From Methanocalculus alkaliphilus (lineage in GTDB: Archaea; Halobacteriota; Methanomicrobia; Methanomicrobiales; Methanocorpusculaceae), in contig NZ_JALJYG010000002.1 in NCBI RefSeq assembly GCF_024170505.1, forward strand, positions 62,001 through 126,000: a stretch of 64,000 bases of DNA, written 5' to 3'. Shown here one piece after another: positions 1 to 64,000 of the stretch; position 1 is the stretch's first letter; each line of letters starts with the position of its first letter. Position numbers and translations under genes: made by a program. The notes under the pieces were generated by a model. The model was not told the origin of the DNA. It saw nothing but the letters and a program-made list of their open reading frames with translations, and did no database searches.

Positions 1-186
1 GCTCCTGATGGGATAGCGGGTCACTGCCCCGATAATATTGATGATCTCATCAGTTGTCATCAGTCTGCCGGCCTCCTTCTCCCCTTCTGCATGGCAGTAT
101 ATACAATTGAGATTGCAGGCCGGGGTAAGGGAGATTCTTACGTTCGTGACAGGCCGACCGTAGGGGTCAATCAGTGCTGGCATCAT
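1..186 (-). CDS. moaA: GTP 3',8-cyclase MoaA, N-terminal part (cut by window edge)
   Basis: Only the first ~62 codons are present; the gene runs off the left edge. The translation begins MMPALIDPYGRPVTNVRISL and carries the radical SAM iron-sulfur motif CNLNCIYCHAEG (CxxxCxxC), with a start typical of MoaA, which converts GTP to the first intermediate of molybdopterin/tungstopterin synthesis. Two adjacent ATGs (186 and 183) are possible starts. The first codons overlap the end of the upstream rlmE gene by about 20 bases, so the two genes are probably cotranscribed. The family call rests on the N-terminus alone; another MoaA-like radical SAM protein is possible but less likely. Confidence 0.82.
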   Translation of the reverse strand, partial: MMPALIDPYGRPVTNVRISLTPACNLNCIYCHAEGEKEAGRLMTTDEIINIIGAVTRYPIRS

Positions 187-772
187 CTCTTCTATGGATA
201 TAGTTTTTTGCAACTATATATGTCTCAGTGCTCCCCTTCCTGGTAGCCCTTGTCCGATAGACCCGTACTGAATAGAAGTTATTGCGGACCTCGGTGAGAA
301 AGTCGTTGAATAATTCTCCCTGAAATGTCTTAACAACAAAATTTCCCCCTTGTTTAAGAATTCCCTGTGAAAATTCGAGGGCTTTTTCATTCAGGTCGAT
401 GATGCGCGCCTGATCATAGCTCTTCTTCCCTGAAAGTTTTGGTGAGACATCACAGATGACAACACTCACCGGATCGACAATTCTCCTGACCTCTGACTGA
501 ATGAGAGGATCAGTGAAGTCCCCGATTATTGTTCTGACACCTTCAAGGGGTGAGATCGGTTGAAGGTCTACCCCGACGATGACGCCCTCGGTCAGGTTAC
601 GGAGCACCTGAAGCCAGCTGCCAGGGGCGCACCCGAGATCGACGACATTATCTGTCGGGCGGAGTATGCCAAATTTTGAATTGATATCCAGTAACTTATA
701 GGAGGCTCTGGATCGATACCCCTCCTGTGTAGCATGTTTGTACGTAGAATCGCGTGACCATTGGGAACCCAT
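167..772 (-). CDS. rlmE: 23S rRNA 2'-O-methyltransferase RlmE (FtsJ family)
   Basis: A 201-residue RrmJ/FtsJ methyltransferase that by family methylates the ribose of the conserved uridine in the A loop of large-subunit rRNA using S-adenosylmethionine. The catalytic K-D-K-E set is visible at K26 (ASYKL), D108 (CDVSPKLSG), K148 (FVVKTFQG) and E183 (STETYIV), and the SAM-binding loop is VVDLGCAPGSW near residue 43. I chose the ATG at 772 because a GGAG sits about ten bases upstream; the frame is open further to 811, but that extension does not look like the family. It is divergent from the PCNA gene, sharing a short AT-rich promoter region, and overlaps moaA downstream. Confidence 0.93.
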   Translation of the reverse strand: MGSQWSRDSTYKHATQEGYRSRASYKLLDINSKFGILRPTDNVVDLGCAPGSWLQVLRNLTEGVIVGVDLQPISPLEGVRTIIGDFTDPLIQSEVRRIVDPVSVVICDVSPKLSGKKSYDQARIIDLNEKALEFSQGILKQGGNFVVKTFQGELFNDFLTEVRNNFYSVRVYRTRATRKGSTETYIVAKNYIHRRDDASTD

Positions 773-879
773 GATGATATTACTCCTGTACCCGAATGCT
801 TTTATCTGCATGGGTAACGATAATAGAACAATATAATTTATCCGTATTTAGTTCTTAATAAAATAATAAGGGGTTTGTG

Positions 880-1623
880 ATGTTAAAAGCAACGATAGAT
901 GCAGACATTTTCAGAGAATCAATAGACTCGGTCTCCGCTCTCGTCGGAGAATGTCGTCTTCACATTGATGAAAAAGGGATACGTACAAGAGCGGTTGACA
1001 CATCAAATGTCGCTATGGTCTCCCTTGAACTTGATGCTGATGCCTTCCAGTCCTATAGCGCAACAGAACTGGATATCGGACTGGATATTGCAAAGATGAA
1101 GAATATCCTCGGGATGGTCGGGAAGAGTGATCCAATCGATCTCGAACTTGATGCAGAAGGGAAGAAGCTCTCGATAAGTTTCAGAAGCTATAAGTATTCG
1201 ATCTCGCTCCTTGACACAAAAACGATCAGAAAGGATCCAAACCCGCCGAATCTTAATCTGCCGGCAGTTGTGACCATCACTGGTGAAGCATTAAATAATG
1301 CCATAAAGGCAGCAGGTGTCGTATCGGACAAGATTGCCCTGATGGTAGACCCTGAGCGCTCCGTTTTAGCCATGGTTGCTGAGGGGGACTCTGATAATAT
1401 CAGGCTTGAGCTTGGACAGGATGAGGTAACTTTTGTTGAGCTTGCAGAGGCTCGTTCCCTCTTCTCGCTCGATTATCTCAAAGATATGGGGAAGGTTATG
1501 GGGAGGGCCTCCTCTGTTGACATCCGTCTGGGTATCGATCACCCCGTTCAGTTTGCATTTACAATTGCCTCAGATAAAGGGCGCGTCGGGTATCTCCTCG
1601 CACCCCGTATCGAGGCGGACTGA
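880..1623 (+). CDS. pcn: DNA polymerase sliding clamp (PCNA)
   Basis: A 247-residue archaeal PCNA, the trimeric ring that tethers replicative polymerases and other factors to DNA. The start MLKATIDADIF, the central loop region and the C-terminal LLAPRIEAD follow the archaeal/eukaryotic clamp pattern over the full family length. The ATG at 880 is preferred over the in-frame GTG at 877; a purine-rich AAGGGG lies just upstream. The stop codon overlaps the next start as TGATG, which couples translation to the primase large subunit gene. This pcn-priL pairing makes a small replication operon. Confidence 0.95.
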   Translation: MLKATIDADIFRESIDSVSALVGECRLHIDEKGIRTRAVDTSNVAMVSLELDADAFQSYSATELDIGLDIAKMKNILGMVGKSDPIDLELDAEGKKLSISFRSYKYSISLLDTKTIRKDPNPPNLNLPAVVTITGEALNNAIKAAGVVSDKIALMVDPERSVLAMVAEGDSDNIRLELGQDEVTFVELAEARSLFSLDYLKDMGKVMGRASSVDIRLGIDHPVQFAFTIASDKGRVGYLLAPRIEAD

Positions 1624-2618
1624 TGAAGTTACAGATTGGCCTGCAGGAATTAGCACACTATCCTTTTTTAAAAGAAGCTCAGAGGATCATTGCAGATCGC
1701 GGGATCTCTCTCCTGACAATAACGCAGAACCGGGAAAGTCGTCTCTTTCTTGAGGCGGCGGTTCAGCGGATTCGCGATGCAGCCCAAACCAGGGACGCAC
1801 GGGGTTACAATGAGGCCGAAGAGCCCTTTTCGGCTATTGTCAGCTATGCGCTGGCACGGATTCTTATTTCCTGTATAAAAAATAGGAATGGTATCGGGTT
1901 ACTATCACGATTTGAAGCAGAACGAGCCCTTTACTTCATACAGATTGAGGAGAATCAAAATCTGAAGAACCATCTCTTCCGGGAACTTGGCATGCCCCTT
2001 CCCGGGGGAATACTGCCTTTAACCCAATATATTGAATTATCCTCATCACTTCGTGAAGAGCGGTTTCGTCTTGTGAACCGTGATCTCTGGAAAGGGATGG
2101 TCAGGCTCAGCCATGAAGATGAGGAGACCCTCCTCCGTGAACGAATCAGAAGAATTCTCCTTGATCAACTCCCTCTCGATCTCCCAAAGAATGTCTGCAC
2201 TGATCTTTCGGTGTATGTCACTGAAGTGGAGGGCATCATTTCGGAGAGAATAACCATTGAATACGGAGCTGTGGATGAGGCCGGCTTCCCCCCATGTATC
2301 CGTGCGCTGTATGATGCCGCCGGAGAAGGCCGTCCTCTCACACATTCGGGACGGTTTGCGCTAACTACCTTCCTCCACACCATTGGAATGGAGACGACCG
2401 GAATCATCAGTCTCTTCTCCGGGGGCAGTGGTTTTGATCTTGAGATGACATCATACCAGGTTAATCACATCATCAGTCAGGGAGATGAGGGGTATACAAC
2501 CCCCTCCTGTGCAACGATGAGGACCCATGGCATATGTGTAGGAAAGAATAAAAACTGTGAGCAGGTAAATCACCCATTGAACTATTATCGGCGGAGAAAG
2601 AAAACAACTAAAAAATAG
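1623..2618 (+). CDS. priL: DNA primase large subunit PriL
   Basis: A 331-residue regulatory subunit of the archaeal/eukaryotic-type primase, which with PriS makes RNA primers for replication. The C-terminal iron-sulfur domain is recognisable: cysteines at 225 (PPCIRAL), 296 (PSCATM), 305 (HGIC) and 312 (KNCE) match the four [4Fe-4S] ligands of the family, and LTHSGRFALTTFLHTIGM lies between the first and second. It starts on the last base of the pcn stop codon. The catalytic subunit gene priS is not in the window. The gene ends head-to-tail against a small reverse-strand gene with no spacer. Confidence 0.93.
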   Translation: MKLQIGLQELAHYPFLKEAQRIIADRGISLLTITQNRESRLFLEAAVQRIRDAAQTRDARGYNEAEEPFSAIVSYALARILISCIKNRNGIGLLSRFEAERALYFIQIEENQNLKNHLFRELGMPLPGGILPLTQYIELSSSLREERFRLVNRDLWKGMVRLSHEDEETLLRERIRRILLDQLPLDLPKNVCTDLSVYVTEVEGIISERITIEYGAVDEAGFPPCIRALYDAAGEGRPLTHSGRFALTTFLHTIGMETTGIISLFSGGSGFDLEMTSYQVNHIISQGDEGYTTPSCATMRTHGICVGKNKNCEQVNHPLNYYRRRKKTTKK

Positions 2619-2795
2619 TTATATTGCCTTTTCTATAACCGTATATCCGGCGCCGATAAGGATAAAGATGAAGCAAAGAAGCGCTGCGAGGTAGGCGTAC
2701 CCCGGGTCCATGATCATTGGAAGTCCGATAAGCAGAGCTAGAAAGATGAACAGGCTTGTAATGCCGATGGCGATATCCATAAGCCATGACTGCAT
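2619..2795 (-). CDS. small two-helix membrane protein, function unknown
   Basis: A 58-residue open frame starting MQSWLMDIAIGITSLFIFLA, with two hydrophobic segments (about residues 7-25 and 34-53) separated by a short PMIMDPGY turn and a charged end YTVIEKAI. The length and amphipathic pattern are those of a real small membrane protein rather than chance, and the stop codon abuts the priL stop exactly. There is no clear ribosome binding site, so translation would have to be leaderless; a second ATG at codon 6 is an alternative start. I recognise no family. A longer reading in another frame of the same strand looks like a shadow. Confidence 0.55.
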   Translation of the reverse strand: MQSWLMDIAIGITSLFIFLALLIGLPMIMDPGYAYLAALLCFIFILIGAGYTVIEKAI

Positions 2796-2896
2796 GAGGA
2801 TATACTAGAACATCAGGGCTATTATGGTTTTCCAATCATCCGGGAATTCCACTGGCAGACCATAGCATCTATCTCCCCCAGGGTTCATCCCTAACT

Positions 2897-3445
2897 ATGA
2901 TTCCTTCAGATCCACTTTCGCTCTTACAGGAATATGTAGAATCTGACCCATTAATCGAACACTGTCTGGCAACCGGTGCGATCATGCGGGAGGTTGCCCC
3001 CTCTCTGGATGGAGATCCCGATCTCTGGTGGACGATCGGGGTACTGCATGATATCGATTATGAGATCGTCAACGGGGATATGGCAAGGCATGGAGTGGAA
3101 GGTGCCACTATCCTCCTCAGCAAAGGTGTATCTGAAGAGATTACTGAGGCGATCCAAAGGCATAACCACCTTCTCTTTACCGACCATTCATCGCCCCTCG
3201 ATCGTGCCCTTCAGGCCTCAGACAGTATCTCCGGGCTGATAATTGCCTGCGCCCTCGTCAAGGGAGGGGCAATCGGTGATGTTACTGTCAGAACGGTTAA
3301 GAAGAAGATGAAGGATAAGGGATTTGCCGCAGGGTGTGATCGTGATCGTATTCGTACCATCGAAGATGTGATGGATCAGGATCTCTTTATCGAAACAGCC
3401 ATCAAAGGTATTTCGAGGATCTGGAGGTGGCCCAGGGATGAGTGA
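2897..3445 (+). CDS. HD-domain phosphohydrolase
   Basis: A 182-residue protein of the HD superfamily of metal-dependent phosphohydrolases. The expected metal ligands are visible: H22 (IEHCLATG), the HD pair at 51-52 (GVLHDIDYE), further histidines H65 and those in QRHNH, and the later aspartate in LQASDSISG. Its substrate cannot be read from the sequence; related stand-alone archaeal HD proteins are usually uncharacterised. The stop overlaps the start of the thiN-like gene by eight bases, so the two are translationally coupled and begin a seven-gene forward run through dapB and asd. Confidence 0.85.
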   Translation: MIPSDPLSLLQEYVESDPLIEHCLATGAIMREVAPSLDGDPDLWWTIGVLHDIDYEIVNGDMARHGVEGATILLSKGVSEEITEAIQRHNHLLFTDHSSPLDRALQASDSISGLIIACALVKGGAIGDVTVRTVKKKMKDKGFAAGCDRDRIRTIEDVMDQDLFIETAIKGISRIWRWPRDE

Positions 3446-4001
3446 GAAGATGTCTGATACGGCGAAGGAAGAAGTGATTAATGAGCTTACCATTGCTCTT
3501 GAGAAGCTCAGGAGGGGGATGGATGCTCGCCTGATCCCGGAGGTTGGAAGTAATCTGGTGTATGCCCTCCCAGGTGCGCGTGATCCTGGTGATGTTGCCG
3601 GAGTAGAGGGGCGGATCGTCCGGCTGCGCGGATCAATTCATCCTGTCGGGGAGGTTGCGTTTGGTGCGAGTGATCATATCGCCCGCATTGTCCTTACTGC
3701 GATGAGATTTGACCCTGAGGTGAGATCGGCAGCAAATATCAGGTTCTCTGATACCCTTGCAACACTCCTTGACGAGCTCTCGTTTGATCTCTGCTGGTTT
3801 GATCGAACACAAGAGCCTCCGAGTATCAGGACAATGGACTGGGGGGTGGCATCCTGTTGTAAAGATCATGTTCCGGATAGTATCATTGACAGGGGTGCTG
3901 TTGGAAAAGAACCAATGATACGTATTCTCGGCCCCGATCCCATGTCGGTAACAAACACAATAGTTATGTTGTCTTCGCGCATTACTAATATGGAAATCTG
4001 A
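3438..4001 (+). CDS. thiN: thiamine-phosphate synthase ThiN (stand-alone)
   Basis: A 187-residue protein matching the ThiN domain, the archaeal thiamine-phosphate synthase that joins the pyrimidine and thiazole halves of thiamine; elsewhere this domain is fused to ThiD or to a DNA-binding domain. The diagnostic stretch runs from TMDWGVASCC through IIDRGAVGKEPMIRILGPDP near residues 130-170, and the N-terminal half (ALEKLRRGMDARLIPEVGSN) also fits. There is no helix-turn-helix region, so it should be an enzyme rather than the ThiR-type regulator. thiC and thiD lie in the window but are unlinked (42.1 and 59.1 kb). It overlaps the HD gene upstream. Confidence 0.82.
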   Translation: MSEKMSDTAKEEVINELTIALEKLRRGMDARLIPEVGSNLVYALPGARDPGDVAGVEGRIVRLRGSIHPVGEVAFGASDHIARIVLTAMRFDPEVRSAANIRFSDTLATLLDELSFDLCWFDRTQEPPSIRTMDWGVASCCKDHVPDSIIDRGAVGKEPMIRILGPDPMSVTNTIVMLSSRITNMEI

Positions 4002-4012
4002 GGACGATTTAC

Positions 4013-4204
4013 ATGGGAATAAAACCAAGCTACATCAAATCCATTGGAACCGGTCTGCTCGAGAGGCATGAAACATACTTTTCAAACGATTATGACGATA
4101 ATAAGCATGCCGTCTCAAATCTGACCACTATCGAGAGCAAGGATGTTCGGAACCGGGTGGCTGGGTACATTACGAGAAAGGTAAATACCAGAAGACGAAG
4201 ATAA
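4013..4204 (+). CDS. rps17e: 30S ribosomal protein S17e
   Basis: A 63-residue protein of the archaeal/eukaryotic small-subunit ribosomal protein S17e family: MGIKPSYIKSIG at the start, a central YFSNDYDDNKHAV segment, the conserved SKDVRNRVAGYITRK and a basic RRRR tail. A GAGG-type site lies about ten bases before the ATG. It stands between thiN and dapA with gaps of 11 and 7 bases, so a housekeeping ribosomal gene is embedded in a biosynthetic operon. Confidence 0.95.
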   Translation: MGIKPSYIKSIGTGLLERHETYFSNDYDDNKHAVSNLTTIESKDVRNRVAGYITRKVNTRRRR

Positions 4205-4211
4205 CTACTTC

Positions 4212-5099
4212 ATGTTTCAGGGAATTATCCCCGCTATTATAACTCCTTTTCAAAGAACCCCTTCAATGGAGATTGATATTGAAGGGCTTCGCTCAAATAT
4301 CGAACAGCTCCTGACACAGGGTGTTCATGGTATTGTTCCATGTGGTTCCACCGGGGAATCTGCCACCCTGAACTTTCAGGAGCATGAAACGGTAATTGAA
4401 GAGGTGGTATCAGCAGTTGGCAGCAGTATCCCTGTTATTGCGGGAACAGGATCAAATAACACCGATGAGGCACTGACGCTCACAAAGGCTGCAAAAAAGA
4501 TTGGAGCGGATGCAGCCCTTGTTATCAGCCCCTATTATAACAAGCCCAACCGCGCGGGCCTGGTGAAACATTATACTCTCCTTGCTGATACCGGGCTACC
4601 GATAATCGTCTATAATGTTCCATCACGTACCGGACAGAACCTTCCGGCAGATCTGATCATTGAGCTTGCAGCCCACCCGAATATTGTCGGAGTCAAGGAA
4701 GCAAGCGGCGATCTCGGGCAGATGTCACAGATCATTGAGGGAACCCGGCATCTTGACAGGGAGCATCCCTTCTGTGTCCTCTCAGGCGATGATAATCTGA
4801 CCCTTCCGTTGATGGCACTTGGCGGAACTGGTGTTATTTCTGTGGCTGCAAACATTGAGGCTGCCAGAATGGTAGCACTGTACACAGCAATACAGGAGGG
4901 TTCACTTGAGAGGGCCAGAGAGATCCATTATGAGCTCTCCCCCCTCTTTCGGGCGATGTTCATCGACACAAATCCGGTTCCTGTGAAAAAGGCGATGGAT
5001 CTTCGAGGACGAGCCGCCGGGCCTTTGAGATTGCCGCTCACTGAGCTTGAAGATGAAGAGACAGATAGATTACAGAAGGTATTGAGTCGATATGATTAA
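4212..5099 (+). CDS. dapA: 4-hydroxy-tetrahydrodipicolinate synthase DapA
   Basis: A 295-residue TIM-barrel aldolase that condenses pyruvate with aspartate semialdehyde at the entry to lysine/diaminopimelate synthesis. Family hallmarks are present: GIIPAIITPF at the start, the pyruvate-binding PCGSTGESATL, the active-site tyrosine in VYNVPSRTG, the Schiff-base lysine in VGVKEASGD and the late GGTGVIS. Length is normal. It overlaps dapB by eight bases, giving translational coupling of consecutive pathway steps, and its substrate is made by asd encoded about 1 kb downstream. Confidence 0.95.
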   Translation: MFQGIIPAIITPFQRTPSMEIDIEGLRSNIEQLLTQGVHGIVPCGSTGESATLNFQEHETVIEEVVSAVGSSIPVIAGTGSNNTDEALTLTKAAKKIGADAALVISPYYNKPNRAGLVKHYTLLADTGLPIIVYNVPSRTGQNLPADLIIELAAHPNIVGVKEASGDLGQMSQIIEGTRHLDREHPFCVLSGDDNLTLPLMALGGTGVISVAANIEAARMVALYTAIQEGSLERAREIHYELSPLFRAMFIDTNPVPVKKAMDLRGRAAGPLRLPLTELEDEETDRLQKVLSRYD

Positions 5100-5850
5100 A
5101 GTAGCAGTATGTGGCGCGTTTGGTCGGATGGGAACGATCATCGCAAATATGGTACAGGACGATCCCGAACTTGAGTTCATCGGGGGGGTGGATCTCCGCG
5201 CCGGAGAGGTGCTTGGCAGACCTGTTGTGGTCTCCGAAGAGCTCGCAGCCTTTCTGGAGGAAAAATCCCCTGATGTTCTGATAGATTTTACCATTGCAGC
5301 TGCATCGGTCCAAAATATCGAGATAGCCGCAGCACATGGCGTTGCCCTTGTCATCGGGACAACCGGATTCTCAGAAGAAGAAGAAGAGCGTATCAGAAAA
5401 GCGACTGATGGTGTGGTTCCAATCGTGAAAACCACAAACTTCAGTGTCGGCGTGAATACTTTCTGGGAGTTGATCAGGCATGCTGCATCTCTCCTTGGAG
5501 ATTATGACTGTGAGGTCACGGAAGCACACCACAGATACAAGAAGGATGCGCCAAGTGGTACCGCACGGACGATCATCTCAATCCTTGAGGAGGAGATGGG
5601 TGCACGTGAGAAGGTATATGGGCGTGTCGGAATGACGGAGCGGGGTGATGAGATCGGTGTTCATGTCATTCGTGGTGGGGATATTGTCGGTGACCACTCT
5701 GTTCTCTTTTCAGGAAATTTTGAAACTATTGAACTTTCTCACCGCGCGTATGATCGCTCGGTCTTCGCCCGTGGCGCGATCCGTGCAGCCAGATGGGTTT
5801 CCGGCCAGCCAGCCTCGATGTACACGATGAAAGAGGTTCTTGGGCTCTGA
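5092..5850 (+). CDS. dapB: 4-hydroxy-tetrahydrodipicolinate reductase DapB
   Basis: A 252-residue NAD(P)H-dependent reductase for the second step of lysine synthesis. The nucleotide-binding loop is VAVCGAFGRMG at the N-terminus; IGTTGFSEEE and the catalytic EAHHRYKKDAPSGTA motif (His pair and Lys) sit near residues 85 and 145, and the C-terminus YTMKEVLGL is typical. It overlaps dapA and is followed 66 bases later by a ferredoxin gene. Confidence 0.95.
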   Translation: MIKVAVCGAFGRMGTIIANMVQDDPELEFIGGVDLRAGEVLGRPVVVSEELAAFLEEKSPDVLIDFTIAAASVQNIEIAAAHGVALVIGTTGFSEEEEERIRKATDGVVPIVKTTNFSVGVNTFWELIRHAASLLGDYDCEVTEAHHRYKKDAPSGTARTIISILEEEMGAREKVYGRVGMTERGDEIGVHVIRGGDIVGDHSVLFSGNFETIELSHRAYDRSVFARGAIRAARWVSGQPASMYTMKEVLGL

Positions 5851-5916
5851 ATCAGATGCTCATATCGAAACCTATTTCCCATATTTTTAATAAAAATAGA
5901 TGTTGGAGGAATCCGA

Positions 5917-6090
5917 TTGGTAGCTATTGTCGATAAAGAGAAATGTACAGGCTGTGAGAATTGTGTTGATATCTGTCCAAGCGCAGCCATCACTATGCAG
6001 GATGATCTGGCTGTGGTTGATGCTGATGCCTGCGTTGACTGCGAAAGCTGTGTGGATGAGTGTCCTGTAGAAGCCATCCACATGGAATAG
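5917..6090 (+). CDS. 2[4Fe-4S] ferredoxin
   Basis: A 57-residue electron carrier with two complete cluster motifs, CTGCENCVDICP and CVDCESCVDECP, each CxxCxxCxxxCP, spaced as in clostridial-type ferredoxins. The start is a TTG: a strong TTGGAGGA lies six bases upstream and no ATG is available, which is why automatic callers could miss it. By family it shuttles electrons at low potential between oxidoreductases such as hydrogenases, formyl-methanofuran dehydrogenase or pyruvate synthase; its own partner is unknown. Its place between dapB and asd does not prove a link to lysine synthesis. Confidence 0.9.
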   Translation: MVAIVDKEKCTGCENCVDICPSAAITMQDDLAVVDADACVDCESCVDECPVEAIHME

Positions 6091-6129
6091 GTTTTTTTTG
6101 CCCGGTTTCGGGCGGATTAAAACTCTAAC

Positions 6130-6140
6130 AATTAAATATA
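6130..6140 (+). promoter_or_regulatory. box A (TATA) for leaderless asd
   Basis: The AT-rich run AATTAAATATA lies 24-34 bases before the asd ATG, the distance expected when transcription starts at or next to the start codon, and no ribosome binding site precedes that ATG. Inference from position and composition only. Confidence 0.45.
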
Positions 6141-6163
6141 TTCTCACCCTTACTCTTTTATCC

Positions 6164-7180
6164 ATGATCAATGTCGGAGTTCTCGGTGCTACAGGTGCCG
6201 TCGGTCAACGATTCGTTGAGTTACTTGCGGATCACCCATGGTTTCATCTCCAGACACTCACAGCATCAGAGCGGAGTGCAGGTAAACCATATGAAAAGGT
6301 TGTCAACTGGAGGCTGGAGACTCCATTCCCTGATGAAATCGGTGATTGCATCGTCAGTCCGACCACAGTCGAGGCTGTTGCAGATCTTGATATTGTCTTC
6401 TCTGCCTTACCGTCGGATGTTGCACGACCGCTTGAGGCGGAGCTCGCCGATGCCGGGCTGATTGTATGCAGCAATGCTTCATCCCACCGGATGGATCCAA
6501 CCGTCCCCCTCCTCATTGCTGAGATCAATCCTGACCACATCGGCCTCATCGATATCCAGCGTGATCATGGCCGTGATGGATGCATAGTGACAAACCCGAA
6601 CTGCTCAACAATTATGCTCGCATGCTCCCTTGCTCCGCTTCTTCCCTATGATATCCGGGATGTGAAGGTGGCAACACTCCAGGCGATATCAGGAGCAGGA
6701 TTTGATGGCATTCCCGGAATGGCAATCTGTGACAATGTCATTCCATATATTGGCTCAGAGGAGGAGAAGATGTCCGAGGAGCCGAGAAAGATCCTGGGCA
6801 GATTCAATGGTTCTGAGATTGAACCGATAGATTTTCCAATAAGTGCCAGCTGTAACCGTGTTCCTGTCATTGATGGACATATGCTCTCTGTGTTTGTTGA
6901 GGCAGGATGCAGTATCGAGGAGGCCAGGAACGCTTTTGATACCTGGCAGGCACCCTTCTCAGGGCTTCCCACACAACCAGAGAAGACGCTGCATGTCTTC
7001 TCTCAACCCGACCGACCCCAGACCCGGCTGGATCGAAATCTCGGGGAAGGGATGACAGTCTCCATCGGCAGAATCAGGGAAGGGATACGCTACACGGCTA
7101 TGGGGCATAACACTATCAGAGGGGCTGCTGGCTCATCTGTACTTAATGCTGAACTTTTAAAGAAGAAAGGATACATCTGA
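6164..7180 (+). CDS. asd: aspartate-semialdehyde dehydrogenase
   Basis: A 338-residue NADP-dependent enzyme that reduces aspartyl phosphate to aspartate semialdehyde, the branch point to lysine, threonine and methionine. It starts [17 protein letters not shown] (nucleotide-binding loop), has the catalytic cysteine C147 in [10 protein letters not shown], and [14 protein letters not shown] near residue 175; this is the archaeal/fungal subtype. I start it at the ATG at 6164, not at the in-frame ATG at 6098, because the first 22 codons are unlike the family and an AT-rich box A fits leaderless translation from 6164. It belongs functionally with dapA and dapB just upstream. Confidence 0.93.
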
Positions 7181-7188
7181 GGGATCAT

Positions 7189-7464
7189 ATGCTCATGGAT
7201 AACACAGTGTTCGTTGGTAACAAACCAGTCATGAATTACGTACTCGCAGTGGTGACACAGTTCAATAATGGCGCAGAAACGGTGGCGATAAAGGCAAGGG
7301 GAAAGGCAATCTCCCGGGCCGTTGACACTGCTGAGATCTCCCTGAACCGCTTCCTTGAAGGGGTTGGAAAGAAGGATATTTCCACATCGACCGAAGAGAT
7401 CGAGACAGATACAGGGAGGACGAATGTATCGAGTATCGAGATCATTCTCAGTAAGGCAATCTGA
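7189..7464 (+). CDS. albA: DNA/RNA-binding protein Alba
   Basis: A 91-residue Alba-family chromatin protein. [17 protein letters not shown] at the start and the [16 protein letters not shown] segment are the diagnostic nucleic-acid-binding parts of this fold, and the C-terminus has the expected beta strand SIEIILS. Alba coats DNA and also binds RNA in archaea. The ATG at 7189 has a GAGGG five bases upstream; the ATG at 7195 (eleven bases) would give MDNTVFVG, closer to many family members, so the start is uncertain by two codons. Only eight bases separate it from asd. Confidence 0.93.
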
Positions 7465-7533
7465 CAATAACTTCCAGGTGGATCATTGTTTCTACCAGAA
7501 ACACTATATTTTCAAGGAACCATAGAATGAACC

Positions 7534-7998
7534 ATGAAAGCAGGCATTATTCTGGGGGTTCTTATCCTTCTCAGCTTCTGCTGTATGCCTGTTGCCGCAT
7601 CTGTCGATTCCCGATACAGTTATCTTACCTTTCATTCCGTTGATCTCAGCCTCGAAGAGAGCCGGGCAGTTGTCACTGTCGATTACTCGGTAGACTCAGG
7701 GGTTCAGATTCTTGTTCTATTCCTTGGCAATCAGGATTTGAAAAATAAGGTTGAAAGGGTTATGAATTTTGATGGTGCGCGTGTCAGGACTGCCGATCTT
7801 AATCGCGCTGTTCTTGTCGTTGACGCGGCATCGTTTGATTATGGTGATGGAAGTTACTGGTTCCCGCATCACGAGTTTCTTGTAACAATCCCTGATGTTA
7901 CCCTTCGGACCCCGCAGGTAACAAGGGAATATTCCATGGTATCTGTAATCGAGGATGGTATCGGCTATTTTGCGCGATCACAGCAGCAGAGGTCATAA
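7534..7998 (+). CDS. secreted protein of unknown function
   Basis: A 154-residue protein with a clear signal peptide (KAGIILGVLILLSFCCMP, likely cut after VAAS near residue 23) followed by a beta-rich region without cysteines. No membrane anchor follows. I do not recognise the family, though short exported proteins of this build are common in methanogens. It stands alone between alba and the convergent RNase gene, whose stop lies 25 bases away. The reading frame uses codons like its neighbours, so it is not foreign. Confidence 0.75.
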   Translation: MKAGIILGVLILLSFCCMPVAASVDSRYSYLTFHSVDLSLEESRAVVTVDYSVDSGVQILVLFLGNQDLKNKVERVMNFDGARVRTADLNRAVLVVDAASFDYGDGSYWFPHHEFLVTIPDVTLRTPQVTREYSMVSVIEDGIGYFARSQQQRS

Positions 7999-8023
7999 GA
8001 GGGATCTCCCCCTCCCCTTTACA

Positions 8024-9502
8024 TCAAACGAACGTCTCCTGAATCCGCTCCAGATCGATGAAGCCTTTCTCGGGATCGGTGTTAAGCAGCCGGACGACAA
8101 TTTTATTTCCGACTTTGAGTCCTTTTTCATTCTTCACGATGCGGCCTTCAACCGGCGGATCAATGATTCGGGCATAGGTTCCCTTTTCCGCGGCACCGGT
8201 GACAATGGCACGGAAGTCTTCCCCAATTCTGTCCTGGAGTAAAACAGCTGCAGCCGCCTTGATCATGAAACGCTCTACTTTTTTTGCCGCCTTTTCAGTG
8301 GCTGAGAGGTGTTCGGCGAGCATTTCGAGTTCATCAAACCCGTATGGGGGAGATTTCAAAGCAATTGCGGCTTTGATGAGTCGTTGGATGATAATATCAA
8401 CATACCGTCGATTTGGTGCTGTGCCATGGGTATAGTCTGTCACAGCGAGGGCAAAGTGGCCGACGGAGTCGTCGTCAGGTGCAGTAGCGATGTACTCCCC
8501 GGGGCCCATGAGCTTGACGATTGTCAGGGAGAGGTCCGGAAATGTCTCTGGATCTGCCTTCTTCTGGGAGAGGAGGAAGGCCGCCAGGGCCTGGGAATCC
8601 GGCTCTTTTGGTAGTTGGAAATGGCGAGATGCTGCTTCATCGATGATCCCTTCCCAGTTCCCTGGTGTCCGGACGATACGCTGAACCATCGGATAGGACG
8701 CCTCCTTCAGCCGGTTTACAAGGGTCCTGTTGGCGGCGATCATAAACTCTTCGATGAGCGAATGTGCCGGGCTCTCCTTCTGGATGACAAGTCCTGTGAC
8801 ATCCCCATCATCCATAACAGGGGAGGCCTCAATCGTCTGAAGGTCGAGAAATCCCTGCTCTGCCCGTTGCTCCTTCATACGTTCTGCAGCTGTATGTTGG
8901 AGAAGGATCTGATCGGCGAGTTCTTCTGTCTCAGGATTGTCATAGGGAAACACTCCTCCTTCTTCGAGCCACTCTCCGACCACTTCGTAGACGAGTTTGG
9001 CTTTGTTGCAGACGATTGCAGGATAGACATCTCCATGCTTAACAGATCCATCCGGGAGGACAGCATATTCGATGACAATCGCCATCCGGTCATGGTGTGG
9101 GTGGAGGGAGGTGATATCTTCTGAGAGCTTAATTGGGAGCATTGGGTAGGTGACAACGCCGGTATAGATGGAGGTTCCATGTTTTGCAGCATGCCGGTCA
9201 GTGGGGGAGCCTTTCCTGACGAGATGATCGACATCAGCGATGGCTACTTTTACGCAAATCTCGTTATCAGGTCCTTCTTTACAATGCTGGATCTGATCGA
9301 TATCCATTGTATCATGGTTGTCGATTGATACCCAGAGGAGTGATCTGAGATCAACAGCATCGTTTATTTCTTCCGCTATTCTCAATTCCTTCATGGTTCT
9401 TACTTCACTGAGCACTTTTTTAGGGAATTTTGGGGAAAAACCGTACGTTTCCATGGCTTTGTCGGCGATTAAACGAAGATTTGGATGATTTCTTTTCTTC
9501 AT
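8024..9502 (-). CDS. RNase II/R family exoribonuclease (RNB domain)
   Basis: A 492-residue protein dominated by an RNB catalytic domain, which by family degrades RNA 3' to 5'. Visible landmarks are WVSIDNHDTMDIDQ near residue 54 (metal-binding aspartates), VAIADVDHLVRKGSPTDRHA near residue 85, the PMLPIKLSEDITSLHP block, SLIEEFMIAANRT, and RRYVDIIIQR near residue 360. It lacks the large N-terminal cold-shock domains of bacterial RNase R and ends in a short OB-like tail (KVGNKIVVRLLNTD). The acidic cluster reads DIDQ rather than the usual DIDD, so one ligand may differ. It is monocistronic, with a promoter shared with the divergent gene at 9608. Confidence 0.85.
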   Translation of the reverse strand: MKKRNHPNLRLIADKAMETYGFSPKFPKKVLSEVRTMKELRIAEEINDAVDLRSLLWVSIDNHDTMDIDQIQHCKEGPDNEICVKVAIADVDHLVRKGSPTDRHAAKHGTSIYTGVVTYPMLPIKLSEDITSLHPHHDRMAIVIEYAVLPDGSVKHGDVYPAIVCNKAKLVYEVVGEWLEEGGVFPYDNPETEELADQILLQHTAAERMKEQRAEQGFLDLQTIEASPVMDDGDVTGLVIQKESPAHSLIEEFMIAANRTLVNRLKEASYPMVQRIVRTPGNWEGIIDEAASRHFQLPKEPDSQALAAFLLSQKKADPETFPDLSLTIVKLMGPGEYIATAPDDDSVGHFALAVTDYTHGTAPNRRYVDIIIQRLIKAAIALKSPPYGFDELEMLAEHLSATEKAAKKVERFMIKAAAAVLLQDRIGEDFRAIVTGAAEKGTYARIIDPPVEGRIVKNEKGLKVGNKIVVRLLNTDPEKGFIDLERIQETFV

Positions 9503-9607
9503 AAGAGATGTGTGGACCTCTGAATTAATGAATCTGTTTAACAGGATGCTCAGAAAATACGTGGCAATTGAGTTAATTATTTATTAATTTACCGCCTTTC
9601 TCTTTTT

Positions 9608-10393
9608 ATGAACGTTTTTACGAAGATTTGTATGTTGGTCTTAATCACTGCTCTTGTTTGTACCTGCGCTCTGCCCGTGTCAGCCCAGGCCGGATCTCAT
9701 ACGACATTACAGGTCTGGACTGATGAATCGGTTCTTGGACGAGTAGTGTCGATCACACATGCCCCGGATGATTCGAGTGGAGGATACTCAGTTTCTATAA
9801 CACGGGGCATGAGCGCCCAACCCGCCAAAACTGGTGATAGCATTTTGGAATATAATGTTCTGATTCTTGGTCCGGGATCTTTTGCCACTGTTTCATTGGC
9901 TGATAGAGGTGAGACAATGTTTGGTGGTGGTACCGGAGGTACGGCGATAGTGTTTGAACGGGGAGGCAGCTCCCTATTACCAAAACCGACCCCTGAAGCG
10001 ACCGATGTCCGCCCGAAAGTTCTTGATAGAATTCTTCTACCAGATGGAGGTGATGTTGATGTTGGGAGAATAACCTCCGTTCGAGGGAAAGGGTATATTC
10101 AGAGACAGAACCGGGTTATGAGTGCAACCGTTGGGGAGAGATTAATGGCAGGCGATACTGTCTACGCAGATGATGGATCTGAAGTGATCGTTCAATTAGA
10201 TCACGGGGGTAGGCAGGTTGTTGAGGGGGGAAACAGCTTACATTTAGAGAGGCAGATTGTTGATAAACCGACGAGTGTTCTGGAACCGATCGTATCAATT
10301 ATTGAAGATACATGGATGAAGGTGAAAGAATTTCTTTCAGGGGAAAGCTTTTCAAGTATGACGCCTTCGGCTATTGCTGGTGTCCGGGGATAA
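9608..10393 (+). CDS. secreted FecR-like domain protein, short C-terminus
   Basis: A 261-residue exported protein: signal peptide in the first 27 residues (ending PVSAQA), a beta-rich N-terminal half, a proline linker near residue 125 (LLPKPTPEATD), then a FecR-like region with TVGERLMAGDTVYADDGSEV near residue 178 and the closing motif SAIAGVRG. In FecR domains this motif is normally followed by more sequence; here the stop codon comes right after it and a terminator follows, so the protein seems to end early or to have been trimmed. An AT-rich box A about 25 bases before the ATG suggests leaderless translation. Its role is unknown; FecR-like domains outside iron signalling occur in surface proteins. 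Confidence 0.72.
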   Translation: MNVFTKICMLVLITALVCTCALPVSAQAGSHTTLQVWTDESVLGRVVSITHAPDDSSGGYSVSITRGMSAQPAKTGDSILEYNVLILGPGSFATVSLADRGETMFGGGTGGTAIVFERGGSSLLPKPTPEATDVRPKVLDRILLPDGGDVDVGRITSVRGKGYIQRQNRVMSATVGERLMAGDTVYADDGSEVIVQLDHGGRQVVEGGNSLHLERQIVDKPTSVLEPIVSIIEDTWMKVKEFLSGESFSSMTPSAIAGVRG

Positions 10394-10403
10394 GATTATA
10401 AAT

Positions 10404-10431
10404 GGAAGAGGGATCTTCCACTGCTTTTTTT
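10404..10431 (+). terminator. hairpin terminator with T run
   Basis: GGAAGA and TCTTCC pair across a GGGA loop, followed within six bases by seven Ts. It ends the FecR-like gene just before the convergent membrane-protein gene. Confidence 0.6.
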
Positions 10432-10437
10432 GGAGAA

Positions 10438-11385
10438 TCACGGTAGGAATACATATCTCTCTGATAATCTCCCAAGAACCTTCAACGAGTAGGTCCTGAA
10501 GAAGGTGATGAACGGCACTGTGATGAACAGAATTGCCGGAATTGCAAGTATCATGAATGGCATGAGGAGCAGAAGCAGGAATGAGGCAGGAACGACCATG
10601 ATCAGATAGAGAAGGAACCCGATGATGACGAAGGGAATGGCGATTATGGCAAGAGCGATGAAGGTGATGATGGCCATCACAATTCCGGCACCAATACCGG
10701 CGAGTACCCTGACGATCAGATAAACAAGAGCCTGCATCCACTGGTCTGATAACGTCCGGAGAAGGTTCCTCCAACCTTCAATCACCCCACAGTCCTCTTT
10801 TATCATAATCGGGACGACAAAATCGATTGTAAAGAGCATGATAATACCGATAAGAAGGGCAAGAGTGATGAGGGCCGGTATCAGAAGGAGAAGCACCATT
10901 GTCCGGGGGAGGATAGCCGGATCGATGAATACCAGGATGACCGGGAGCATGATCGCAGCGATCATCAGCATCAGAAGGATTGTTATTCCTGTTTCAAAGA
11001 GGAAGAGTCGGAATCCCTTTCCGAGGCGTTCCTTGAAGGGCTCTGTAAGATGGACGTTCCTGGTGCGTATACAGTCAACAAAGACGAACTGGAGGATGGC
11101 GCCGATGAGGGTATACACGAGGACAGCGAGGACGACTAATCCGATACCTGCGATGAGGAGTCCGGATATGCCAGGTGATGGTGGCAGGGTCGTGGGGGTG
11201 CCGATGCCATTGAAAAAGTCACCATCGAAGTATGAAAAGCCCTGTGGAAATCCACCACCTGCCCCGACGAAGAATGCTATGAGTGCGAGGCGGAGCCATA
11301 CCCCGGCACGAAAGGGCCAGAGCAGTTCTTTTGAACTCTGGATTGCACGATCAATCTCGGTAAATGCATAATACTTCCCGGTCAT
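10438..11385 (-). CDS. polytopic membrane protein, function unknown
   Basis: A 315-residue integral membrane protein with about six hydrophobic segments (near residues 30-45, 72-95, 125-150, 155-185, 218-250 and 255-295) and a conserved-looking soluble loop around MIKEDCGVIEGWRNLL and the N-terminal FTEIDRAIQSSKELLWPF. The layout, with a short cytoplasmic start and a GWR-containing loop between helix pairs, recalls uncharacterised archaeal membrane proteins of the DUF7544 kind, but I hold that name loosely. No transport or catalytic motif is visible. It is convergent with the FecR-like gene. Confidence 0.72.
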   Translation of the reverse strand: MTGKYYAFTEIDRAIQSSKELLWPFRAGVWLRLALIAFFVGAGGGFPQGFSYFDGDFFNGIGTPTTLPPSPGISGLLIAGIGLVVLAVLVYTLIGAILQFVFVDCIRTRNVHLTEPFKERLGKGFRLFLFETGITILLMLMIAAIMLPVILVFIDPAILPRTMVLLLLIPALITLALLIGIIMLFTIDFVVPIMIKEDCGVIEGWRNLLRTLSDQWMQALVYLIVRVLAGIGAGIVMAIITFIALAIIAIPFVIIGFLLYLIMVVPASFLLLLLMPFMILAIPAILFITVPFITFFRTYSLKVLGRLSERYVFLP

Positions 11386-11509
11386 ATCAGGCTGATAGCG
11401 TTCTCTTCCTTATAAAACCATGTCCTGTATCCGGGTACCTCTGAATCGGTATGTTCAAATCTTAATCAAAAAATCTGATTCATAACGGAAAGAGTACCCT
11501 GTCCAGAAA

Positions 11510-11526
11510 ATCAATTAATAATTGAT
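11510..11526. promoter_or_regulatory. 17-base palindrome upstream of the 11592 gene
   Basis: ATCAATTA and TAATTGAT form a perfect inverted repeat around one A, 66-82 bases before the ATG at 11592 in an AT-rich region. It could be a regulator site or part of the promoter; this is inference from symmetry alone. Confidence 0.3.
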
Positions 11527-11591
11527 ATATATGAATCGATTATTCTTGTATTATACTGATAGGTGCAGGTACTGTTTCTGGGGTGAATACT

Positions 11592-12140
11592 ATGGAGAGG
11601 CTTGAAGCAATTGGCATCATCTTAATTGTTTTTGGGATATTGGGACTGATAGGTACCGGATACAGTTATACACTCGGGACTGCTTCGGAAATTCAAAGAG
11701 TACTTGATGATTCCAGTACCATTCTGGATCGTCATGAGAGCTCGATACGATCAACCGGTGAGACCGTTCAGGGTATTGGCCAGCCATTACAGCTGGTTGG
11801 GAAGTCTATGGGGGATGCCGGTACTCTTATCAACATGATTCCATTCGTTTCTGCCGGAGATCCACTTGTTGATGCTGGTGGGATCATGCATACAATTGGA
11901 TCCGAGATGGATGGTGCCGGATCTGATCTTATTGATACATCAGATGATATGAAGACCCTGGCTGAAAATCTCTCCCTGCTGAGTGATGATATTGTGGTAA
12001 TCATGAATATGGCGATGATGGGCATTGGGTTGATGTCGATTATGATCATCCTTGTCGGGGTAGGTTTTATGGAGATTGCTTCAGACAGAAGAGAGCGGGT
12101 TCAGTTACGACGTGATATAGATGAGCTGAAACGGAGGTAA
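11592..12140 (+). CDS. membrane protein with extracytoplasmic helical loop
   Basis: A 182-residue protein with a transmembrane helix at each end (about residues 7-27 and 135-158) and a loop between them that lacks proline-rich or cysteine features and reads as helical, with repeated residues such as DDSSTILDRHESSIRSTGETV and AGGIMHTIGSEMDGAGSDL; a charged cytoplasmic tail (SDRRERVQLRRDIDELKRR) follows, likely coiled coil. The topology resembles the sensor half of chemoreceptor-like proteins but there is no signalling domain. I start at the ATG at 11592 because GGGGTGA lies five bases upstream; the GTG at 11583 is part of that site. Function unknown. Confidence 0.75.
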   Translation: MERLEAIGIILIVFGILGLIGTGYSYTLGTASEIQRVLDDSSTILDRHESSIRSTGETVQGIGQPLQLVGKSMGDAGTLINMIPFVSAGDPLVDAGGIMHTIGSEMDGAGSDLIDTSDDMKTLAENLSLLSDDIVVIMNMAMMGIGLMSIMIILVGVGFMEIASDRRERVQLRRDIDELKRR

Positions 12141-12301
12141 TGTACCGGTTTTCCGAATGGCTCCTAATCATTTTCCATAGAAGAGATCCTCCTGTCGTTC
12201 CTTACCCAAATTACTTGTTTATTCAGCCTATTTTGGCCTCTATGAGATTGGTACACCGATCCATACCGGACCTTCCATCAGCCGAAAGGATGACTCAGAT
12301 G

Positions 12302-12499
12302 TCAGCCCCCTCTTGGCCCGATTGCGACAAAAACAACAATAAAGAGAGTTAAGAAGAAAGCGACAAAGGTGATCGGCTCCTGAAGGTGCTCAGGGATAAA
12401 GGAGTAGAGTATTGGGGCGAGGAGACCGATGAGGAGCAGAACCAGGCCTGTGATGAGATATGTATACACCTCTCTATCCGACATGATCAGATCGTTCAT
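12302..12499 (-). CDS. small two-helix membrane protein
   Basis: A 65-residue protein (or 60 from the second ATG) with two hydrophobic helices, YLITGLVLLLIGLLAPILYSF and ITFVAFFLTLFIVVFVAIG, joined by a short PEHLQEP turn and ending GPRGG. The strong hydrophobic pattern supports a real gene. A TTATTTA box lies about 22 bases before the first ATG, consistent with leaderless translation. It is convergent with the 11592 gene. No family recognised. Confidence 0.6.
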   Translation of the reverse strand: MNDLIMSDREVYTYLITGLVLLLIGLLAPILYSFIPEHLQEPITFVAFFLTLFIVVFVAIGPRGG

Positions 12500-12763
12500 C
12501 TGATCTCATACTAGTAAATAATTTGGTGAACGCCCCTGTGCTTGTACAAACAATGATGACCAGTACCTCAGATCATTCTGCGGTAGTACCAAATCCGGTG
12601 AGTACAATCTGAACACCATAGAAAATCAATAGCTCTGGGCATTGTCGAATGCATATAGGCTGTCTGGGATATTCATTGCATCATTGTTCGAGGATGCTGC
12701 CATAAGAAGGTATCAGAAGATCCGAATATTTTTATCTGTCCACAAGTGGCATTCATCATTCTG

Positions 12764-13153
12764 ATGTCAGAGGAACGATACGACAAAGGCCTTGCCCAAC
12801 TCGAGAAGATGGGTGGCGAATCGGTGCAGGCGATGCTTCATCAACTGGATGATATGTCACCTGATCTCACCAGAATGACAGTTGCGTTTGCGTATGGTGA
12901 TGTGCTCTCCCGCCCCGGACTCGATCTCCGAACACGCCAGCTTGCGACTGTTGCCGCTCTTACGGCTCTCGGTACAGCCCCGGTCCAGCTCAGGGCCCAT
13001 ATTGATATGGCACTTGCTGTTGGCTGCACGAGGGACGAGATCCGTGAGGTCATCATACAGATGGCGGTGTATGCAGGATTCCCTGCTGCCCTCAATGGAA
13101 TGGCGGCGGCAAAGGAGGTTTTCAGGGGTCGGGATGAGGGGGAGACGGGGTGA
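12764..13153 (+). CDS. carboxymuconolactone decarboxylase (CMD/AhpD-like) family protein
   Basis: A 129-residue protein of the CMD fold: LDLRTRQLATVAALTALGTAPVQL, then HIDMALAVGCTRDEIREVI and the closing YAGFPAALNGMAAAKEVF. The single Cys in AVGCTRDEI and the absence of the CxxC pair place it with the gamma-carboxymuconolactone decarboxylase type rather than the peroxidase AhpD. Such proteins in anaerobes are usually of unknown substrate. I take the ATG at 12764; the in-frame GTG at 12746 lies inside the likely core promoter (box A ATATTTTTAT at about 12726), so the transcript is probably leaderless. Confidence 0.85.
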   Translation: MSEERYDKGLAQLEKMGGESVQAMLHQLDDMSPDLTRMTVAFAYGDVLSRPGLDLRTRQLATVAALTALGTAPVQLRAHIDMALAVGCTRDEIREVIIQMAVYAGFPAALNGMAAAKEVFRGRDEGETG

Positions 13154-13306
13154 GGTCCATCCTTTCGCCTATGAATCAATGGCACTATCCCCATCACAGA
13201 TCAGCCAGTCCTTGAAGCTGCTGTAAGGATACATGCTTTTCCCACAAAGCAAGGTGATACCATATTACAAAAAATTTTACTACTTATAGAGGAATAGTAT
13301 CCTGAT

Positions 13307-13513
13307 ATGAGCTCCGAATCCATCTCCATGGAGGATATGAAAAAAGAGATAGATACTCTGAAAAAGGAGATCAAAAAGATCAAATCTAATATGATCGATC
13401 CAGATTCTATCCTAACCGAAGAAGATTATATCTTCCTCCAGAAATACCGGAAGGAAAAGGAAAAAGGGCAGCTGCTCTCTGAATCCGAAGTGAGAAATGG
13501 ACTGGGTCTCTGA
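13307..13513 (+). CDS. antitoxin of a RelBE-type pair
   Basis: A 68-residue, highly charged protein with a lysine/glutamate heptad pattern (about residues 8-30, a likely coiled coil) and a C-terminal part rich in KEKGQLLSESEV. It has no recognisable DNA-binding motif, but its size, charge and position immediately before a RelE-like toxin identify it as the antitoxin. Its TGA is followed directly by the ATG of the toxin gene, so the two are translated together. The pair opens the accessory patch that continues to tRNA-Thr. Confidence 0.75.
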   Translation: MSSESISMEDMKKEIDTLKKEIKKIKSNMIDPDSILTEEDYIFLQKYRKEKEKGQLLSESEVRNGLGL

Positions 13514-13768
13514 ATGTATCTGATCAGGTTCTCCTCACAGTCTTATAATTTTTTGAATGATATCACACATAAAAGCAGAAGCCGGATCTTCGCGAAAATC
13601 GAGAAACTCAAAGAGAATCCTGTGCCCCGTGGTGCTATACGAATCAAGGGAACAAAAGAAGAGATCTTCCGCATCAGGGTTGGAGATTACAGAATACTCT
13701 ATGAAGCAGATACGGAAGTGAAAATTATCGGCATAATAAAGATCGGGAAACGCTCGAATATCTACTGA
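13514..13768 (+). CDS. RelE/ParE-family toxin
   Basis: An 84-residue basic protein of the RelE/ParE fold. The C-terminal core IFRIRVGDYRILYEADTEVKIIGIIKIGKR is the standard RelE-like beta hairpin with the RVGDYRI box, and the N-terminal half has the helix pair (KIEKLKENPVPRGAIRIKG). Members cleave mRNA on the ribosome (RelE) or poison gyrase (ParE); which applies is not visible. It starts one base after the antitoxin stop. No frame damage is seen, so the pair is probably functional. Confidence 0.85.
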   Translation: MYLIRFSSQSYNFLNDITHKSRSRIFAKIEKLKENPVPRGAIRIKGTKEEIFRIRVGDYRILYEADTEVKIIGIIKIGKRSNIY

Positions 13769-13855
13769 CCACAATGGCAAGAGATGTCTGAGCCAGTCCT
13801 CTATATTGTATCATAATTCCCGGCATGTAATCGGAGGAACGCGAGGTTTCACGGT

Positions 13856-13888
13856 GCAGTAAAGGATCGCAGGTTCGACCTTCACTGC
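13856..13888. repeat. imperfect inverted repeat between two toxin-antitoxin modules
   Basis: GCAGTAAAGG and CCTTCACTGC pair with one mismatch across a 13-base loop. A second copy of the loop motif GATCGCAGGT occurs about 48 bases further right. The 193 bases between relE and hicA hold no gene; this repeat is the only structure I see there. It is not a tRNA. Confidence 0.4.
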
Positions 13889-13961
13889 CAATATATTCAG
13901 AACCCCCAAAGATCGCAGGTGCCGCCCTGATCCGGCGGGCTGGGATGCGGAGGGAGAAAGT

Positions 13962-14171
13962 ATGAAAGTACGTGAGGTTATACACTTGATAGAAGCACAA
14001 GGATGGTATCTTGTATCAACCCGTGTTAGTCACCGGCAATACAAACATCCTGTATTACCTGGCAGGATAACAATCCCAGGTAAACCGTCTGATATACTTT
14101 CGCCCGGTACCTTGAATAGCATCTGGAAACAAGCAGGGTTAAAGGAGGGTAAATTATGCACAGATTTCTAA
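13962..14171 (+). CDS. hicA: HicA-family mRNA interferase toxin
   Basis: A 69-residue HicA toxin: MKVREVIHLIEAQGW, the catalytic histidine in RVSHRQYKHP, and the closing SPGTLNSIWKQAGL match the family over its whole length. HicA is a small double-stranded-RNA-binding-fold endoribonuclease that cleaves mRNA when not held by HicB. A GGAGGGAG lies just upstream. The gene overlaps hicB by 16 bases, the usual order for the toxin-first type. Intact, unlike the hicA copy at 56911. Confidence 0.92.
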   Translation: MKVREVIHLIEAQGWYLVSTRVSHRQYKHPVLPGRITIPGKPSDILSPGTLNSIWKQAGLKEGKLCTDF

Positions 14172-14359
14172 TTGTCATTGAGAAGGCTGAGACAAACTAC
14201 GCTGCATACTCACCGGATCTACCCGGCTGTGTGGCAACTGGAAAGACTCGTGAAGAAGCGGAAGAACAGATGCATGAGGCGATCGCGTTTCATATTCAAG
14301 GTTTAAAAGAGGATGGTCTCCCTATCTCTGAAGCCCTTCTTCTGCTTCATGGGTACTAG
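14156..14359 (+). CDS. hicB: HicB-family antitoxin
   Basis: A 67-residue HicB protein with the family core YAAYSPDLPGCVATGKTREEAEEQMHEAI followed by a second helix region (FHIQGLKEDGLPIS). It would neutralise HicA by direct binding. There is no C-terminal ribbon-helix-helix or helix-turn-helix domain, so autoregulation would need another mechanism. AAGGAGG lies six bases before its ATG, inside the end of hicA. Its stop is followed at once by the decayed DUF1156/DUF499 region. Confidence 0.9.
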   Translation: MHRFLIVIEKAETNYAAYSPDLPGCVATGKTREEAEEQMHEAIAFHIQGLKEDGLPISEALLLLHGY

Positions 14360-14399
14360 TATGACCGCTCCCGAAAAGTTACCTAAGTAACGGATCCAG

Positions 14400-14561
14400 G
14401 TGGCCCTGCCGCTGGTGGATATTAATGTGGCATCTGTAAGAGAGATGTCGATCCGGCACGGCCTTCCATCCACCCTGCACCTCTGTGGGCCCGGCGCCGC
14501 TGGCAGTGGCATGGGCATTACTCTTTGCACAGCTGGTAAAAGATCCCGGCTATAAACGGAA
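14400..14561 (+). pseudogene. remnant of DUF1156 DNA methyltransferase, N-terminal end
   Basis: Three-frame reading gives [28 protein letters not shown] in one frame (14400-14483), WARR in a second (14486-14497) and [19 protein letters not shown] in the third (14497-14553). Joined by two single-base losses, this is the hallmark N-terminus of DUF1156 proteins, whose consensus reads close to [26 protein letters not shown]...FAQLVxDP. These proteins are putative adenine DNA methyltransferases. No start codon, no continuation into a methyltransferase core and two frameshifts make it a dead fragment. It joins directly to the tail of a DUF499-like gene at about 14561. Confidence 0.72.
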
Positions 14562-14706
14562 TTTTCAGCGGGGGATGAGCCGAGAGTTTCTGTCGAAATC
14601 GAGATCGATATAGTGGCAAAAACAGACACAGAGTTTAATGAGACATTCGAGGATCGTGAAGGAGAATAGCAGTTCGCTAAATTTTAAGGAAGCAGAATTT
14701 GAGTGG
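14562..14706 (+). pseudogene. remnant resembling the C-terminal end of a DUF499 ATPase
   Basis: From 14562 the frame reads FSAGDEPRVSVEIEIDIVAK and on through TDTEFNETFEDR, then after a one-base shift VKENSSSLNFKEAEFEWG. This looks like the closing beta strand and the helix-plus-NxxxLxFxxxxFE ending of DUF499-type ATPases, in which the last residues read similarly (RENAKTLKFxxxGFE). There is no start and no ATPase core. Operons that pair DUF1156 and DUF499 genes in this order are known, so the two remnants together look like what is left after one large internal deletion. The DUF499 assignment is weaker than the DUF1156 one. Confidence 0.5.
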
Positions 14707-14880
14707 GGGATTTACTCCCTTTCTTTTTCTCTACAGATTCTTCAGCCAGATCTCTCTCTAGTACAAAGTAAAGTATCGTACAGTACAGTATGATGTATAG
14801 GCCATACTGATGATCATACTCACCTTTTTTTCCCATCGACCCCTCCAGCCGGGATCCGGATCCGTTTTTTTGTTGCTATC

Positions 14881-14923
14881 TCTTTAAAAGGGATCCCGGA
14901 TCATAGTGCAAGTGCATGCAAGT
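14881..14923 (+). promoter_or_regulatory. promoter and direct-repeat site before the small ORF at 14947
   Basis: A CTTTAAAAG box A begins at about 14882. Two copies of GCAAGT (14908-14913 and 14918-14923), one helical turn apart, follow it and could bind a ribbon-helix-helix protein such as the product of the next ORF. A nine-base inverted repeat CCGGGATCC...GGATCCCGG (near 14849 and 14891) flanks the box. The rest of 14707-14946 shows no gene. Confidence 0.35.
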
Positions 14924-14946
14924 ACAAGAGAAACGGAGTTTTTAAA

Positions 14947-15118
14947 ATGGCTAAAACGGCAAAATGTCCTATTCATAACCGTATTAGAAAACAGATCACG
15001 CTAACGATCGATCCGGAAAATCACGCATATCTAAAAAACGCAGGCTTTAAGGCATCCCGATTCTTCGATAGAGCGATTAAAGAGCCTAGAAAAAAAATAT
15101 GGCACGAAACGATATTAA
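14947..15118 (+). pseudogene. small, probably frameshifted ribbon-helix-helix-like ORF
   Basis: A GGAG eight bases before the ATG gives a start MAKTAKCPIHNRIRKQITLT, continuing IDPENHAYLKNAGFKASRFF and DRAIKE. The strand-helix-helix pattern with a basic start looks like a small ribbon-helix-helix DNA-binding protein. The open frame as it stands runs on to 15333 straight through a tRNA gene, which is not credible. If one base near 15079 is treated as an insertion, the frame instead ends DRAIKSLEKKYGTKRY at a stop at 15116-15118, a plausible natural end. So the gene is either recently frameshifted or has been joined to the tRNA region. Function unknown; it may have served the lost mobile or defence locus. 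Confidence 0.4.
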
Positions 15119-15163
15119 TAGTGGCAATATGGCCCCCGACTCTCAAAAAACGGCCAAAAAGCA

Positions 15164-15235
15164 AGCCTCGGGCGGGAATCGAACCCGCGACCTCTTCCTT
15201 ACCAAGGAAGCGCGATACCGCTATGCCACCGAGGC
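15164..15235 (-). tRNA. tRNA-Thr (GGT anticodon)
   Basis: The reverse strand folds into a complete 72-base cloverleaf: acceptor GCCTCGG with CCGAGGC, anticodon stem CTTCC/GGAAG around loop TTGGTAA (anticodon GGT), T arm CGGGTTCGATTCCCG, discriminator T, no encoded CCA. It lies at the right edge of the patch with toxin-antitoxin modules and decayed genes, with its 3' end facing that patch. Confidence 0.93.
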
Positions 15236-15456
15236 ATCCTGTCTGCATAATTGCTGCAATGGTTTATCGCACCAATGAGCGAGCCATTTTCAGGCAGGTC
15301 ATCAGGCAACCGCTGACAGATTGCATTACATAGTTGGCGAGTTCTCCTTTAATACTTTCCGGAATGCCCTCTCCTCTGCGATACGATTCGAGGACGCTTT
15401 TATAAACCCAACCCCTTTCCTTCGCCCTGCTCGCACCCGTGTCATATCCTGCAACC

Positions 15457-16185
15457 TCACCCTCTGAGCATCGGTCTGAGCGTCTCGATGCTTGAGAGGA
15501 CGCCTTCCAGCGTCTCGACCTCGATCACAGGCGTGATACCCTCACGGTTTACTGCCCGGCAGACCTCCGTAAAGTCGATGGTTCCGGTCTCGACTGCGGT
15601 ATGTGCATCATTCACCCCATCATTATCATGGATATGAATATGAACAAACGAGTGTTTGAGAAAACCCGGGAGGCAGGCATTCAGATGGGCATGGCCGATA
15701 TCAAGGGTGAGAGGGGCGCCCTGCAGCAATGGGATCTCATCAGGTGTCCGGAGAAAGAAGTAATCCCAGTTGCCCATATTCTCAACAGAGAATGTGACAC
15801 CCCGTTGGAGAGCGGCCTCGGTGATCTCCCTGAGTGATCTGGCAAACTGCTCCTCCGCAGCCCCCCGCTCCGCCACCCATGCAAAATAGCCGGGGTGAAT
15901 GATAACATCTGCATTCACCTCCGCGGCGATTGCGAAGCAATCATCAATCACTTCAACACTCGCCCGTCGTATCGGTTCAAGGAGTGATGCAATATTTACA
16001 CCACGGGCAGGCGCATGAATTGAGTAATCGAATGAATATGACTCAAGTATCTCGGAAGAGCTGATATAATGCAGCCCGTCATCCATCAGCTCGATCATAT
16101 CGGTGATCTCAGAGAGCCTCTCAAGTGCGTAAGAGAGAGGATGTGTATGCAGGCAGTACGTTGAGACCGAGAACATACTCTTCAA
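15457..16185 (-). CDS. xylose isomerase-like TIM-barrel protein
   Basis: A 242-residue protein of the AP endonuclease family 2/xylose isomerase-like barrel. Metal-binding positions of the fold are visible: YSIHAPAR near residue 55, IIHPGYF near 96, the glutamate in FSVENMGNWD near 133, LTLDIGHAHLN near 161, VHIHIHDNDG near 182 and the late VIEVET. True endonuclease IV has more metal ligands than this short form, so it is more likely a sugar-phosphate isomerase/epimerase type; the substrate is unknown. The second methionine (codon 4) is an alternative start. A paralogue lies at 39952. Confidence 0.85.
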   Translation of the reverse strand: MKSMFSVSTYCLHTHPLSYALERLSEITDMIELMDDGLHYISSSEILESYSFDYSIHAPARGVNIASLLEPIRRASVEVIDDCFAIAAEVNADVIIHPGYFAWVAERGAAEEQFARSLREITEAALQRGVTFSVENMGNWDYFFLRTPDEIPLLQGAPLTLDIGHAHLNACLPGFLKHSFVHIHIHDNDGVNDAHTAVETGTIDFTEVCRAVNREGITPVIEVETLEGVLSSIETLRPMLRG

Positions 16186-16267
16186 TCAATAGATTCGGTG
16201 ATAAAAGTGTGGGATCAGCGATGCCCGGATAGATGTATCAACACCAGCCACCAAGTACCCGTATCAG

Positions 16268-16993
16268 ATGAGATACAAACATCTCTTTGGTCCGGTACAG
16301 TCCCGTCGTCTTGGGAGATCTCTTGGGATTGACCTTGTACCAGACAACATCTGCTCCCTTGACTGTGTCTACTGCGAGTGCGGCACCACCCGTCATATCA
16401 TCAGTACAAGGGGACACTATGTCCCGGTGAGTGAGGTACTTCTGGAACTCGACCACTTCCTTGCCGGAAATCCTCTCCTCGATTATATCACCCTCGGCGG
16501 GACAGGCGAGCCGACCCTCCACCTTGGTATCGGAATGATAATCACCCATCTCAAAGAGCATCACCCTGAATACAAAATAGCGGTTCTGACGAACAGCACC
16601 CTCCTTGCAGATTCAGAAATCAGGAAGGAGATCATCGCTGCTGATCTCATCCTTCCATCCCTTGATGCCGTCACCACAGATATCTTTGAGATGATCAACC
16701 GCCCGGCACCTGGATTCACGCCCGAACAGATGATAGACGGCCTTATTCAGTTGAGAAGAGAGTTTCGCGGCATAATCTGGCTTGAGATATTTCTCGTTCC
16801 GGAGATCAATACCGGAAATGATGAACTCCATCTCCTCAGGGATGCCGCACTCCGGATTAATCCGGATCGGATCCATCTAAACAGCCTCCACCGGCAGGGT
16901 GCCGAACCATGGGTTAGAGGGATGCCAAAGGACGATCTCCACCGGATATGCCGGTTTTTCAGGGAGTGCTTCAGTGAAACATACATCATCTGA
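16268..16993 (+). CDS. radical SAM protein (B12-independent, short type)
   Basis: A 241-residue radical SAM enzyme with the cluster motif CSLDCVYCECG near residue 29, ITLGGTGEPTLH near 74 (the GGE-like motif) and a typical C-terminal half of the barrel. The N-terminal FGPVQSRRLGRSLGIDLVP resembles a group of small archaeal and bacterial radical SAM proteins of unknown reaction, with no additional cluster-binding cysteines. Its neighbour hypD, 73 bases downstream, makes a role in cofactor or hydrogenase maturation thinkable, but nothing in the sequence proves it. Confidence 0.87.
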   Translation: MRYKHLFGPVQSRRLGRSLGIDLVPDNICSLDCVYCECGTTRHIISTRGHYVPVSEVLLELDHFLAGNPLLDYITLGGTGEPTLHLGIGMIITHLKEHHPEYKIAVLTNSTLLADSEIRKEIIAADLILPSLDAVTTDIFEMINRPAPGFTPEQMIDGLIQLRREFRGIIWLEIFLVPEINTGNDELHLLRDAALRINPDRIHLNSLHRQGAEPWVRGMPKDDLHRICRFFRECFSETYII

Positions 16994-17066
16994 GAATTGT
17001 CGGGATCACCACCCCCGCCCCGGATCCCGTCCCACAACCTTTTCTGCCCATCAGTGAGAATACTAT

Positions 17067-18098
17067 GTGAGAGTTTTTATGGCGGTTGGGAGAGAGATCA
17101 TCAGCGGACTGAAAGACCTGGTCACCTCGGATCTTCGGATCATGCATGTCTGCGGAACACATGAAGCCTCGATTGCAAAACATGGTATCCGGAGCGTCCT
17201 GCCTCCGCAGCTGAATGTTGTGATGGGGCCGGGCTGCCCTGTCTGCATCACTCCCCAGGGGGAGATTGATGTTGCTATTGATCTTGCAGCAGAAGGGTGC
17301 ATCGTCACAACGTATGGTGATCTCCTCAGGGTTCCGGGATCCAAGGGATCACTTGAGTCCGCAGATGGGGATATCAGGATTGTCCAGGGGATTCATAAGG
17401 CAGTTGAGATCGCAAAAACCACTGACAAGGATGTTGTCTTCATCTCAGTCGGGTTTGAGACGACAGTCCCGACTGTGGCTGCCACCCTCCTTCAGGAACC
17501 ACCGGAGAATTTCAGCATCCTCTGCTGCCACCGGCTCGTTCCCCCTGCGATGCAATGGCTCCTTGATCAGGGAGAAGCCGACCTTCATGGTTTTATCCTC
17601 CCCGGCCATGTCTGCGCAGTCATGGGATATGAGGAGTATGAAAAGTTCCCGGTCCCCCAGGTCGTCGCAGGCTTTGATGCAGAGGATCTTCTCCTTGGCC
17701 TCTACATGCTTGTTGCCCAGATTAATGCAGGCGAAGCGAAGGTTGAGAATGCCTATCCACGCGCAGTGACACGGGAAGGGAACAAAAAGGCAAAAGAGCT
17801 GATGTACGAGGTATTCTCTCCCTCAGATATTGCATGGAGAGGCTTCCCGGTCATCCCGGGCTCCGGTCTGGCATTAAAGCCACGATTTGAGGAGTATGAT
17901 GCATTACAGCGGTTCGAGATGACGATCCCACATATCGAGGATCGCTCCCCCTGCATCTGCGACCGTCTCCTCCGGGGCCTCGCCGAGCCGACCGACTGTC
18001 CATTGTATGGAACCGCCTGCACCCCGCGATCCCCGGTCGGGCCATGTATGGTCTCTCATGAGGGTGCCTGCCGGATCTGGCATCAGTATCATAGATAA
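17067..18098 (+). CDS. hypD: hydrogenase maturation protein HypD
   Basis: A 343-residue HypD, the scaffold that with HypC assembles the Fe(CN)2CO group of NiFe hydrogenases. The conserved cysteine boxes are all present: HVCGTHEASI, GPGCPVCITP, CCHRLVPPAM and the C-terminal iron-sulfur region with CICDR, DCPLYGTAC and GPCMVSHEGACRIW. The start could be the GTG at 17067 or the ATG at 17079; a GTGAGAG lies before the second. Other hyp genes are not adjacent. Consistent with a hydrogenotrophic methanogen. Confidence 0.95.
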   Translation: MRVFMAVGREIISGLKDLVTSDLRIMHVCGTHEASIAKHGIRSVLPPQLNVVMGPGCPVCITPQGEIDVAIDLAAEGCIVTTYGDLLRVPGSKGSLESADGDIRIVQGIHKAVEIAKTTDKDVVFISVGFETTVPTVAATLLQEPPENFSILCCHRLVPPAMQWLLDQGEADLHGFILPGHVCAVMGYEEYEKFPVPQVVAGFDAEDLLLGLYMLVAQINAGEAKVENAYPRAVTREGNKKAKELMYEVFSPSDIAWRGFPVIPGSGLALKPRFEEYDALQRFEMTIPHIEDRSPCICDRLLRGLAEPTDCPLYGTACTPRSPVGPCMVSHEGACRIWHQYHR

Positions 18099-18165
18099 CG
18101 ATATCCTTATCTGTTTTTACATAGAACTAAGTAGGCGATAACCGGCACTCCCGGTATATCCAGAT

Positions 18166-18237
18166 GTCTCGGTAGGGTAGCGGATATCCTAGAAGCCTCC
18201 GGAGCTTTTGACCCGGGTTCAAGTCCCGGCCGGGACG
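18166..18237 (+). tRNA. tRNA-Arg (CCG anticodon)
   Basis: A 72-base cloverleaf: acceptor GTCTCGG with CCGGGAC, D stem GGGT/ATCC, anticodon stem GAAGC/GCTTT around CTCCGGA (anticodon CCG), T arm CCGGGTTCAAGTCCCGG, discriminator G, no CCA. The identity rests on the CCG anticodon. Confidence 0.9.
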
Positions 18238-18243
18238 TATTTT

Positions 18244-18263
18244 GGGGTACAACCCCCCCTTTT
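18244..18263 (+). terminator. terminator after tRNA-Arg
   Basis: GGGGT and ACCCC pair across a three-base loop, then a short C run and TTTT, six bases after the tRNA end. Confidence 0.5.
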
Positions 18264-18458
18264 AGTAAATAGTTGTTCGCTCGTATTTTTTTTGGTTTTT
18301 TCAAACAACTTGAGATTGTTCATATGCATATTGTTCCTTTCAGTTAACGATTGAACTCATCTTCCAAAGAGTAATACAAAATTCATTTCACTGAGCCTTG
18401 CAGGGAAAATTATTTAAATTTATAATATATTGTATATTTTATAAAAAAGGTGTATAGC

Positions 18459-19547
18459 ATGAAGCAAGAATGCGTGATTATAGGGGTATTGATTACTCTT
18501 ATGCTGTTGGCAGTGCCGGTGGCAGGAGCTGATTTCGATCGATTATTGGTTGAAGACTCTCAATCATGGAATGATTATTTTGAGTGCCAGCAAGAGGAGA
18601 TTAGCTTTTTTACGTTATCTTTCCTTGAAAGCCCTGAAAAGAAAGTGTCTCACAGCATTGTGGGATTGAAGAATCTACACTGTACAGGATGGGGTTCAGC
18701 CGGAGTCCGTCTTCCCGGCTTTACAATTGTGCTGGAGGTCTGGAATAACGATACCAAAACGTTCGGAAAAACCAATTATTCCCAAATAACAGATGATAGG
18801 GGCTACTACCGGTTTGATGATCTCCCTGTGGGACACTACCGTGTAACCGAGATAGGGCATCCGTACTGGACACTACTCACCGGTGCGGAGGGTGATAATG
18901 AAGTTACCATTCCCTGGTACTGTCCATGTGGAAATGGCTGCCCAAAGTTCATCTCCTTACAGAATAAGCCCAAACTCTTCAAAGGCGATGAAACCGCCTG
19001 GGCCGCCCAGGAAAATCCTGGTGAAACACGCTTTGTCTCTCAAGGCAACTGGGCAACCTATGTCACCTACGATGTCGGTGAAGGGCCTCAAGAGTACCCG
19101 CTCTTTGCCGGGCAGAACCATCTTGCCGGATACCTGAATGTCGATGATGACAACGGAAAACTCTATGTGACCTATGAAGCCCTTGGAACTAATGAAGATC
19201 CGGTTATCATGGGGGATTATGCCGTTAAGTGGGGTCTAACGGAGTATCATCTCCATGTAGCAAATTCAGCAGATGACATTCCAAGAACACCCGGCCGTGG
19301 CCGGAACGCCGTTCCCGGTAACCCGATTCCCGGGCAGTTCATGTACAAGGATTCCTTTGATCCTGCCACAGGATCATCAGGTGTGATTGAAGTTGATATA
19401 TCAGAACTAAACGACTCCATCGTCATCGCCGCCCATGCCGTGATGGAGTGGGAGGGTTATTACACCGAAGTTTACAAGTTTGCGATCGGAAAAGGATGGA
19501 AGTTTGCCTGGACACCAATTAATGAATTGATATGGGTAACCTATTGA
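18459..19547 (+). CDS. secreted protein with prealbumin/SdrD B-like domain
   Basis: A 362-residue exported protein: signal peptide in the first ~24 residues (ending VAGAD), then a Cna-B/SdrD B-like domain in which GVRLPGFTIVLEVWNNDT, TDDRGYYRFDDLPVGHYRVTE and PYWTLL follow the standard pattern (about residues 80-145), a cysteine cluster YCPCGNGCPKF, and a second beta-rich half with repeated aspartates. No C-terminal anchor is seen. I start at the ATG at 18459 because AAGGTG lies seven bases upstream; the in-frame GTG at 18450 is inside that site. An AT-rich promoter precedes it and a terminator follows, so it is a single-gene unit. Such domains are found in archaeal surface adhesins. Confidence 0.78.
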   Translation: MKQECVIIGVLITLMLLAVPVAGADFDRLLVEDSQSWNDYFECQQEEISFFTLSFLESPEKKVSHSIVGLKNLHCTGWGSAGVRLPGFTIVLEVWNNDTKTFGKTNYSQITDDRGYYRFDDLPVGHYRVTEIGHPYWTLLTGAEGDNEVTIPWYCPCGNGCPKFISLQNKPKLFKGDETAWAAQENPGETRFVSQGNWATYVTYDVGEGPQEYPLFAGQNHLAGYLNVDDDNGKLYVTYEALGTNEDPVIMGDYAVKWGLTEYHLHVANSADDIPRTPGRGRNAVPGNPIPGQFMYKDSFDPATGSSGVIEVDISELNDSIVIAAHAVMEWEGYYTEVYKFAIGKGWKFAWTPINELIWVTY

Positions 19548-19604
19548 TCTCCTGAACGTTGCAAAAAAGAAAAGAACACAAATCTGCTCAGAATGAGATA
19601 AGGA

Positions 19605-19636
19605 AAGGGCAAGTTTCCCCTTGACTTTTTTCTTTT
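19605..19636 (+). terminator. terminator after the secreted protein gene
   Basis: AAGGG pairs with CCCTT across an eight-base loop, followed by GAC and a TTTTTTCTTTT run, about 60 bases after the stop codon. Confidence 0.5.
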
Positions 19637-19871
19637 AGAACCACTGTGGGATCATACCATGGGTGGGCGTTCTTCCTGTACTTATTTTTTCGAGCCCTCT
19701 GTATTCCATATGTAGCTCAAATACCATTATATCACGACATGGACATACTGCTGCTTCTTTATGAACTGGAGGTCCACAACCCGATCAGACCTGCTATCTT
19801 GTGAAACAATCACCCTCCTGGGTGCTCTATAGCCATTATTTTATGCGATTGGATCATATCGTACAGACACT
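19637..19871. other. gene-free stretch with a possible reverse-strand gene remnant
   Basis: Together with the preceding terminator this makes a 324-base gap between the secreted protein and secF. On the reverse strand 19727-19840 reads NNGYRAPRRVIVSQDSRSDR then VVDLQFIKKQQYVHVVI before a stop, without a start codon but with a protein-like pattern; it may be the tail of a lost gene. The last ~30 bases carry the secF promoter (TTATTTTATG at about 19837). I see nothing else. Confidence 0.3.
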
Positions 19872-20744
19872 ATGGGGTTTGACCTGTACGATCTTGTAAA
19901 TAAATATCCCCCCAAGCAGATGATGGCGATACCTCTCGCCATATTTGCCATAGCGCTGCTTGTTATAGGCGGGAACTATATGATGACCGGGGTTCCCGTG
20001 AACCTCGGTATCGATTTTGCCGGGGGAACCGCAGTTACGGTTCTGACCGACGACTCAGCAGAAGAGATTGAAGCGTACTTTGCAGCATATCCCCTGATCA
20101 GTATTGGCGAAGGACTGAACAGGGGCAACTACATCAGGTTTGGCCCGATGGATGACGAACTGTTCCGGTCACTCTCCCGTGATATCGCAGCACGATACCC
20201 GGACGCCAAGGTTGATCAGATCGGCGAGTCTTTCGGCCAGACCCTCCAGCAGCAGGCATTAATAGCGCTCCTCTTCTCGTTCATCGGGATGTCGATCATC
20301 GTCTTTATTGCCTTCCGATCTGTTATCCCATCAATTGCGGTTGTTTTTGCCGGGCTTGGAGATATTCTGGTAACTGCAGCCATTATGGATATCATCGGCC
20401 TTCCACTCTCACTTGGAACAACTGCGGCGCTCCTGATGCTGATCGGGTACTCGGTGGACAGTGACATTCTTCTGACCACAAGAGTACTCAAACGCCAGGG
20501 GAAACTTGAGGATAAGCTGAAGAATGCATTCAGAACCGGATTTATTATGACGACGACGACACTCTCGGCTGTCACAGCCCTCCTTGTCGTCTCCTGGATT
20601 GGCCAGATCGAGATTATCATGCAGATAGCAACCGTCCTTCTCATCGGTCTCATCGTCGATCTCATAATCACCTGGATGTTTAATGCAGGCCTTCTGAAAT
20701 GGTATGTTCAGAGCGGGCGTGCAAAGGGGGTGTTGCCACGATGA
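19872..20744 (+). CDS. secF: protein translocase subunit SecF
   Basis: A 290-residue membrane protein of the SecDF family, which helps drive protein export through SecYEG using ion flow. The first helix (residues 17-38) is followed by the signature VNLGIDFAGGTAV, an extracytoplasmic region, then five helices from about residue 130 on, including LIGYSVDSDILLTTR with the conserved membrane aspartates. It ends overlapping secD by four bases (ATGA), so both are made from one message. Confidence 0.94.
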   Translation: MGFDLYDLVNKYPPKQMMAIPLAIFAIALLVIGGNYMMTGVPVNLGIDFAGGTAVTVLTDDSAEEIEAYFAAYPLISIGEGLNRGNYIRFGPMDDELFRSLSRDIAARYPDAKVDQIGESFGQTLQQQALIALLFSFIGMSIIVFIAFRSVIPSIAVVFAGLGDILVTAAIMDIIGLPLSLGTTAALLMLIGYSVDSDILLTTRVLKRQGKLEDKLKNAFRTGFIMTTTTLSAVTALLVVSWIGQIEIIMQIATVLLIGLIVDLIITWMFNAGLLKWYVQSGRAKGVLPR

Positions 20745-22201
20745 AGAGAGATGAAATGAAGAAGGTCATGCAGGACTGGCGTGTCATCGTGATGGTTGTT
20801 GCCATCGTCCTCGCACTGGCTTCGATCTACCTGATCCCCCCCGCCTTTGACAAAGGGGTACAAGGAAATATTCAGCTTGGCCTTGATCTCGAAGGGGGAT
20901 CATGGATTCAGCTGGAGTATCAGGCACAGCTGGTGACATTTGAGACGAGGGAGAACCCTGAAACTCTTGTGCAGGGTCTAACGCGGGAGCTGGATGCCGA
21001 AGTACATCTGGTTGAGCCGGACCTCGTTGAGATTCGTAAACCATTCACCAGGGAAGAACTGGAACCGGTATTTGCCTCTCTTGGCGCAACGATAACCCGA
21101 TACGAGGTGGGTGTCTCTGAAGAGACCGCAGACACAGTCAAGCGGATCCTTGAGGAGAAGATCAACAGGCTCGGTACACGGGATGCGAAGGTCAATACCC
21201 TGACAACATTCGGTGGAGCGTCTCGTTATATCAGGGTCGAACTTGCGGGCGTTGACATGGTTACCGCCCAGGAGATCGTCGGCCAGCAGGGTCGTTTCGA
21301 CATCCGTATCCAGACCGTTGGAGATGAGACCGAGCATGTCCTGTATGGGGACAGCATCACCAGTGTCGGGCTTCCGACACAGCAACCCCCGGGGAGCAAC
21401 CAGTGGGGTGTCTCATTCACCATCAGCCCTGAAGGAGCCCGGGCATTCCGTGAGAGTGCTATCCGGACAGGAGCTACTGATAATCCAGCAGCCCATGAGA
21501 TCATGATGCTCCTTGATGGTGAGATTGTATACAGTGCCCCTCTCTCACCTGACCTGGCCGCACGGCTGAAGGTTGAGGAGGTCAGAAACCTCTATGCCTC
21601 AACCGGAGCCGGAGAGTTCGGCCAGAACCGGGCAAGTGTCCTTGAGATTCATCTGAGAGCCGGCGCACTCCCCGTCGATGTTCAGATCGCCGGTTCAGGC
21701 TCGGTATCAGCCGCACTTGGTGAACACTTCAAGATGATGAGCATCATCGCCGGACTGGTTGCTCTCCTCACCGTCGGGCTGGTCGTCTACTACAGGTACC
21801 GTGAGCCAAGTATCGTCATCCCGATGCTTGCGATCAATACCGCTGAGATCATCATCCTGCTTGGTATCGCACGGTACTTCACCCAGCTCGACCTTGCTGC
21901 CATCGCTGGTCTGATTGCAGTCCTTGGAACGAGTATTGATCAGCTCGTCGTCATCACCGATGAGGTGCTGCATGAAGGAAAGGTTCCCTCACCAAATGTC
22001 TATCTTAAGCGGCTCTCGCGAGCACTTGGGATCATCATTGTTGCAGCCATCACAATGATCATAGCGATGCTCCCGCTGGCCCTGATGGACCTCTCCTCAC
22101 TCCGTGGCTTTGCAATCATCACCATCCTCGGTGTGCTCATCGGTGTCGTGATAACACGGCCCGCCTATGGGAAGATCATCATGGCGATCCTCTCCCGTTA
22201 A
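20741..22201 (+). CDS. secD: protein translocase subunit SecD
   Basis: A 486-residue partner of SecF: a first helix at about 16-37, the LGLDLEGGSWIQLEYQ motif, a long extracytoplasmic P1-like region with repeated EEKINRLGTRDAKV and QQGRFDIRIQ segments, and five C-terminal helices with LGTSIDQLVVITDEVLHE in the middle. I start at the ATG at 20741 that overlaps the secF stop; earlier in-frame codons fall in the secF end. The order secF-secD is common in Euryarchaeota. Confidence 0.94.
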   Translation: MKRDEMKKVMQDWRVIVMVVAIVLALASIYLIPPAFDKGVQGNIQLGLDLEGGSWIQLEYQAQLVTFETRENPETLVQGLTRELDAEVHLVEPDLVEIRKPFTREELEPVFASLGATITRYEVGVSEETADTVKRILEEKINRLGTRDAKVNTLTTFGGASRYIRVELAGVDMVTAQEIVGQQGRFDIRIQTVGDETEHVLYGDSITSVGLPTQQPPGSNQWGVSFTISPEGARAFRESAIRTGATDNPAAHEIMMLLDGEIVYSAPLSPDLAARLKVEEVRNLYASTGAGEFGQNRASVLEIHLRAGALPVDVQIAGSGSVSAALGEHFKMMSIIAGLVALLTVGLVVYYRYREPSIVIPMLAINTAEIIILLGIARYFTQLDLAAIAGLIAVLGTSIDQLVVITDEVLHEGKVPSPNVYLKRLSRALGIIIVAAITMIIAMLPLALMDLSSLRGFAIITILGVLIGVVITRPAYGKIIMAILSR

Positions 22202-22368
22202 TCATTTTTTTGATCGCGCATAGAGAAAAAAGGCATATCTCTCTTCTTTCATCTAAACGACCATACAATTGCGGAAGGATCGGTACTACACTCATCCCTT
22301 GCGAAAAATAACCGTTGATCCTGCAACCACTGTTATATCATATAATAACAGAATGAATATGGTCATTC

Positions 22369-23430
22369 ATGAAGGCGGTTTTAGGGCTTGAAGACGGAAA
22401 CTTTTTTGTAGGGGAAGGTTTTGGTGCTGAAGGAACAAGCACCGGAGAACTTGTCTTCACCACTCAGATGACGGGATACATGGAGGCGCTGACTGATCCA
22501 AGTTATGCCGGCCAGCTCCTCATGTTCACGTATCCGCTGATCGGAAACTATGGTGTCGACTTTCAAAATTTTCAGAACCCTCTTGTTCATGCACGCGGAT
22601 GCATCACGCGTGAGGTCTGTTCATATCCAAAACATACCCCATCATTAATTTCCTTCTTTGAAGAGCAGGGTTTACAAGGTATTTCAGGGATTGATACCAG
22701 GATGCTGACAATCAGAACGAGGCTCCATGGAACCCTGAAATCTGCGCTCATCGTCGGTGATGACGATGGTGAGCAGGCTGTGGCACTGGCACGCGGGATG
22801 CCGGATATCTCTGCCATGGACCTGATCGAAAAGGTCACGTGCAAAGCACCATACAGGGTCCAGGGACGGGGAAAAAGAATCGCCATACTGGATCTCGGTG
22901 TCAAGAAAAATATCGTCGTCAGCCTCAGAAGGAGGGATGCCGATGTGTATATCTTCCCCTATTCTGCTACAAAAGAGGAGATTGATGCTTGCAGGCCTCA
23001 GGCACTCTTCATCAGTAACGGTCCGGGAGACCCAAAGAGAGCGACCGCGGCAATAGAAACCGTCCGCTCCTACATCGGGGAACTCCCAATCTATGGCATA
23101 TGTATGGGGAACCAGATCCTCGCACTTGCATTAGGTGGTGAAACCTATAAGCTGAAGTTCGGACACCGGGGATCAAATCAGCCGGTACGTGGACCCGATG
23201 GTCCGGTCTCAATCACCACCCAGAACCATGGATATGTTGTCGATGCAGAGAGCCTTCCTGAGGGCAGTAGCGTGACATACAGGAATGTCAACGATAACAC
23301 CCTTGAGGGATTTGCTGACCCTTATCTGAACATCTTCTGTGTCCAGTTCCATCCTGAAGCCCATGGCGGCCCGCAGGATCTGGAAAAATCAATATTTGAC
23401 AAGATTTACAGGAGTATCCCGGATGCCTAA
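22369..23430 (+). CDS. carA: carbamoyl-phosphate synthase small subunit CarA
   Basis: A 353-residue glutaminase subunit that supplies ammonia to CarB for carbamoyl phosphate, used for arginine and pyrimidines. The N-terminal domain starts with LEDGNFFVGEGFG and has TGELVFTTQMTGYMEALTDPSY; the glutamine amidotransferase domain carries FISNGPGDPK, the nucleophile cysteine in YGICMGNQ, FGHRGSNQPV and the late VQFHPEAHGGP with its catalytic His/Glu. It overlaps carB by eight bases. An AT-rich promoter (TATATCATATAATAAC) lies about 40 bases upstream. Confidence 0.95.
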   Translation: MKAVLGLEDGNFFVGEGFGAEGTSTGELVFTTQMTGYMEALTDPSYAGQLLMFTYPLIGNYGVDFQNFQNPLVHARGCITREVCSYPKHTPSLISFFEEQGLQGISGIDTRMLTIRTRLHGTLKSALIVGDDDGEQAVALARGMPDISAMDLIEKVTCKAPYRVQGRGKRIAILDLGVKKNIVVSLRRRDADVYIFPYSATKEEIDACRPQALFISNGPGDPKRATAAIETVRSYIGELPIYGICMGNQILALALGGETYKLKFGHRGSNQPVRGPDGPVSITTQNHGYVVDAESLPEGSSVTYRNVNDNTLEGFADPYLNIFCVQFHPEAHGGPQDLEKSIFDKIYRSIPDA

Positions 23431-26400
23431 ATTACCGCATATCAAAAAAGTAATCCTCATCGGATCAGGGCCGATACAGATCGGACAGGCAGCGGAATTT
23501 GACTTCTCTGGTACACAGGCCTGCCGTGCCCTCCGTGAAGAGGGGATATCTGTTGTCCTTGTAAACTCAAATCCGGCGACAATTCAGACCGATCCCGAGA
23601 CCGCCGATGTCGTCTATGTTGAGCCGCTGAAGGCTGAGATTATCGCTGATATCATCAAAAAGGAGCGGCCCGATGGTATCCTGAGTGGTCTTGGCGGACA
23701 GACCGGATTGAATCTCACGGCGGAACTTGCGGAGATTGGAGCACTTGAGGGTGTCGAGATTCTTGGAACACCTCTTGAGGCTATCTACCTGGGTGAGGAT
23801 CGGGAAAAGTTCCGTGACCTGATGAGGCGCATTGGGGAACCTGTTCCAAAGTCGATGATCGTCAACAGGCTCGATCAGGTCGAAGAGGCATTAAAGGAAG
23901 TCGGGCTCCCTGCAATAATTCGTCCAGCGTACACACTCGGGGGATCAGGTGGCGGTGTCGCGACCACTGAAGCCGAACTCAGACGGATCGTCGAGATGGG
24001 ACTCTCGAAATCGAGGATTCGGCAGGTTCTTGTTGAAGAGAGTGTCAAGGGCTGGAACGAGGTGGAGTTTGAAGTGATGCGTGATGCAGAGGATACCTGT
24101 ATCATCATCTGCGGGATGGAGAACGTCGATCCGATGGGCGTTCATACGGGTGAGAGTGTTGTCGTTGCACCGATCCTCACACTCCGCGACGACCAGTTCC
24201 AGATGCTCAGAACAGCGTCAATTAAGATAATCAGGGCTCTTGGTGTTCAGGGCGGCTGTAATGTTCAGTTTGCCTTCAAAGATGGAGATTATCGTATTAT
24301 TGAGGTAAATCCCCGCGTCTCTCGCTCATCAGCACTTGCTTCCAAGGCGACAGGATACCCGATTGCCAGGGTGAGTGCAAAGATCGCCATCGGTTTACGG
24401 CTCGATGAGATTACAAACAGTGTTACCGGCTGCACTCCCGCATCCTTTGAACCTGCCATCGACTATGTTGTGGTGAAGGTACCACGGTGGCCCTTTGATA
24501 AATTCAAGACCGCAGATCGCTCGCTCACCACTGCTATGAAGAGTACTGGCGAGATAATGGCCATCGGGAGAAATGTTGAAGAGGGCTTCAAAAAAGCACT
24601 CAGGTCCATTGATACTGACGTTACAACACACCGCAACCCTGACGAAATCCGGATGATCCTCTCACGTCCGACCGATGAGCGGTTCCCAACACTCTTTGAT
24701 GCGTTCAGGATAGGACTTACCCTTGAAGAGATACATGATCTCACCTCAATCGAGCCGTACTTCCTTGAAAAGATCCGCCATATCGTCGAGATCGAAACCA
24801 GCCTCTCTCCCTCCTCCTCCGATGATGCGATCCGATCCGCCAAGGTTTATGGGTTCTCCAACACAGAGATTGCCGGGCTGACTGGAAAAACAATTCCGGT
24901 CATCGAAGAGATTGCTGGCGAACCAACCTATAAAATGGTCGATACCTGTGCTGCCGAGTTTCCGGCGAGCACCCCCTACTATTACTCCACATGGGAGGAT
25001 GAGTGTGAGATCGTCAATGAGCCCGGAAAGAAGGTGCTCATTCTTGGTTCAGGGCCGATCCGCATCGGTCAGGGGATTGAGTTTGACTACTGCACGGTTC
25101 ATGCCATCCAGTCCCTCAGGGAGCAGGGTGTATCGGTTCATGTCGTCAATAATAATCCAGAGACCGTATCAACCGACTTTGACACATCTGACCGTCTCTT
25201 CTTCGAGCCGATGCAGCTTGAGGATATCATGAACATCCTGAAGAAGGATGATTACTATGGCGTCATGGTTCAGTTTGGAGGACAGAACTCTGTCAATCTG
25301 ACCATTCCGATCTATGAGGATATCCAGCGTCTCGGTCTGTCAACAAAAATTCTCGGAACATCCCCTGATGCAATGGATGTTGCCGAGGATCGTGACAGGT
25401 TCAGCCTGCTCCTCGAGGAGCTCGGGATTCCAAGCCCTGCGAACGGCTCTGCATATTCTGAAGAAGAAGCTATCCAGATTGCGACCAGAATAGGATACCC
25501 CGTCCTTGTCCGGCCATCATATGTTCTTGGAGGCAGGGCAATGGAGCTGATCCATGACGAGATCGAACTGAAGACCTATATCACCGAGGCCGTTCGTGTC
25601 AGCAGGAAGCATCCGGTACTCATTGACCGTTTCCTCCATAATGCCGTCGAGCTTGATGTCGATGCCGTCTGTGATGGAAAAGATGTCCTCATCGGTGGAA
25701 TTATGGAGCATATCGAGGAAGCCGGTGTCCACTCCGGAGATTCAGCATGTGTCATCCCTACCCAGTCACTTGATGCTGAAACGATCCAGACTGTTCGTGA
25801 GTATACACGGCGACTTGCTGTCGGTCTCGGCGTCGTTGGGATGATCAATATTCAGTATGCGATCCAGGATGGAACCGTGTATGTCCTCGAAGCAAATCCA
25901 CGTGCAAGCCGGACTGTGCCTTTTGTTTCAAAAGCAACAGGTATCCCGCTTGCAAAGATTGCGGCCCGAATCATGCTTGGGGAGACAATCAAGGATATCG
26001 GGTACATCGAACGCGACATACATCATGTGGCAGTAAAAGAGGTTCTGCTCCCATTCAATAAACTCCCGGGCGTAGATGCCATCCTTGGCCCGGAGATGAA
26101 GAGCACTGGTGAAGTGATGGGGATTGACTATGACTTCGGCCGGGCATTCTATAAGGCGAGCCTTGCCGCAGACAATACCCTCCCTCTTCAGGGGCGTGTC
26201 TTCATCTCTGTCAACGATGACCAGAAAGAGGTCAGCGTTCCGATTGCCCGAAAGCTCCATGATCTTGGACTTGAGTTATATGGTACAGCCGGGACCGTTC
26301 AGTTCCTCTCTCAGGCAGGGATAAAGGTTCATCTCGTCCGAAAAGTCCAGGAGGGATCACCAAACGTCATTGATATGATGAGAAAAGGTGAGATTCAACT

Positions 26401-26593
26401 TATTATCAATACCCCGTCAGGGAAAAACTCCCGGCATGATCACTATCAGATTATGCGTATCGCTGTGGACTACAGCATCCCCTATATAACCACAATATCT
26501 GCCGCACATGCCGCCGCCATGGCAATTGAGGCATACAAAAAGAATGAGACGACGATAGAACCACTCGGCTTCTATCTCAAAAATCAGGTGTAA
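23423..26593 (+). CDS. carB: carbamoyl-phosphate synthase large subunit CarB
   Basis: A 1056-residue synthase with the usual duplicated structure: first half beginning [27 protein letters not shown], second half beginning [21 protein letters not shown] near residue 545, each with an ATP-grasp domain ([12 protein letters not shown] and [13 protein letters not shown]), and a C-terminal allosteric MGS-like domain from about 930 ([17 protein letters not shown]). Unlike some archaea that split carB into two genes, this one is a single chain. The ATG at 23423 inside the carA end is chosen over an upstream in-frame start at 23339. The end overlaps the convergent lipoprotein gene by ten bases. Confidence 0.95.
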   Translation: [1056 protein letters not shown]

Positions 26594-27783
26594 AAAACCT
26601 GACCCGGATATTTCTTTTCAGATATCCCCGGTCCGGCCACCGTAACGATCATCTCAGCCTCTGCATTGCGCGGGGCTCTGACGGTCCCCTCAACGAGTCG
26701 CATCTCCCCCTCTGGTATGGTGGAGACGGTCCTGATCTCATCATATCTCCAGGATGATCCATCTGTCGGCCGGGTTGTCATGGTAACCCGGAGATCATTG
26801 GCAGGCCCGGTTCCTGTGCTTGTTATCGTACAATACACCTGATAGTAGGCATATGCCTGATCAGTATAGATAAGGCGTGCATGGTACTGAAGTGTTATAT
26901 CCGGAGTTCTGGCCGGGACATGAATGGTCGGCCGGCTCATGGCCCGGTGGTACTGAACCGGTAATCTACCAATAGAGATACCCGGATGGTTCGATTCGAT
27001 GACAGTATAACCTTCTGGACTGATGACCCAGTCTCTCGTTTCGCGTTGCGCTTCCAGCTCAATAAGGCCGACCATATAATGATCCCGGGTCTCAATCAGA
27101 ACTGCCTGGTGGCCAAGGAGCCTTAGAAGTGAAGCGAGCAGTATTGCTGTATCCTGGCTGTCCCCCCCACCATGATAGAGTGTCTGGATCGGGTATTTTG
27201 GATAATTGTCATAGTCGTGAACTGAACCCCCTCTGTTATGCGGGAGGGACTGGACGAAGGCAATGACAAAATCTCTTCTTTGGACCTCACTGAAGCCCTG
27301 TTTGCTGGAGAGGGAGGTGAGTTCTGAAACCACACCCTGGAGTTCCTGCCGTCCGCGATCGGACATCACATAGTCGGCCGGGTGCGGTTTGTCCCTTGGG
27401 AGGGTGGCAAAGTAATTGTATTGGTCTGCGGGGATATACATCGTCCATGAATAATACGAGCCCCCATAGAACCATCGATAGACCTCGGCTGTATCCGAGT
27501 TTCTTAATGCTATCTTCTTCTCCGTATCCATCTGTTCGTCTTCAGCAGGGAGCTGGGAGATAAACCATGTAACATCTGATGGGGAGGCAACTTCGGCGTT
27601 CCCAGAATCAGGAAGGTGATAGTCCGTCTCATCCTTTGTGAAAGGATGTGGTAAATCTTCAGATCCCAGACACCCGGCCAATGAGGTCAATACAAGTAAG
27701 AGGCTGATCAGCGGGATCACGTTGAAGTTTCTCTTTGAACCGGTTTGTCGTACTGCAGACATCTCCCGCCTCACAGGTTTCAT
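26584..27783 (-). CDS. transglutaminase-like lipoprotein with Cys replaced by Ser
   Basis: A 399-residue exported protein with a basic start, a hydrophobic segment and a lipobox ending in C38 (LTSLAGCLGSE). The central domain follows the transglutaminase/protease fold: the nucleophile region normally reads GGDCxDxAxLLASLLRxLG, but here it is GGGDSQDTAILLASLLRLLG with serine at position 209; H235 (TRDHYMVGL) is kept, and the usual acidic third residue is unclear. The C-terminal ~100 residues form a beta-sandwich-like domain (TRPTDGSSWRYDEI). It could be an inactive binding protein or use serine. It follows the 27780 lipoprotein gene with a four-base overlap. Confidence 0.75.
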   Translation of the reverse strand: MKPVRREMSAVRQTGSKRNFNVIPLISLLLVLTSLAGCLGSEDLPHPFTKDETDYHLPDSGNAEVASPSDVTWFISQLPAEDEQMDTEKKIALRNSDTAEVYRWFYGGSYYSWTMYIPADQYNYFATLPRDKPHPADYVMSDRGRQELQGVVSELTSLSSKQGFSEVQRRDFVIAFVQSLPHNRGGSVHDYDNYPKYPIQTLYHGGGDSQDTAILLASLLRLLGHQAVLIETRDHYMVGLIELEAQRETRDWVISPEGYTVIESNHPGISIGRLPVQYHRAMSRPTIHVPARTPDITLQYHARLIYTDQAYAYYQVYCTITSTGTGPANDLRVTMTTRPTDGSSWRYDEIRTVSTIPEGEMRLVEGTVRAPRNAEAEMIVTVAGPGISEKKYPGQVFYT

Positions 27784-28376
27784 AGCTTCTGGTGAAGTCT
27801 GCTCTCAAGAACTGTACCCTGATGAGCGATCTCCATCATTTCTCTTTGTGACTGCTCAAGAGCGGGATGCAGTTGCTTCGGAAGTGCATCTCGTTGGATT
27901 GTATCCATCATATATGCAGCTTCTATGGACTTCTCTATCATCCGGGAGACCTGATTCTTTGCCTTCATTATCTCATCCCTCCAGCCGATATAGTTAAAAT
28001 CCTCGTATAATCGGTCAGCCTGGCGGAGGTGTGACTGGTATATCATGTAGTCCTCCTTGAATACCTGACTCATCAATCCAAACGCATCATTCCATGTCCG
28101 GTATGCCTGATACTGTGCTGCAAGATCCGGTTCATCCTCAGGAATCTCCTCAATCTCCGATAATATCTGGTTTATCATCCAGATCTCATCATCCAGCACA
28201 AAGGTGTTCACCCTTCCTTCGATGAGATCAAGATCCGAGAGTGCCTCTGTTGCAGCGATTATATGTGGTGGAACCTGATTGAGCTGGCCGGACCCAAAAA
28301 TACATCCTGAAACAAGAACCGCAGCTACTATCATGAGAAAGATTGGAATAACACCTTTACGCACCGGAATCACCAT
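27780..28376 (-). CDS. helical lipoprotein of unknown function
   Basis: A 198-residue protein with a lipoprotein signal (IFLMIVAAVLVSGCIFGSG, lipid Cys at 25) and an otherwise all-helical, acidic mature part with several tryptophan/tyrosine pairs (YQAYRTWNDAFGL, YEDFNYIGWRDEIM). No family recognised. It is the first gene of a two-gene unit with the transglutaminase-like lipoprotein, overlapping it as ATGA, so the two probably act together outside the membrane. Confidence 0.75.
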   Translation of the reverse strand: MVIPVRKGVIPIFLMIVAAVLVSGCIFGSGQLNQVPPHIIAATEALSDLDLIEGRVNTFVLDDEIWMINQILSEIEEIPEDEPDLAAQYQAYRTWNDAFGLMSQVFKEDYMIYQSHLRQADRLYEDFNYIGWRDEIMKAKNQVSRMIEKSIEAAYMMDTIQRDALPKQLHPALEQSQREMMEIAHQGTVLESRLHQKL

Positions 28377-28506
28377 GGCTATTATATATATAACAGAACA
28401 TCATGATAGCCTTTTGCTTCGTAGCCTGCCATCTGTTCATCTCTCAACCTTTCAATAGACTCATTGCTCTTGAGAGATCATATTTATCAGAAGACCGGTG
28501 TTTATC

Positions 28507-29682
28507 ATGTCAGAGAAGACCGTTGTACTATCATTTTCGGGAGGACTGGATACCTCCATCTGTGTTCCGCTTTTAAAGGAGCGATACGGGTTTGATCGCG
28601 TCGTCACCGTCGCCGTCGATGTCGGCCAGCCACAAGCAGAAGTCACAATGGCAACAGAGAAGGGAAAGCTCATCGCTGATACGCATTATACCATCGATGC
28701 AACCCGGAAATTTGTTGCAAACCACATATTCCCTGCCATTAAGGCAAACGGGGCATATGAGGGCTATCCGATGGGAACAGCACTTGCACGCCCACTGATA
28801 GCCGAAGAGACTGTCGCCATCGCAAAAAAGGAAGGCGCAACCGCCATCGCTCACGGATGTACGGGAAAGGGGAATGATCAGCTCAGGTTCGACTTCATCT
28901 TCAGGATGCATGGATATGAGATTATCGCACCGATGCGTGAGATGAATCTCACCCGGGAGTGGGAGATTGAGTATGCACAGAAACACAACATACCTGTTCC
29001 TGTCGTGAAGGATAAACCCTGGAGTATCGACGAAAATATCTGGAGCCGGAGTATTGAGGGTGGAAAGCTTGAGGATCCCGCCTATCATCCACCTGATGAG
29101 ATCTTCCACTGGACTATAGCACCTCAGGACGCACCTGATACCCCCGAAGATATCACAATCGAATTTAAAGAAGGAGTCCCCGTCGCCTTAAATGGTGAGG
29201 AGATGGATGGTGTCTCGCTCATCATTCGTCTGAATGAGATAGCAGGCAGACATGGTATCGGAAGAAACGATATGGTGGAGGATCGGATCCTTGGGCTGAA
29301 AGCAAGGGAGAACTACGAACACCCTGCCGCGACGGTGATCCTCACTGCCCATAAAGATCTCGAACGGCTTGTCCTGACCCGGCAGGAACTTGCATTCAAG
29401 CATGGTGTCGATGATAAGTGGTCTGAGCTTGCCTATATGGGTCTTGTCCATGAGCCACTGTACCATGCGTTAAACGCCTTTATCGATACAACACAGATGC
29501 GTGTCAATGGATCAGTTGATCTCCGGCTCTATAAAGGCGGGGTTCATATACGAGGACGGTCATCACCTGATGCCATCTACTCTGATGATCTGGTGTCCTT
29601 TGACAGTACAACGCTTGATCAGTCTCATGCGGTTGGCTATTCGGTATTCTTCGGCCTCCAGGCCCGGATGATGAAGAAATAA
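28507..29682 (+). CDS. argG: argininosuccinate synthase
   Basis: A 391-residue ATP-dependent ligase joining citrulline and aspartate in arginine synthesis. It opens [20 protein letters not shown], the PP-loop ATP-binding motif, and contains [15 protein letters not shown] near 115, [18 protein letters not shown] and the C-terminal [14 protein letters not shown] start at the ATG at 28507; CATATTTAT about 25 bases upstream suggests a leaderless message, while the codons back to 28498 add nothing family-like. It stands alone. Confidence 0.95.
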
Positions 29683-29690
29683 AAAAAGGG

Positions 29691-30095
29691 TTAACCGAGG
29701 AGTTCCCCTGCCTTCGGGCCCGGGGCACACTCATATATCTCTTTTACCTTCAGAATAAGGAGCGATTTCCCTGAGAGGTTTGGTTTCTTCTCATGGAGAA
29801 TTGCCCGCATTTTCCCGACATTCTCACCACTCTGTTCAACAGTGACATCACACTTGATCTGGACACAGCCTCCAACACTCTGGCTCCAGACATAAAGTGC
29901 CGCATGTGGGTTCTCAAGGACATTCTCAAGAGTCTTCTTCATAAAATTATCTGCAATCCAGATGGTCTCTTCATCAATGACCCATATGCTTCCCATGGGG
30001 ACAACATTTGGAATTCCATCTCTGGATGCTGTTGCGAGAGGAAGAATCTTCACCTCTGCAATTGCGTCCTTCAGCTTCTGATCAATCTGTACCAT
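29691..30095 (-). CDS. pyridoxamine 5'-phosphate oxidase-like FMN-binding protein
   Basis: A 134-residue split-barrel protein: ILPLATASRDGIPNVVPMGSIWVIDEETIWIADNF is the typical first half, HAALYVWSQSVGGCVQIKC the second, and it ends ECAPGPKAGELLG. Members bind FMN or F420 and reduce varied substrates; the short methanogen type is uncharacterised. It is convergent with argG, nine bases apart. Confidence 0.85.
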   Translation of the reverse strand: MVQIDQKLKDAIAEVKILPLATASRDGIPNVVPMGSIWVIDEETIWIADNFMKKTLENVLENPHAALYVWSQSVGGCVQIKCDVTVEQSGENVGKMRAILHEKKPNLSGKSLLILKVKEIYECAPGPKAGELLG

Positions 30096-30167
30096 TTTTA
30101 TTCAGTCCTCTTTCTGGAACTGTTCATCCATACTGGGAAATAAGTGTTGTGCTTGTTCCCGGGGAAT

Positions 30168-31811
30168 TCAGGTATTCAGGAAGAGATCAATATCCGAGAA
30201 GATCCTCTGATCAAAAAGGCCCCGCTCCGTCAGCCGCAGTTCAGGAATAACCGTCAGTGCAAGGAATGAGAGGTACATAAAGGGATTTTCAATGGCACCA
30301 GATGATTCAGCCTCTCTCTCCAGTTCCCTGAGCTTTGTAATCACCTCGGGATAGGGGGCATCCGACATGATACCACCATAGGGAAGAGGGAGGACGGTCT
30401 TCTTTTCCCCCGCCACAACGGCCATCGCACCGTTATGGGTGGCAACAACCCTGATTGCAGATATGATATCCGCATCATCTGCACCGACCGCTACAATATT
30501 ATGGGAGTCATGTGAGACACTGATAGCGAGGGCACCGGATGTGAGCCCGAATCCACGGACAAGCCCAAGCCCGAAACCCTGCCGGAGATATCGATCACAG
30601 ACGACAGCCTTGAGAATATCATTATGGGCATCCGGAAGATTTTCACCGATGATATCATGGATCTCCTCACTGGTTGTAATCTGTCCGGGGATGATGGCGA
30701 TGACACGTGCAGGTCCTGTTCCGTGGATAGTCAGATCCGGCTTCTCAGGCAGGGTGCAGGAGAACTCGGTCCTGAATGGAGCCGGTGGTGTATAGGTACT
30801 ACCCCTGATCTCTTTCCCTCGTTTGAATACTCTTCCCACCTGAAAGACCGGAGTCGGATCCAAAACAACAAAATCCGCAATCCGGCCTGGTGCAAGAGCG
30901 CCCCGATCATGCAGTCCGAATCGTTCTGCCGGGGTCAGTGTCGCCATTCTGAGTGCCACCTCCTCATCCATACCGCTATCCATTGCGATTCGGATGCAGT
31001 CATCGATTGATCCGGCATCCATCAGCATATCGGCATGACGGTCATCGGTTGCAAATGCGCATCTGGGTGCTGTCCTGCAGTTTGCTATTGGTGCCAGATC
31101 CCGGAGGTTCCGTGCAGCTGCGCCTTCCCTCATGAAGATATACATACCTTTCCGAAGCTTCTCTTCTGCCTCCCGGGATGTGATGCATTCATGATCGCTC
31201 TGGATACCCGATCTGATATACTGGTCAAGCGAAGCCCCTTGGAGCAGGGGGGCATGCCCATCAACAATGGTTGAGAGGGCAATCTTCTTGAGGACCTCCG
31301 GATCTCCACAGAGGACGCCCGGTACATTCATCATCTCACCAAGGCCGATCACCCGTCTATCTGATCGAAGGGGTGAAAGATCGTCTGCGCTGAGTACAGC
31401 GCCTGAGGAGTCGAGGGGTGTCGCTGGAACGCAGGAGGGGAGCATGAAGAAGATATCAAGGGGTGTCCTCTCCGCATCATCCATCATTGCCCGGATTCCC
31501 CGGATGCCTGCAACATTTGCGATCTCATGGGGATCAGCGACCACCGTGGTTGTACCATGAGAAAGTACAAGACGGCCAAACTCCGCAGGTGTAAGGAGTG
31601 AACTCTCGATATGGACATGGGCATCAATCAGCCCGGGCACGATTCTTGCACCCCCAAGATCCATCTCTTCCGATCCTGTATATTCGGATCCATGCCCGAG
31701 GACAACGCCATCGCGAACTGCCAGTGTCTCGTCATCCCATTCGCAGGTGAAGGGGTTGAAGATCCGGGCATTGTGTATGACAAGATCTGCCTGTAACGGG
31801 TCTTCGATCAT
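30168..31811 (-). CDS. ade: adenine deaminase
   Basis: A 547-residue metal-dependent amidohydrolase that turns adenine into hypoxanthine for purine salvage. The barrel starts with GLIDAHVHIESSLLTP (HxH), then TTTVVADPHEIANV, VDGHAPLLQG, GIQSDHECI and CAFATDDRHADM; the C-terminal Ade-specific domain includes SVSHDSHNIVAVGADDADI. Length and motif order are normal. Its start overlaps the upstream lipoprotein stop by four bases. Confidence 0.94.
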   Translation of the reverse strand: MIEDPLQADLVIHNARIFNPFTCEWDDETLAVRDGVVLGHGSEYTGSEEMDLGGARIVPGLIDAHVHIESSLLTPAEFGRLVLSHGTTTVVADPHEIANVAGIRGIRAMMDDAERTPLDIFFMLPSCVPATPLDSSGAVLSADDLSPLRSDRRVIGLGEMMNVPGVLCGDPEVLKKIALSTIVDGHAPLLQGASLDQYIRSGIQSDHECITSREAEEKLRKGMYIFMREGAAARNLRDLAPIANCRTAPRCAFATDDRHADMLMDAGSIDDCIRIAMDSGMDEEVALRMATLTPAERFGLHDRGALAPGRIADFVVLDPTPVFQVGRVFKRGKEIRGSTYTPPAPFRTEFSCTLPEKPDLTIHGTGPARVIAIIPGQITTSEEIHDIIGENLPDAHNDILKAVVCDRYLRQGFGLGLVRGFGLTSGALAISVSHDSHNIVAVGADDADIISAIRVVATHNGAMAVVAGEKKTVLPLPYGGIMSDAPYPEVITKLRELEREAESSGAIENPFMYLSFLALTVIPELRLTERGLFDQRIFSDIDLFLNT

Positions 31812-32182
31812 GGCTGCTCCGTACTATCCACTTGAAAGTTTGTTATATATCCATGCAACCGTTTTCCATCCTGAAAGAGTATAATATGCGCTTTATAGAA
31901 ACCATCAGGGAGTGGCGTATCGATTGTAACAGTATCCTCTCCAGGAATGTGTTTGAGGGGTGTGTAGATTATCTCCTCTTCCTCCTGGAACAGACCGTCA
32001 ATCCGTTGAATGATGATCAGAGCCATCAGGTCATCAGGTATACCTGATTCACGTATCTGAAAGACGAAGGCGGAATCCTCATAGGCTACCGATTCGACGC
32101 CCATAGTGGTCAGACACCCTGCGGTGATAATAGCCGGGATGATTGCCATAAGAACGAGAAGAATCCATTTTCTCATTATCAT
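31808..32182 (-). CDS. small lipoprotein of unknown function
   Basis: A 124-residue protein starting MIMRKWILLVLMAIIPAIIT with a lipobox AGC (Cys about 23) and a mature part that looks like one beta sandwich (FVFQIRESGIPDDLMALIII, DGFYKAHIILFQDGK). The frame is open upstream to 32290, but that part encodes an unlikely second hydrophobic helix and overlaps the promoter: TTTATATTTATTG lies about 25 bases before the ATG at 32182, so I take a leaderless start there. It is cotranscribed with ade through an ATGA overlap, without an obvious functional link. Confidence 0.65.
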   Translation of the reverse strand: MIMRKWILLVLMAIIPAIITAGCLTTMGVESVAYEDSAFVFQIRESGIPDDLMALIIIQRIDGLFQEEEEIIYTPLKHIPGEDTVTIDTPLPDGFYKAHIILFQDGKRLHGYITNFQVDSTEQP

Positions 32183-32316
32183 GACTAGCAGAGCAATAAA
32201 TATAAAGATTCCTATTATTATAATCCTGAGTCGTCGGGGAAGGGATATCGAAGAGAAATATAATAAAAAGATGTCTGTGACTGCAATCATCTATAAGACC
32301 TTGAACAAGGAATATA

Positions 32317-33129
32317 ATGATGATAGAAATCATGGATGATCTAAAACAGATAAAAAATTTAATAGAAAAGACCATCGGGGTACGATGCTCAAATTATAAA
32401 GAAGAGTATATCAAAAGGCGGCTCCTCTCCCGCATGCGGACGACCGGAACCGGTACTTATGACGATTATACCCGTTACCTCAATAATAATCCTGATGAAT
32501 GGGAGCTCCTCAGAAATGCATTAACAATTAATGTTACCGAGTTTTTCAGGGATGCTGAAGTATTTGAGATTATCAGAAAAGAGATCATACCAAAGATTCT
32601 CAACGATCATGGTCGCATACGTATCTGGTGTGCCGGGTGTTCCTCAGGTGAGGAGCCATACTCCCTTGCGATGATCCTCTCTGAGCTGACAACAAGGAAG
32701 GGGGGCGTCAGTGGTACGATTTATGCAACCGATATTGACGAGAAGATCCTCCAGAAAGCAAAGGATGGAATATATGAAGCTAAATCAATGGATAAACTCG
32801 GATCCGCTGCTATTCGCCGTCACTTTACCGAGCTCCCCGATGGACGGTTTCAGGTGAAGCAGCATCTCAAGGATATGATTCATTTCCGCAAACATGATCT
32901 CATGAGTGGAATCCCGGGCGCACGGTATGTGGATATGGTTACCTGCAGGAATGTTACCATCTATTTTACTGAACAACAGAAGAACGATCTCGCACGTACC
33001 TTTCATACCGCACTGAATAGCGGGGGGTATTATGTTATGGGAAAGACTGAGTATCTGGGCCGTGAGGTTGAAGGGCTCTTCTCCCAGTATAATACCCTCC
33101 AGAAGATCCTCATAAAAAATGATGTTTAG
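32317..33129 (+). CDS. cheR: chemotaxis protein methyltransferase CheR
   Basis: A 270-residue enzyme that methylates glutamates of chemoreceptors with S-adenosylmethionine. The N-terminal helical domain (IEKTIGVRCSNYKEEYIKRRL), the TINVTEFFRD motif, IRIWCAGCSSGEEPYSLAMI (SAM-binding loop) and VDMVTCRNVTIYF are standard for CheR. No other chemotaxis gene and no receptor lie in the window, so this copy is solitary and may serve a receptor system encoded elsewhere. Confidence 0.93.
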   Translation: MMIEIMDDLKQIKNLIEKTIGVRCSNYKEEYIKRRLLSRMRTTGTGTYDDYTRYLNNNPDEWELLRNALTINVTEFFRDAEVFEIIRKEIIPKILNDHGRIRIWCAGCSSGEEPYSLAMILSELTTRKGGVSGTIYATDIDEKILQKAKDGIYEAKSMDKLGSAAIRRHFTELPDGRFQVKQHLKDMIHFRKHDLMSGIPGARYVDMVTCRNVTIYFTEQQKNDLARTFHTALNSGGYYVMGKTEYLGREVEGLFSQYNTLQKILIKNDV

Positions 33130-33135
33130 CGAGGA

Positions 33136-33390
33136 TCACCAGAGTTTCTTTTGATTAAGGTTATACTCAGGATCATCCACCTGGGCAATATTTTTCAGCC
33201 TGGTATGTCTCTGCCCTCGTCTTTTTATCTCAATAAAGATTGTAAAGAAGTTTACTCCAATAAGAACGAGGACCAGGAAGAGACTTATCCAGAGGAGGAC
33301 ACCCTGTGACGTCAGGAAGAGGGCAAAGAGCAGAACCACAAAGGATATGAGATAGAAAATGACCCATGTCCTAAGTACCGGGATATCCAT
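33136..33390 (-). CDS. small two-helix membrane protein
   Basis: An 84-residue protein with two helices (WVIFYLISFVVLLFALFLTS and VLLWISLFLVLVLIGVNFFTIF) followed by a basic cytoplasmic tail (EIKRRGQRHTRLKNIAQ). The pattern is that of a real small membrane protein. It is convergent with cheR and its stop lies six bases from the cheR stop. No family recognised. Confidence 0.65.
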   Translation of the reverse strand: MDIPVLRTWVIFYLISFVVLLFALFLTSQGVLLWISLFLVLVLIGVNFFTIFIEIKRRGQRHTRLKNIAQVDDPEYNLNQKKLW

Positions 33391-33489
33391 GAATTTATTA
33401 CTTCATTCATACAAAAGAATCTTTCGATGTCGTGATCCTGTCTCTGTCTGTATCACAAACAATTTTACCATATAGATCGGATTATCTGT

Positions 33490-34161
33490 ATGAAAAAAGA
33501 TGATCTTATCATCTTCGCTGCAGGACTCATCGTTGTTCTGATCATCAGCATTCTGGCGAACCAGCCTGGCATTCAGATACCCGGATTTGTCGATCATTCA
33601 GGAGAGAAGGATGAAAGTCAAATCTCCCCATTGATTTTTCAGGAGTTTGCACAACAAGAACCAAAGCCTCCGGTTTATGAAACCTTTTCAATCCAGCTGG
33701 TAGAAAATCCATTTCATTATCCACGCATCTATCTTCCACAGCAGTCTGATCGCTGGAGGGAGGGATCGTTTACGAGAACTGAAGGAGATGGCAGTTCAAT
33801 TCTCCCGCTCTTTGGAACTGCGCCTTACGGTACTGCACGCTTTGCTGATGACCGGGTATCCGAATGGATCACCATAGGAACCCTGGAGCAGAGGCGGGGT
33901 GGAATATCAACAGTATTTACCGTACCGACAGATCAGGCATGGAGGATCCGTATTGAGGTGACAGCTGAACGCTTTTCGGATCGTGCCACCTTCAGATATG
34001 CACTCTGTGACGCCGAATCCGGTGCAATACTTGATGGTGGAGTGATAACGGGACCTGGAGAGCGGACAAGTGTTGTCTTTACAACCGGAAGGGAGATGTA
34101 CTTCATCATCAACCAGCAGAACGTCGATCTCTACAGGATATACCTTGATATCCAAAAATAA
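33490..34161 (+). CDS. membrane-anchored extracytoplasmic protein
   Basis: A 223-residue protein with one N-terminal anchor helix (LIIFAAGLIVVLIISILA, residues 6-23), a spacer rich in Q and P, and a beta-rich outer domain (GISTVFTVPTDQAWRIRIEVT, FRYALCDAESGAILDGGVITG, EMYFIINQQNVDLYRIYLDI) that looks like a jelly-roll. No motif or family recognised. It starts 99 bases from the divergent small membrane protein gene. Confidence 0.7.
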   Translation: MKKDDLIIFAAGLIVVLIISILANQPGIQIPGFVDHSGEKDESQISPLIFQEFAQQEPKPPVYETFSIQLVENPFHYPRIYLPQQSDRWREGSFTRTEGDGSSILPLFGTAPYGTARFADDRVSEWITIGTLEQRRGGISTVFTVPTDQAWRIRIEVTAERFSDRATFRYALCDAESGAILDGGVITGPGERTSVVFTTGREMYFIINQQNVDLYRIYLDIQK

Positions 34162-34174
34162 TCTGGAGCAGATA

Positions 34175-34354
34175 TTATATCCGCTCAATAGTGATTTTTA
34201 TTCTGTCCCCGGCCTGCAGTCCATGTCCCTTCTCAATATCAATATTAAACCAGAGCGACTCAGGGGGGTCCTGCGACATGAGACAGTCCTTCTTCTCATC
34301 AATATTCGCAACAAACTCAATCGTACCTGTAATCTCAGCAACCTTATCTGACAT
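34175..34354 (-). CDS. small hypothetical protein
   Basis: A 59-residue acidic protein starting MSDKVAEITGTIEFV and ending GLQAGDRIKITIERI, with a short beta pattern that could be an OB-like or swapped-hairpin fold. The ATG at 34354 is used; TTTTATTCT about 25 bases upstream would suit leaderless transcription. It is convergent with the 33490 gene. No family recognised; it could be spurious, though the codons look native. Confidence 0.5.
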   Translation of the reverse strand: MSDKVAEITGTIEFVANIDEKKDCLMSQDPPESLWFNIDIEKGHGLQAGDRIKITIERI

Positions 34355-34383
34355 ATCCAAAAATGGGTGTTGATAGAATAAAA

Positions 34384-34635
34384 TTATATGGCTCGCGGCG
34401 TGACCATCCAGGTTGTACTGTTTGAATAACTCCAGCGTTTAATCTCCAGATCATCACAGATCTCCGAGAGGATGGCAAGGTTGGTTCCCACTTCCTTTGA
34501 AGAGAGACCGAGATCATGTGCGATATACTTGGATTTGAAAAAGTGTCGGCCTTTCTGGACGCCCCCACGCAGATATTTCAGAATCCTGTCCTGCGTATCA
34601 TTATACCTGTCACGGATGCTTTCTGGTACAGTCAT
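34384..34635 (-). CDS. DUF7123-like small winged-helix protein
   Basis: An 83-residue protein resembling a haloarchaeal/methanogen family of small helix-turn-helix proteins: DTQDRILKYLRGGVQKGRHFFKSKYIAHDLGLSSKEVGTNLA and the ending EIKRWSYSNSTTWMV keep the typical FxSxxIAxDLGLSxKEVG and WxYSxxTTW pattern. The role is unknown; the build suggests a transcription factor or a DNA-associated protein. AGAGGTAATC lies just before the ATG. It lies downstream of nothing else on its strand within 70 bases except the DHH gene that follows it in the other direction. Confidence 0.72.
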   Translation of the reverse strand: MTVPESIRDRYNDTQDRILKYLRGGVQKGRHFFKSKYIAHDLGLSSKEVGTNLAILSEICDDLEIKRWSYSNSTTWMVTPRAI

Positions 34636-34712
34636 CTGATTACCTCTGGTGTTACATTTTCTTCATGCAAGTATAAAATATTTGCGTTCGTACTGAACGC
34701 TTCGGGATCTTT

Positions 34713-36548
34713 TCAGGCGACCGGGGCTTCCGATATCTTTGCGATCAACGCTTCGATGACAGTCGCCCGCATGCCCTCCACAAACTTGATGCTGCCGACG
34801 ACAAGGTGTCCTCCACCGTTTACCCCCCCGCCGGAGATCTCATCACGCAGCTCCCGAACCATCCTTGGGATATTCATCATCACGCCGCGTGAACGGAGGA
34901 CTGCAAAGTCTGGTCCAAGGCCAAGGGTGACGACAGGCTCTCCTTCATGTTTTTTACAGAGGATATCATGTATCTCTCCTGATGTCTTCCCCGGTGGGGG
35001 GAAGGTGAACCGGTGTGCATACATCTCAACATCAGCGATGAACAGATTGGCTCCCGATGCGAGCTGCCGTGCTTCAACATGAGGCATAAGGGTTCTGACC
35101 TGCTCTTCGATTGCAGCTGTTGCCTCCTCGACGAGGAGGGAGATAAGCCTTTTATGCCGCATTGGATTGTTATTCAGATTCAGAATATCCCTGACGATCT
35201 CACGCCCGTCATTAAACCTGAGCCAGAACTGCTGATAATCAAGAGCGAGTGCAATCTTTTTACAATCCTCAACAGAATAGTTTTCTTCAACAAGTGCGAG
35301 ATACTGTGGAAGTTCGGTGGACTCACTCCTGTCCCCGACACCAGCAATGGCCGGAAGATGGCGGATGCGATCTTCAATGTCCGGATTGATCATTCTTGCC
35401 AGCTCGGTGCCGATCATTCCTGCTGTTAATCCAAAGTCTCCGTTGGCATGGTACGGGTTGACATGGGCCTTTAGGAACTGATCGACGATCTCATCAGGGT
35501 GGTGATGATCAGCAACAACGATATCAAGGTCATATACCTGTGCAATCTTATATGCAGGCATATCCTCTTCGGTTGAACCATTATCCATCAGGAAGATGAG
35601 GGGGAGTTTCTGGCCAAATCGGACCGCATCTTTTAGCATAAAGTCGAGATCTCTTGTGATATCCTCAATCTCGTAGAACGGTGCCTTTGAAGGTGAGCGT
35701 TTAAAGAGATAGAACTCGGCATCTGAGTCATTGCCATGCTCACGAAGGAGGGAGACGACCGCAGTCTCAATTGCTGATGCGGCACAGATACCGTCAGCAT
35801 CAGCATGGTGTCGCAGAATGATCGGCTGCTGAGTAAATACTGCCCGCCTGATGATCTTTGCAAGCTTGCGCATCTCCGGTCTGAGCCTGGTGAGCACCTC
35901 ACTCTCAACGAGGAATGAATTGTCCGCAGGTTCGGAACGGATGCTCAGTGCTTCTTCGATTCGACCCTTCACAATCTCTGCAGCCTCGCCTTTCAGAACC
36001 TCAAGGCTTGAGACCTCAATCTGAAGCTGGTTGTTCCTCTTCATCACCTCTCCGGAGACGCGGACGATGTCACCTGTATTAGCCTCAGGGTATGCACGAA
36101 CACCGGCCTCGATGAAGGCAGCCGCGCTCTCACTTCCGGTTTCATCGATGATGGTAAAGATGGTGGGGCCACTCGTCTGCTTAACCTGGCCAAGCTCGCC
36201 TTCGATGGTGACACGCCGGCCGATCCGCCCCTTCAGATCAGTCAGCTGTGTTGTTTTTACCTGTCTGCTTACAAGCTCTGTCGTGTATTCCTCAAGAAGA
36301 ACTTCACGGAGATCGATATTTCCATTTGGGCGGACCTGTACAACCATCACGAGGATATCAGCCCGCTCGTTGTGTTGTGTCAGCGCATTACTTTTATGGA
36401 TCAACCCTTTGATGGAGTTATTCAACTGGACGAAGGTTCCAAAGTTTGCAAAACCCTGGACTTTTCCAAGGTAAATGTTCCCCTCCTGTACATCCTCAAC
36501 CTCACATCCAGGGCCGAGTTTATAAACAATTTCTCTATTATTTGCCAT
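34713..36548 (-). CDS. DHH-family phosphoesterase with S1 and OB domains (RecJ-like)
   Basis: A 611-residue archaeal RecJ-like protein. In order: an S1 RNA-binding domain (about 15-75, LGKVQGFANFGTFVQL), an OB-fold nucleic-acid domain (100-195, GRRVTIEGELGQVKQTSGPT), a DHH phosphoesterase core (ILRHHADADGICAASAI, IFLMDNGSTEEDM, VVADHHHPDEIVD, ending HVNPYH) and a DHHA1-type tail with EISGGGVNGGGHLVVGS. The acidic and histidine metal sites look intact, so it is probably a nuclease on single-stranded DNA or RNA. The ATG at 36548 is preferred over the GTG at 36578, which overlaps the neighbour stop. Last gene of the long reverse operon from nrdG. Confidence 0.88.
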   Translation of the reverse strand: MANNREIVYKLGPGCEVEDVQEGNIYLGKVQGFANFGTFVQLNNSIKGLIHKSNALTQHNERADILVMVVQVRPNGNIDLREVLLEEYTTELVSRQVKTTQLTDLKGRIGRRVTIEGELGQVKQTSGPTIFTIIDETGSESAAAFIEAGVRAYPEANTGDIVRVSGEVMKRNNQLQIEVSSLEVLKGEAAEIVKGRIEEALSIRSEPADNSFLVESEVLTRLRPEMRKLAKIIRRAVFTQQPIILRHHADADGICAASAIETAVVSLLREHGNDSDAEFYLFKRSPSKAPFYEIEDITRDLDFMLKDAVRFGQKLPLIFLMDNGSTEEDMPAYKIAQVYDLDIVVADHHHPDEIVDQFLKAHVNPYHANGDFGLTAGMIGTELARMINPDIEDRIRHLPAIAGVGDRSESTELPQYLALVEENYSVEDCKKIALALDYQQFWLRFNDGREIVRDILNLNNNPMRHKRLISLLVEEATAAIEEQVRTLMPHVEARQLASGANLFIADVEMYAHRFTFPPPGKTSGEIHDILCKKHEGEPVVTLGLGPDFAVLRSRGVMMNIPRMVRELRDEISGGGVNGGGHLVVGSIKFVEGMRATVIEALIAKISEAPVA

Positions 36549-36574
36549 ATTACTACCAGATTTCTCGTATAATC

Positions 36575-37786
36575 TCACTGCTCTGCCTTGGAGAGGTCAA
36601 ACAAACGACACTCTCCATCACGGCGTCCTTTGGCGATGATGGTATCGCCCTCATACAACCGTGCATTCTTTTTTGGTCGATAGATCCATTGTTCCCCGCG
36701 TTTGATCGCAAGGACGATCATGCCTGTTACTGCGCCAAGGGAAGCTTCCTTCAGGGTTTTACCATCAAGGAATGAATCTGCCTGAACATCAATCCGGGAG
36801 ATTATCTCATCTGATTCCCGAATAATCTTCTTGAAGATCGGAGGAATCTCAATATCACGTCTGATGACATCAACAATAGATGAAGCTGCACTGCAGATTG
36901 CATCAGCAAACGCGGCCATATGCAGGAGGCCCCGGAGACTCTCGATGGGCTCAATCTTCTTTGCCTCCTCCAGAACCCAGAGCTCAAGGGAGAGGCGCAT
37001 CGAATCCATCCGTTCATTGAGCCAGAACACCTCCTCTGCAATATCCCTGCTATCGAAGAGGAGTGCAGTATATGCAAGCCCGACCGCAAGCTCACTGATA
37101 TTCTTCATCTCGACGATCAGAAGTACGGCACGATCAAGGTTGTCAACCGGCTGGCCAATACCTGAATCTATCTCCGGGAGGGCATTTCCTGCCAGTCGCC
37201 AGAGGGGATCGATTCCATCCTCAGGCCCTTTGGCGATCAGGACATCCCCCCGCTCAAGGCGTGTATTCTTATCCGGATCATAGATCCAGAGACGCCCGCG
37301 TCGAATTGCGATAATCCGCATTCCGGTTGTGCTCTGAAGGCGGATATCTCCCAGAAGGGCAGCGGTAAGGTCGCTGCTTTCCAAAACCTCGATCCGGACG
37401 GTGACCTCTTCTGCTTCCGGGAGGGCACGGCGCATTCTGATTGGGATCTGAATACCCTTCAGTATGACGTTTGCAATGTCTGAGGCGGCATTGGATATCC
37501 GCTCAGCACCTTCTGCAATCTGAAGGAGACCGCTCATCGACTCGGCCTCCTCCATCCTCCTGGCTCCAAGAATACTTGTTATTCTGGCCTGGTAGAGAAG
37601 CCGGTTCATCGATTCCTCAAGGTTGACAACTTCACGGGCTATCTCCTTACTCTCAAAGAGGATAGCCGAATATGCCAGATCGACCATCAACTCAGAGACA
37701 TCCTTCATCTCAATGAGGACATCCTTGAAATTGACAGGCTGACGATCAAGGTCGAACATATCTTCATTATCTACTGTATCTGGCAC
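36575..37786 (-). CDS. tandem PhoU-like/TrkA_C domain protein
   Basis: A 403-residue soluble protein made of two similar halves. Each has a helical PhoU-like part (DVLIEMKDVSELMVDLAYSAILFESKEIA and VEMKNISELAVGLAYTALLFDSRDIA) followed by a TrkA/RCK C-terminal domain (TGMRIIAIRRGRLWIYDPDKNTRLERGDVLIAKG and TGMIVLAIKRGEQWIYRPKKNARLYEGDTIIAKG). RCK_C domains bind small ligands and gate channels and transporters. It begins with a GTG nine bases after the MgtE gene, so it is likely the regulatory partner of that transporter. No membrane segment. Confidence 0.88.
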   Translation of the reverse strand: MPDTVDNEDMFDLDRQPVNFKDVLIEMKDVSELMVDLAYSAILFESKEIAREVVNLEESMNRLLYQARITSILGARRMEEAESMSGLLQIAEGAERISNAASDIANVILKGIQIPIRMRRALPEAEEVTVRIEVLESSDLTAALLGDIRLQSTTGMRIIAIRRGRLWIYDPDKNTRLERGDVLIAKGPEDGIDPLWRLAGNALPEIDSGIGQPVDNLDRAVLLIVEMKNISELAVGLAYTALLFDSRDIAEEVFWLNERMDSMRLSLELWVLEEAKKIEPIESLRGLLHMAAFADAICSAASSIVDVIRRDIEIPPIFKKIIRESDEIISRIDVQADSFLDGKTLKEASLGAVTGMIVLAIKRGEQWIYRPKKNARLYEGDTIIAKGRRDGECRLFDLSKAEQ

Positions 37787-37795
37787 TACTTATCA

Positions 37796-39001
37796 CTATA
37801 GCACCAGGTGGATCATCATGATCAGCACAGTCGCCCCGATGAGGTCGATACTGCTTGTCACCACCGGGATGCCGAAGTTATCAGGATCATACCCGAGGGT
37901 AAAGGAGATACTGGCTGTCATATAGGCGAGGAGGTTCATCCCGGTGACGACAATGAGGCCCGACCCGGTTGCAATGGCAACCATGAGCAGCAGTCCGGGT
38001 GAGTCAAGTCCGATCAGGAGGGCCGAATAATGAGCGATGGACCCCATCAGCGGGAGTATTGTTAACGTATAGATGTAATTGGTTCCAAATCCTGAGAATA
38101 CCTCCCGGCCAGGTATCAGCTTCGGCTCAATCGAACCCATATGCATCCCGGTCGCAAGGCGGGAGCAGATGATCCCTCCGATGGCTCCACACCCGTTCAT
38201 AAAAGGAGGGATCAGTATAAGAAGAGCTGCTGTCGCAACAAGGTCCTCCAGCCCCTCAGTGTAAACAACACCGGCGATGGTTCCAAGGATGCAGAGGGGT
38301 GCCAGAAGTGGCAGACCTTCCCTGATGATCGACTGTACAGTATCTGTCCCTTTCAGCGTTCCAATTATGCTGAGGATGAGGAGAAGAACAACGACTCCCA
38401 GCAGGAGATACCTGACAGACGGGGGAAGCCCGACGACGAGGACGGCAGTAATAACAAGGAGCGGGAGGGTGATGACATCCCCCGCTGTGGTGACGGTTGG
38501 CGCTCCGATCATATCCAGATCGACTGAGTACCTGTAGGTTGCAAGGGAGACGATGAGTGTGATGAGGGTGACGATCACCCCTGCGAGACAGCCGGATATG
38601 ACGGAGATGAGGATCATATCCATCACAGGGATGATATCAAGGCCGGCTGCAATACCGATGATATACCCAAGCAGACCGACGATTGCAGCGATGAGGACAG
38701 TAAGGATGAAGGTTGCCCTGAGGTTATCACCAAGGACAGAGCCTTCTTTATAGTCAATATCAAAAGCACCGATATGCATCGCAGATGCCAGCCTGGATGC
38801 AAGGATACCGGCGATCGCCCCACGCATGTTAATGGACGAGGGGACGAGGATCATCAGTCCCGGTATGAGAATGAGTATCTCATTGACAGAACCAAGATAG
38901 ATTCCTGCTATTGAGGCGAAGACGGTCGTCAGGAGAAGTGCAACGAGACCCGCCAGGAAGTTCTGATGCCTGCGAAGGAGGCCGGCTATCATTTGGTTCA
39001 T
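37796..39001 (-). CDS. MgtE/SLC41-type divalent cation transporter, two fused halves
   Basis: A 401-residue membrane protein with two copies of the MgtE integral domain: GSVNEILILIPGLMILVPSSINMRGAIAGILASRLASAMHIG in the first half and ILIPPFMNGCGAIGGIICSRLATGMHMG in the second, about ten helices in all. The cytosolic N and CBS domains of bacterial MgtE, which sense magnesium, are absent. A GGAGG nine bases upstream fixes the ATG at 39001. The following PhoU/TrkA_C gene may supply the missing regulation. Confidence 0.88.
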   Translation of the reverse strand: MNQMIAGLLRRHQNFLAGLVALLLTTVFASIAGIYLGSVNEILILIPGLMILVPSSINMRGAIAGILASRLASAMHIGAFDIDYKEGSVLGDNLRATFILTVLIAAIVGLLGYIIGIAAGLDIIPVMDMILISVISGCLAGVIVTLITLIVSLATYRYSVDLDMIGAPTVTTAGDVITLPLLVITAVLVVGLPPSVRYLLLGVVVLLLILSIIGTLKGTDTVQSIIREGLPLLAPLCILGTIAGVVYTEGLEDLVATAALLILIPPFMNGCGAIGGIICSRLATGMHMGSIEPKLIPGREVFSGFGTNYIYTLTILPLMGSIAHYSALLIGLDSPGLLLMVAIATGSGLIVVTGMNLLAYMTASISFTLGYDPDNFGIPVVTSSIDLIGATVLIMMIHLVL

Positions 39002-39022
39002 CAATAATGTCCTCCATCTTCA

Positions 39023-39964
39023 TCAATCCCGGTATGGTATCTCGATCATCGAACAATCCTGTGGAAGCAGGACTTCTCCTGTATACTGTCGTTCTGCATC
39101 CTGTATATGACTAACCGTTGATGTGTAGCGTGAACTGATGTGTACGAGTGCCAGACGGCCCGCTCGGATCAGAGCCGCAGCCCGACCCGCTCCCCCGGCC
39201 GTCGAATGGTAGACCTCGGCAGATCGTTTCTCCTCTGCATCATCAAAGGTAGCATCATGGATGAGAAGGTCGGCATCATCTGCGGCTTTCGGCCAGCGGG
39301 CGAGAGGGCGTGTATCGCTGGTATAGACGACCACCCTGCCGGGGCGTGACGTACCCATCACCTGATCCGGCCGGATGGTGGTTGCTCTACCATCGACAGT
39401 AACAGTAACCTCTTCCCCTCGCTGAAGCCTCCCGAAGAGTGGACCCGGCGGAATACCCAGTCTGATTGCTTCTTCCCGATCGAACCGGCCCGGGCGATCA
39501 TCCTCCCTGAGGATAAAGCCGTAGCTTTCACACCCATGCCGGGTTGCAAATGCAATCACCCGGTAGCCGTCAAACTGAATCTCCTCCCCATCCGAGAGCT
39601 CCCCCGCCTCTATTGGAAAAGAGATGGTCTGGTTCATCTGCCTGATGATCGAGAGGAACTCAAAGATACGGCGGGGTCCATAGAGCCTGAGAGGCTCTGT
39701 CCGCCCATTGAATCCCATCGTTTCGATAAGCCCGAAGAGCCCGAGATAGTGGTCCGCGTGCCAGTGGGAGATGAAGATGGCATCAACGGTGAAGCCCGTC
39801 CTGGCACGCATCATCTGCTGCTGGGCACCCTCGCCGCAGTCGAAGAGGAGGGTATCTGAGCCCCGTCTGATCATGATGCAGGACGGGTTCCTCTGTGGTG
39901 TCGGCAGGGCGCCCGCAGTACCGAGGAAGTGAACATGAAGTGTCTCTCCCGCTATAATGACCAA
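39023..39964 (-). CDS. rnz: ribonuclease Z
   Basis: A 313-residue tRNA 3'-processing endonuclease of the metallo-beta-lactamase fold. It has LHVHFLGTAGALPTPQRN at the start, LLFDCGEGAQQQM, the zinc motif ISHWHADHYLGL, GPRRIFEF, VVYTSDTRP, LIHDATFDD and the final LVHISSRYT, all expected in RNase Z. The family normally starts just before LHVHFLGT; no ATG is available in frame, so a TTG at 39964, overlapping the upstream gene by 13 bases, is the likely start. Neither tRNA-Thr, tRNA-Arg nor tRNA-Glu in this window encodes its CCA end, so all need such 3' processing. Confidence 0.93.
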   Translation of the reverse strand: MVIIAGETLHVHFLGTAGALPTPQRNPSCIMIRRGSDTLLFDCGEGAQQQMMRARTGFTVDAIFISHWHADHYLGLFGLIETMGFNGRTEPLRLYGPRRIFEFLSIIRQMNQTISFPIEAGELSDGEEIQFDGYRVIAFATRHGCESYGFILREDDRPGRFDREEAIRLGIPPGPLFGRLQRGEEVTVTVDGRATTIRPDQVMGTSRPGRVVVYTSDTRPLARWPKAADDADLLIHDATFDDAEEKRSAEVYHSTAGGAGRAAALIRAGRLALVHISSRYTSTVSHIQDAERQYTGEVLLPQDCSMIEIPYRD

Positions 39965-40725
39965 CCCCTGATGACGGCGAGGCTCTCTCTGGCTTCATCG
40001 AGATCTCTCCCCTCAATCACGATGACTCCGCTATATGAATCACGTACAGCAGCTGCTACCTTCTCCCAGTTGATGGTGCCGCGCCTCAGGGCAAGATGTT
40101 CATCCGAGCTGCCATGATTGTCGTGGAGATGGAGGTGATCTGCATCCCCGATATGTGTGAGGAACTCCTGTACGGTTCCGGTTGTATTGGCATGGCCAAT
40201 ATCAAATGTCATCCCGATTCCGGGGATATCTTCCACCATCCCGAAGAGCTCCAGGGGATCGCGACAGAGAAATTCTTTGATGGATATCATATTCTCGAGG
40301 CAGGCGAGGAGCCCATACTCTTCTGCAACCGCACCGATCTCCCGGAGTGCATCTTTCTGGAGTCCCCAGGCACGCCCGGGATCGAGTTTGGCTATCGGGG
40401 AGAGGTAGCCGGGATGTATCGTCACACGGCTGGTGAGATCGGCAGCATGTTCAATGCAGAGGCAGGTCTGGCGGATTGACTCACGCCATATCGGATAGTT
40501 AAAGGATGCAAGATTCAGGTCACCATAGGGGGCGTGGACGGTTATTCCAAGATCCGTACTCCCGATGATGTCGAAAATTATTCTTCTCTTTTCGGGATCA
40601 TCAAGCCGGTACCGCCCGTCTGCAGAAATCTCCCATCCATCATATCCTGCATCTTCGATTCCAAAGACCCATTCCGGGTCGTCCCATACCTTGGAGGAGG
40701 ATGAAAAGTAGATGCCGTTCTTCAT
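39952..40725 (-). CDS. xylose isomerase-like TIM-barrel protein
   Basis: A 257-residue member of the same barrel family as the 15457 gene, with ITVHAPYGDLNLASF, VTIHPGYLSP, LLACLENMIS, GMTFDIGHANTTG, HLHLHDNHGSSDEHL and the late VIVIEGRD carrying the expected metal ligands. The likely reaction is isomerisation or epimerisation of a sugar-like substrate; the substrate is unknown. It starts in an ATGA overlap with the UPF0200 gene and ends overlapping rnz. Confidence 0.87.
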   Translation of the reverse strand: MKNGIYFSSSSKVWDDPEWVFGIEDAGYDGWEISADGRYRLDDPEKRRIIFDIIGSTDLGITVHAPYGDLNLASFNYPIWRESIRQTCLCIEHAADLTSRVTIHPGYLSPIAKLDPGRAWGLQKDALREIGAVAEEYGLLACLENMISIKEFLCRDPLELFGMVEDIPGIGMTFDIGHANTTGTVQEFLTHIGDADHLHLHDNHGSSDEHLALRRGTINWEKVAAAVRDSYSGVIVIEGRDLDEARESLAVIRGWSL

Positions 40726-41270
40726 GGCTGATCCCGTAGCTCCTGTAACACTCTTCTCACTTCTTCACAAAATGATTGCAGGCTGCCGGTATTGGATATC
40801 CGTCTGTCCGCACTATTCATCGCCTCACCGAGGCCGAAACTGCACTCCCGGTCATCCCGGGATCGAAGATCCGCCTCACTGAGGGTATCATCTGAGCGGC
40901 CCCGTTCCTGAAGACGGGAGAGCCTGAGATGGAACGGGCAGTCTATTGCGATCAGTGTGAAGTCATCAAATTTTGATCTGAAATACTGTACTTCAGCCAC
41001 ACCCCGTATCCCGTCGATGAGGAGGATGGGGGCATGATGCTCTTTGACAGCGGGGACCGTCAGTTCGGCCAGAGCTGCCATTCCCCTCTCCTCCCTCAGA
41101 CGGCGGGCAATCGTTCCAAGGTGCTGATCGGTCGCCTCAACCCCCTCATCCTGTGCATACGCCCTGATAATATCACCCATGATAACCACAGGGATGCCAA
41201 GCTCCCCGGCTATGGAGGAGCATTCACCTTTGCCGCTCGCCGGAAGACCGACCAATCCTATTACCTTCAT
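40722..41270 (-). CDS. UPF0200-family nucleotide kinase-like ATPase
   Basis: A 182-residue P-loop protein: VIGLVGLPASGKGECSSIA at the start is a kinase-type Walker A, followed by VVIMGDIIRAYAQDEGV, LLIDGIRGVAEVQYFR and a lid-like RLSRLQERGRSDD. It matches the archaeal UPF0200 group, related to dephospho-CoA and adenylate kinases, whose substrate is not established. GGAGAG seven bases before the ATG supports the start although the upstream nrdG gene reads 47 bases into it. Confidence 0.85.
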   Translation of the reverse strand: MKVIGLVGLPASGKGECSSIAGELGIPVVIMGDIIRAYAQDEGVEATDQHLGTIARRLREERGMAALAELTVPAVKEHHAPILLIDGIRGVAEVQYFRSKFDDFTLIAIDCPFHLRLSRLQERGRSDDTLSEADLRSRDDRECSFGLGEAMNSADRRISNTGSLQSFCEEVRRVLQELRDQP

Positions 41271-41973
41271 ATCGTATCTCTCCTTCTTCCCGCGTTCTGA
41301 TGATGACAGGACGCCCGATTCCGTCTGCTATCTGCCTGAGTTCGTCTGGTGAGAGGGGGCGTACCCGTCCGTATATCCCCTGCTGGAGGACGAGATCAAC
41401 CCCTTCAGCCTCGGATGAGATATACCTGACCTCATCCTCATATCCCCGGAAGAGGGTAACCACAACCTGGAACTCCGGGAGTTTTCCTTGTATAAATGCT
41501 CTTTTGCAGACCTTGAGTGTTTCCTGTACAGCAAGGGCATACTTCTCCCGAAGGAGATTGTCATATCTGTTCCATCGTGCCTTGATATCGAGGGCTATCC
41601 GATCGACTGATCTCTCTGCTATCAGATCTGAAATGACAGCAGGATAGACGCCATTTGTATGAAGTCCGACGAGGAACCCTTCACCTTTAGCCCGTCGGGC
41701 AAGTTCAATAAGTGCCTCTCCCTGCTGTGTCGGTTCACCGCCGGAGAAGACAACCCCCGAGACCGCTATTCTGGTGGAGCGGATCAGATCGATGATCTCA
41801 TCAGCCGGGCGGTAATCTTCGCCATTCTGGAGGTTCCTGTTATGGCAGTAGTCACACCTGACCGGACACCCTCTGAGGAAGACGGTGCATACAGCACGCC
41901 CCGGCCAGTCGACAGTACTGATAGGAATAAAGCCACCAAAATTAACGCGCAAAAAATCACCGGCAGGATACAT
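41224..41973 (-). CDS. nrdG: anaerobic ribonucleotide reductase activating protein NrdG
   Basis: A 249-residue radical SAM activase that installs the glycyl radical on the anaerobic reductase NrdD. GFIPISTVDWPGRAVCTVFLRGCPVRCDYCHN holds the CxxxCxxC cluster site, and VVFSGGEPTQQ and GLHTNGVYP follow. This archaeal type is longer than bacterial NrdG. The ATG at 41973 or a TTG at 41952, preceded by GGTGAT, may be the start. nrdD is not in the window. It heads a seven-gene reverse operon; the last ~15 residues lie in the overlap with the next gene. Confidence 0.85.
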   Translation of the reverse strand: MYPAGDFLRVNFGGFIPISTVDWPGRAVCTVFLRGCPVRCDYCHNRNLQNGEDYRPADEIIDLIRSTRIAVSGVVFSGGEPTQQGEALIELARRAKGEGFLVGLHTNGVYPAVISDLIAERSVDRIALDIKARWNRYDNLLREKYALAVQETLKVCKRAFIQGKLPEFQVVVTLFRGYEDEVRYISSEAEGVDLVLQQGIYGRVRPLSPDELRQIADGIGRPVIIRTREEGEIRYEGNRIGRSSGERQR

Positions 41974-42073
41974 CTTTGGCCTGAATTTGCTTTAAGGTAT
42001 CTTCATCTGCACCTCAGCAATTTTTTATGATGTAGGTAAAGCAATATTTATTGCCTGCAAAGAAAGTAATATT

Positions 42074-42098
42074 GCCTTTATTTTGTAAAATAAAAGGC
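42074..42098. promoter_or_regulatory. near-perfect palindrome overlapping the thiC promoter
   Basis: GCCTTTATTTT and AAAATAAAAGGC are complementary except for one extra base, around a GT centre. It ends 31 bases before the thiC ATG, so it covers the box A position. Such placement suits a repressor site. A thiamine-responsive regulator is a guess; I see no TPP riboswitch in the 155-base leader. Confidence 0.5.
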
Positions 42099-42128
42099 TT
42101 TATCTGCTCATTTGACCTCTTCATAAGT

Positions 42129-43406
42129 ATGACGTTACTTGAGGATGCACGCCGTGGCATCATCACAGAAGAGATGAAGGTCGTCGCACAGGCTGAAGGT
42201 GTGACTGAGGATTTTATCAGAAGAAGTGTCGCCGGGGGGCATATCGTCATCCCGATCAGCCCGTACAGGGATGTAAAGATCTGCGGTATCGGTGAGGGGC
42301 TTCGGACAAAAGTGAATGCCTCAATCGGGACATCTTCTGATATCGTTGATATTGATGAAGAGGTTGAGAAGGCACGTCAGGCTGAGCTTGCCGGTGCCGA
42401 TACCCTTATGGAGCTCTCGACCGGCGGCGACTTCCTTGATATCCGGCGTCGGGTCATTGAGAATACAACACTCTCCGTCGGATCTGTTCCACTCTACCAG
42501 GCATTCATCGAGGCGGCACGAAAGAAGGGGGCAGTCATCCATATGGATGAAGATGATCTCTTCAAGGCGACAGAGGATCAGGCAAAGCTTGGAACGAACT
42601 TCATGGCGATTCACACCGGTATCAACTGGGAGACGATGAAACGCCTGAAGAACCAGGGGCGTCACGGGGGACTCGTCTCACGGGGTGGTGCATTTATGAC
42701 CGCCTGGATGCTGCATAACGAGATGGAGAACCCGTTATACCGCCGCTATGACTATCTCCTCGAGATTATGAAGGAGCATGAGGTCACGCTCTCATTTGGA
42801 AACGGGATGCGGGCCGGTGCGGTGCATGATGCAACCGACCGGGCGCAGATCCAGGAGCTTCTCATCAACGCCGAGCTCGCTGATCAGGCGAACGCCTTCG
42901 GTGTCCAGACCATCGTCGAAGGTCCCGGCCATATCCCGATTGACGAGATCGCAACCAACGTCCAGCTCCAGAAGCGGGTGACGAACAATAAGCCATTCTA
43001 TATGCTCGGTCCTCTCGTCACCGATATCGCACCAGGGTACGATGATCGGGTAGCTGCAATCGGAGCAGCCCTCTCCTCATCAGCAGGTGCCGACTTCATC
43101 TGTTACGTGACGCCGGCGGAGCACCTCGCCCTTCCAACCCCTGAGGAGGTCTATGAAGGTGTCATATCGTCCCGAATTGCCGCACATGCCGGTGATATGG
43201 TGAAACTGAAGAAGACACGGGCGCTTGATCTCGAGATGGGACATGCACGCCGTGATCTCGACTGGGAGCGGCAGTTTGCTGTCGCCATGAACCCTGAGCG
43301 TGCCCGTCATATCCGGGACAGCCGTGCACCGGCGGATACTGACGCCTGCACGATGTGCGGTGACTTCTGCGCTCTGAAGATCGTTGGGAAACACTTCAAC
43401 TTCTAA
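42129..43406 (+). CDS. thiC: phosphomethylpyrimidine synthase ThiC
   Basis: A 425-residue radical SAM enzyme that turns aminoimidazole ribotide into the thiamine pyrimidine. The C-terminal cluster motif [11 protein letters not shown] (CxxCx4C) is present, as are [44 protein letters not shown] and [13 protein letters not shown]. The ATG at 42129 gives the family start ([10 protein letters not shown]); upstream codons to 42051 fall in the promoter. Divergent from nrdG. Its product is used by ThiD (59.1 kb) and ThiN (3.4 kb). Confidence 0.95.
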
Positions 43407-43561
43407 TTTTTTGGGCCAATCTGCCCATTTCATCGTAACCTTTTTCTCTTTTAGGAGTCTCCGGACTCTTTACTCCATGTACCGATGGTGGCAAAAGGGC
43501 GTCTGTAGGAATATTTATATACTAATTAAGACTAACGTATGGTAAATCACAGGTGTTCATT

Positions 43562-45955
43562 ATGACAGGTACAAAAGATTCAATGGATCTGATCGTCAAG
43601 GAGGCGGCTCATGGCGATGCCGGACGGGGTATTGCCCGCCTCTCCATTGATGTTATGAAACAGCTTGGCCTGGTCTCAGGCGATGTCATCGAGATCTCAG
43701 GCCGGAAGAAGGCAGCGGCTATCGTCTGGCCGGGTTTTCCTGAGGATACGGGACGGGCTGTCATCAGGATTGACGGGAACGTCAGGAGCAATGCCGGGGC
43801 CGGGATAGACGACAGGGTCAGGATCAAAAAGCTTGAGGCGGGGTATGCAACAAAGATCACCATTCAGCCGACTCAGCCGATCCGGCTCGTCGGTGGAGAG
43901 CAGTACCTCAAGAGGATGCTCCATGGCCGTTCCGTCTCATCAGGTCAGACCGTCCGGGTCAATGTCCTTGGAAACCCGCTCACCTTCGTCATCGCAAAGG
44001 TGAGCCCGAAAGGGATAGCAATCGTCACCGAAGATACCGAGGTGGAGCTGAAGGAGACCCCGTATGAAGGGGAGAAGGGGAAGGAGGGCATCTCTGATAT
44101 TCACTATGAGGATATCGGGGGCCTCGGCAGAGAGTTGCAGATGGTCAGGGAGATGATCGAACTTCCTCTCCGCCAGCCCGAGCTCTTTGAGAGGCTTGGG
44201 ATCGAGCCGCCGAAGGGTGTTCTGCTCTACGGACCTCCGGGAACCGGCAAGACGCTCATTGCACGGGCTGTTGCAAGTGAGGTGGATGCCCACTTCATCA
44301 CCCTCTCCGGTCCCGAGATTATGAGCAAGTACTACGGAGAGTCGGAAGGAAAGCTCCGTGAGGTCTTCGAAGAGGCGCAGGAGAATGCCCCGACGATCAT
44401 CTTCATCGATGAGATCGACTCGATCGCACCGAAACGTGAGGATACCAAAGGCGAGGTCGAGCGGCGGGTTGTCGCCCAGCTCCTCTCACTGATGGACGGG
44501 CTGAAGAGCCGTGGCCAGGTGATCGTCATCGCTGCAACCAACATCCCCGATGCCATCGATCCTGCACTCCGGCGTGGAGGGCGGTTCGACCGTGAGATCG
44601 AGATCGGCATCCCGGATAAGAAGGGGCGGCTCGATGTGCTGCAGATTCACAGCCGGGGAGTGCCCCTTGGGGAAGATGTTGATCTCTCACAGTTCGCAGA
44701 TATCACACACGGCTTCGTCGGTGCGGATCTTGCCCTCCTGGTGAAGGAAGCGGCGATGCATGCTCTCCGGAAGATCATCCCGAAGATCAATATCGATGAG
44801 GACATCCCAAGCGAGTTCCTCGATGAGCTGAAGGTCACCCGTGAGGACTTTGACGAGGCTCTGAAGCATGTTGAACCGAGTGCGATGCGTGAGGTGCTTG
44901 TCGAGGTTCCGGACGTCCACTGGGCGGATGTCGGCGGCTTGAATGATGTGAAGGATGAACTGAGGGAGGCGGTGGAGTGGCCGCTGAGGTTCCCGGATAT
45001 CTTCCACCGGCTCAACACCCAGCCACCAAAAGGGATTCTCCTCTTCGGACCACCCGGAACCGGCAAAACACTCCTCGCCAAGGCGGTTGCAAACGAGAGC
45101 GAATGTAATTTCATCTCGATCAAAGGCCCCGAACTCCTCTCAAAATGGGTTGGTGAATCGGAGAAGGGTGTCCGGGAGATCTTCAGAAAGGCCCGCCAGG
45201 CATCCCCTTCGATCATCTTCTTCGATGAGGTTGATGCTCTGGTTCCGCGCCGTGGCACCTATGCGGGATCATCCCATGTCACCGAGAGTGTCGTCTCGCA
45301 GATCCTGACGGAACTCGATGGTCTTGAGGAGCTGAAGAATGTGGTAGTGATCGGAGCGACCAACCGGCCGGATATGATGGATCCCGCCCTGATGCGGCCG
45401 GGCCGTCTTGAGCGTCATATCTTTGTTCCACCACCCGATGCCGAAGGGCGAAGGCAGATCTTCGAGGTCTATCTCAGGGATGAGACGGGAGTCCTCGCAA
45501 AGGATATCGATATCGACGGGCTGGTTGCAGAGACGAAAGGCTATGTCGGGGCTGATATTGAGGCGCTCGTCCGAGAGGCGAAGCTCCACGCAATCCGCGA
45601 CTTCATCGCAAGGATGCATGGGAAGAGTGAGCAGGAGATACAGGATGCCATGGCAAATGTCCGTGTCACCAAAGAGCATGTCCAGCTCGCCAGACAGAAG
45701 GTGAAGCCATCACTTGACCGGGATGCCATTGAGGCGTCTGAACGGCAGTCCTGGGAGTTCCTCTATAATGAGGACCAGCGACGTCTGCTTGAGAAGGCCA
45801 TGAATGTTGCAAAACGTGCTGAACTTGCAGAGAAGAGTGAACAGATAACCTCGGATGCAGCCGGGCTCCGCGATCTCGTCACCTCAGGCAGGAAGCAGTT
45901 TGAAGAGATAGGAACGCGAACCAAGGAACTGGAAAAAGCATTGAGTGAAGGATAA
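43562..45955 (+). CDS. Cdc48/VAT-family AAA ATPase
   Basis: A 797-residue protein unfoldase like archaeal VAT and eukaryotic Cdc48/p97. The N domain (residues 1-180) has [21 protein letters not shown] and the double-psi barrel pattern. Two AAA modules follow: D1 with [15 protein letters not shown] and [13 protein letters not shown]2 with [15 protein letters not shown] and [15 protein letters not shown], each with its arginine finger region ([26 protein letters not shown]). The C-terminus is a charged helix. CAGGTG seven bases upstream fixes the ATG at 43562. An Hsp20 gene follows 17 bases later, suggesting a joint protein quality control unit. Confidence 0.95.
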
Positions 45956-45972
45956 ACAGGTGTGAATGAGAG

Positions 45973-46401
45973 ATGAGTGAGAAACCATCTGATGCTTATA
46001 AAGAACTGGTTGATGCAGTCCGGAAGATCATGGCCGAATCGATGGCGATTGAGGGCCCGTTCCCACGGGTCCTCGGTTTCCGGGTTGTGATCAACGGTAT
46101 GCCCATGAATGTCCATGACGATCCGTTTGAGGAGAAGGAGCATCCGGTCGAGGTCTATGAGATCAATGACGATCTGATGATCGTGACTGATGTCTCCGGT
46201 TATGATCCCGAGGAGATCCGGATATTCTTTGAGGGTGGGCGGCTGCATATCGTCTCGCATGAACGGCAGACCCCGATCGCAGTCGTGGATCTCCCGCAGG
46301 TGGATACCGGGGATGTGACGATGAGCTGTATCCATGGTGTCCTTGAGATCACCTGCAGGAAACGTTCTGACAGGGGCCATAAGGTCATCCATATCGAATA
46401 A
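45973..46401 (+). CDS. Hsp20/alpha-crystallin-like protein
   Basis: A 142-residue small heat shock-like protein. After a helical start (residues 1-40) comes an alpha-crystallin-like beta domain: VEVYEINDDLMIVTDVSGYDPEEIRIFFEGGRLHIVS and IAVVDLPQVDTGDVTMSCIHGVLEITCRK. The pattern fits the CS/Hsp20 fold; the usual C-terminal IxI motif may be the final VIHIE. Its place behind the VAT gene suggests that it holds clients or acts as an adaptor. Confidence 0.8.
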   Translation: MSEKPSDAYKELVDAVRKIMAESMAIEGPFPRVLGFRVVINGMPMNVHDDPFEEKEHPVEVYEINDDLMIVTDVSGYDPEEIRIFFEGGRLHIVSHERQTPIAVVDLPQVDTGDVTMSCIHGVLEITCRKRSDRGHKVIHIE

Positions 46402-46459
46402 CCTTTTTTTCATCTCCGCATCGTAAGCATTAATCAGCCAGCGGATGATATGCTTGAGC

Positions 46460-47377
46460 ATGAGCTCAGAAGAACTCTTCTCTATTCCACTTGACGTTCC
46501 GTATGCGGCATGTGATACGTTTATAGCAAATTATCAGCGGATCACCCGTGGTACCGGCCGGCTGATGCTCTTTGCCGGAGATCAGAAGGTCGAGCATCTC
46601 AATGACGACTTTTATGGGGAGGATATTCACCCGGATGACTGCGACCCTATCCATCTCTTCAGGGTTGCTGCCGAAGGGAAGGTGGGCGTCTTTGCGACCC
46701 AGTTTGGATTGATCGCACGGTACGGGATGGACTTTGCCGATGTCCCCTATCTTGTGAAACTCAATTCCAAGACACACCTTGTCAAGACCGGGCAGCGGGA
46801 TCCGGTCAGCCCGCTCCTCGTCTCTGTTCAGGATGTTGTCGATCTCCGTGACCGGACCGGGCTTGCGATAACCTCCGTCGGCTATACCATCTATATCGGA
46901 TCAGAGTTTGAGGCCGATATGCTTCGTGAGGCACAGCAGGTGATCCTTGATGCGCACCGGAACGGGCTCCTCGTCGTCCTCTGGATCTATCCACGCGGTG
47001 CGGCTGTGAAGGATGAGAAGGATCCCCATCTCATCGCCGGTGCCGCTGGTGTTGCCGCCGCCCTTGGTGCAGATTATGTGAAGGTGAATGCCCCGAAGAA
47101 GGAAGGGTCAACCCCGGCAGAACTCCTGAAGGAGGCTGTCCTTGCCGCCGGAAGGACGAGGGTCGTCTGTGCCGGTGGTTCTTCAACAGATGAGAGGAAG
47201 TTCCTTTCCGAACTGTATGATCAGATCCATACCGGTGGAGCCGGAGGGAATGCAACAGGAAGAAACATCCACCAGAAGGGGCACGATGCCGCGGTCCGGT
47301 TCTGCAACGCCATCTTCGCGATCACGGTCGAGGGTGCCGATGTCGAGACGGCATGGAAGATTTATACAGGCGAATGA
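46460..47377 (+). CDS. class I aldolase of the DhnA/LsrF family (archaeal type)
   Basis: A 305-residue TIM-barrel aldolase. LMLFAGDQKVEHLNDDF, YLVKLNSKTHL, SVGYTIYIGSEFEADML, LVVLWIYPRGAAVKDEKDP and ADYVKVNAPK (Schiff-base lysine region) follow the archaeal class I fructose-bisphosphate aldolase/ADH synthase family, and VVCAGGSSTDERKFL is the phosphate-binding end. Whether it cleaves fructose bisphosphate or makes an aromatic precursor is not clear from sequence. The ATG at 46460 is preferred to the one at 46445. Confidence 0.85.
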   Translation: MSSEELFSIPLDVPYAACDTFIANYQRITRGTGRLMLFAGDQKVEHLNDDFYGEDIHPDDCDPIHLFRVAAEGKVGVFATQFGLIARYGMDFADVPYLVKLNSKTHLVKTGQRDPVSPLLVSVQDVVDLRDRTGLAITSVGYTIYIGSEFEADMLREAQQVILDAHRNGLLVVLWIYPRGAAVKDEKDPHLIAGAAGVAAALGADYVKVNAPKKEGSTPAELLKEAVLAAGRTRVVCAGGSSTDERKFLSELYDQIHTGGAGGNATGRNIHQKGHDAAVRFCNAIFAITVEGADVETAWKIYTGE

Positions 47378-47378
47378 A

Positions 47379-47394
47379 GAGGGTTTGGTCCCTC
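47379..47394 (+). terminator. hairpin between convergent genes
   Basis: GAGGG and CCCTC pair across a six-base loop two bases after the aldolase stop, followed by a T- and C-rich stretch. Weak but well placed between two convergent genes. Confidence 0.4.
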
Positions 47395-47440
47395 ACTTTC
47401 TCATCTATTTTATATAAGTCCAAAAGGATTGATGTCTCCA

Positions 47441-48766
47441 TTATCGCTTCCCTGGTTCGTCCTGTGTGAGCAGCCAGTACCAGAGTGGCCGATAGCGGAT
47501 GGTTTTACCGGATACCGTCTCCTCCTCAAAGAGGTCTGATGTCAGGATGAGTCCCTCGGAGACTCCAAAGTGTGCCATGGCAGAGAGAAGCCCTTTCATC
47601 TCCCTTTCACGCGTCTTTGGATCTGAGATATCCATCGACACCTGGATTACCTCAAAGGATTTCAGCCCCGTTTTTATAACAAAATCCACTTCCCGGCCTC
47701 TTTCGTCCTGCCAGTAATAGATCTCATGGCCGGTCCGGTGAAGCTGGATACATACCAGGTTCTCAAAGAGCCGTCCGGTGTCTTCAGAGAAACGGAATGA
47801 TACCGCATTCATCATGCCGGGATCAATACAATAGAGTTTCCTCGGTTTATTCATCTGCTTTTTGAGAGAGTCATCATAATGCCTGATTGAAATGAGGAGA
47901 AATGCATCCTCAAGATAGGAGAGATAGCGAATTATTGCATCAGTACTGATCGTCTCAAATCCGGAGAAGAGCTTTCTGAGCGAATTATAGGTGTGGGGTT
48001 TGGCAATATTGGATATACAGAAGATAGCAAGATCCTTGAAAAGAGCGGGATTTCTCACCCCATGTCTGGTCACGATGTCCCTGAAGATGATATCATCAAA
48101 GTACGACTGGAGAAGGACGGTTACATCGGCCGAAGGGTAGAGAATGACCTCCGGGAATCCACCGCGATGGAGGAATTCATTCAAAAGACGCTTAATCTCA
48201 AATCTCCTCTCTGAGTATGGCAGGGTCCTGAGATCGATCGGGATTTCATGGTGCACGATATACTCTCTGAAACTGAATGGATACAGGATGGTTGTAATGT
48301 GCCTCCCGGTGAGACGATTGGCCACCTCTTCAGAGAGAAGTGATGCATTCGATCCGCTGATAACGATCTTCAGGTTCTTCTTCCTGTCATAGATGCCTTT
48401 GATCCACAGCTCCCATCCTGGGAAGTTCTGGATCTCATCGAGGAAGAGGTACAGTCTCTCATCATCACGTACAGGATAGAGTTCCCTGAAGGTATCGAGT
48501 AGTCGGTCAAGTTCATCTCCATTCAGAGGCTGCAATCTGTCGTCATCAATATTGAGATAGAGGATCTGCGACTTTGGGATACCTGCCCTGATCAGCTCTT
48601 CAATCTGCTGAAACATACAATAGGTCTTTCCGCATCGCCGTACACCAATAATGTCATTGATATGCGGGAGCTCGAGCTGTATGCTGAATTGCCGGGGATA
48701 GATCGTCGGAAGATCCCGCTCCTGCCACTCGACTATGGCAGCCTTGAGTTTGGCCACAGTATCCAT
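47441..48766 (-). CDS. AAA ATPase with DUF4143 domain
   Basis: A 441-residue ATPase of a group common in archaea and anaerobes. The Walker A is GVRRCGKTYCM near residue 42, Walker B YLFLDEIQNFPGWE near 105, ISGSNASLLSEEVA is the sensor, and the C-terminal DUF4143 region holds a nuclease-like EVDFVIKTGLKSFEVIQVS. Function is not known; the C-terminal motif resembles a PD-(D/E)xK fold. Such genes come and go between strains and often stand alone, as here. The ATG at 48766 is used; a TTG lies two codons upstream. Confidence 0.85.
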   Translation of the reverse strand: MDTVAKLKAAIVEWQERDLPTIYPRQFSIQLELPHINDIIGVRRCGKTYCMFQQIEELIRAGIPKSQILYLNIDDDRLQPLNGDELDRLLDTFRELYPVRDDERLYLFLDEIQNFPGWELWIKGIYDRKKNLKIVISGSNASLLSEEVANRLTGRHITTILYPFSFREYIVHHEIPIDLRTLPYSERRFEIKRLLNEFLHRGGFPEVILYPSADVTVLLQSYFDDIIFRDIVTRHGVRNPALFKDLAIFCISNIAKPHTYNSLRKLFSGFETISTDAIIRYLSYLEDAFLLISIRHYDDSLKKQMNKPRKLYCIDPGMMNAVSFRFSEDTGRLFENLVCIQLHRTGHEIYYWQDERGREVDFVIKTGLKSFEVIQVSMDISDPKTREREMKGLLSAMAHFGVSEGLILTSDLFEEETVSGKTIRYRPLWYWLLTQDEPGKR

Positions 48767-48918
48767 GATCAATGACGGGCATCCTGATTCATATACTTAT
48801 CGTCCATAAACGATAAAATAGCTTCATTTTATCGTATGGAAACGATAGCAAAAGTGAAGAGGTGTGAATGATTGTACTTCCATAAACGAAGAAGAAATAT
48901 CGATTGAAAAGGAAAGGA

Positions 48919-48991
48919 TGCTGATATGGGGATTCGAACCCCAGTCGTCGGCGTGAAAGGCCGACATGATTGGCCACTACACTATATCAGC
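48919..48991 (-). tRNA. tRNA-Glu (TTC anticodon)
   Basis: The reverse strand forms a 73-base cloverleaf: acceptor GCTGATA with TATCAGC, anticodon stem TCGGC/GCCGA around CTTTCAC (anticodon TTC), T arm with GGTTCGAATCCCC, discriminator A, no CCA. Confidence 0.94.
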
Positions 48992-49052
48992 AGTGCAACT
49001 GAATTGCTATAAAAGGTAGACCTTGAAAAATAAAAAGGTATCCATTCGATCC

Positions 49053-49916
49053 TTAGATCGGGGTACCTTCCTTCTCGGTGATCGTCTTAAAGGCGGCCAT
49101 GATCTGTTTTGTGATCGGGCCGGGCCGGCCGCTTCCGATGGCTCGTCCGTCGACCTTGACGATCGGGGCAACCTCAGCAGCAGTTCCTGTGACGATGACC
49201 TCATCTGCCGTATAGAGATCAAAGAATCCAAGCTCAACGATCTTCACCTGGATACCGAGGCTCTCTGCGATCTCGATAAGAACGTCCCGGGTGATTCCTT
49301 TAAGGTTTGTCAGGGTGTGCGGGGTGTGGATGATCCCGTTCTTGACGATGAAGATGTTATCCCCGGATCCCTCGGATATACGCCCCTGTGCGTCAAGGAA
49401 GATCGCCTCGTCCCCGCCCTTGTAGTTCGCCTCTATCTTGGCGAGGATATTATTGAGGTAGTTCATGCTCTTGACATTTGGCGGAAGTGCATCCGGCGCG
49501 TTCCTCCTGACCGCGACGGTGACAGCGGTGAGTCCCTTCTCATAGAGGTCACCATACATCGCCCCCCACTCAATGGCGATACAGATGATCGTCGGTTTTG
49601 GGCAGTGTGTCGGATCAAGCCCCATCGTTCCGCTTCCCCGGGTGACGATCGGACGGATATAGGCGTTATTGAGGTTATTTCTCCGGACCGTCTCAAGGAT
49701 GATCTCTGAAAACTCCTCCTTTGAGATCGGGATCTCCATATCGATCGTCTTCGCCGAATCATACAGGCGGTCAACGTGCTCTTTAAGGCGGAATATCTTC
49801 CCGTTATAGCCCCGTATCCCTTCAAAGACCCCATCCCCATAGAGGAAACCGTGGTCAAAGACCGAGACCTTCGCCTCCTCCTGTGGAACGAATGCTCCAT
49901 CAATATAGACTTCCAT
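49053..49916 (-). CDS. ilvE: branched-chain amino acid aminotransferase
   Basis: A 287-residue fold-type IV PLP enzyme for the last step of leucine, isoleucine and valine synthesis. [43 protein letters not shown], the PLP lysine in [36 protein letters not shown] and [11 protein letters not shown] are all as in the family. It stands 60 bases from tRNA-Glu and directly downstream of the F430 genes on the same strand, with a 29-base gap, so it may be read as the tail of that operon. Confidence 0.94.
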
Positions 49917-49945
49917 GATCAGGTATTGGAGAGAGGATCAATGTA

Positions 49946-51331
49946 TTAGTTTTGCTTCGTACTTTGATCCCGGCAGGTTGAGATGAAGGATCGGATCATT
50001 CCGCTGCCTGCAACAGGATGGAGATGTGCATAGCTTCCGATGGCATTCTTCAGAAGAATCCCGTCATTGCCATCCGCGATGCCTTTTCCCCGTGTCAGGG
50101 AAAAAGCGTATCTGACGTCTGGATCCATCCGGATCTCGCTGTAATGGAACTCATGGCCACGAAATGCAGCCATCCCCATCGGTCCGGCACATGATCTTCC
50201 CTCGACATAGCCGAGAACCCGGGATGATGGCATAAGGGTATCTCCGGGGAAGACCCTGCACATTGTATGCGTCTCTGCCTTCTCCAAACCCTGGAATCCT
50301 GCCTTTCTGGTGATCGACCGGGTGAGGTACATCAGCCCGCCGCACTCGGCATAGACCGGAGTATTGTTCTGCACCACCTCAGCAATCGCCTGGCGCATTG
50401 CATCATTCCTCTCCAGTTCAGCAGAATAGAGTTCGGGGTAGCCCCCGCCGAGGATGTATCCGTCGGCATCGGGGAGGCGATCGTGGATCGGGCTGAAGAA
50501 GACCGGCTCTGCTCCGCCTGCGCGGAGGAGATCGAAGAGATCGGCATAGTAGAAGTTGAATGCCTCATCATGGGCAACGCCGATCCTCAGATCAATCGGA
50601 TGATCCGGGTCGAATGCGGGGTGAGGGGTGCCGGGATGTGCAGGTTCAGTTGCAATTGAGAGGAGCGCCTCGATATCGATATACTCCCCGATCACCCTTG
50701 TGATGGTCTCAATTCTGTCTCTGAACTCATCCTGTTCGCTCCCCTCGCGGTATGGCACAAGGCCGAGGTGCCGCATCGCAAGTTCCATCTGCGGGGTGTG
50801 CGGAACCGCACCGATGACCGGGATCCCGCAGAAGTGCTCGATTGCACCCTTCGCCTTCTCCAGATGGCGGCCGCCGGAGACATTATTGAGGATCACACCC
50901 CGGATTCGTACCCCGGGATCAAATGCCATGAACCCCTTGACGATAGCCGCCGCACTCCGGGTGATGCTCTTTGCATTGATGACGAGGATGACATTGACGC
51001 CGAGTGCCTTTGCAACAGATGCGGTACTCCCGGTGTCTCCGAGAACATCAGCCCCTTCGTAGAGGCCCCGAACACCCTCGATGATCCCGATCTCTGCACC
51101 CGCTGATGCATGGGCATAGACGCCCCGGAGCCCCTCATCATCGAGGACATAGCTGTCGAGGTTCCGGCAGGGCCTCCCGGTCACGCCGGTGAGGTAGGAT
51201 GGATCGATATAATCCATCCCGACCTTATAGGTCTGCACCGGCATCCTCTTTGCAAGGATAGCCGAGATGGCAAGCGTGATGCTCGTCTTTCCGCAGCCGG
51301 ACCGGTCCCCGGTGATAAGGAGGGTCTGCAT
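49946..51331 (-). CDS. cfbB: Ni-sirohydrochlorin a,c-diamide synthase CfbB
   Basis: A 461-residue glutamine-dependent amidotransferase of the CobB/CbiA family that amidates Ni-sirohydrochlorin in coenzyme F430 synthesis. It starts LLITGDRSGCGKTSITLAI (ATP-binding loop), has GVRGLYEGADVLGDTGSTASVAK and a glutaminase half with YILGGGYPELYSAELERN and the nucleophile region PVYAECGGLMYL. Context decides between cobalamin and F430 roles: it overlaps cfbD by one base in a run with cfbE and cfbA. Confidence 0.93.
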   Translation of the reverse strand: MQTLLITGDRSGCGKTSITLAISAILAKRMPVQTYKVGMDYIDPSYLTGVTGRPCRNLDSYVLDDEGLRGVYAHASAGAEIGIIEGVRGLYEGADVLGDTGSTASVAKALGVNVILVINAKSITRSAAAIVKGFMAFDPGVRIRGVILNNVSGGRHLEKAKGAIEHFCGIPVIGAVPHTPQMELAMRHLGLVPYREGSEQDEFRDRIETITRVIGEYIDIEALLSIATEPAHPGTPHPAFDPDHPIDLRIGVAHDEAFNFYYADLFDLLRAGGAEPVFFSPIHDRLPDADGYILGGGYPELYSAELERNDAMRQAIAEVVQNNTPVYAECGGLMYLTRSITRKAGFQGLEKAETHTMCRVFPGDTLMPSSRVLGYVEGRSCAGPMGMAAFRGHEFHYSEIRMDPDVRYAFSLTRGKGIADGNDGILLKNAIGSYAHLHPVAGSGMIRSFISTCRDQSTKQN

Positions 51332-52407
51332 CAGAGGCTCCTGAGGACTGCTCCAAACTCGCTCTCAACGATGGACCGGACACCGAGGGTCTTTGGATGG
51401 AGATCAATCTCGACCAGCACATGCTGGTGGCCCAGTTCGCGGAGGGGGGCGACCTGCCTCGGACCATTTGTGATCGAGAAGACCTCGATCCCCTCGGTAT
51501 ACTGCGCCTCAACCGCATGGGGGACACCGACGATCAGGAGATAGTCGGGAGCCCGCTCGCGGATAGCCTCGCCGATAGTATCCCCGATGACGCCATACTC
51601 ATCGAGAGCGCCGAGGATGGTGATCGGCAGCCCCCGCTCTTTGGCCTCGTTTAAAATCCTCTCTGCATCCGCACGCACCTTGGGAAGCCCCCGATCATCG
51701 AGATTGACAAGATACGTGATATCCGCATCCGGGGCGACCTCATGAAGCGCGAGGAGGGCATCAATGAACATATAAGCCGTCTCTTTCTTGGCATTCATCA
51801 CCGCCATCCCCTTCTTCCCGCTCCGTGCAAGGGTGAGGAGAGCATTTGCGGCGATATGTTTGAGATCACCGCGCTCAGGCTCAATATACCGCTTTGAGGC
51901 GGCGCCCCTGAGTTTCTCGACCTGGTTTGCCCCTGCAAGCAGCACCTGCTGGCGTGCAAGCTCCTCCTCGGAGATCCAGCCGGCACGCGCAGCAGGCTCA
52001 AGTGCCGCGATGACCCCGTCGATATTCTCAGAGAAGCCTGCATGGATATCCATCGGTATCGTCGGTGTTGATACGTCGGATGCGTCGATTGCCGCCTGCA
52101 TATCCTCACCGATGATCATCGAGACACAGGTCCCGATGACCGCCATACGACCGGGTTTGAAGGTCTCTTCGGCATACTTCAGGAGATCCTCAAGGATCGG
52201 CTGCCCGCCGAAGATAAATTCATCATCCGAGAGTGAGGTGGTGACGACACGCAGTCCATCCTCTTCGAGGAGGCGTGCATGTTTAAAGGAGCAGCCCGAT
52301 GGGCCGTGTAATATTGCAACATCGACGCCGAGATCACGGGCTGTGTACAGGGCGGCGACGATGGAACTTGGTCGTGGCTGTATGTAGTGCACTTCTGTTA
52401 CCTCCAT
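51331..52407 (-). CDS. cfbD: Ni-sirohydrochlorin a,c-diamide reductive cyclase subunit CfbD
   Basis: A 358-residue protein of the nitrogenase NifD-like superfamily, the catalytic subunit that reduces and cyclises the tetrapyrrole in F430 synthesis. Features: EVHYIQPRPSSIVAALYTA, ILHGPSGCSFKHARLLEEDG, MAVIGTCVSMIIGEDMQAAI (cysteines for the shared iron-sulfur cluster) and a Rossmann-like second half. It needs the NifH-like reductase CfbC, which is not encoded in this window. It overlaps cfbE by ten bases. Confidence 0.93.
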   Translation of the reverse strand: MEVTEVHYIQPRPSSIVAALYTARDLGVDVAILHGPSGCSFKHARLLEEDGLRVVTTSLSDDEFIFGGQPILEDLLKYAEETFKPGRMAVIGTCVSMIIGEDMQAAIDASDVSTPTIPMDIHAGFSENIDGVIAALEPAARAGWISEEELARQQVLLAGANQVEKLRGAASKRYIEPERGDLKHIAANALLTLARSGKKGMAVMNAKKETAYMFIDALLALHEVAPDADITYLVNLDDRGLPKVRADAERILNEAKERGLPITILGALDEYGVIGDTIGEAIRERAPDYLLIVGVPHAVEAQYTEGIEVFSITNGPRQVAPLRELGHQHVLVEIDLHPKTLGVRSIVESEFGAVLRSL

Positions 52408-53591
52408 GTCTTGACTGCAAGGAGAATGATGGTATCTGCTCTCTTTTCTGTAGTGGCGATTGCCGCCTCAAGAGATGCTGCCCTCCGGCACGCAGGATAG
52501 CGGGAGAGGAGGTCTGATGGCTCATCAGGGGTGACGAGGGTGAGATCATCCGGAGCAACAGCCTCGATGGCCGCGATGATAGCATCCTCAGCGAAGTTTT
52601 CGCAGACGGCATGTGCATCCTGGCCGATGATGAGATGAAGGTCTTTTCCGCTCTCTATCTTCCGTGCATACCGTGCCGCCTCGATGGTTGTATCTTTGGT
52701 TGTTCCGCTGTTTGCGGCATCAACGATGAGGCAGCCGTTCTCATATCTCGTCTGCATCCTGCCGGGGAGGGCCTCAAAACTCTGAAGCGGGGCGGGGTCG
52801 ATCCCAAGGAGGCAGCCTGCGGCAGTTGCCATCAGGAGGGGGTGGCGGTACCCCTCCAGCAGAAGGAGGGGATGATCAAACGATCCCTCGATCCCGTCAA
52901 ACGAGTAAGAGATGGTGGTCCCCCGGGAAGAGGCGATATCTCCAACAGTATGGGCATCCGGGTGATCGACGCAGATCCCCTCAGGGAGGAGGATCTGCGA
53001 ACATGTACTGAGATGGCAAAGTTTCGCCTCAAGGGCCGACCGCTTCCCGGCGGCGATCCGGTAGTCGCCGGGCGAGGTGAGGATCCCGAGATCCCCCCTC
53101 CCGGAGACCCCAAGCGAGGACTCTGCAATACACCACCCATGCAGTCGCCGTGCCTCCTGTACCGGCCGAATAATGTTTGCCGGGGTGATACTGTATCTCC
53201 CAAGCAACGTCTTCTCAGGATACCGGATATCCCCGGATGATGTATGCAGGATACCCGCCCCCCCCATCAGGTGGGCGAGGGCATACGCCGTGGTCGTCTT
53301 CCCGCGCTCCCCGGTTATCTCGATAAAAGGTGTTGGAAGATCCCCTCCCAGAAGAAGTCCTGCCGCCTGGTGATGGGTGATCACAGGAAGGCCGCGATGG
53401 AGCAGCGGATATGCCGGATCAAGGTGGACAGGCGCAATACATGCGTTATACAATCGCGTGCGGGCTGCTTCGGAGGGGATGCCATCCCTCCCGTAATAGA
53501 TATCCACGCAGTCCACGATATGCCCTTCTTCGGCAAGGGCGGTGGCGAGGGTCCCCCCGCCATGGGTGGTATCGAGCACCAGGAGGCGCAT
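52398..53591 (-). CDS. cfbE: coenzyme F430 synthase CfbE
   Basis: A 397-residue MurD/Mur-ligase-like protein that closes the final carbocyclic ring of F430. The N-terminal RLLVLDTTHGGGTLATALAEEGH is a nucleotide-fold start, IEITGERGKTTTAYALAHLMGG is the Mur-type P-loop, and the C-terminal ligase domain has DAANSGTTKDTTIEAARYAR. The ATG at 53591, eight bases after the cfbA stop, is chosen over upstream in-frame codons that fall in cfbA. Confidence 0.92.
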   Translation of the reverse strand: MRLLVLDTTHGGGTLATALAEEGHIVDCVDIYYGRDGIPSEAARTRLYNACIAPVHLDPAYPLLHRGLPVITHHQAAGLLLGGDLPTPFIEITGERGKTTTAYALAHLMGGAGILHTSSGDIRYPEKTLLGRYSITPANIIRPVQEARRLHGWCIAESSLGVSGRGDLGILTSPGDYRIAAGKRSALEAKLCHLSTCSQILLPEGICVDHPDAHTVGDIASSRGTTISYSFDGIEGSFDHPLLLLEGYRHPLLMATAAGCLLGIDPAPLQSFEALPGRMQTRYENGCLIVDAANSGTTKDTTIEAARYARKIESGKDLHLIIGQDAHAVCENFAEDAIIAAIEAVAPDDLTLVTPDEPSDLLSRYPACRRAASLEAAIATTEKRADTIILLAVKTWR

Positions 53592-53598
53592 CGGAGGT

Positions 53599-54003
53599 TC
53601 AGAGGTGATCGCGGATCGCGTTCTCTGCATTCTTCAGCATCAGTTCGGCAAGGAGTGGATCTCCGCCGATGGGGTCGGCATACAGGAGCGGGATCTCCTT
53701 TCCGTTCATCCTGAAGACGCCCTTCTTCTCCCCTTCTCCAAGACCGAGGATGCCGGGGATATCCTTCAGGATATGCACACCCTTTGCAAGGAAGAGCGGG
53801 ACGACGACGAGGAGATCGATATCCTCACTCTCAAAAGCCTTCAGCGACTCCTCGACCGTCGGTTCATTCAGGCTCATAAAACCGGATTTGACAATATACT
53901 GGTCGCTTTTTGCTGCCATGATGGTGGCGGTATTGTCGATGAGTGCCTTGTTATGGGGGAGTTTGCTGCCATGTCCAACAAGGAGTAATCCTTTCTTTGT
54001 CAT
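53599..54003 (-). CDS. cfbA: sirohydrochlorin nickelochelatase CfbA
   Basis: A 134-residue class II chelatase of the CbiX-small type that inserts nickel into sirohydrochlorin at the start of F430 synthesis. KGLLLVGHGSKLPHNK holds the first metal-binding histidine and LLVVVPLFLAKGVHILKDIP the second, as in CbiX/SirB/CfbA; the small size and homodimeric type are usual for archaea. It is the first gene of the cfbA-cfbE-cfbD-cfbB unit, divergent from the marker-9 gene with about 100 bases between. Confidence 0.93.
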   Translation of the reverse strand: MTKKGLLLVGHGSKLPHNKALIDNTATIMAAKSDQYIVKSGFMSLNEPTVEESLKAFESEDIDLLVVVPLFLAKGVHILKDIPGILGLGEGEKKGVFRMNGKEIPLLYADPIGGDPLLAELMLKNAENAIRDHL

Positions 54004-54104
54004 AAGAAGAGTTGTACTTTTCTACCAGAAAAGTGTTATTAATTTGCTTCCGGACGAAGCGATCCAAAGTGCTATACGCTATCATTTCTAATTTATATGA
54101 ATCT

Positions 54105-55238
54105 ATGATGGAGGCTTATGAACGATTTGAGCTCCTGATGAACCAGCAGATCGTCAGGACGCCTATTGCACTTGCATCAATGGCAGGGGTTGTGGATGCC
54201 GGATATGTGCTACAACGGGCAGGACATGTGGGTGCTGCGTTCCTTGGGGGCTTCTCCATCGATGAAGAGACGATTCTTGCAAGCCATGATCTTGCCGAGG
54301 CCGGGAGAACCGAGTTCTTCTTTGATGATCCGGCAAAAGGGATACGCGCTGAAGTGGAGAAGCTGAAGGGATCGGATGTTGTCCCCGGCATCAATCTGCG
54401 GGGGCGAAAACCGGCCGCATTTGCTGCACTTGCAGATGAGATCGGCGATACCGTCATCTATGAGATCGATGCCCATTGCCGCCAGAAGCCGATGATCGAT
54501 GCCGGGACCGGCGAACATCTCCTGACGCACCACCATGATCTCTGTGCTATCGTCCGGGCGCTCAAGACGATGGATACCTGCGTCTCGGTGAAGATGCGGG
54601 TGGGGCTTACCGATGAGCGGGCACTGGCACGAGCACTCTGGAAGGCGGGTGCGGACATCATCCATATCGACCTGATGGATCTGGGCCACCAGAAGATCCG
54701 CCAGATCCGCAATGCCGTCCCCCTCCAGATCATCGCCAATAACTCGATGCACTCCTATGATCGGGTGATGGACCAGTTCTCCCACGGAGCTGATCTCGTC
54801 TCCCTCGCCCGGCGGGCGGATCTCCATACCCTCAAGGGCCTTGATGCCGCTATCAGGCGGTATGCCGATGAGGTCGGGTGGTATAATGCACCGAAGCAGC
54901 TCTGCCGGGGGGGTGACCTCCGCTCCCTTGCCTTCTGCTGTATGCCGGTGAAGGAGTGCCCGCTTCTCCCTGCGATAAAAGGGCTTGATATGACTCGTGA
55001 TGAGTATCTGACCCTGAAGAAGAGGGTGACGAAGGAGACGGTGCTGGAAGGGGGATCACATACCTGTTTTGGGAGCCTTGCCTGGTGCTGTAAGTCATCA
55101 ACCCCCTGTATGTTCCGCGATATGACGCTGCAGAACCTCGGGATCTCGAAGGTGGCATACATGAAGGAGAAGCGGCATCTTGGCCAGAAGATCATGGAGG
55201 AGATATTTCATGAAGGACCCGGGGAGATCCCGTGCTGA
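54105..55238 (+). CDS. methanogenesis marker 9 protein (dihydrouridine synthase-like)
   Basis: A 377-residue protein with a flavin TIM barrel related to dihydrouridine synthases (TPIALASMAGVVDAGY, INLRGRKPAAF, YEIDAHCRQKP, CVSVKMRVGL, IIHIDLMDLG, LQIIANNSMHSYD) and a C-terminal cysteine-rich domain (LCRGGDLRSLAFCCMPVKECP, HTCFGSLAWCCKSSTPCMF) that occurs only in methanogens, known as methanogenesis marker 9. Its reaction is unknown. The flavin barrel plus a likely iron-sulfur site suggest a redox step on a tetrapyrrole, tRNA or MCR. I use the ATG at 54105. It opens a divergent operon opposite cfbA. Confidence 0.88.
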   Translation: MMEAYERFELLMNQQIVRTPIALASMAGVVDAGYVLQRAGHVGAAFLGGFSIDEETILASHDLAEAGRTEFFFDDPAKGIRAEVEKLKGSDVVPGINLRGRKPAAFAALADEIGDTVIYEIDAHCRQKPMIDAGTGEHLLTHHHDLCAIVRALKTMDTCVSVKMRVGLTDERALARALWKAGADIIHIDLMDLGHQKIRQIRNAVPLQIIANNSMHSYDRVMDQFSHGADLVSLARRADLHTLKGLDAAIRRYADEVGWYNAPKQLCRGGDLRSLAFCCMPVKECPLLPAIKGLDMTRDEYLTLKKRVTKETVLEGGSHTCFGSLAWCCKSSTPCMFRDMTLQNLGISKVAYMKEKRHLGQKIMEEIFHEGPGEIPC

Positions 55239-56028
55239 GCGTGCCCAGCTCGCAATGATGCTTGAGGTGACGGCGTATCCAAAGCCGGGGAACGTCGACC
55301 GCTGCCACGATTACCATGATACCCGGCTTGAGCACTTCCTCGCATCCGTCCTTGCCGCCCGGCCCGCCCTTGATGACGCCGAGGCAGGCAGGACCGGGAT
55401 CGGCGAGGCTATCCGGCAGGCGGTCATCCTGACAAACAGCCACTCCGGTGGAAATACGCATTTTGGCGCATATATCCTCCTCTTCCCCCTCATCATGGGA
55501 GGGGGGATTCCTGGCGCTCTCCGGCGGATCGAGGAGACGACCATCGATGATGCGGTTGCCTTCTATGAAGCCTTCTCGCTGACGGAGGTCCGTGTCCTCG
55601 AATCAGACGGGCTTGATGTGAAGGACCCGGAGTCGATCCGCCGCATCCGCGAGGAAGGGATGACACTCCGCGATGTGATGGCATACTCTGCCCCCCGCGA
55701 CATGGTCTGCCGTGAATGGATCGACGGCTACCCTCTCACCCGGCAGTTCGCCGACCGGCTCCATGAGGCAAGGGGCGGCCCCGGTGTCATCAGCCGGCTC
55801 TTCATCGCGCTGATGGCAGAGGAGCCGGATACCTTCATCGCCAAGAAGTTCGGTGAGAAGGCCGCCCTCGAGGCGATGGCGATGGCGCAGGACGTCCTTG
55901 CCGGACGGCGGACGATCCAGGAGATGGATGAGGAGTGCATCCGCCGGGGCATCAACCCGGGATCGCTCGCCGACATCGCCATCGCCGGGATCTACCTTGC
56001 CCTGACCGAGGGGTGGCAGTGGGACTGA
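55210..56028 (+). CDS. CitG/MdcB-like triphosphoribosyl-dephospho-CoA synthase family protein
   Basis: A 272-residue all-helical protein of the CitG family. AQLAMMLEVTAYPKPGNVDRCHDYHDT near residue 10, HSGGNTHFGAYILLFPL near 78 and the late NPGSLADIAIAGIYLAL match the family. In bacteria CitG makes the prosthetic group of citrate lyase; methanogens have no such enzyme, so the archaeal role must differ and is unknown. GGAGG about eight bases upstream supports the ATG at 55210, inside the end of the marker-9 gene (29-base overlap). The tight coupling hints at a joint role. Confidence 0.85.
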   Translation: MKDPGRSRAERAQLAMMLEVTAYPKPGNVDRCHDYHDTRLEHFLASVLAARPALDDAEAGRTGIGEAIRQAVILTNSHSGGNTHFGAYILLFPLIMGGGIPGALRRIEETTIDDAVAFYEAFSLTEVRVLESDGLDVKDPESIRRIREEGMTLRDVMAYSAPRDMVCREWIDGYPLTRQFADRLHEARGGPGVISRLFIALMAEEPDTFIAKKFGEKAALEAMAMAQDVLAGRRTIQEMDEECIRRGINPGSLADIAIAGIYLALTEGWQWD

Positions 56029-56603
56029 ACCACCCCCCGCTCCTCCGGGAGGGTATCAACGAGGTGATCGGGACAACCCGGTTCAACGCCGCCCCGATGG
56101 GGGTCATCTCCCGCGGCGGCCGGTATACCCTTGCCCTCTTCAAGGGGAGCCATACCGCAGAGAATGTCGTCCGGGACGGCTGGTTCGTCGCCAATATCGT
56201 CCATGACCCCCTCCTCTTCGTCGAGACGACCTTTGGGGATCTCCCGGAAGAGGCATTCGTCTCCGAGCAGGTCGATGGGATTCCCATGCACCGGCTCGCC
56301 GCCGCCGATGCCTGGGCCGCCTTCTCTGCCCGCGTCATCGGGGAGAGCAGCGAGGCATACAGCATCGAGCTGATGCCTATTGAGGAGAGAGTCCTTGTGG
56401 ATCCGATCCACCGCCCGGTGAACCGGGGGTTCAACGCCATCATCGAGGCGGCGGTCCATACGACCCGGTATCTCCGGAACCATGATCCTGAGCTGGAGTG
56501 GTTGATCAGGCATCACCTGGTGCTTGCGAGGAAGTGCGGGGGCGAGCGGGAGAGGGAAGCGGCGGGGGTTATTGAGGCGCTCATCCTGCAAGAATCTTTG
56601 TAG
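56019..56603 (+). CDS. DUF447 family protein (flavin reductase-like fold)
   Basis: A 194-residue protein of the DUF447 family: LREGINEVIGTTRFNAAPMGVISRGGRYTLALFKGSHTAENV is the typical start and GWFVANIVHDPLLFVETTF and HRPVNRGFNAIIEAAVHTTRYL follow. The fold is FMN-binding split barrel-like; the role is unknown in methanogens. It starts with a GTG at 56019, ten bases inside the upstream gene, with GAGGGGTGG before it. Its last third is duplicated 723 bases downstream, on the far side of a hicBA cassette. Confidence 0.83.
   Translation: MGLNHPPLLREGINEVIGTTRFNAAPMGVISRGGRYTLALFKGSHTAENVVRDGWFVANIVHDPLLFVETTFGDLPEEAFVSEQVDGIPMHRLAAADAWAAFSARVIGESSEAYSIELMPIEERVLVDPIHRPVNRGFNAIIEAAVHTTRYLRNHDPELEWLIRHHLVLARKCGGEREREAAGVIEALILQESL
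56421..56542 (+). repeat. direct repeat, upstream copy (DUF447 gene tail)
   Basis: This 122-base segment, coding for NRGFNAIIEAAVHTTRYLRN onward to ARKCGG, recurs at 57144-57265 in the same orientation with 12 mismatches and no gap, about 90 percent identity. The two copies bracket the hicBA cassette. Confidence 0.85.
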
Positions 56604-56684
56604 CAGAGAGATTATCTATACCCGATACAAAAACTATTATGGTGGAAAACCCGGGTGTCCCGCTACCATACCCCGGAGATGATC

Positions 56685-56918
56685 ATGACATACAGGAATT
56701 ATCGTATTCTGCTCCGTAAAGAACCCGAAGGTGGATTTACCGTCACTGTTCCGACACTACCCGGCTGTATTACCTTTGGCGAAACGATAGATGACGCAAT
56801 AGATATGGCAAAAGAAGCAATAGAGCTCTATATTGAGCATCTTCTGGAGAAGGGAGAGGAGGTGCCGACAGATGGAGGACTCCTCGAATATACCATAACC
56901 ATAGATGCATATGCCTAA
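56685..56918 (+). CDS. hicB: HicB-family antitoxin (second module)
   Basis: A 77-residue HicB-like protein with ILLRKEPEGGFTVTVPTLPGCITFGETIDDAIDMAKEAIELYIEHLLEKGEEVP, the usual HicB core. GGAG six bases upstream marks the ATG at 56685. The order is antitoxin first, toxin second, opposite to the module at 13962, so the two are not recent copies of each other. It overlaps hicA by eight bases. It lies between the two copies of the DUF447 tail. Confidence 0.88.
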   Translation: MTYRNYRILLRKEPEGGFTVTVPTLPGCITFGETIDDAIDMAKEAIELYIEHLLEKGEEVPTDGGLLEYTITIDAYA

Positions 56919-57133
56919 ATTACCGGTACTCACACCCCAAAAGGTTATCAAAATTATCCAGAAGAGAGGGTTTTTGCTGGATCGAATAAAGGGAAGCCAT
57001 CAGATTTTTCAACCCTGAAACAAAGCGCAGGGTCATTATTCCTTTTCATAAACGTGAACTACCAACTGGCACTCTGATAGAGATACTGAAACAGGCTGGT
57101 ATTGATCGTGATGAGATAGAAGACCCATCGTAA
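56911..57133 (+). pseudogene. hicA: frameshifted HicA toxin gene
   Basis: The frame from the ATG at 56911 reads MPKLPVLTPQKVIKIIQKRG, then FLLDRIKGSHQIFQP and a stop at about 57016; one base shift recovers NPETKRRVIIPFHKRELPTG and TLIEILKQAGIDRDEIEDPS to the stop at 57131-57133. Joined, this is a full HicA with its catalytic GSHQIF histidine. Compared with the usual SHQIFxNP, two bases seem to be missing after ATTTTT. The toxin is therefore broken, while its antitoxin gene is intact, unless this is a sequencing error in the T run. Confidence 0.82.
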
Positions 57134-57143
57134 TACCTTCTTA

Positions 57144-57265
57144 AACCGGGTATTCAACGCCATCATCGAGGCGGCGGTTCATATGACCCGGTACCTCCGG
57201 ACCCATGATCCCGATCTGGGGTGGCTGATCCGCCATCACCTGGTGCTTGCGAGGAAGTGCGGGGG
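57144..57265 (+). repeat. direct repeat, downstream copy (orphan DUF447 tail)
   Basis: The segment codes for NRVFNAIIEAAVHMTRYLRT and on to LARKCGG but has no start of its own and runs to a stop after GGKWLDRKNANKKGF, so it is a non-functional gene tail. It matches 56421-56542. Most differences change third positions, as if the copy came from a diverged homologue rather than from recent local duplication. Confidence 0.85.
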
Positions 57266-57310
57266 GAAATGGCTTGATAGAAAAAATGCAAATAAAAAAG
57301 GGTTTTAGTA

Positions 57311-57730
57311 TTAGAACCGCCGGTCGTAGATGACCTGTGATGCACCATCTTCAAATGTTGCGGTTATAACGACCCTGTCGCCAGCCTTCATTTGTATTGG
57401 CCAAACAGACCCAACAGATGGGTCGCCTTCCTTACCAAGAATACCATCTTCCTCGAAATCATATTTTTCATTGAAATCATCATCTTGAGCAGGGCTGGTT
57501 ACATTCCAATATGCAATATCCCGGATATCCGCTCCACCCTGCCATGTGATATTACCAATATTCTCACCTGTCTGTGCAACAGTCACACCAACAACCTTCG
57601 TCGCTGTCGTCCCGCCGACCAGCCCGAACACAAACGCCGCAATAATTGCAGCGAGGATCACCGTGATGGCGACCATCAGGATGACACCGATGACCGGTGA
57701 GACTGCATCGTCATTTCTCTTCATCGTCAT
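57311..57730 (-). CDS. type IV pilin-like protein
   Basis: A 139-residue pilin precursor. The short basic leader MTMKRNDDAVSPVIG precedes a single hydrophobic helix (VIGVILMVAITVILAAIIAAFVFGLVG), with cleavage expected just before DDAVSPV by the archaeal prepilin peptidase; the rest is a small beta-rich acidic domain ending QVIYDRRF. This is the archaeal pilin N-terminal domain seen in surface adhesion pili of Euryarchaeota. GAGGTGA lies six bases before the ATG at 57730; the first ATG at 57736 touches that site, so I did not use it. A TATATATATG box near 57840 may be its promoter. Confidence 0.88.
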   Translation of the reverse strand: MTMKRNDDAVSPVIGVILMVAITVILAAIIAAFVFGLVGGTTATKVVGVTVAQTGENIGNITWQGGADIRDIAYWNVTSPAQDDDFNEKYDFEEDGILGKEGDPSVGSVWPIQMKAGDRVVITATFEDGASQVIYDRRF

Positions 57731-57905
57731 AATCATTCACCTCACGTCCCCATCACCGGAATCTTTGGATCCTTGAAAGAGTCCCGCATCTTCCGGGCAG
57801 GGTGCGGATATACAATGATTGTGATAAGATCTACATATATATATTGGATGTGGATTACCAGGAGAAGAAAATGTAGACAAAACCCGGTTTATGAAATATC
57901 ATTTC

Positions 57906-58358
57906 CTATTCAGATGGAAAAGACTTGTTTGTTTCCCTCTTCCGGCACCTAATCTCCTCGTCCGTCTCGATCCTCTCCCAGCTCTCAAGAACAGCGGCGA
58001 GGAAGCCGGTCAGGTACGAGGAGGCAATCAGGGGGCAGCAGAGGCCGCTATCGACCGATGCGGTGAAATCCTTTTTTATAATAATGGCATTATCGCCCTT
58101 CCTCTCATAGGGCACCCCCGCCGTCAGCAGGAAGCTCTCGACGATGAGGAGAACCTCCCCCTCGGGGACACGCCGCCGGAACCCTGCCCCCTCTTCAGCC
58201 CCGAGAGCCGAGGCATGCCGGGCGACCGCCTCCCGAACTGCTTCTGATGGATCTGCGGCAAGACGTTTAAGGAGGGGATCGGCAATTCTGTTCTTGCCAA
58301 AGAACCTCGATGTCTTGCTGATCGTCCAGTCGCGTGCGAATGAGGCGCCAAATCCCAT
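57906..58358 (-). CDS. hypothetical protein
   Basis: A 150-residue protein without a recognised family. The first half is helical with a repeat-like KNRIADPLLKRLAADPSEAVREAVARHASAL, which looks like one HEAT-type unit; the second half has a beta strand pair and a cysteine pair (SGLCCPLIASSYLTGFLAAVLESW). A GGAGG nine bases before the ATG marks the start. It follows the 58372 membrane protein gene by 13 bases and so is the last gene of the Lrp regulator operon. Confidence 0.68.
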   Translation of the reverse strand: MGFGASFARDWTISKTSRFFGKNRIADPLLKRLAADPSEAVREAVARHASALGAEEGAGFRRRVPEGEVLLIVESFLLTAGVPYERKGDNAIIIKKDFTASVDSGLCCPLIASSYLTGFLAAVLESWERIETDEEIRCRKRETNKSFPSE

Positions 58359-58371
58359 AGCCTGTACCCTC

Positions 58372-58647
58372 CTACCGGAAGACCCCCGTGATCATACACC
58401 CGATTCCTGCAATCTGGAGGAGGCGGGCGGTGACGATGGACCAGTACGATATCACGCCCTCCCCGGAGATCATCGCGACGATATCCGAGAAGACGATCCC
58501 GATGACGAGGAGGAAGAGACCCAGATTGAAGAGGAGGAGTGTCTTGTCCTTCACCCGTTTATAGGAGAGGTACATCAGGACGATCAGTGCCGCCCCCATG
58601 ATGAGGGTGATGATCGCGAGGATCCCATACAGCATCTCAAATGCCAT
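58372..58647 (-). CDS. small membrane protein in an Lrp operon
   Basis: A 91-residue protein with three hydrophobic segments (MLYGILAIITLIMGAALIVLMYLSY, LLLFNLGLFLLVIGIVFSDIVAMIS, TARLLQIAGIGCMITGVF). I start at the ATG at 58647 with GGAGG five bases upstream; ATGs at 58671 (touching the Lrp stop as TAATG) and 58659 are alternatives. Its role is unknown; similar three-helix proteins are paired with regulators in archaea. Confidence 0.68.
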   Translation of the reverse strand: MAFEMLYGILAIITLIMGAALIVLMYLSYKRVKDKTLLLFNLGLFLLVIGIVFSDIVAMISGEGVISYWSIVTARLLQIAGIGCMITGVFR

Positions 58648-58670
58648 TGCCGCCTCCATACACAGAACCA

Positions 58671-59111
58671 TTATCCAACATATGTCTGCTCTTTGATCTT
58701 TCTGACTGCAAGGATTGTATTCACCTCACGGACGCCCGGCAATGCCGATATCGGGTGGATGAGCTCATTCTTCAGCTCAGAGATATCCGATGTCACCGCC
58801 TTGACCAGGTAGTCATTTGGTTCGAGTACTTCAAAGACCTCCCTGACGATCTGCCGCTCCCTGAGAAGAGTGATCAGATCGTCGGCCGCCTCGGGATCAA
58901 CCTTGATCGAAAGAAATGAAACAAGGCGGCGCGGGAAAAATTCAGGATTCACGGCAATAGTAAACCGCGCGATCACACCTTCCTGTTTCAATCGCTCGAT
59001 CCGTTTGAATACTGTCGAAGGGGCAATAGAGAGCCGCTTCCCGAGATCAGCCAGCGGTACTTTGGCATCACTCATCAACGCATCAAGGATGGCATGATCG
59101 GTCGCATCCAT
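58671..59111 (-). CDS. Lrp/AsnC family transcriptional regulator
   Basis: A 146-residue regulator: MDATDHAILDALMSDAKVPLADLGKRLSIAPSTVFKRIERLKQEGVI is the helix-turn-helix half, and the rest is the ligand-binding ferredoxin-like domain (RRLVSFLSIKVDPEAADDLI, DYLVKAVTSDISELKNEL). In archaea these sense amino acids or redox state. It is 32 bases downstream of thiD on the same strand and leads a three-gene unit with the membrane and hypothetical proteins. Confidence 0.9.
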   Translation of the reverse strand: MDATDHAILDALMSDAKVPLADLGKRLSIAPSTVFKRIERLKQEGVIARFTIAVNPEFFPRRLVSFLSIKVDPEAADDLITLLRERQIVREVFEVLEPNDYLVKAVTSDISELKNELIHPISALPGVREVNTILAVRKIKEQTYVG

Positions 59112-59142
59112 TACTCTGATGGTTGTATCACAAAGAGATATA

Positions 59143-59952
59143 TCAATCGATCTCGATCCGGCGCATCTCCCAGAAGGGATCAGGGACCGCCCCACCGGAG
59201 TCAAACCTGATCGCATGCCGGATGGCGCCATCGATGAACCGTTTTGCATCAGGAAATGCGGATCGCAGGTCAGCACCAAGCGCAATCTCCGCCGCAATTG
59301 CGGAGGCGAAGGAACACCCGGATCCATGCACCTCGTACGGGTACCTCGGACGGGAGAGGGCGACCTCCCCCTCGCTATCCAGCAGAATATCGGTCGCCTC
59401 CGTATCTGTCCCATGCCCTCCCTTGATGATGACCGCCTCGGCCCCGAGCGAGCGGATCACCGCTGCCGCCTCCCGAACATCTTCAAGTGACAGGATCGGG
59501 GAGATCCCGGTGATCATCTCCGCCTCCGGGATATTCGGGGTGACGACGGTCGCAAGCGGTACCAACCCGTCGATGAGGAGCGTCAGGGCATCAGATGAGA
59601 GAAGGCGGTGACCGCTCGTTGAGACGATGACCGGATCAAGGACGAGCGATGCCCCGTCCGGAAGCGAATCGATGACCGCATCGATCACCTCCACATTCCC
59701 AAGCATCCCGGTCTTCCATGCGCCAATGGTAAACTCCTCGCAGAGCGTGGTGATCTGTGCCGCAACCGAATCTCCCGACTGTATCCAGGAACCGGCGACA
59801 CGCCGGGTATTCTGTGCGGTCGTCGCGGTGATGACGGTGAGGCCGTAGACGCCATACGCTGAGAAGACCTTGAGATCAGCCTGGATGCCCGCCCCCGCGC
59901 TTGAGTCGGATCCCGCAATGGTGCATGCGGTCGGAATCGGATCGATGGCCAT
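59143..59952 (-). CDS. thiD: hydroxymethylpyrimidine/phosphomethylpyrimidine kinase ThiD
   Basis: A 269-residue ribokinase-fold kinase of thiamine synthesis, phosphorylating the product of ThiC. It has PTACTIAGSDSSAGAGIQADLKVFSAYGVYGLTV at the start, TGMLGNVEVIDAV, LVLDPVIVSTSGHRLLSSDAL, VTPNIPEAEMITG, VIIKGGHG and the catalytic VHGSGCSFASAIAAEI. It is the stand-alone type; in many archaea ThiD is fused to ThiN, which here is separate at 3.4 kb. GTGATC, complementary to the rRNA end, lies six bases upstream. Confidence 0.93.
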   Translation of the reverse strand: MAIDPIPTACTIAGSDSSAGAGIQADLKVFSAYGVYGLTVITATTAQNTRRVAGSWIQSGDSVAAQITTLCEEFTIGAWKTGMLGNVEVIDAVIDSLPDGASLVLDPVIVSTSGHRLLSSDALTLLIDGLVPLATVVTPNIPEAEMITGISPILSLEDVREAAAVIRSLGAEAVIIKGGHGTDTEATDILLDSEGEVALSRPRYPYEVHGSGCSFASAIAAEIALGADLRSAFPDAKRFIDGAIRHAIRFDSGGAVPDPFWEMRRIEID

Positions 59953-60090
59953 AGCAGATGATCACTCTTGCCATACCAGAACATCAGTCTTCTGGTTTTG
60001 CGCGTCATCGGATGGATGGGGAGAGATCTCCCCGGATCGTAGCGCAGTAGATCACGCATTTATTGCCGCACACGATCAACACCTCGGTAT

Positions 60091-61407
60091 ATGGATATTG
60101 AAGGATATGTGCGGAGGCATATGCATTCCGGTATCAGCGATGATGACCTTGCAGCCCGCCTCCGTGACCGGATCCTTGAGATTAAAGAGGTCCCGTCAGA
60201 CTATGCAGAAGCATTCGCACGAGCGGCGATAGAAGAGGTCAGGATCACCAGCAACCTCAGCGGCGATCTCTTCACGTACGAGAAGGCCGGTATCTCCATG
60301 GGAGCATTCGGCGTCGGATCAAGGGGGACCGGTGATTTTTATGCGCACCGGAAGATTGCAGAGATCATCGGGGAGACCGGCGCATCCGTCGGGGTCTCCG
60401 AGATGGATGACGGCGGGGTTGTCCCGGCAGGCGGACAGTTCATCATCACAACCGTCGATGGGATGCACTCCCGCCTCTCCGACTACCCCTTCCTCGCAGG
60501 ATTCCATGCGACCCGCGCCACCCTCCGTGATGTATATGTGATGGGCGCACGGCCGGTCGGGCTCATCTCCGACATCCATGTCGCAGATGACGGCGATGTC
60601 GCCAGGATCTTCGACTATACCGCAGGGATCACCGCCGTCGGAGAAGCACTTAATGTCCCCCTCATCGCCGGTTCCACCCTCAGAATCGGTGGCGATATGG
60701 TCATCGGCGACCGGATGACCGGATGTGTCGGGGTTGTCGGGGTTGCCGATCATATCACCGCCCGCCGCCAGATTCAGCCAGGCGACCTCTTTCTGATGAC
60801 CGAAGGAGCTGGCGGAGGAACCATCGCTACCGCAGCGATCTACTCCGGCAATGCAGAAGTCGTCGAAGAGACGATCAACCTCCATTTCCTCCATGCCTGC
60901 GACGCCCTCATCCGGGATGCCGTATTCCCGGAGATCCATGCGATGACCGATGTCACCAACGGGGGTCTCCGTGGCGATGTCTTTGAGATGGCAGAGACCG
61001 CAGGATGCCGGATCATCATCGAAGAGGAGAAGCTCCGTAGTCTTGTCAATCCCCGTGTCCTCGCACTCCTCGACAAACTTGGTATCGACTATCTTGGCGT
61101 CTCGCTCGACTCGCTCCTTGTTGTTGTGCCACCTGACGCGGCAGACCGGGTGCTTGAGGTCATCAGGAACCAGGGTGTCGCTGTTGAGATCATCGGCATT
61201 GCAGAAGAGGGAGAGGCGGAATCTGTCCTTAAGAGCGGCGGGAAGGAGGTCGATTTCTCCCCGAAGTTCAGGGAGGCTCCCTATACCCCACTGAAAAAGG
61301 TCGTCGATACACGAACCGGGGACTTTGAGGCGATGAAGAAAGAGGTGGATCGTGCGGCTGCAGCGGCACGGATGAAGAAAGAGAGGATCCTGAAACGGTT
61401 GAGATAG
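60091..61407 (+). CDS. AIR synthase-related protein (PurM/HypE/SelD fold)
   Basis: A 438-residue protein whose central part follows the PurM/HypE/SelD fold: GIGSRG-like GVGSRGTGDFYAHRKIAEIIG, IITTVDGMHSRLSDYPFLAGFHATRATLRDVYVMGARPVGLI, and the second domain with LFLMTEGAGGGTIATAAIYS, MTDVTNGGLRGDVFEMAE. A helical N-terminal extension of ~60 residues and a charged C-terminal helix set it apart from HypE. It may be an ATP-dependent maturation enzyme; the substrate is unknown and no partner is adjacent. Confidence 0.82.
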   Translation: MDIEGYVRRHMHSGISDDDLAARLRDRILEIKEVPSDYAEAFARAAIEEVRITSNLSGDLFTYEKAGISMGAFGVGSRGTGDFYAHRKIAEIIGETGASVGVSEMDDGGVVPAGGQFIITTVDGMHSRLSDYPFLAGFHATRATLRDVYVMGARPVGLISDIHVADDGDVARIFDYTAGITAVGEALNVPLIAGSTLRIGGDMVIGDRMTGCVGVVGVADHITARRQIQPGDLFLMTEGAGGGTIATAAIYSGNAEVVEETINLHFLHACDALIRDAVFPEIHAMTDVTNGGLRGDVFEMAETAGCRIIIEEEKLRSLVNPRVLALLDKLGIDYLGVSLDSLLVVVPPDAADRVLEVIRNQGVAVEIIGIAEEGEAESVLKSGGKEVDFSPKFREAPYTPLKKVVDTRTGDFEAMKKEVDRAAAAARMKKERILKRLR

Positions 61408-61414
61408 ACTCTCC

Positions 61415-62131
61415 CTACTCTTTTCTTCCACTCACACAGACATTGAAGGCGAGGGAGGGGAGATGCTCCTCGATGAACGGCTCTGCCCTCTGTGCCATCG
61501 AGAAGATCCGGGGGGAGAGGGTGTAGTGGGCAAATGAACACCGCCGGGACTCCACATCAACGAACCCGGCTTCCCTGAACATCGCCTCCATCTCACCGCC
61601 GGTATAGTAGTTCTCACCAAAATCCCCGACACCGATCTTCCTGTACCCGATCCGCTCGCCCATCCGGTAAAAGAAGGGGACAAGGAGGGTCATCATATTT
61701 CTGCCGAGCGTGCAGACTGCAATCTTCCCGCCCGGCTTCAGGATACGGTATGCCTCATCAAGCATCAGATCCGGTTCCCGCAGATAGGTAAATGCGAGCA
61801 GGCTTGCGATACTCTCAAAACTCTCATCCTCAAACGGGAGGATATCGGCGGTTCCGACAATAAAGTCGCTCTCAGGACACCGCAGGCGGCCCATCCTGAC
61901 CATCCCGGGCGAGATGTCAAGGCCAACCGCCCGCCCGCCATTCTTCTGATAATGCTCAATAAAAAGTCCGGTTCCACATCCGAGATCGAGGAGAGGCCCG
62001 TCTGCCGAAACCCGATCAAGGACGGTCTGGCTTAAGTGGTGGTGATAGAGCCTCCCCTGCCGGAGATCATACCGCTGATCATAGACCTCTGCCACCTCAT
62101 CATAATGTGCCTGTACCTTTATCCTGCTCAT
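61415..62131 (-). CDS. class I SAM-dependent methyltransferase
   Basis: A 238-residue methyltransferase of the Methyltransf_11/UbiE type: DGPLLDLGCGTGLFIEHYQKNGGRAVGLDISPGMVR is the SAM-binding region, FIVGTADILPFEDESFESIASLLAF follows, and LKPGGKIAVCTLGRN is the post-motif. Small metabolites or quinone-like lipids are the usual substrates. It ends a reverse operon with the RFC-like protein and coenzyme A genes, overlapping the RFC-like gene by four bases. Confidence 0.86.
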   Translation of the reverse strand: MSRIKVQAHYDEVAEVYDQRYDLRQGRLYHHHLSQTVLDRVSADGPLLDLGCGTGLFIEHYQKNGGRAVGLDISPGMVRMGRLRCPESDFIVGTADILPFEDESFESIASLLAFTYLREPDLMLDEAYRILKPGGKIAVCTLGRNMMTLLVPFFYRMGERIGYRKIGVGDFGENYYTGGEMEAMFREAGFVDVESRRCSFAHYTLSPRIFSMAQRAEPFIEEHLPSLAFNVCVSGRKE

Positions 62132-63120
62132 ATCTTCATCTCCGCAAGCCTCGCAAGGAAAGCATTCACCTGGATATATTCATTCCCGGCCTTCCCAAGG
62201 AGCGAGTCGGTCTCAGCCAGAAGGAGTGAGAGTGCCGGAGTTGTGCAGCAGACCCCAAGGACCTTCCTCATCCTTGAGAGGAGATCACGCCCTGAGAGGC
62301 CATACTCGATCATCAGCGTCTCGGCACTCTTCTGGGCAGCGGTATGATCGCCGCGCCGGATCGCCTCAAGGATCACCTCTGCCACCCTGAGTGTCTCGGT
62401 ATCGTCAATATCGCCCGGATCGATCATCTCCCCGGTCTCAACCCCGACCTGAAGGGTCATGATCGCCTTGCGGAGATCCCCACGGACAGAGAAGGCGAGG
62501 AGGTCGAGATCTTCATCCGATATGACTCCGGTCTTCCCTTCCATCGCAAGGATGGCACGAAGCCGCTCTCCGATGAGCGACGGTTCAACCGGGAGGAAGG
62601 AGAGGGGGAGACACCTGGACTGCAGGGGATCGATGAGCGCGGCAGGGCGGGTCGTCACAAAGATGAACCGGCAGGTAGCGCTGTACCGCTCCATCGTCCT
62701 CCTGAGGGCATTCTGTGCCTCCCTGGAGAGGGCGTCCGCCTCATCGAAGATGATTACCCGGAAGGCAGTATTCAATGGCTTGATCGAGGCATGCCACCGG
62801 ACGATATGCTTGAAGTTCGCAAGGACCCCCAGTTCTTTCTTATACAGCGATGTAAACCGGGGATTGGACTCAAGATACGCCCTCCCCTGTGAGAAGAGGG
62901 GGCCGGACTGTATCACCGTCACATTCTCAGAGAAGCGATCCCCATAGAAACCCCGCATGAAGGCATCAAGCATCGTCGTCTTCCCGACACCCCGTGGACC
63001 GGATACGAGCATATGGGGGAATGATCCTTTATCTGCAAATGACCCAAGCTGCCGCCTGACATGATCCTGGCCGGCTATCTCATCCAGCTCCTGCGGCCGG
63101 TACTTCTCAATCCAGAGCAT
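62128..63120 (-). CDS. replication factor C small subunit-like clamp loader ATPase
   Basis: A 330-residue AAA+ clamp loader relative. LWIEKYRPQELDEIAGQDHVRRQL at the start, Walker A GPRGVGKTTMLDAFM, Walker B VIIFDEADALSREAQNALRRTME, and the RFC box LQSRCLPLSF are present. Compared with ordinary RfcS, the region after Walker A has an insert (NVTVIQSGPLFSQGRAYLESNPRFTSLYKKELG) in place of the NASDERG motif. It may be the second small subunit type of Methanomicrobia. It overlaps its neighbours on both sides by a few bases. Confidence 0.83.
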   Translation of the reverse strand: MLWIEKYRPQELDEIAGQDHVRRQLGSFADKGSFPHMLVSGPRGVGKTTMLDAFMRGFYGDRFSENVTVIQSGPLFSQGRAYLESNPRFTSLYKKELGVLANFKHIVRWHASIKPLNTAFRVIIFDEADALSREAQNALRRTMERYSATCRFIFVTTRPAALIDPLQSRCLPLSFLPVEPSLIGERLRAILAMEGKTGVISDEDLDLLAFSVRGDLRKAIMTLQVGVETGEMIDPGDIDDTETLRVAEVILEAIRRGDHTAAQKSAETLMIEYGLSGRDLLSRMRKVLGVCCTTPALSLLLAETDSLLGKAGNEYIQVNAFLARLAEMKI

Positions 63121-63838
63121 CTGCCAGCCTCCGTCTCATTGCTTCCTTCGCCTCTCTAAGAAACTTCGTGTTATCGATTAAAAGAGCCATCTCTTCGGGA
63201 TCCCCCGGAGTCACCAAACGGCATGCCTCCGTCATCGCAGGCAATGCCCTCGTCAGCTCATCAACGATGGTGAGGGTCGCCATCCGGGCTGTCCGGGAGA
63301 GGGGGTTGAGATCGATGGTGATGACGATCTTCCCCATCCTCCGGAGCGCCTCACAACGGTCCCCATCCTCAAGCGGAACAAGAACGACATCTGCCGCACC
63401 GATACCCTTCGGAAGGCAGAGCCCCCGGCCATGCGAGAGGGGGACGAGCCTTTCGTACTCCCCGGAGAGGACCTCGATCCCATGGCCGGAGAGGTAGGTG
63501 GAGATCCGATGTATCCTCTCATCGGTTCTGTGGAAGAGGTTGACCTCAACAGCAGCGCCGGATGCCTCCTGGAGATCCCGGATGGCGGGTGCTGCAAGCG
63601 CGGCGGTATTCCCGTTCACCGAGATGACAGCCCGCCGTGCCGAGATGAGAAGACGGGCAGCAAGCTCTTCCGCTTCTGCCGCGGCCGGAGTCGTCCTCTC
63701 CCCGATGAGATAGTCGAATGCCTCACCCCGCCCGTGGGCCGTCAGCCCTTCAAGGGATGCGATCCCCTCCCGTGCAGCATCTGCAAGCCTCTCCCGTGCG
63801 ACAAGGGAGCGGTATCGCGGGTGATCTGCGGGTATCAT
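63107..63838 (-). CDS. 4-phosphopantoate--beta-alanine ligase (phosphopantothenate synthetase)
   Basis: A 243-residue enzyme of archaeal coenzyme A synthesis that joins 4-phosphopantoate and beta-alanine. It begins IPADHPRYRSLVARERLADAAREGI and has TAHGRGEAFDYLIGERTTPAAAEAE, ISVNGNTAALAAPAIRDL, VEVNLFHRTDERIHRI, GIGAADVVLVPLEDGDRCEAL and TIDLNPLSRTARMA, all diagnostic. It replaces bacterial PanC. It starts in an ATGA overlap with the pantoate kinase gene, which makes its substrate, and ends 14 bases inside the RFC-like gene. Confidence 0.93.
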   Translation of the reverse strand: MIPADHPRYRSLVARERLADAAREGIASLEGLTAHGRGEAFDYLIGERTTPAAAEAEELAARLLISARRAVISVNGNTAALAAPAIRDLQEASGAAVEVNLFHRTDERIHRISTYLSGHGIEVLSGEYERLVPLSHGRGLCLPKGIGAADVVLVPLEDGDRCEALRRMGKIVITIDLNPLSRTARMATLTIVDELTRALPAMTEACRLVTPGDPEEMALLIDNTKFLREAKEAMRRRLADALD

Positions 63839-64000
63839 TCCCGGACCTCCAGAACCGCCGGTCCTGCTTCTGCAATCCCGGTCGGGTATACCTTCCCAAA
63901 CCCGGAGAGGACCGCCTCTGCATCATCTCCGATGGCAAATACACCCTCGCCGAGCATCGTCATACTTGCCGGAACAGAAGCGTCATCACATGCCTGAAGT
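63835..64000 (-). CDS. pantoate kinase, C-terminal end (cut by window edge)
   Basis: The last ~54 codons read LQACDDASVPASMTMLGEGV, then FAIGDDAEAVLSGFGKVYPT and GIAEAGPAVLEVRE, a typical end of archaeal pantoate kinase (GHMP kinase superfamily), in which SMTMLGxxVFA is characteristic. It phosphorylates pantoate before the ligase step of the neighbouring gene. The gene begins beyond 64000. The pairing with the ligase supports the call. Confidence 0.85.
   Translation of the reverse strand, partial: LQACDDASVPASMTMLGEGVFAIGDDAEAVLSGFGKVYPTGIAEAGPAVLEVRE

Follow-up and report, generated by a model that had tools for sequence, protein, structure and literature searches.

The question raised by the locus described here is how an MgtE-type transporter that lacks its cytosolic sensor is controlled. 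Archaeal MgtE proteins with doubled motifs and no CBS domain are already known from the accessible part of a review (PMC9276622), which also calls for comparative genomics and remarks that the CBS-less MgtE/SLC41 proteins of archaea and metazoans "might be differently regulated"; the available portion of a second review (PMC13022745) gives the regulation of an algal CBS-less protein as unknown. In the window, a stretch of 64,000 nucleotides from Methanocalculus alkaliphilus, the gene of such a transporter is followed by that of a soluble protein made of PhoU and TrkA_C modules. No paper linking a CBS-less MgtE with a PhoU/TrkA_C protein was found in a literature search outside which most subscription journals lay, and a term search in the accessible parts of a Haloferax c-di-AMP paper and of a review of haloarchaeal function returned neither PhoU nor MgtE. 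We propose, with a probability of roughly 0.6, that the gene pair specifies a magnesium transport system of two proteins, an SLC41-like transporter and a detached regulator.

The two genes in the window

Table 1. Features of the transporter and regulator genes (positions in the window)
Feature	Position	Strand	Basis
CBS-less two-repeat MgtE/SLC41-like transporter gene	37796..39004	-	PF01769 x2, AF2 model, MgtE membrane-domain match
PF01769 repeat 1, with residue 176 as putative pore Asp	38450..38845	-	Contig C2:100450-100845; Asp invariant in half and fused alignments
PF01769 repeat 2, with residue 387 as putative pore Asp	37817..38212	-	Contig C2:99817-100212; Asp invariant in fused alignment
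Soluble (PhoU+TrkA_C)x2 putative regulator gene	36575..37786	-	Pfam PhoU x2 and TrkA_C x2, PH0236 match, AF2
PhoU module 1, residues 24-107, with E32xxxD36	37466..37717	-	Pfam, alignment
TrkA_C (RCK_C) module 1, about residues 133-192	37211..37390	-	
PhoU module 2, about residues 220-305	36872..37129	-	Pfam; limits from AF2 model
TrkA_C (RCK_C) module 2, residues 331-391	36614..36796	-	Pfam

The original prediction described an MgtE-like gene with two membrane halves and without N and CBS domains, and, 9 bases downstream, a soluble protein with two PhoU and two TrkA_C modules. Pfam confirmed both domain compositions, and the distance holds if the regulator begins at GTG 37786 (403 aa). Several of its aligned relatives begin near codon 10, so that a start at ATG 37759, with a gap of 36 bases, is also possible. 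The transporter ORF comprises 402 aa from TTG 39004, or 401 aa from ATG 39001. An RNase Z gene lies upstream of the transporter, and a gene for a HAN-like nuclease (772 bits, below the cut-off of 840) downstream of the regulator. As the genes are on the same strand and nearly contiguous from RNase Z through the HAN-like gene, these four probably form one operon. An Rfam scan of the window gave three tRNAs as its only matches and no magnesium riboswitch. On another contig, the Methanocalculus genome encodes one classical MgtE_N-CBS-MgtE protein, with both sensor domains present in Pfam; the CBS-less protein is therefore the second MgtE-type transporter of this genome, and not its sole one.

A membrane protein with two MgtE repeats and no sensor domain

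Two stretches of the transporter matched PF01769 (E 8.8e-27, 94.3 bits for a Pfam cut-off of 27.6), and no match to MgtE_N (PF03448) or CBS (PF00571) was returned by Pfam at E up to 1. The AF2 model (21 rows, pLDDT 88.9, pTM 0.86) contained 11 long helices, readable in this model as five, one linker and five. A phmmer search of the PDB with the transporter gave no match, and a half-repeat profile made from 22 half sequences found MgtE chains there with an E-value of 1.7e-8. In the VIA structural ranking, five MgtE entries came on top (Z 13.5-16.4), the best being 4u9l (Z 16.4, 177 residues, rmsd 3.9), and the next unrelated rows, Mce/Mla, scored Z 11.4 and below. Foldseek alone placed MATE proteins above MgtE, with weak E-values, none of them under 0.001.

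Each of the 22 half sequences has the putative pore aspartate (D176) and the proline preceding it (P169), and D176 and D387 are conserved without exception in the 21 rows of the fused-transporter alignment. Compared with the P(D/A)x4Px6D motif given for the MgtE/SLC41 superfamily in the accessible part of PMC9276622, the closing Asp is present in the window protein, and the first Pro is replaced by Leu in repeat 1. The layout is of the SLC41 type, with two MgtE repeats in one chain and no CBS domain in Pfam. Because both repeats have PX6GA in place of the PX6GN motif, we name the protein SLC41-like and do not class it as an SLC41. Among the relatives, one fused MgtE gene situated away from the regulator (L060, genome G068) contains one in-frame TGA, possibly the mark of a pseudogene or a sequencing error.

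Fused and split forms of the transporter

In Methanosarcinaceae and others, the transporter is made from two adjacent half genes, with ORFs of about 163 to 249 aa. All four half proteins scanned with Pfam were PF01769 proteins. Half genes overlap by 4 bases in many loci, and in the many Methanosarcinaceae loci concerned this suggests translational coupling; those of L120 and L068-L070 abut without spacer instead. In a tree of 62 halves, the N halves of fused transporters formed one group (100/99) and the C halves another (100/96), the former joining the first half genes and the latter the second half genes (100/99 on either side). This grouping points to one old duplication, prior to fusion or split. 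The fused form probably has a single origin, judging from the tree, and whether fusion or split was the direction of change depends on where its root is placed. The 813-aa open frame of genome G121 was considered as a natural fusion and discarded, since the ORF list separates the MgtE gene, of 402 aa, from that of RNase Z. No fusion of transporter and regulator was noticed among the loci inspected.

A soluble protein with two PhoU and two RCK_C modules

The regulator matched PhoU (PF01895) in two stretches (E 4.9e-13, 49.7 bits for a cut-off of 23.5) and TrkA_C in two more (E 4.3e-23), and had no Pfam match to TrkA_N/RCK_N at E up to 1. Its nearest named relative is from Methanocalculus (95% identity), its closest solved protein is PH0236 of Pyrococcus (1vct, E 1.4e-45, TMt about 0.90), and its profile relatives are KtrA/KtrC, MthK, KhtT and a phosphate-uptake regulator. 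The AF2 model showed two modules (pLDDT 85.7, pTM 0.85), which taken together also aligned with the whole PhoU 1t72 (TMt 0.65-0.68 over 295-302 columns). An E(D)xxxD motif is ascribed to the PhoU family in the accessible part of PMC5686610. The corresponding E32xxxD36 was found in 24 of 24 aligned regulators; in module 2, E232 was present in all 24, and position 236 was D in 8, G in 15 and S in 1. The ExxxD sites may bind metal. Both RCK_C modules were also kept in 24 of 24, which suggests ligand sensing.

It had been pointed out that the two regulator modules match the two transporter halves in number. On the regulator side the match holds at 80 of 80 named loci, but it implies only that both proteins were duplicated, and PH0236 has one module.

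Recurrent adjacency in several architectures

Among 80 named loci, an MgtE gene lay within 419 bases of the regulator in 55; 15 had none despite at least 1.3 kb on either side, and 10 were cut by contig ends. The 55 adjacent loci comprised 23 fused co-directional, 23 split co-directional, 4 fused divergent and 2 split divergent arrangements, plus 3 in which a single half ORF was read. A fifth architecture, split convergent, came from 41 genomes presumed haloarchaeal (their identity is inferred), all of which had regulator and MgtE-type matches. Half genes stood by the regulator, as read by eye, in 9 of the 41, convergently in eight (at about 1 kb in G129) and on both sides in G200, where a single regulator gene is flanked by two pairs of half genes (L082:2909-6576). 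By eye, the genes were adjacent in 4/4 genomes of the window's genus, 9/9 of family f2, 6/6 of f6 and 32/32 of f8. The Methanosarcinaceae loci kept the pair together, with none of the five other window neighbours in the flanks examined. Five architectures with different neighbours indicate that the link is more than an old unbroken block.

A block of rSAM, CoaE-like kinase, TIM-barrel and RNase Z genes (34713-41973 in the window) partly persists, in varying orientation, in some distant lineages (L068-L070, L072, L073, L079, L120, L149).

The two genes are not always together. Eight of the 11 Methanocorpusculum-group loci (L109-L119) belonged to the 15 without an adjacent MgtE, and in 4/4 genomes of the sister genus the genes were apart or on different contigs. 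Of five f5 genomes, two had them within 0.5 kb, one at a distance of about 1.2 kb and two far from each other; in the sole f4 genome with both genes, they were 2.9 kb apart. None of the genomes with both genes in f9 (Archaeoglobaceae-like), f10, f12 and f22 had them adjacent, many having them on different contigs of fragmented assemblies. In lineages where the genes are apart, both are usually still present. Adjacency, the check put forward with the original prediction, was thus seen in 55 of 80 named loci, and failed in the sister genus, in the Archaeoglobaceae-like f9 and in several other families; frequent separation, named there as a refutation, counts partly against an obligate gene pair, but the functional link is strengthened.

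Co-inheritance of the two genes

Presence of the two genes was scored by strong matches in a sample of 246 genomes of the window's phylum, ten regulator matches with E-values of 1.8e-5 to 7.6e-4 and transporter matches at 1.4e-4 and 7.4e-4 being counted as absent. Both genes were found in 201 genomes, neither in 35, the regulator only in 8 and the transporter only in 2 (odds ratio 440, Fisher p 2.4e-32, uncorrected for shared ancestry). Read by hand at the genus level (n=96), 80 genera had both, 15 neither, and one (g86) a truncated regulator. The genomes with neither gene were distributed over f3 (15), f7 (7), f22/g47 (6), f14 (4) and f4/g7 (1), plus the incomplete G170 and G234, which corresponds to about five separate co-losses of the pair (f3, f4/g7, f7, f14 and f22/g47).

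Missing partners were sought with profiles in 26 selected genomes, including all 10 discordant ones. No MgtE-type match was obtained by these searches in seven of the eight regulator-only genomes, which are fragmented and 84-92% complete, and no regulator was detected in the two transporter-only genomes, G173 and G183, both 95% complete. The eighth regulator-only genome, G195, is 99% complete and has no half-gene pair. Its regulator ORF is reduced to a single PhoU and part of a TrkA_C, and its profile matches for the transporter were one CBS-bearing MgtE and one single-repeat ORF. We rejected the reading of it as an ordinary genome with regulator and MgtE, since the MgtE by the truncated regulator carries a CBS domain and the other match is single-repeat.

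Two loci of this genome deserve description. In L164 (G195:C1:2226500-2233500), from this presumed haloarchaeon, the truncated regulator ORF is directly followed by the CBS-bearing MgtE ORF, which may be a replacement still in progress. In L178:670-1916 (G195:C1:460500-463500), the single-repeat MgtE ORF overlaps a downstream ORF with, by eye, two CBS domains, and this could possibly be another MgtE with a detached sensor.

Control genes, likewise uncorrected for ancestry, were spread more evenly: HAN (E up to 1e-40) was present in 142/201 genomes with both genes and 26/35 with neither (p 0.84), and DacZ in 186/201 and 29/35 (p 0.10). TrkH, in 187/201 and 26/35 (p 0.002, ancestry uncorrected), showed a weak excess to which seven f7 genomes contributed most.

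The sensor-bearing MgtE as a possible alternative to the pair

MgtE_N was detected in 25 of the 246 genomes, one of them, G139, below the Pfam cut-off. It was present in 16/35 genomes with neither gene and 9/201 with both (p 1.5e-9), and, by genus, in 9/15 and 7/80 (p 3e-5), both tests being uncorrected for ancestry. Families f14 (4/4) and f7 (6/7) illustrate this complementarity. Replacement is nevertheless not general, since 19 of the 35 genomes without the pair also lack MgtE_N, among them 6/6 of f22/g47 and 11/15 of f3; pair and classical MgtE are both present in 3 of the 4 genomes of the window's genus. It is as if the pair can stand in for the sensor-bearing MgtE, as a tendency and not a rule. 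The f22/g47 genomes G048, G067, G079, G105, G115 and G181, nearly complete, gave no match to the pair, to MgtE_N or to DacZ.

Taken together, shared inheritance, an adjacency that recurs in several architectures and the complementary occurrence of the sensor-bearing MgtE support a functional partnership, and we consider it probable that transporter and soluble protein are partners.

Other roles for the soluble protein

Its domain names, and its profile relatives, from K+ systems and including a phosphate-uptake regulator, would also suit a protein serving K+ transport (TrkA_C) or phosphate transport (PhoU), whose place beside MgtE would be historical. Conservation of the wider rSAM-CoaE-TIM-RNase Z block in some lineages fits this, as do the excess of TrkH in genomes with the pair and, in L076, a Pit-like permease (by eye) about 3 kb from the regulator. 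However, TrkH is kept in most of the genomes without the pair (4/4 in f14, 6/6 in f22/g47 and 13/15 in f3), 14/201 genomes have the pair and no TrkH, and no K+ or phosphate transporter recurs by the regulator in 12 MgtE-free loci read by eye from ORF starts. As to a historical placement, in Methanosarcinaceae the link to MgtE has survived the wider block, and it reappears in new orientations. We regard this explanation as distinctly unlikely.

A ligand-specific form of the main explanation makes the regulator a c-di-AMP receptor, whose RCK_C modules would bind the nucleotide and shut the transporter, coupling osmotic signalling to Mg2+. The RCK_C relatives include SaCpaA (4xtt), KtrA/KtrC, BusR and KhtT, which have been linked to c-di-AMP. 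A DacZ gene is found convergently close to the regulator in G081, G112 (L078:2651-5392), G122 and G141, of one Archaeoglobaceae-like genus, and in the named Archaeoglobaceae loci L138 and L152 (DacZ being Pfam-confirmed in L078, L138 and L152), and at about 5 kb in G043, G159 and G198. This neighbourhood was seen in one family only, other f9 genomes (e.g. G075, G154, G057 and G117) having the two genes far apart, and DacZ is missing in 15/201 genomes with the pair yet present in 29/35 without it; a c-di-AMP receptor is on the whole unlikely. All the genomic evidence speaks for a functional link and not for its nature, and PhoU proteins often act as adaptors. The soluble protein might thus be a factor for assembly, stability or expression, neither gate nor sensor, a role which the retention of both RCK_C modules in every aligned regulator, with the ligand sensing it suggests, makes rather unlikely in our judgement.

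Discussion

Of the transporter with a detached regulator that was originally envisaged, the functional pairing is upheld by the three lines of evidence given above, while an invariable neighbourhood is not, the genes being often separated. The mechanism we favour is as follows. The membrane protein would be a pseudo-dimeric transporter of the SLC41/MgtE type, with two five-helix repeats and one extra helix, that kept both pore aspartates and lost the cytosolic sensor. The soluble protein would take over the role of the missing N and CBS domains. In the predicted structure, its pair of PhoU modules resembles a single complete PhoU in packing, and the protein would most likely bind the transporter on its cytosolic side, opening or closing it according to the state of the cell, the ligand being a divalent metal (at the PhoU ExxxD sites) and/or a nucleotide (at RCK_C). 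On sequence grounds, a metal signal is plausible from the PhoU ExxxD motif, and a nucleotide signal from RCK_C. Mg2+ as cargo, direct action on this transporter, the gating effect and the metal or nucleotide ligand are all steps that we infer. By analogy with KtrA, TrkA and KhtT, a soluble gating subunit bearing RCK_C would be the most economical mechanism; for gating through direct contact, we put the odds at about even. The general form of the proposal, in which a detachable PhoU-RCK_C protein binds the cytosolic face of CBS-less archaeal MgtE/SLC41-like transporters, senses metal and/or nucleotide and gates them, may equally well prove right or wrong.

The pair offers a specific candidate regulator for CBS-less MgtE, present in most sampled genomes of one archaeal phylum, which includes tractable methanogens and haloarchaea. 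If the proposal is true, the MgtE superfamily would contain a split-sensor system, which would serve in evolution as an alternative to built-in N/CBS domains and alternate with them between lineages. It would also provide a model for the control of sensor-less SLC41-type transporters, and may account for how those related to human SLC41 are controlled.

Comparison with known systems

The classical bacterial MgtE (e.g. 2yvx, 2zy9, 5x9h) and the archaeal protein have in common the fold of the membrane repeat and the pore P-x6-D aspartate. The archaeal protein differs in having no N and CBS domains, and in being made of two different repeats, in one chain or in two half genes, whereas the classical MgtE is a homodimer of two copies of one chain.

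Animal SLC41 proteins have a 5+1+5 helix plan, with 11 membrane helices, and Na+-coupled Mg2+ transport is a mark of the SLC41 type. The archaeal form is co-inherited with a soluble PhoU/RCK_C protein, and the window protein has PX6GA where the SLC41 motif is PX6GN. Two MgtE repeats and no CBS are common to both, as far as SLC41 is described in the accessible part of PMC9276622.

PH0236 of Pyrococcus horikoshii (1vct, 2bkn, 2bko, 2bkp) has the same PhoU+RCK_C module and the same fold as the regulator, with one module in 205 aa where the regulator has two in tandem. Its structures were released in 2005-2006 under the PDB titles "unknown function" and "putative potassium channel related", and the pairing of its two-module relatives with MgtE suggests a role for it.

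KtrA, TrkA and KhtT are separate soluble RCK_C subunits that control membrane K+ transporters. The regulator shares RCK_C profile matches with KtrA, KtrC and KhtT; it differs from KtrA and TrkA in having PhoU in the place of RCK_N, and a partner of the MgtE type.
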